Of a stretch of DNA of 12,696 nt, positions 1 through 12,696 are shown piece after piece. Source of the stretch: Halieaceae bacterium (lineage in GTDB: Bacteria > Pseudomonadota > Gammaproteobacteria > Pseudomonadales > Halieaceae); the NCBI GenBank assembly GCA_018666055.1, contig JABJAS010000377.1, positions 1 through 12,696 of the forward strand, in the 5' to 3' direction. A program made the translations under genes and the position numbers. How positions within the stretch are numbered: the first letter of the stretch is position 1; every line of letters begins with the position of its first letter. Below the pieces are notes generated by a model. It ran no database searches, had not been told where the DNA came from, and saw only the letters and a list, made by a program, of their open reading frames with translations.

Positions 1-2
1 AT

Positions 3-224
3 GAAACTTGGTACGAGATGTACACAAAGCCCGAGAATGCTCAAAAGCGCGCGGGTTGGTGGGGGCCAGAACACATTGGGAAAAGCGGCCCCAACGGCGT
101 CGTTATGCTGGCTCAAGTCAGTGATGAAGAAAAACTTACAGAGCATATGAAGTTTGTTAGAGAAATGGCTGCGAAAATGGGTATGAACCATGAAATTTAC
201 AAGTTAGCGCCTGACAGCAGATAA
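3..224 (+). CDS. Small hypothetical protein, 5' end cut off by the window edge
   Basis: The reading frame is open from the window edge (frame 3) to a TAA at 222-224, so this is probably the C-terminal ~73 residues of a longer protein; an in-frame ATG at 18 also exists but has no Shine-Dalgarno sequence in front of it. The visible part is rich in W, G and charged residues (GWWGPEHIGK), followed by a stretch ending in an amphipathic helix (EEKLTEHMKFVREMAAKMG). This could fit a small alpha/beta protein, but I do not recognise the family. It is followed by a hairpin at 236-259. It is more AT-rich than the transport operon. Function unknown. Confidence 0.55.
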   Translation, partial: ETWYEMYTKPENAQKRAGWWGPEHIGKSGPNGVVMLAQVSDEEKLTEHMKFVREMAAKMGMNHEIYKLAPDSR

Positions 225-235
225 AATTAACCGAC

Positions 236-259
236 GCTAGTGTGCTTTGGCTCACTAGC
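236..259 (+). terminator. Hairpin after the first gene, possible terminator
   Basis: GCTAGTG (236-242) pairs perfectly with CACTAGC (253-259). A T-T mismatch and two more G-C pairs close a TTTG loop. It starts 12 bases after the stop of the first gene, a typical position for a transcription end. No T-run follows it, so it is not a classical Rho-independent terminator. Confidence 0.35.
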
Positions 260-398
260 CCGCCCATCAGCGCCAATAGCCGTGTCATATCCCAACGCCT
301 CTTCCGATTGGATCGCGCCAGAATAACAACGCCAGCATACAATTCATTGCTATGCTGCGTTGCTAACTATACGACTTTTTATATGGGGAGTTATTTAC

Positions 399-623
399 AT
401 GACGGATGATGAAAAGCAGGCGCTCAGGAATTCAATGGCTGGCAAAAAAGTATCCAAAATGACCGCACAAGAACGTGAGCTTTTTGATCAAGAGTTTCAG
501 TATGGATTGAACGATACGCCTCAAAAAATAAAGCCTGCCAATATAAAGTCTGAACAACTCTCAAAGTCTAAAGATCTAACGATGGGCTTTCTAAGCCGCA
601 TGAATTTAATCGTCAGAAAGTAA
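399..623 (+). CDS. Hypothetical protein, 74 aa
   Basis: The frame stays open upstream to 360, but the ATG at 399 is the better start because GGGGAG at 385-390 sits 8 bases before it. The product is small, hydrophilic and highly charged: MTDDEKQALRNSMAGKKVSK at the N-terminus, then an acidic/amphipathic segment (MTAQERELFDQEFQ), a polar Lys/Gln-rich middle and a short C-terminus (MGFLSRMNLIVRK). There is no signal peptide, membrane segment or motif I recognise. It stands alone: the next gene on this strand begins some 800 bases downstream. The Shine-Dalgarno sequence and amino-acid composition support a real gene; the function is unknown. Confidence 0.5.
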   Translation: MTDDEKQALRNSMAGKKVSKMTAQERELFDQEFQYGLNDTPQKIKPANIKSEQLSKSKDLTMGFLSRMNLIVRK

Positions 624-958
624 TTGCATCAACCCCTACCGCAGAAAATAACACGCCTACGCACAGGCGCGCCCGCGTGCCAAACTTTTGATGTACCGTC
701 AACAAAAGGGGAGACTAAAGGGCTGTTGTTGTTCTTGTTGGTGACCATTGGTTAACGATTGCGTCTGTGCACAGAAATTTGTTGACAGAAACGACGGTCT
801 GCAGACAAGTGAGCTTTCACTCAGGTCGCAACAACAGACGCTTTGCGCCCTCAGTGATCGTTGTACAAAATCATCTATGGCTAAGAGTGTAAGGCTGTTG
901 CACTTGCGAGATGATCGTCAGCAAAAAGAGCTAAGTTGATGGAGGTGAAGTAAGCCAA
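624..958. other. Gene-poor stretch without a supported gene
   Basis: No reading frame here has both a credible ribosome binding site and a protein-like composition. A TTG-started frame at 748-939 (63 codons) exists but looks like chance. Small hairpins occur, for example CGCCT/AGGCG at 654-669 and AGTGA/TCACT near 810-825. The stretch may be decayed sequence or hold signals I cannot read. It lies downstream of the convergent marR-type gene, whose terminator could be here, but I see no clear one. Confidence 0.4.
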
Positions 959-1381
959 TCAGCTGAGTTGAGACAAAAGCTGAATCAGTAGCGCGCCGTC
1001 CGTGGTGTCAAATTTCTGCGCCAAAGCGCGGTCTTCGTCTTCGACGTCCCGTCGAACCTGAAGCATCCGCCTGCGTCCCAAGTTGGTCAACAGCAGGTTG
1101 ATCTGGCGTTGATCCGCAGTTGCGATCTGGCGATGAACCAATCCATCAGACACCATTCTGTCTACGAGTTTACTCAACGCGGGCGGATTGAGAAGCGCCT
1201 GCTTTGCCAATTCCCCCATGGAAAGTCTGGTGCCTGCGTCAAGGCATTCCATGACGCGCCACGCTTCGATATGGATGCCATGCTTTTTCAGGCGAACCGT
1301 CAGAGATTGCGTAACCGACCTATGCGCCGCAGCCAGTGCGTAGGATAGGTGGTTGCCAAGAGGGTTAAGCTCGGTCGTCAT
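959..1381 (-). CDS. MarR-family transcriptional regulator
   Basis: 140 aa, the usual MarR length. The winged helix-turn-helix spans about residues 38-103: helix region LSMGELAKQALLNPPALSKL, recognition helix around 66-76 (NPPALSKLVDR), then the beta-wing ATADQRQINLLLT and TNLGRRRM, matching the family's wing pattern in which the usual D-R-D-R-R becomes ADQRQ. Flanking N- and C-terminal helices would form the dimer interface. The frame is open further upstream (to 1681), but ATG 1381 is chosen because the protein then starts where MarR proteins start and CTGGGG lies just upstream. The longer frame would run through the divergent promoter region. MarR proteins are usually ligand-relieved repressors, often responding to aromatic acids or acyl-CoA esters. 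The gene is divergent from the AmiC-like gene, with an inverted repeat between them, so it probably represses itself and the amide genes. The ligand is unknown. Confidence 0.88.
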   Translation of the reverse strand: MTTELNPLGNHLSYALAAAHRSVTQSLTVRLKKHGIHIEAWRVMECLDAGTRLSMGELAKQALLNPPALSKLVDRMVSDGLVHRQIATADQRQINLLLTNLGRRRMLQVRRDVEDEDRALAQKFDTTDGALLIQLLSQLS

Positions 1382-1400
1382 TGTCAGCCCCAGTAAATAG

Positions 1401-1427
1401 TTCCAAGTGAAATTAGTTGACTTGGAA
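1401..1427. promoter_or_regulatory. Inverted repeat TTCCAAGT-N11-ACTTGGAA, candidate MarR operator
   Basis: TTCCAAGT (1401-1408) and ACTTGGAA (1420-1427) are perfect reverse complements, centred on base 1414. Two further inner pairs (AA at 1410-1411 with TT at 1417-1418) extend the symmetry. It lies 19 bases upstream of the MarR start codon and overlaps candidate promoter elements for both directions. Autoregulation from a palindrome in a divergent intergenic region is typical of MarR regulators; the binding itself is inferred. Confidence 0.6.
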
Positions 1428-1438
1428 AGAAAATTCAA
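1410..1438 (-). promoter_or_regulatory. Weak candidate promoter for the MarR gene
   Basis: On the minus strand TTGAAT (1438-1433), 17-base spacer, TAATTT (1415-1410). The -10 is at the centre of the inverted repeat, which fits autorepression. The -10 matches the consensus in only three of six positions. Confidence 0.25.
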
Positions 1439-1445
1439 TTGCAAT
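1417..1445 (+). promoter_or_regulatory. Candidate sigma-70 promoter for the AmiC-like gene
   Basis: TTGACT (1417-1422), 17-base spacer, TGCAAT (1440-1445). The -35 lies inside the right arm of the inverted repeat, so a bound repressor would block it. If this promoter is used, the transcript begins near 1452 and the TTG start at 1439 cannot be the real start of the downstream gene. Confidence 0.4.
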
Positions 1446-2605
1446 GTGCCAATTCGCCGTGCAAACTTGAGAAGGATGTGGCCCTGGGACGCCTCATAGC
1501 AGAGCTGGCTCTTCCAATCGAACTCGCGGATTTGCGCGAGAGCGGCCATTTGCACGCCCAAGGCAGTTTCAACGTAGCACTTCTCATTCCGATGTGTGGG
1601 CCTGCTGGCATTTGGGCGCCGTCTTGCATTTCGAGCGCGCAAGTCGCCGCCGTCGAATTGAACCGCACCAACGGGATTCAAGGTCGCCGTGTTCAGTTGA
1701 TCATGATTGATGCCGCACTTGAGGCCGGTGAACCCATTGAAGAAATCATCAATGAACTAATCGAGCTTGGCGCAATTGATGCTATTGTCGGTATGCATCT
1801 GAGCGCGGTACGCCAAAGGTTGTCCAAGGTAGTGCGCCAACGCATTCCCTACATCTACACCCCGCTCTATGAGGGCGGTGAAACGACGCCGGGCCTTTTT
1901 GCCATTGGCGAGACTCCTCAAGAACAGCTCGGCCCTGCAATGGCGATGCTCCAGCAGGAGTTTCGACCACGCAAATGGGCGCTGATCGGGAATGATTACG
2001 TCTGGCCACGCAGCTCGCACAGTTTTGCCAAGACTTGCCTAAAGCAGATGAATGTGGATTTGGCGATGGAGTGCTATGTGCCTTTCGGGCTGCCCAGCAT
2101 GACTGATCTGGTCGATAGGTTAGAAGCGTCGGGCGCGGACGCTGTGCTTGTGTCACTGGTTGGGCAAGACGCCGTCAATTTCAATCGCGTGTTCGGTCGT
2201 CGTGGCCTGCATAAATCGATCCTACGTCTGTCCTGCGCGCTTGAGGAAAATGGTTTGATGGCCTGCGGTGAGGGGAATTTAGAGCGACTGTTTTCTGTCT
2301 CTTCGTACTTTGGGTCCATTTCCACCGACGCGAATGCCTGCTTCAAAGAGCGCTACTATGCGATGCATGGGGAAATCGGCCCTGCGTTGAATTCGCTTGG
2401 GCAATCGACTTATGAAGGCTTACATTACCTGTCTGCGCTCCTGCGCGACTTTAACGACATCTGGCGCGAACGCTCTACGCAGGACGCTCTTCCTGTGATT
2501 CACGAAAGCGGTCGCAGTTTCGAGCAAAACGGCAAGCGAGAGCGGCCATCCGTCTACCTAGCGCGTGCGAATGGTGTACAATTTTGCGACTTTAAGATGC
2601 TGTAA
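1439..2605 (+). CDS. AmiC-like amide-sensing regulator (periplasmic-binding fold, cytoplasmic)
   Basis: The protein has the type I periplasmic-binding fold (Peripla_BP_5/AmiC group), beginning at FNVALLIPMCGPAG. It carries the motif pairs YTPLYEGGETTPG and GNDYVWPRSS, which resemble AmiC's YPTPYEGFEYSPN and GSDYIYPRES as I recall them, and ends with an AmiC-like C-terminal strand region. There is no signal peptide, so it should stay in the cytoplasm and sense rather than transport. In Pseudomonas, AmiC binds amides and releases the antiterminator AmiR; no AmiR (ANTAR) gene is in this window. The start is uncertain. TTG 1439 has GGAAAG 9 bases upstream. GTG 1478 has a purine-rich site that is too close. 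TTG 1550 has GAGAG 7 bases upstream and would begin just before the fold. Codon usage looks coding from about 1467. It is divergent from the MarR gene and lies directly upstream of the amide operon. An orphan binding protein is the alternative reading. Confidence 0.8.
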   Translation: MQCANSPCKLEKDVALGRLIAELALPIELADLRESGHLHAQGSFNVALLIPMCGPAGIWAPSCISSAQVAAVELNRTNGIQGRRVQLIMIDAALEAGEPIEEIINELIELGAIDAIVGMHLSAVRQRLSKVVRQRIPYIYTPLYEGGETTPGLFAIGETPQEQLGPAMAMLQQEFRPRKWALIGNDYVWPRSSHSFAKTCLKQMNVDLAMECYVPFGLPSMTDLVDRLEASGADAVLVSLVGQDAVNFNRVFGRRGLHKSILRLSCALEENGLMACGEGNLERLFSVSSYFGSISTDANACFKERYYAMHGEIGPALNSLGQSTYEGLHYLSALLRDFNDIWRERSTQDALPVIHESGRSFEQNGKRERPSVYLARANGVQFCDFKML

Positions 2606-2611
2606 TATAAT
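2584..2611 (+). promoter_or_regulatory. Candidate promoter for the flotillin-transporter operon
   Basis: TTGCGA (2584-2589), 16-base spacer, consensus TATAAT (2606-2611), overlapping the last codons of the AmiC-like gene. The TATAAT lies in very AT-rich sequence, so chance is possible. It would give a leader of about 115 bases that contains the two dyads at 2636-2654 and 2680-2698. Confidence 0.3.
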
Positions 2612-2635
2612 AAAAATATCAATATTATTTTCCTA

Positions 2636-2654
2636 TTCAAATAAAATACTTGAA
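2636..2654. promoter_or_regulatory. Imperfect dyad TTCAAAT-N5-ACTTGAA
   Basis: Seven-base arms with six of seven positions paired. The right arm, ACTTGAA, resembles the half-site ACTTGGAA of the dyad between the MarR and AmiC-like genes. It may be a second, weaker site for the same regulator in front of the operon; the spacing between arms differs from the first site. Confidence 0.25.
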
Positions 2655-2679
2655 ATGGAAAATAAAATCTTACACCGTA

Positions 2680-2698
2680 GCGTCAATTAATATGACGC
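2680..2698. promoter_or_regulatory. Inverted repeat GCGTCA-N7-TGACGC
   Basis: Perfect 6-bp arms (2680-2685 and 2693-2698) around ATTAATA. It stands in the leader just upstream of the flotillin-like gene. It could be an operator for an unidentified regulator or an RNA hairpin in the leader. No T-run follows, so a terminator is unlikely. Confidence 0.35.
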
Positions 2699-2735
2699 GC
2701 TGGCCTGTGTGCCGGGCGCGGTGGGGGAACTTATA

Positions 2736-4364
2736 TTGTACTGGCTCTTGGCTCTCGTCATATTGGCAATCGCTCTGTTGATAGGCATCTGGTTTCTTCA
2801 GCGGTTTTACGCAAAAGCATCATTGGAAAGCGCACTGGTGCGCACTGGCATGGGTGGTCGGCGCGTGATGACAGACGGCGGCTGTGTCGTGCTTCCGATT
2901 GTGCATCAATCACTGCGCGTGTCGATGCAGACCAACACAGTAACCGTGTCGCGCACGGGGCGCGAAGCGGTGCTCACATCCGATCCTTTGCGCGCTGACA
3001 TCACTATGAAGTTCGAGCTGCGCGTCGCCTCAGATACCGACAATATCGCCACGGCGGCACAAGCCTTTGGTAATCGCATTGCGCGTGGCGGCGAAGCATT
3101 TGAGGATGCGCTCGCAGGTCCTTTGGCCAACGCAATCCAGACCGCGGCTGCATCGCGCGACCTGAACAATATCCACCTAGAGCGTGCCGAATTCACCCAA
3201 GAGGTCGCGCGCGTTGCCTCTGAGCACGCAGGACGGTTGGGGCTAGAGCTGGTGACAGCCGCGCTTGTTTCGATTGACCAAAGTGATTTCGCAGGGCGGG
3301 ATGAAAACAACACGTTCAACGCCCGCGGCATGCGTCGTTTGGCGGAGATGGTCGCAGAAGAACGCAAGGCCCGTATTCAGGTCGAAACGTCGACAGAAGT
3401 CGCCGTTCGCGAACATCGTTTGGCGCAACATCAGCGCCAGATGGAACTGCAAAGGGCAGAGCGTGAAACAGAGATTGCCCAGCAAGAACACCTGACCAAA
3501 CTTGAAGCCGAAGCGGAGAGCCGAGCGTCGCAAGCACACTCAGAGGCGCGGCATGCCTCTGAGACCAGTCGCATCCAGCAAGAACAAGAAACAGAAGCTG
3601 CGAAAGTCACTAGCGATGAGACACTCCGCAAGGTTGAGATGCGCGCTTTGCTGGAACTGGAAGAAGCGAAAATTGCCAACGGCATCAAGCTGTCGCAATC
3701 GCGCACCAAAGAGGCAAAAGCGCAAGCCGAAGAGGAAGAAGCCCGCGCGCAGGTGATTCTAGCGGCCGAAAACGTGCAGGCGCAAAAGGAACGTGCGGTC
3801 ACGATGCGCGAAAAGGAAATCGCCAAACTCAAGCAAGACCGCGATATTGAACTTGAAGGTGCACGCGTCAAAAGCGACGTCAACACGCTGCTCGCCAAAG
3901 CACAGGCAGATGCATCGGTCCGCACCGCCAGCGCACATGCTGAGCAATCCGCGATGGAGGCCGAAGCGGCAGGCAGAGTTGCCCTCAATTCGGCAGAGAA
4001 TACACTCAGCGATGCGGTGATCCGCATGCGCCTTGAAGAACGAAAACTCGACAAAATGCCCGAGATCATGACTCAGATGATGAAGCCTGTGGAGAAAATT
4101 GACTCAATCCGCATCAACCAGATCAGCGGACCCAGCGGCGGTTCTGGCTCTTCTGGCGGCGACGGGGTCGACAGTGCCTTTGGGGCCGCGATGGACCAGA
4201 TACTCGGAATGGCCGTACGCCTGCCTGCAATGAAGCAAATGGGCGAAGAGATCGGCTTGAATTTTGACGTCCCCACCGCCGGGCGCACCGCAGATTATGC
4301 CAACCGCATTAAGGCCAAAGACGAACCTAAACCCACTTCTAAATCCGAAAAACCCAAAGAGTGA
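2736..4364 (+). CDS. SPFH-domain (flotillin/YqiK-like) membrane protein
   Basis: 542 aa from TTG 2736. One N-terminal membrane helix (about residues 2-21, YWLLALVILAIALLIGIWFL), an SPFH/band 7 domain (about 22-185, with VRTGMGGRRVMTDGG), then a long Ala/Glu/Arg/Gln-rich coiled coil (about 200-435), a Gly/Ser linker (about 466-480) and a short C-terminal domain. This is the flotillin layout. Flotillins oligomerise on the cytoplasmic face and scaffold membrane protein complexes. Start choice: GGGGGA at 2723-2728 is 7 bases before TTG 2736; GTG 2709, in frame, would add 9 residues but lacks a clear ribosome binding site. It stands 46 bases before the binding-protein gene with no terminator between, so it is probably the first gene of the transporter operon. 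The YqiJ-type partner that often accompanies YqiK is not seen. A role in organising the transporter is inference. Confidence 0.85.
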   Translation: MYWLLALVILAIALLIGIWFLQRFYAKASLESALVRTGMGGRRVMTDGGCVVLPIVHQSLRVSMQTNTVTVSRTGREAVLTSDPLRADITMKFELRVASDTDNIATAAQAFGNRIARGGEAFEDALAGPLANAIQTAAASRDLNNIHLERAEFTQEVARVASEHAGRLGLELVTAALVSIDQSDFAGRDENNTFNARGMRRLAEMVAEERKARIQVETSTEVAVREHRLAQHQRQMELQRAERETEIAQQEHLTKLEAEAESRASQAHSEARHASETSRIQQEQETEAAKVTSDETLRKVEMRALLELEEAKIANGIKLSQSRTKEAKAQAEEEEARAQVILAAENVQAQKERAVTMREKEIAKLKQDRDIELEGARVKSDVNTLLAKAQADASVRTASAHAEQSAMEAEAAGRVALNSAENTLSDAVIRMRLEERKLDKMPEIMTQMMKPVEKIDSIRINQISGPSGGSGSSGGDGVDSAFGAAMDQILGMAVRLPAMKQMGEEIGLNFDVPTAGRTADYANRIKAKDEPKPTSKSEKPKE

Positions 4365-4410
4365 TCGCTAGGTCAACTCTTCCCTCAAACCAATCAACGG
4401 AGGACTTTTC

Positions 4411-5631
4411 ATGTCTCTGAATAGGCGAGAACTACTTGGCGGCGCAGCAGCGCTTAGCACCGCAGCGATGCTACCCAGCGCAGCAATGGCGGCGGATACG
4501 ATCCAGCTGGGATCAATCCTAGATACATCTGGCATCTTCGACGCTTATGGCAAGCCGATGGATCAAGCAATGCGCTTGGCTGTGAAAGAGATTAATGATG
4601 CGGGCGGCTTGCTTGGCAAACAGGTCGAGGTTGCCGCCTATGACACCCAATCTGACATGGCGCTTTATTCGCAATATGCGCAGCAACTGACCCGTCAGGA
4701 TAAAGTCGATGTTGTTCATGGCGGCATCCTGTCAGCCTCGCGTGAAGCGATCCGTCAGACCATGCGCAAGACCAAGACCTTGTACTTCTATAACGTTCAA
4801 TACGAGGGCGGCGTCTGCGACCGCAACATTTTTGTGACGGGCGTGACCCCCGCCCAGCAAGTCGAGGTGCTTGTGCCTTACGCGATGAAGAAATCCGGAC
4901 CCAAGGTGCATATCCTTGCGGCTGACTATAACTACGGCCAGATTACCGCGCGCTGGATTCAGAAGTTTGTCGAAGAAAACGGCGGCGAGGTCGTTGCGAC
5001 TGACTTCTTCCCGCTCGATGTTGCTGATTTCGGCTCCACAATCACCAAAATCCAGCAAACCGCGCCGGATCTTGTGTTCGCACCTCTCGTGGGCGGCGCG
5101 CATCTGTCCTTCTTCCGCCAATGGTCGGCTGCGGGGATGAAAGACAAGATCCCACTCGCCTCGACGACAATGGGCGTGGGCAATGAGCACAAGGTTCTGA
5201 CCCCCGAAGAGGGCAACGGCATCATGGTCGCGTATAACTATAGCCAAGAGCTCGACACACCCGCCAACATTGCATTCAAAGAAAAATGGCAGGCGGAATA
5301 TGGAGATACAACTGCAATCCACGAATTAGCCGTGTCCACCTATCAAGGCATCATGCTTTGGGCCGCAGGCGTGCAAAAAGCAGGCAGCATTGAGCGCGAC
5401 GCAGTCGTGGATGCGCTTGAGACGGGCATCTCCATCGAGGGTCCAGCAGGCAAAGTCACAATTGATCCGCAAACCCACCATGCCACAGTCGATGTGCACA
5501 TCATGGAGTTCGAAGGCCAAGGGATGACCGTGATCGAAACCCTGCCTCAACGTGCGCCAATCGACACGCAGGCCGTGTGCGATTTGCAAGCTAACCCCGG
5601 CGACAACACCCAATACGAGATCGAAATCTGA
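4411..5631 (+). CDS. ABC transporter substrate-binding protein, urea/short-chain amide type (UrtA/FmdD-like)
   Basis: 406 aa. CGGAGGA at 4398-4404 gives a strong ribosome binding site. The N-terminus has a twin-arginine signal (NRRELLGG, Arg5-Arg6), a hydrophobic Ala-rich stretch and a likely cleavage after AMA (residue 27), so it is exported folded through Tat to the periplasm. The mature part is a type I binding fold (IQLGSILDTSGIFDAYG, KEINDAGGLLGKQVEV) with the amide/urea-group signature YFYNVQYEGGVCDRN. The only two cysteines I see (in GGVCDRN and AVCDLQ) could form a disulfide. The family binds urea, short amides or branched-chain amino acids. The neighbouring amidase and AmiC-like sensor favour an amide; no urease genes are in the window, which argues against urea. 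Four membrane/ATPase genes follow. The exact ligand cannot be read from the sequence. Confidence 0.9.
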   Translation: MSLNRRELLGGAAALSTAAMLPSAAMAADTIQLGSILDTSGIFDAYGKPMDQAMRLAVKEINDAGGLLGKQVEVAAYDTQSDMALYSQYAQQLTRQDKVDVVHGGILSASREAIRQTMRKTKTLYFYNVQYEGGVCDRNIFVTGVTPAQQVEVLVPYAMKKSGPKVHILAADYNYGQITARWIQKFVEENGGEVVATDFFPLDVADFGSTITKIQQTAPDLVFAPLVGGAHLSFFRQWSAAGMKDKIPLASTTMGVGNEHKVLTPEEGNGIMVAYNYSQELDTPANIAFKEKWQAEYGDTTAIHELAVSTYQGIMLWAAGVQKAGSIERDAVVDALETGISIEGPAGKVTIDPQTHHATVDVHIMEFEGQGMTVIETLPQRAPIDTQAVCDLQANPGDNTQYEIEI

Positions 5632-5650
5632 TCTCTTTGGGTTCACCTTG

Positions 5651-5674
5651 TCAGGGCGGTACGGGCCGCCCTGA
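5651..5674 (+). promoter_or_regulatory. Strong hairpin between binding-protein and permease genes
   Basis: TCAGGGCGG (5651-5659) pairs perfectly with CCGCCCTGA (5666-5674) around a 6-base loop, followed by a pyrimidine-rich TCCTCTCCTTTC. It starts 19 bases after the binding-protein stop. Such hairpins often protect the upstream mRNA or cause partial termination, giving more binding protein than permease. The run after the stem is only partly T, so attenuation or mRNA stabilisation is likelier than full termination. Confidence 0.6.
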
Positions 5675-5700
5675 TCCTCTCCTTTCAGACGTTTGGCACT

Positions 5701-6567
5701 ATGGACCTCAGTTTCGTTATACTTGTTGAAGTGCTCTACGGCGTCGCGTCGCTGGTCTTGATCAGTGCGGGACTGGCTGTGGTGTTTGGCATGATGAAAG
5801 TCATTAATCTTGCCCATGGTGAATTCATGATGATGGGCGGCTATGCGACCATCACCGCAGTTGGGCTTGGCGTGAATGTCTTTGTTGCCATGCTCGTCAT
5901 CGCGCCCCTTGTTGTCGGCTTGATCGGCTTGATCGTCGAACGCTTGGTGATCCGGCATCTATATGGACGCTTGGTCGATACGATGCTGGCCACTTGGGGT
6001 CTTAGCCTCGTCTTTATCGGGCTGGCAACGATGATTTTTGGCAATACAACGACCGGTATCTCAACTCCAATCCCCGGCTTCGCCTTTGGTGGCTATCAGG
6101 TCAACGGCTACAACTTTTTCATTATCATCGTGTCCATTGTACTGGTCATCGCGATGTATGCAGTGCTGCGCGGGACGCGCGCGGGCTTGATTGCGCGCGG
6201 CACGATGCAGCGCTCCAATATGGCGGCAGCACTCGGCTACAGCCCAGACCGCATCTACATGATGACCTTCTTCTGCGGCTCCGCCCTGTCGGGACTTGCA
6301 GGTGCCGTTCTGGCCCCTTTGGTCGGCCTCGTTCCAACATCTGGCGGGGCTTATATTGCCAAGGCTTTTATCACTGTGATCTCGGGCGGGCCGTCGCTGA
6401 TCGCAGGTCTTGTCAGTTCTGCGACCTCGTTCGGCCTCGTCAGCCAGTTCTTCACATTCGCCATCTCGCCCGTCATCGGTGAAGTCGCGCTATTGATCGC
6501 TGCTGTCGTCTTGCTGCGCACCATGCCGCAAGGGATTACTGGTCGCTTCTTCAAGGGCAAATTGTGA
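5701..6567 (+). CDS. ABC transporter permease, LivH/UrtB type
   Basis: 288 aa, strongly hydrophobic, with about eight predicted membrane helices. LivH-family features are the N-terminal GMMKVINLAHGEFMMMGGY, the ALGYSPDRIYMMTFFCGSALSGLAGAV coupling-loop region and the GG-rich ISGGPSLIAG segment. The length matches LivH-type permeases rather than the much longer proteobacterial UrtB, so calling it UrtB in the strict urea sense is not justified. The start ATG 5701 has only a poor ribosome binding site (no GGAG-like sequence in the 15 bases before it), so translation may be low or helped by the upstream structure. It ends in TGATG with the next permease gene. With that gene it should form the membrane channel through which the amide is imported. 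Confidence 0.88.
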   Translation: MDLSFVILVEVLYGVASLVLISAGLAVVFGMMKVINLAHGEFMMMGGYATITAVGLGVNVFVAMLVIAPLVVGLIGLIVERLVIRHLYGRLVDTMLATWGLSLVFIGLATMIFGNTTTGISTPIPGFAFGGYQVNGYNFFIIIVSIVLVIAMYAVLRGTRAGLIARGTMQRSNMAAALGYSPDRIYMMTFFCGSALSGLAGAVLAPLVGLVPTSGGAYIAKAFITVISGGPSLIAGLVSSATSFGLVSQFFTFAISPVIGEVALLIAAVVLLRTMPQGITGRFFKGKL

Positions 6568-7592
6568 TGGGCCGTAACGGGTCGCACGATGTGATTATCA
6601 CGCTGGTGGTTTCGGCTTTGCTGATTTGGCTGCTGCCGTTGATGATCAGCACTTACACGCTAACGGTGCTCGTAATCTATGGCATGTTAGGTCTTAGCCT
6701 TGGGTTGATCTGGGGCTTTGGCGGGATCTTGTGCTTTGGTCAGGCCGCTTTCTTCGGATTGGGTGCCTATACCTATGCCATCGCTGCCATCAATATTGGC
6801 GAGAGCACGCTTCCGATGGTCCTCGCGGTTCTGGTGCCAGCGGTGTTCGCGGCTCTGCTCGGAGCAATGATGTTTTATGGGCGACTGACGGATGTTTATT
6901 TGGGTGTCATCACGCTGGTAGTCACGCTGATCCTGTTCAAATTTGTGAACTCCACCGCTGGTCCGCAATACGTGATTGGCAACGCGCGCTTGGGCGGTTT
7001 CAACGGCATCCCCGGCTTTCAAACGCTTAATGTGCCGGGTGATCCCAGCGCTTATATCTGGGGCGATCCCTATTTCTATGTCTGCGCCATCGCTTTGGTG
7101 GCCGTGTTCTTGTTGGTCACTTGGCTGCTTCGTTCATCCTTCGGGCGCATTGCCGTCGGCATTCGAGAAAACGAAGTACGCATGGGCCTCATGGGCTACG
7201 ACATAGCCGCACGCAAAACCGTATTGTTTGCGATAGGGGCTGCCATTGCGGGGCTTGCAGGCGCGTTGTTCGCCAATTGGGGTGAGATTGTTACGCCCAA
7301 ACTGTTTTCGCTCGGCCAATCGGCGGAGATCATTATTTGGTGCATCGTCGGCGGACTTGGCACGCGCTTTGGTCCCATCGTTGGAGCCGCTGGATTGGCA
7401 TATCTCAAGTTCATGCTGGGCCAGCAAAGTATGATCGACAATACGCTGATCATGGGCTTGATCCTTGTGCTGTTCGTTGTGTTCTTGCCGCGCGGTCTGG
7501 TGCCCGCAGTTGCTTCGCTCTTGAACAGCATTTTTGGCCGCACCAAGCGCAAGCCAAGACCTCGCCGGATGAGGACCGCTCGCCATGGTTGA
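6567..7592 (+). CDS. ABC transporter permease, LivM/UrtC type
   Basis: 341 aa. The ATG at 6567 overlaps the preceding stop by one base (TGATG), pointing to translational coupling; GTG at 6564 is an in-frame alternative. It is a multi-spanning LivM-family protein with the typical LGLIWGFGGILCFGQAAFFGLGAY near the N-terminus, the GIRENEVRMGLMGYDIAARK cytoplasmic loop that contacts the ATPases, and GGLGTRFGPIVGA towards the C-terminus. The tail is very basic (KRKPRPRRMRTARHG); part of it is encoded where the reading frame overlaps the next gene by 8 bases. It should pair with the upstream LivH-type permease. The family assignment is firm; the transported compound is inferred from context. Confidence 0.9.
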   Translation: MGRNGSHDVIITLVVSALLIWLLPLMISTYTLTVLVIYGMLGLSLGLIWGFGGILCFGQAAFFGLGAYTYAIAAINIGESTLPMVLAVLVPAVFAALLGAMMFYGRLTDVYLGVITLVVTLILFKFVNSTAGPQYVIGNARLGGFNGIPGFQTLNVPGDPSAYIWGDPYFYVCAIALVAVFLLVTWLLRSSFGRIAVGIRENEVRMGLMGYDIAARKTVLFAIGAAIAGLAGALFANWGEIVTPKLFSLGQSAEIIIWCIVGGLGTRFGPIVGAAGLAYLKFMLGQQSMIDNTLIMGLILVLFVVFLPRGLVPAVASLLNSIFGRTKRKPRPRRMRTARHG

Positions 7593-8301
7593 AACGGTCT
7601 TGGAAACCAGCGGACTGACGATGCGCTTTGGCGGTGTAACGGCAAGCGACAACGTCAATTTCAAGCTCAAAGCACGCGAGCTGCGCTGTTTGATCGGACC
7701 CAACGGTGCGGGCAAATCGACCTTCTTCAAATGCGTGACAGGGCTGTTGACGCCGACTGAGGGCCACGTTTACATGCGCGGGCAAGAAGTCACAGGATGG
7801 CAACCGCATCAGATTGCATCGCTCGGCGTGGGTATCAAAACCCAGACACCGAACGTGATGGACGCGCTCAGCGTACATGAAAATGTCTGGCTCGCAGCAC
7901 GACGCTTCTACAACATCGCTGAAGCAAGGGATCGCGCAGATGCGATCATCGAACGATTGACTTTGAGCGCGATTGCACGCACGCAGTTGGGACAATTGGC
8001 GCACGGCGAACGCCAGCGCGTGGAACTGGGGATCGTCGCCGTCGCCGATCCGTGGCTCGTGCTGCTCGATGAACCCGCCGCTGGAATGAGCGCGCAGGAT
8101 GTGGATCGCATGACCGAAATCATCCACGAACTGACCCGCTTTGCCGCCGTCGTTATCGTTGAACATGACATGCAATTCATCCGCTCCATCGCGCAAACCG
8201 TGACCGTGTTCCATCAAGGCGCAGTGTTGATGGAGGACAATGTCGAACGCGTCATGTCAGATCCCCAAGTGCGCGCCGTTTATCTGGGAAAGAAAGCGTG
8301 A
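7585..8301 (+). CDS. ABC transporter ATP-binding protein, LivG/UrtD type
   Basis: 238 aa nucleotide-binding subunit. Walker A GPNGAGKST (38-46), Q-loop Gln87, signature LAHGERQ (138-144) in place of LSGGQ, Walker B LVLLDE with Asp162 and catalytic Glu163, and switch His194 (VEHDM). The AHGE-type signature resembles UrtD proteins (LSHGQ-like) more than classical LivG. It starts at ATG 7585 inside the end of the permease gene (8-base overlap) and ends in TGATG with the next gene, so the translation of all three is coupled. It should form an ATPase heterodimer with the ATPase half of the next protein on the cytoplasmic side of the permeases. Confidence 0.9.
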   Translation: MVETVLETSGLTMRFGGVTASDNVNFKLKARELRCLIGPNGAGKSTFFKCVTGLLTPTEGHVYMRGQEVTGWQPHQIASLGVGIKTQTPNVMDALSVHENVWLAARRFYNIAEARDRADAIIERLTLSAIARTQLGQLAHGERQRVELGIVAVADPWLVLLDEPAAGMSAQDVDRMTEIIHELTRFAAVVIVEHDMQFIRSIAQTVTVFHQGAVLMEDNVERVMSDPQVRAVYLGKKA

Positions 8302-10673
8302 TGGCTGAAGACCGCGATATACTGCTCTCCGCCAAAGGGTTGTCCGGTGGATATGGCCGAGTGCCGATCCTGCATGGCATCGACCTTGATGTCGGCGAAA
8401 ACGAAGTCGTTGGCGTGCTCGGCCATAACGGCATGGGCAAGACAACGCTTTTGAAAACCCTGATGGGCTTCCTTCCTGCAAGTTCGGGGCAAGTGCGCTA
8501 TGACCAGAACGATATCACGCGACTGCCGCCCAATGAGCGCAGTCGAATGGGCCTCGGCTATGTACCGCAAGGGCGCGGCATCTTTCCGCAACTCACTGTA
8601 CGCGACAACCTGCGCTTTGCTTGGCACGATCATGGCACTGGCTCCGAGCAGGGTCTGATAGAAGCGGTACTCGCTGATTTCCCGCGCCTCTCTCGCCTGC
8701 TGGACCGCGAAGGCGGGGCTTTATCAGGGGGCGAGCAACAATTGCTCTCACTGGCGCGTTGTCTGATGGGCGAGCCGGACTTCCTACTGCTCGATGAGCC
8801 AACAGAAGGCATCCAACCCTCCATCATTGAGGAAATGTCTGAAACTTTGTTGACACTGCGCCAAACTCGCGGGCTGTCCATTTTGCTGGTTGAGCAGAAC
8901 TTTGACTTTATCGCTGATTTGTCTGACCGCGTTTTGGTGTTGGAGCGTGGACGGATCACAGGCGAGCTGACGCGCGAAGAGCTGTCAGACCAATCCAAGG
9001 TCGATCAATTTCTGGGCTTTGGCGCTGCACGCGGCACGCGTCAAAACACCGCACGGGCGCAAACACAGGCCGCTGCGCCACAACGCGTCGAAACATTCGC
9101 CCAGCAACCAAGCGCAGCTGCGCCCAATCCATCGCAACCCTCAGTATCAACGGTGACAGCAATGACTATCAAACGCCCTACTCTTGCTCAAATGCGCACC
9201 ATGGCCGAACGGTTCGGGATGAGCCTATCGGACGAGGACCTGAGTGAATACTCAGAGATCATCGAGCCATACATGCAGGCTTATGACAGGTTGGACGCGA
9301 TGCCCGACAACTTGCCGGAAGTGCGCTATCCACGTAGCCCCGGCCGTTTCCCTGATCCAAGCGAAAACCCGCTCAATGCATGGTACGTCAAAACTGAGGT
9401 GCGCGGCGCGCCTGATGGAAAATTGCGTGGCAAGAGGATTGCACTAAAGGATACAATCTGCCTTGCGGGTGTACCGCTGATGAACGGCTCATCCATCATG
9501 GAAGGCTACACGCCAGAAATTGACGCCACTATCGTCACGCGGATGCTCGACGCAGGCGCTGTCATCGCAGGCAAAGCACATTGCGAGAACTTTTGCCTCT
9601 CTGGCGGTTCGCACACCAATGCCAAAGGCCCAATCCATAACCCTTATAAACGCGGCTATATGGCAGGCGGCTCTTCTGCTGGATCTGCTGCATTGGTCGC
9701 AGCAGGCGAGGTGGATATGGCAATCGCTGGCGATCAAGGCGGCTCTATCCGTATCCCGGCCTCCAATTGCGGCTGTTATGGGATGAAACCCACACATGGT
9801 TTGGTGCCCTATACAGGCGCAATGCCGATTGAACAAACCATCGACCACCTTGGCCCTATCACAAACAGTGTCGCGGATAATGCATTGCTATTAGAAGTGT
9901 TGGCAGGCGAGGATGGCCTTGATCCGCGCCAGTACAAACCGAAGGTCTACAGCTACACTGAGGCATTGGGTCGCGGAGCGCATGGACTGCGCATTGGCGT
10001 TTTAAGTGAGGGCTTTGGCCACCCCAATTCAGAAGCGGACGTTGACCAAAAGGTGATGCAGGCCATCGAGCGTTTTCGAGAGCTTGGCGCGCGCGTTGAG
10101 GATGTCTCTGTTCCCGAACATCACACCGCGATGGACGCATGGACTGCAATCACTCTTGAAGGGCTGCAAGATGGCATGATGTGGGGCAATTCCACAGGGA
10201 CCAATTATCGCGGTTTGTTCCTACCCTCAATGACCGATCACATGTCACAATGGAAAGGCCGCGCGGACGAGTTGAGCCATTCGTTAAAGGCCTGCATGTT
10301 CGTTGGGGAGCATTTCCAGCAACAATATCGCGGGCGCTTTTATGGTAAAGCGCAAAACATTATGCGCCGGTGCAATGAACGTTACTTGGCCGCGCTAAAG
10401 CAATATGACCTGTTGCTGATGCCGACGCTGCCAATCAAACCCCAGGAACACCCGCCTGCCGATTGCTCGCTGAGCCTGTACGTGCAGCGTGCCTTTGAAA
10501 TGGTGCCGAACACGGCCCCCTTTAATGGAGGCTTGCCCGCGATGAGCATCCCTTGTGGCTTTAGCGAAGGGCTGCCAATCGGATTACAATTGGTCGGGCC
10601 ACATTACGGTGAAATAAAAATTTATCAGGCAGCCCACGCCTTTGAGCAATCAGGTGATTGGCGCGATATGTAA
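8301..10673 (+). CDS. Fusion protein: LivF/UrtE-type ABC ATPase + amidase (amidase signature family)
   Basis: One uninterrupted frame of 790 codons encodes two complete proteins. Residues 1-239 are a LivF/UrtE-type ATPase: Walker A GHNGMGKT (41-48), Q-loop Gln90, signature LSGGEQ (141-146), Walker B LLLDE (Asp165, Glu166), and Gln199 at the switch position (VEQN, usual in LivF). Residues 240-287 are a flexible linker, about 70% Ala/Gln/Pro/Ser/Thr. Residues 288-790 are an amidase with the Ser-cisSer-Lys triad Lys383 (ALKD), Ser458 (GGSSAGS) and Ser482 (GDQGGSIRIP). Counted from Met288 these are 96, 171 and 195, the triad numbering I recall for the Rhodococcus N-771 amidase, so the amidase is full-length. 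It hydrolyses R-CO-NH2 to acid plus ammonia. The start ATG 8301 overlaps the preceding stop (TGATG). The fusion would place the hydrolase at the inner mouth of the transporter. Separate products through an internal start are possible. Confidence 0.9.
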   Translation: MAEDRDILLSAKGLSGGYGRVPILHGIDLDVGENEVVGVLGHNGMGKTTLLKTLMGFLPASSGQVRYDQNDITRLPPNERSRMGLGYVPQGRGIFPQLTVRDNLRFAWHDHGTGSEQGLIEAVLADFPRLSRLLDREGGALSGGEQQLLSLARCLMGEPDFLLLDEPTEGIQPSIIEEMSETLLTLRQTRGLSILLVEQNFDFIADLSDRVLVLERGRITGELTREELSDQSKVDQFLGFGAARGTRQNTARAQTQAAAPQRVETFAQQPSAAAPNPSQPSVSTVTAMTIKRPTLAQMRTMAERFGMSLSDEDLSEYSEIIEPYMQAYDRLDAMPDNLPEVRYPRSPGRFPDPSENPLNAWYVKTEVRGAPDGKLRGKRIALKDTICLAGVPLMNGSSIMEGYTPEIDATIVTRMLDAGAVIAGKAHCENFCLSGGSHTNAKGPIHNPYKRGYMAGGSSAGSAALVAAGEVDMAIAGDQGGSIRIPASNCGCYGMKPTHGLVPYTGAMPIEQTIDHLGPITNSVADNALLLEVLAGEDGLDPRQYKPKVYSYTEALGRGAHGLRIGVLSEGFGHPNSEADVDQKVMQAIERFRELGARVEDVSVPEHHTAMDAWTAITLEGLQDGMMWGNSTGTNYRGLFLPSMTDHMSQWKGRADELSHSLKACMFVGEHFQQQYRGRFYGKAQNIMRRCNERYLAALKQYDLLLMPTLPIKPQEHPPADCSLSLYVQRAFEMVPNTAPFNGGLPAMSIPCGFSEGLPIGLQLVGPHYGEIKIYQAAHAFEQSGDWRDM
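9152..9164 (+). other. Possible internal translation start for a free amidase
   Basis: ATG 9162 (Met288 of the fusion) is preceded by GGTGA at 9152-9156, 5 bases away, which matches the 3' part of the full Shine-Dalgarno complement AGGAGGTGA. Starting here would give a 503-aa stand-alone amidase whose N-terminus aligns with unfused homologues. The site is moderate, so its use is uncertain. Confidence 0.3.
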
Positions 10674-10685
10674 GGAGCCTTCACA

Positions 10686-12449
10686 ATGACTATCCTGAAC
10701 GAGAGTATTGCAAGCCGGATCCAGAATTTTGGGCTGGATCAAGATGTATCTGTGCAGAGTAATCTCGCGCCACGTGATGGAAGATCATATGTCCAAGGCG
10801 CGAAACATCCTGAACTTGCCTACGCCACGATCCCGCAGCTTTTGCGCGATGCCGTGTCGCGATATGGCCCTCGCGATGCGCTGATCTTTCCGGAGGCGCG
10901 GCTGAGCTACTATGATCTTGATCGCGCCGTAGATTCGTTGGCAGCGGGTTTTCTGGCATTAGGGTTGGAAAAAGGGGATCGCCTTGGCATCTGGTCGCCA
11001 AACCGGCTTGAGTGGGTTCTGACCCAGTTTGCCACCGCGCGCATTGGCGTGATCTTGGTGAACATCAACCCTGCGTATCGCTTGTCTGAATTGGAATATG
11101 CGCTGAACAAAGTGGGTTGCAAAGCTTTGGTTTTGGCGCAGTCTTTCAAGTCGTCTGAATACCTTGAAATGATCCGCACTTTAGCGCCAGAATTGGCGCA
11201 GGTTGAACGCGGGCGGCTGCACTCGGCCAGGTTGCCAAACCTACGCCATGTGATCGTGATGGACGATGCGTCAGAGGGCAGCGGTGTCTGGACCTTTGCC
11301 GAGGTGGCTACGCTTGGTGGGCCGGCGCAGCAGCTGCGCCTGCCTGAGATCGACCGCACGCTTCAACCGGATGACGCGATCAACATTCAGTTCACCTCTG
11401 GCACAACTGGACAACCAAAAGGGGCGACGCTTTCGCACTACAACATAGTCAACAATGCGCGTTTTGTGACGGATCGGATTAAGCTGACGGAGAACGATCG
11501 CCTCGCCATTCCGGTACCGCTCTATCATTGCTTCGGCATGGTAATGGGCGTGCTCGGTGGCGTAAGCAAGGGTGCCGCACTGATCTTTCCGGGTCAAGCG
11601 TTTGATGCAAAGCAAACGCTTGACGCACTCGCCACCGAACGTTGCACTGCGCTTTATGGTGTGCCAACGATGTTCGTCGCGATGCTACAGGAACTGACCG
11701 ACGCATCGCGCGATCTATCCGCTTTGCGCACAGGCGTAATGGCGGGCGCTCCTTGCCCAGTTGATGTGATGAAACAAGTCAATGACCGGATGCACATGAA
11801 CGAGGTCACAATCTGCTACGGCATGACCGAAACCTCACCCGTGTCGTTCCAAAGCTTTGTTGATGACACTACCCAACAGCGCTGTGAAACCGTCGGACGC
11901 GTACATCCGCATCTGGAGGTCAAGATCGTCGATGAAAGCGGTCAAATCGTACCGGTAGGTGTCCAAGGCGAGCTCTGTACGCGCGGATATTCAGTAATGA
12001 AGGGCTACTGGGAAGAGGCTACACGCACATCGGACGCTATTCGCGACGGTTGGATGCATTCAGGCGATCTTGCGGTGCTAGAAATTGACGGATTTTGCTC
12101 GGTCACAGGTCGGGTCAAGGACATGATTATCCGTGGCGGCGAAAACATCTATCCACGAGAGATCGAGGAATTCCTGTTCAGCCATCCCGAGGTGAGCGAA
12201 GTCCAAGTGTTTGGCGTGCCTGATACGCGATTAGGGGAAGAGGTTTGCGCATGGGTTGTGGCCCTAAAAGGCGGCGAAGTTACATCCGAAGCGCTGCGCA
12301 CGTTCTGCGCGGGCCAGATCGCTCACTTCAAAGTGCCGCGCCATATTCGAATCGTCGACGAACTTCCGATGACAATCACTGGCAAGCCACAAAAGTTCGT
12401 CATGCGCAACCGAATGATTGAAGAACTGAGTAGCGGTTCAACTGGTTGA
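10686..12449 (+). CDS. AMP-forming acyl-CoA synthetase (ANL superfamily)
   Basis: 587 aa. All core motifs of adenylate-forming ligases are present: P-loop TSGTTGQPKG (237-246), YGMTETS (378-384), HSGDLA (458-463), the hinge/A8 region GRVKDMIIRGGENIYP (475-490, hinge Asp479) and the catalytic lysine in ITGKPQK (Lys567). The enzyme turns a carboxylic acid, ATP and CoA into acyl-CoA, AMP and PPi. The layout resembles medium-chain or general fatty-acyl-CoA ligases; chain length or aryl specificity cannot be read. AAGGAG (10672-10677) overlaps the stop codon of the fusion gene and lies 8 bases before ATG 10686, so the two are co-transcribed and probably coupled. In context it would activate the acid released by the amidase. 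The similarity of its N-terminus to fatty-acid ligases suggests a less polar acid than acetate, but this is inference. Confidence 0.92.
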   Translation: MTILNESIASRIQNFGLDQDVSVQSNLAPRDGRSYVQGAKHPELAYATIPQLLRDAVSRYGPRDALIFPEARLSYYDLDRAVDSLAAGFLALGLEKGDRLGIWSPNRLEWVLTQFATARIGVILVNINPAYRLSELEYALNKVGCKALVLAQSFKSSEYLEMIRTLAPELAQVERGRLHSARLPNLRHVIVMDDASEGSGVWTFAEVATLGGPAQQLRLPEIDRTLQPDDAINIQFTSGTTGQPKGATLSHYNIVNNARFVTDRIKLTENDRLAIPVPLYHCFGMVMGVLGGVSKGAALIFPGQAFDAKQTLDALATERCTALYGVPTMFVAMLQELTDASRDLSALRTGVMAGAPCPVDVMKQVNDRMHMNEVTICYGMTETSPVSFQSFVDDTTQQRCETVGRVHPHLEVKIVDESGQIVPVGVQGELCTRGYSVMKGYWEEATRTSDAIRDGWMHSGDLAVLEIDGFCSVTGRVKDMIIRGGENIYPREIEEFLFSHPEVSEVQVFGVPDTRLGEEVCAWVVALKGGEVTSEALRTFCAGQIAHFKVPRHIRIVDELPMTITGKPQKFVMRNRMIEELSSGSTG

Positions 12450-12568
12450 TTAAATAAAATTAGTACAGCACAAGAGCAACTTTGGTGGGCCATATGGTGG
12501 CCTCCTGCATCAGACGCCAATGAATATCGCTTGATATCAGGTGTGTAACTGCAGCTTCCTAAGGATTG
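12450..12568. other. Intergenic region after the operon
   Basis: No gene. A small hairpin GGCCA/TGGCC (12488-12502, 5-base loop) lies about 40 bases after the ligase stop but has no T-run, so I cannot call it a terminator. The sequence is AT-rich right after the stop. Confidence 0.3.
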
Positions 12569-12620
12569 TGGTACCCTCACACGGACTCAAACCGCGGACC
12601 TACTGATTACAAATCAGTGC
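12569..12620 (-). pseudogene. 3' half of a tRNA-Thr(UGU), truncated
   Basis: Read on the minus strand from 12620, the segment has an anticodon stem ACTGA/TCAGT around loop TTTGTAA (anticodon TGT, Thr), a 5-base variable loop, a T stem CGCGG/CCGTG (one G-T pair) with loop TTTGAGT, a 7-base acceptor strand TGAGGGT, discriminator A and encoded CCA. The 5' half (acceptor strand, D arm with GG) is absent: the next bases do not pair with TGAGGGT and show no D arm. The conserved C56 of the T loop is T. It is therefore not a working tRNA but a remnant, such as a phage or island attachment site. Confidence 0.6.
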
Positions 12621-12696
12621 TTCTGTTTCTTTGTTATTCATCTGCCTAATTCCATTCTAACTACGCCTCTCTAAAGAAAGCACAATGAGCAAATCA

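Follow-up and report, generated by a model that had tools for sequence, protein, structure and literature searches.

An importer ATPase joined in frame to a complete amidase that probably retains its own start, in a putative carboxamide operon

A locus of a Halieaceae bacterium raises the question of why the ATPase of an ABC importer should continue, within one open frame, into an entire amidase, what such a gene produces and how it arose. The window analysed here is the whole 12,696-nucleotide (nt) stretch of contig JABJAS010000377.1 (assembly GCA_018666055.1) that contains this gene. We consider it likely that the locus is an operon for carboxamide uptake and catabolism in which one gene gives rise to two proteins. 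Its features are as follows.

959..1681, minus strand: divergent MarR-family regulator (frame longer than the homologous 423-nt genes on plasmid records)
1439..2605, plus strand: binding-protein-like protein, relative of UrtA and AmiC by profiles; possible cytoplasmic amide sensor
2709..4364, plus strand: flotillin-domain protein (Pfam)
4411..5631, plus strand: periplasmic binding protein (Peripla_BP_6), relative of UrtA and AmiC
5701..6567, plus strand: permease 1 (BPD_transp_2, LivH/UrtB-like)
6564..7592, plus strand: permease 2 (BPD_transp_2, LivM/UrtC-like)
7585..8301, plus strand: LivG/UrtD-type ATPase, its stop overlapping the start of the fusion as TGATG
8301..10673, plus strand: LivF/UrtE-type ATPase fused to amidase, 790 residues, 86.2 kDa (frame, Pfam, NCBIfam, relatives)
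8301..9020, plus strand: ATPase domain, residues 1–240 (Pfam, motif conservation, structure model), with Walker A at residues 41–48, signature at 141–147, Walker B at 161–166 and VEQN at 197–200
9021..9161, plus strand: linker, residues 241–287 (47 residues), rich in Ala, Pro, Thr and Ser, predicted to be disordered
9152..9156, plus strand: internal Shine–Dalgarno-like GGTGA, 10 to 6 bases before the internal ATG (−10 to −6)
9162..10673, plus strand: amidase domain, residues 288–790 (503 residues, 55.0 kDa), also the proposed nested gene from the internal ATG, with the triad Lys383, Ser458 and Ser482
10686..12449, plus strand: acyl-CoA synthetase (AMP-binding)

The fusion frame runs from the ATG at 8301 to the stop at 10671–10673 and is open throughout its 790 codons; a GTG lies just 5′ of this ATG, at 8298. 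Pfam places ABC_tran at residues 24–168 (112.5 bits, cut-off 25) and Amidase at residues 366–771 (301.3 bits, cut-off 27). The NCBIfam amidase model PRK07235 aligns to residues 288–789 over positions 1–505 of its 506 (751 bits, cut-off 545); since the match spans nearly the whole profile and its first position falls at residue 288, the amidase is full length. Across 92 distinct fused proteins, Walker A Lys47, Gln90, the signature S142-G-G-E-Q-Q, Walker B D165-E166 and each of Lys383, Ser458 and Ser482 are identical in all 92. We therefore assign the first half, by its Walker A, Q, signature and Walker B motifs, to the ABC ATPases of the LivF/UrtE type, and the second, by profile and Lys/cis-Ser/Ser triad, to the signature-family amidases of the PRK07235 type. 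The model for LivF of the Escherichia coli type (NF008626) scored below threshold, at 154.3 bits against a cut-off of 441. The H-loop position is occupied by Gln199 (in VEQN), likewise identical in 92 of 92, a point absent from the sequence-only reading that preceded this work; glutamine there is, we assume, usual in LivF/UrtE proteins.

A structure model of the fusion built with 40 sequences (mean pLDDT 78.1, pTM 0.60) has two folded domains separated by residues 240–288, where pLDDT falls below 50, consistent with the predicted disorder of the linker. A search of solved structures with this model returned 3a1k and 3a1i as the best amidase matches (TMt 0.88) and 1ji0 as the best ATPase match (TMt 0.90). 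Linkers in the fused set are 35–88 residues long (median 51, n = 101 ORFs) and contain 18% Ala and 16% Pro. Mean pairwise identity among the 92 distinct proteins is 26% in the linker, 71% in the ATPase, 70% in the N-terminal part of the amidase and 78% in the amidase core. The sequence-only reading had proposed an ATPase continuing in frame, through an Ala/Gln/Pro/Ser/Thr-rich linker of about 48 residues, into a full-length amidase with intact motifs and triad, and both the domains and the linker, here placed at 47 residues, are borne out.

To trace the fusion in other bacteria, we scanned one genome per species and kept the best 80 of 143 relatives (L003–L082). ATPase and amidase share one open frame in 80 of these 80 loci, including two (L052 and L079) in which the contig ends inside the amidase; as the ranking prefers full-length matches, this count is no estimate of frequency. 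It does show that no frameshift or stop artefact is involved at the junction of the domains and that homologues are not always split at this point, either of which would have refuted the sequence-only reading. Fused proteins are 55–85% identical to the window protein, and their carriers are a group of mostly marine bacteria from several orders, with Sulfitobacter sp. THAF37 and Hoeflea alexandrii as culturable examples. A search of open-licence PMC full text, a corpus without subscription papers and preprints, found no description of an ABC ATPase–amidase fusion.

To gauge frequency, we used the amidase part as a query against evenly drawn genomes; scoring was limited to the four best candidates in each genome, which makes the counts lower bounds. 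In the class of genome G630, judged from named relatives to be probably the Alphaproteobacteria, the amidase occurs at E ≤ 1e-80 in at least 52 of 385 genomes. Fourteen matches there lie in frames of at least 740 residues, ten of them fused (L169–L173 and L175–L179) and four not, so that at least 10 of the 385 genomes carry the fusion; in one further genome, G1048, the locus (L174) is ended by a contig edge. A 1072-residue open frame in G630 was considered and rejected as a fusion, its ATPase genes lying on the opposite strand. The amidase was found in at least 6 of 369 genomes of the source organism's own class, at least 4 of 140 of its family and at least 22 of 398 of its phylum, and none of these three samples yielded a fusion beyond that of the source genome. 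The family of G1123 has seven matching genomes among 25: five are fused, one is ended by a contig edge and one is split.

The genes around the fusion are nearly constant. Among the best 80 of 143 loci, the fusion is accompanied by the binding protein (77 loci), flotillin (74) and the AmiC-like protein (64), and is followed on its 3′ side by the acyl-CoA synthetase in 78; both loci lacking the synthetase and five of the six lacking flotillin end before the place concerned, and the sixth (L020) has no flotillin in the 0.84 kb upstream of its binding protein. Of the 16 loci without the AmiC-like gene, seven include 1.9–2.8 kb on the 5′ side of the binding protein, and the gene may thus be genuinely absent from some fused loci. 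The even sample has flotillin in 10 of 10 fused operons and the synthetase in 9 of 10 (L179 being without it). Seven unfused operons have flotillin in none (0/7) and no close acyl-CoA synthetase, the match in L181 reaching only 32%. No nitrile hydratase adjoins the fused gene in the DNA covered at the 80 loci (0/80), and one adjoins the amidase at nine distinct unfused loci. No signal peptide is evident by eye in the protein encoded at 1439..2605.

Which substrate the importer serves was approached from curated profiles. A urea importer (UrtABCDE) was rejected, all five proteins falling below the Urt cut-offs (bits/cut-off: UrtA 255.1/492.75, UrtB 190.1/250.3, UrtC 168.5/296.2, UrtD 235.7/304.1 and UrtE 261.4/285.8) and the cut-offs of the archaeal UrtA, UrtB and UrtC models being missed as well; urea is thus an unlikely substrate. 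Between the two relatives, the binding protein is nearer to UrtA (166.8 bits) than to AmiC (98.5 bits). Its alignment with both shows a partly shared pocket region, with QYEG kept and Pro replaced by Asn, at positions that we take from the pocket residues of AmiC; nothing firm followed, and deduction of the substrate from the pocket was dropped. The amidase is of the type found in nitrile pathways. Together with the operon partners, this type points to a carboxamide that would be imported, hydrolysed and trapped as acyl-CoA.

The origin of the fusion can be traced in its nearest unfused relatives (L150, L181, L182, L185, L190, L194 and L094), in which binding protein, two permeases, LivG, LivF and amidase are encoded by separate genes in the same order as in the fused operons. 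Over the 18 unfused rows listed, several of which are one gene twice, the livF stop lies 3–181 nt before the amidase start. The sequence-only reading had taken the hydrolase of such importers to be a separate protein, and in these relatives it is indeed a separate neighbouring gene. A quick amidase tree (38 of 91 fused representatives, 68 unfused) needs two changes for the fused rows, the long unfused rows L187 and L204 falling inside them; with the fused rows held together, the likelihood was better (+11.49) and the arrangement was not rejected (p-AU 0.622). The LivF tree (38 fused, 23 unfused) places all fused sequences on one side of a single branch with support of 95; one row in it, L147, has an absurd branch length of about 10.

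Adding L218, a LivF without an amidase, changes this picture: it groups beside the fused proteins of Sneathiella (99/97), and a single all-fused clade is then rejected (p-AU 0.001). Because the L218 LivF is nested among fused proteins, we take it to have lost its amidase secondarily; at least one genome can thus dispense with the tether. Its genome has a separate amidase about 6.5 kb downstream, 61% identical to that of the window and adjoining a nitrile hydratase alpha subunit (308 bits, cut-off 249.85). L218 is the only clear secondary split found, among 25 genomes of one family. Taken together, the trees are compatible with a single ancient gain, from an operon in which livF and amidase lay side by side as separate genes, and with at least one loss since. 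The linker is probably a one-time spacer between the two genes: that spacer would have become coding, and the downstream gene would have kept its ribosome-binding site within the new linker.

Does the amidase still have a start of its own? This nested start was overlooked in the sequence-only reading. Of 92 fused genes, 90 retain the ATG at window position 9162 (Met288), and the other two have GTG and, in L015, ATC. GGTGA precedes it in most fused genes, and GGAGG-type sites do so in some distant ones. Val285 is present in 64 genes; in 63 of them codon 284 ends in G (linker background 29%), through nine different codons for at least eight amino acids, and in 60 of them Val285 is encoded by GTG (background 42%). 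The energy of pairing with the 16S tail averages −5.82 at Met288, against −3.48 over 2942 further in-frame Met codons and −3.71 over 7133 codons taken at random; averages for the operon's known starts lie between −4.19 (permease 1) and −9.78 (acyl-CoA synthetase). In raw Shine–Dalgarno strength, Met288 is unexceptional, ranking 45 of 762 positions, with sites at least as strong at the conserved Met columns 473, 394 and 393, and some internal sites are weak (−2.1 in L057 and L059, −2.3 in L079). Energy alone was therefore dropped as a non-discriminating test of starts, and codon-level tests were used instead.

The decisive control was to shuffle synonymous codons with each protein kept, in 43 representatives. 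Codon 288 gave a z of −8.3, a figure that, like the other z and binomial values, overstates certainty because the representatives share ancestry. Codons 287–290, which reflect one site, take the first four ranks among 768 positions; the fifth reaches −4.8, z having a spread of 1.76 across positions. At other methionines, z was +0.9 (Met473) and −3.2 (Met394). The signal is present in the 25 representatives with GGTGA (z −7.7) and in the 18 others (z −3.9), only two of the latter (L024 and L172) having at most 2% of shuffles equally strong. By these codon-level tests, the internal start and its ribosome-binding site appear to be conserved beyond the constraint on the protein. With both kept in the linker, the gene probably makes a free 55-kDa amidase as well as the 86-kDa fusion, and some active sites would thus be untethered.

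Other explanations of the locus were weighed against this one. The window's genome is a fragmented bin, 66% complete, which would suit an error of sequencing, assembly or annotation that wrongly joined two genes. However, the same open fusion recurs in 80 of 80 kept loci (best 80 of 143), in many isolates and in two complete plasmid records; these independent assemblies rule out an artefact or frameshift, to which we attach next to no credence. If instead the fusion were the single product, Met288 and its GGTGA would be a relic or would serve the protein, and the amidase would always sit at the cytoplasmic mouth of the importer, the placement suggested by the sequence-only reading. In its favour, the frame is open in every fused ORF counted (n = 101), across linkers of 35–88 residues, and the joined protein is therefore under selection; L015 lacks the ATG, some internal sites are weak and raw Shine–Dalgarno strength is ordinary. 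Yet the constraint acts on single bases at silent positions, beyond the reach of protein selection, and the start codon is kept in 90 of 92 genes at 55–85% protein identity to the window. We regard a sole fusion product as unlikely.

Conversely, the free amidase might do the work, the fusion being a by-product of a lost stop and the linker being cut or ignored. The conserved internal start would agree with this, as would a linker predicted to be disordered and hence open to proteases, and L218 copes with separate genes. Neutral read-through, however, would soon regain a stop, whereas the in-frame fusion persists in all 80 kept loci, over several orders and with indels in whole codons, and one clear secondary split is all that was found among 25 genomes of one family. 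This makes a mainly free enzyme quite improbable.

In the two-product reading that we prefer, the binding protein, two permeases and LivG- and LivF-type ATPases form an ABC importer of the branched-chain-amino-acid/urea type, whose LivF subunit carries the complete amidase on a flexible tether; both points are evident from sequence. Ribosomes would also start at the ATG inside the linker, a step strongly supported by the codon data, so that a free 55-kDa amidase would accompany the 86-kDa fusion. A short or medium carboxamide would enter through the importer and be split at the membrane into acid and ammonia by amidase in both its tethered and its free form, and the acyl-CoA synthetase would trap the acid as acyl-CoA. 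The tether may channel substrate and, as the sequence-only reading proposed, make import effectively irreversible; the synthetase alone could also have the latter effect. Because the amidase of Rhodococcus sp. N-771, the nearest solved relative, dimerizes by way of an N-terminal helical domain, free protomers may associate with tethered ones and so stay at the transporter, and flotillin may scaffold the assembly. More tentatively, and in our view less likely than not, the system could be a metabolon in which the fusion anchors free amidase by dimer contacts; each importer would then bear a mixed tethered/free dimer next to the synthetase and a scaffold of flotillin, and the amide would be hydrolysed and activated with CoA as it enters.

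That import is coupled to catabolism at the membrane has been proposed often but can rarely be tested; here the coupling would be written into one gene, conserved across several orders. Natural controls exist in closely related split operons and in one lineage that has lost the fusion, and the nested start offers a genetic handle by which fusion and free enzyme are separately removable. If the mechanism holds, it would be a model for how marine bacteria retain small, membrane-permeable amides. The two plasmid records examined annotate the fusion simply as 'amidase', a label that hides the importer's LivF subunit and should serve as a warning to annotators. The new elements here are a single old origin, a natural reversal, the constant company of flotillin and acyl-CoA synthetase and an internal start that appears to be selected.

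A comparison with known systems places the locus among several relatives. The Paracoccus methylovorus plasmid NZ_CP070369 and L150, L181, L182, L185, L190 and L194 have the same gene order, but their LivF and amidase, the latter 46–61% identical to the fusion, are separate genes; the Paracoccus operon differs further by an ANTAR regulator and by two dehydrogenases, for succinate semialdehyde and of the iron alcohol type. The best solved match, the nitrile-pathway amidase of Rhodococcus sp. N-771 (PDB 3a1i and 3a1k; 45% identity, 452 bits, TMt 0.88), extends over almost the entire length, N-terminal helical domain included, but stands alone, whereas the window amidase is joined to a transporter subunit. 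PCAT exporters also combine a hydrolase, in their case a C39 peptidase domain, with the cytoplasmic side of an ABC transporter; these process peptides before export, whereas the window combines an importer ATPase with a catabolic amidase. UrtABCDE and FmdDEF importers share the five-part make-up of the window importer, and in FmdDEF the hydrolase is a separate protein. We know of no importer–enzyme case of an in-frame internal start. According to PMC13209695, Urt systems with amiE/fmdA likewise have a separate hydrolase, and a Klebsiella plasmid carries amiE with amiC, amiR and ABC genes, unfused, with acetamidase activity in lysates. The nearest parallel for the nested start is SpaO, for which PMC13059759 describes an in-frame internal start yielding a short C-terminal isoform, SpaO-short. 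There, a single gene supplies the same assembly with a long product and a short C-terminal one, as we propose for the window; unlike that of SpaO, the short product here would be a whole enzyme.

The contig that carries the fusion of the LivF/UrtE-type ATPase to the amidase (window 1–12,696) looks foreign to its Halieaceae genome bin: Planktotalea arctica matches it with 91.5% identity over 10.2 kb, genomes sampled in the class, family and phylum of the bin contain no second fusion, and its tetranucleotide composition is divergent. In the comparison, for which 15 of the 433 bin contigs were taken (four of these 15 were unreadable), the tetranucleotide distance between this contig and the others was 0.20, as compared with 0.11 when a contig of similar size was used. 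Either misbinning or recent transfer could account for this foreign appearance.

Four features in the window and in related loci bear on the fused operon and its split counterparts:

Window 1439–2605: binding-protein-like gene with UrtA and AmiC as relatives, first in the operon
Window 2709–4364: flotillin-domain gene, consistently part of the fused operon
L218, 1543–11762: natural split of the fusion, with LivF and amidase as separate genes
L094, 9115–13655: continuation of the split operon of Paracoccus methylovorus

The flotillin-domain gene is present in 74 of the 80 fused loci (the best 80 of 143 relatives) and was not found in any of the seven unfused relatives. The LivF of L218 belongs to the fused clade, yet lacks the amidase part and is followed by an acyl-CoA synthetase gene; the separate amidase gene adjoins nitrile hydratase subunits. 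The L094 operon also takes in an AmiC-like gene and genes for an ANTAR regulator, a succinate-semialdehyde dehydrogenase and an iron alcohol dehydrogenase, a set that hints at a substrate of the C4 hydroxy-amide type.

In other genomes (L152, L180, L186, L191, L192, L195 and L197), a second, distinct importer set adjoins the same amidase family, with genes for a permease, a binding protein, another permease, LivG, LivF (37–43% identical) and a separate amidase.

The product of the leading gene has no evident signal peptide, and no AmiR-type partner is in view; the protein is possibly a cytoplasmic amide sensor.
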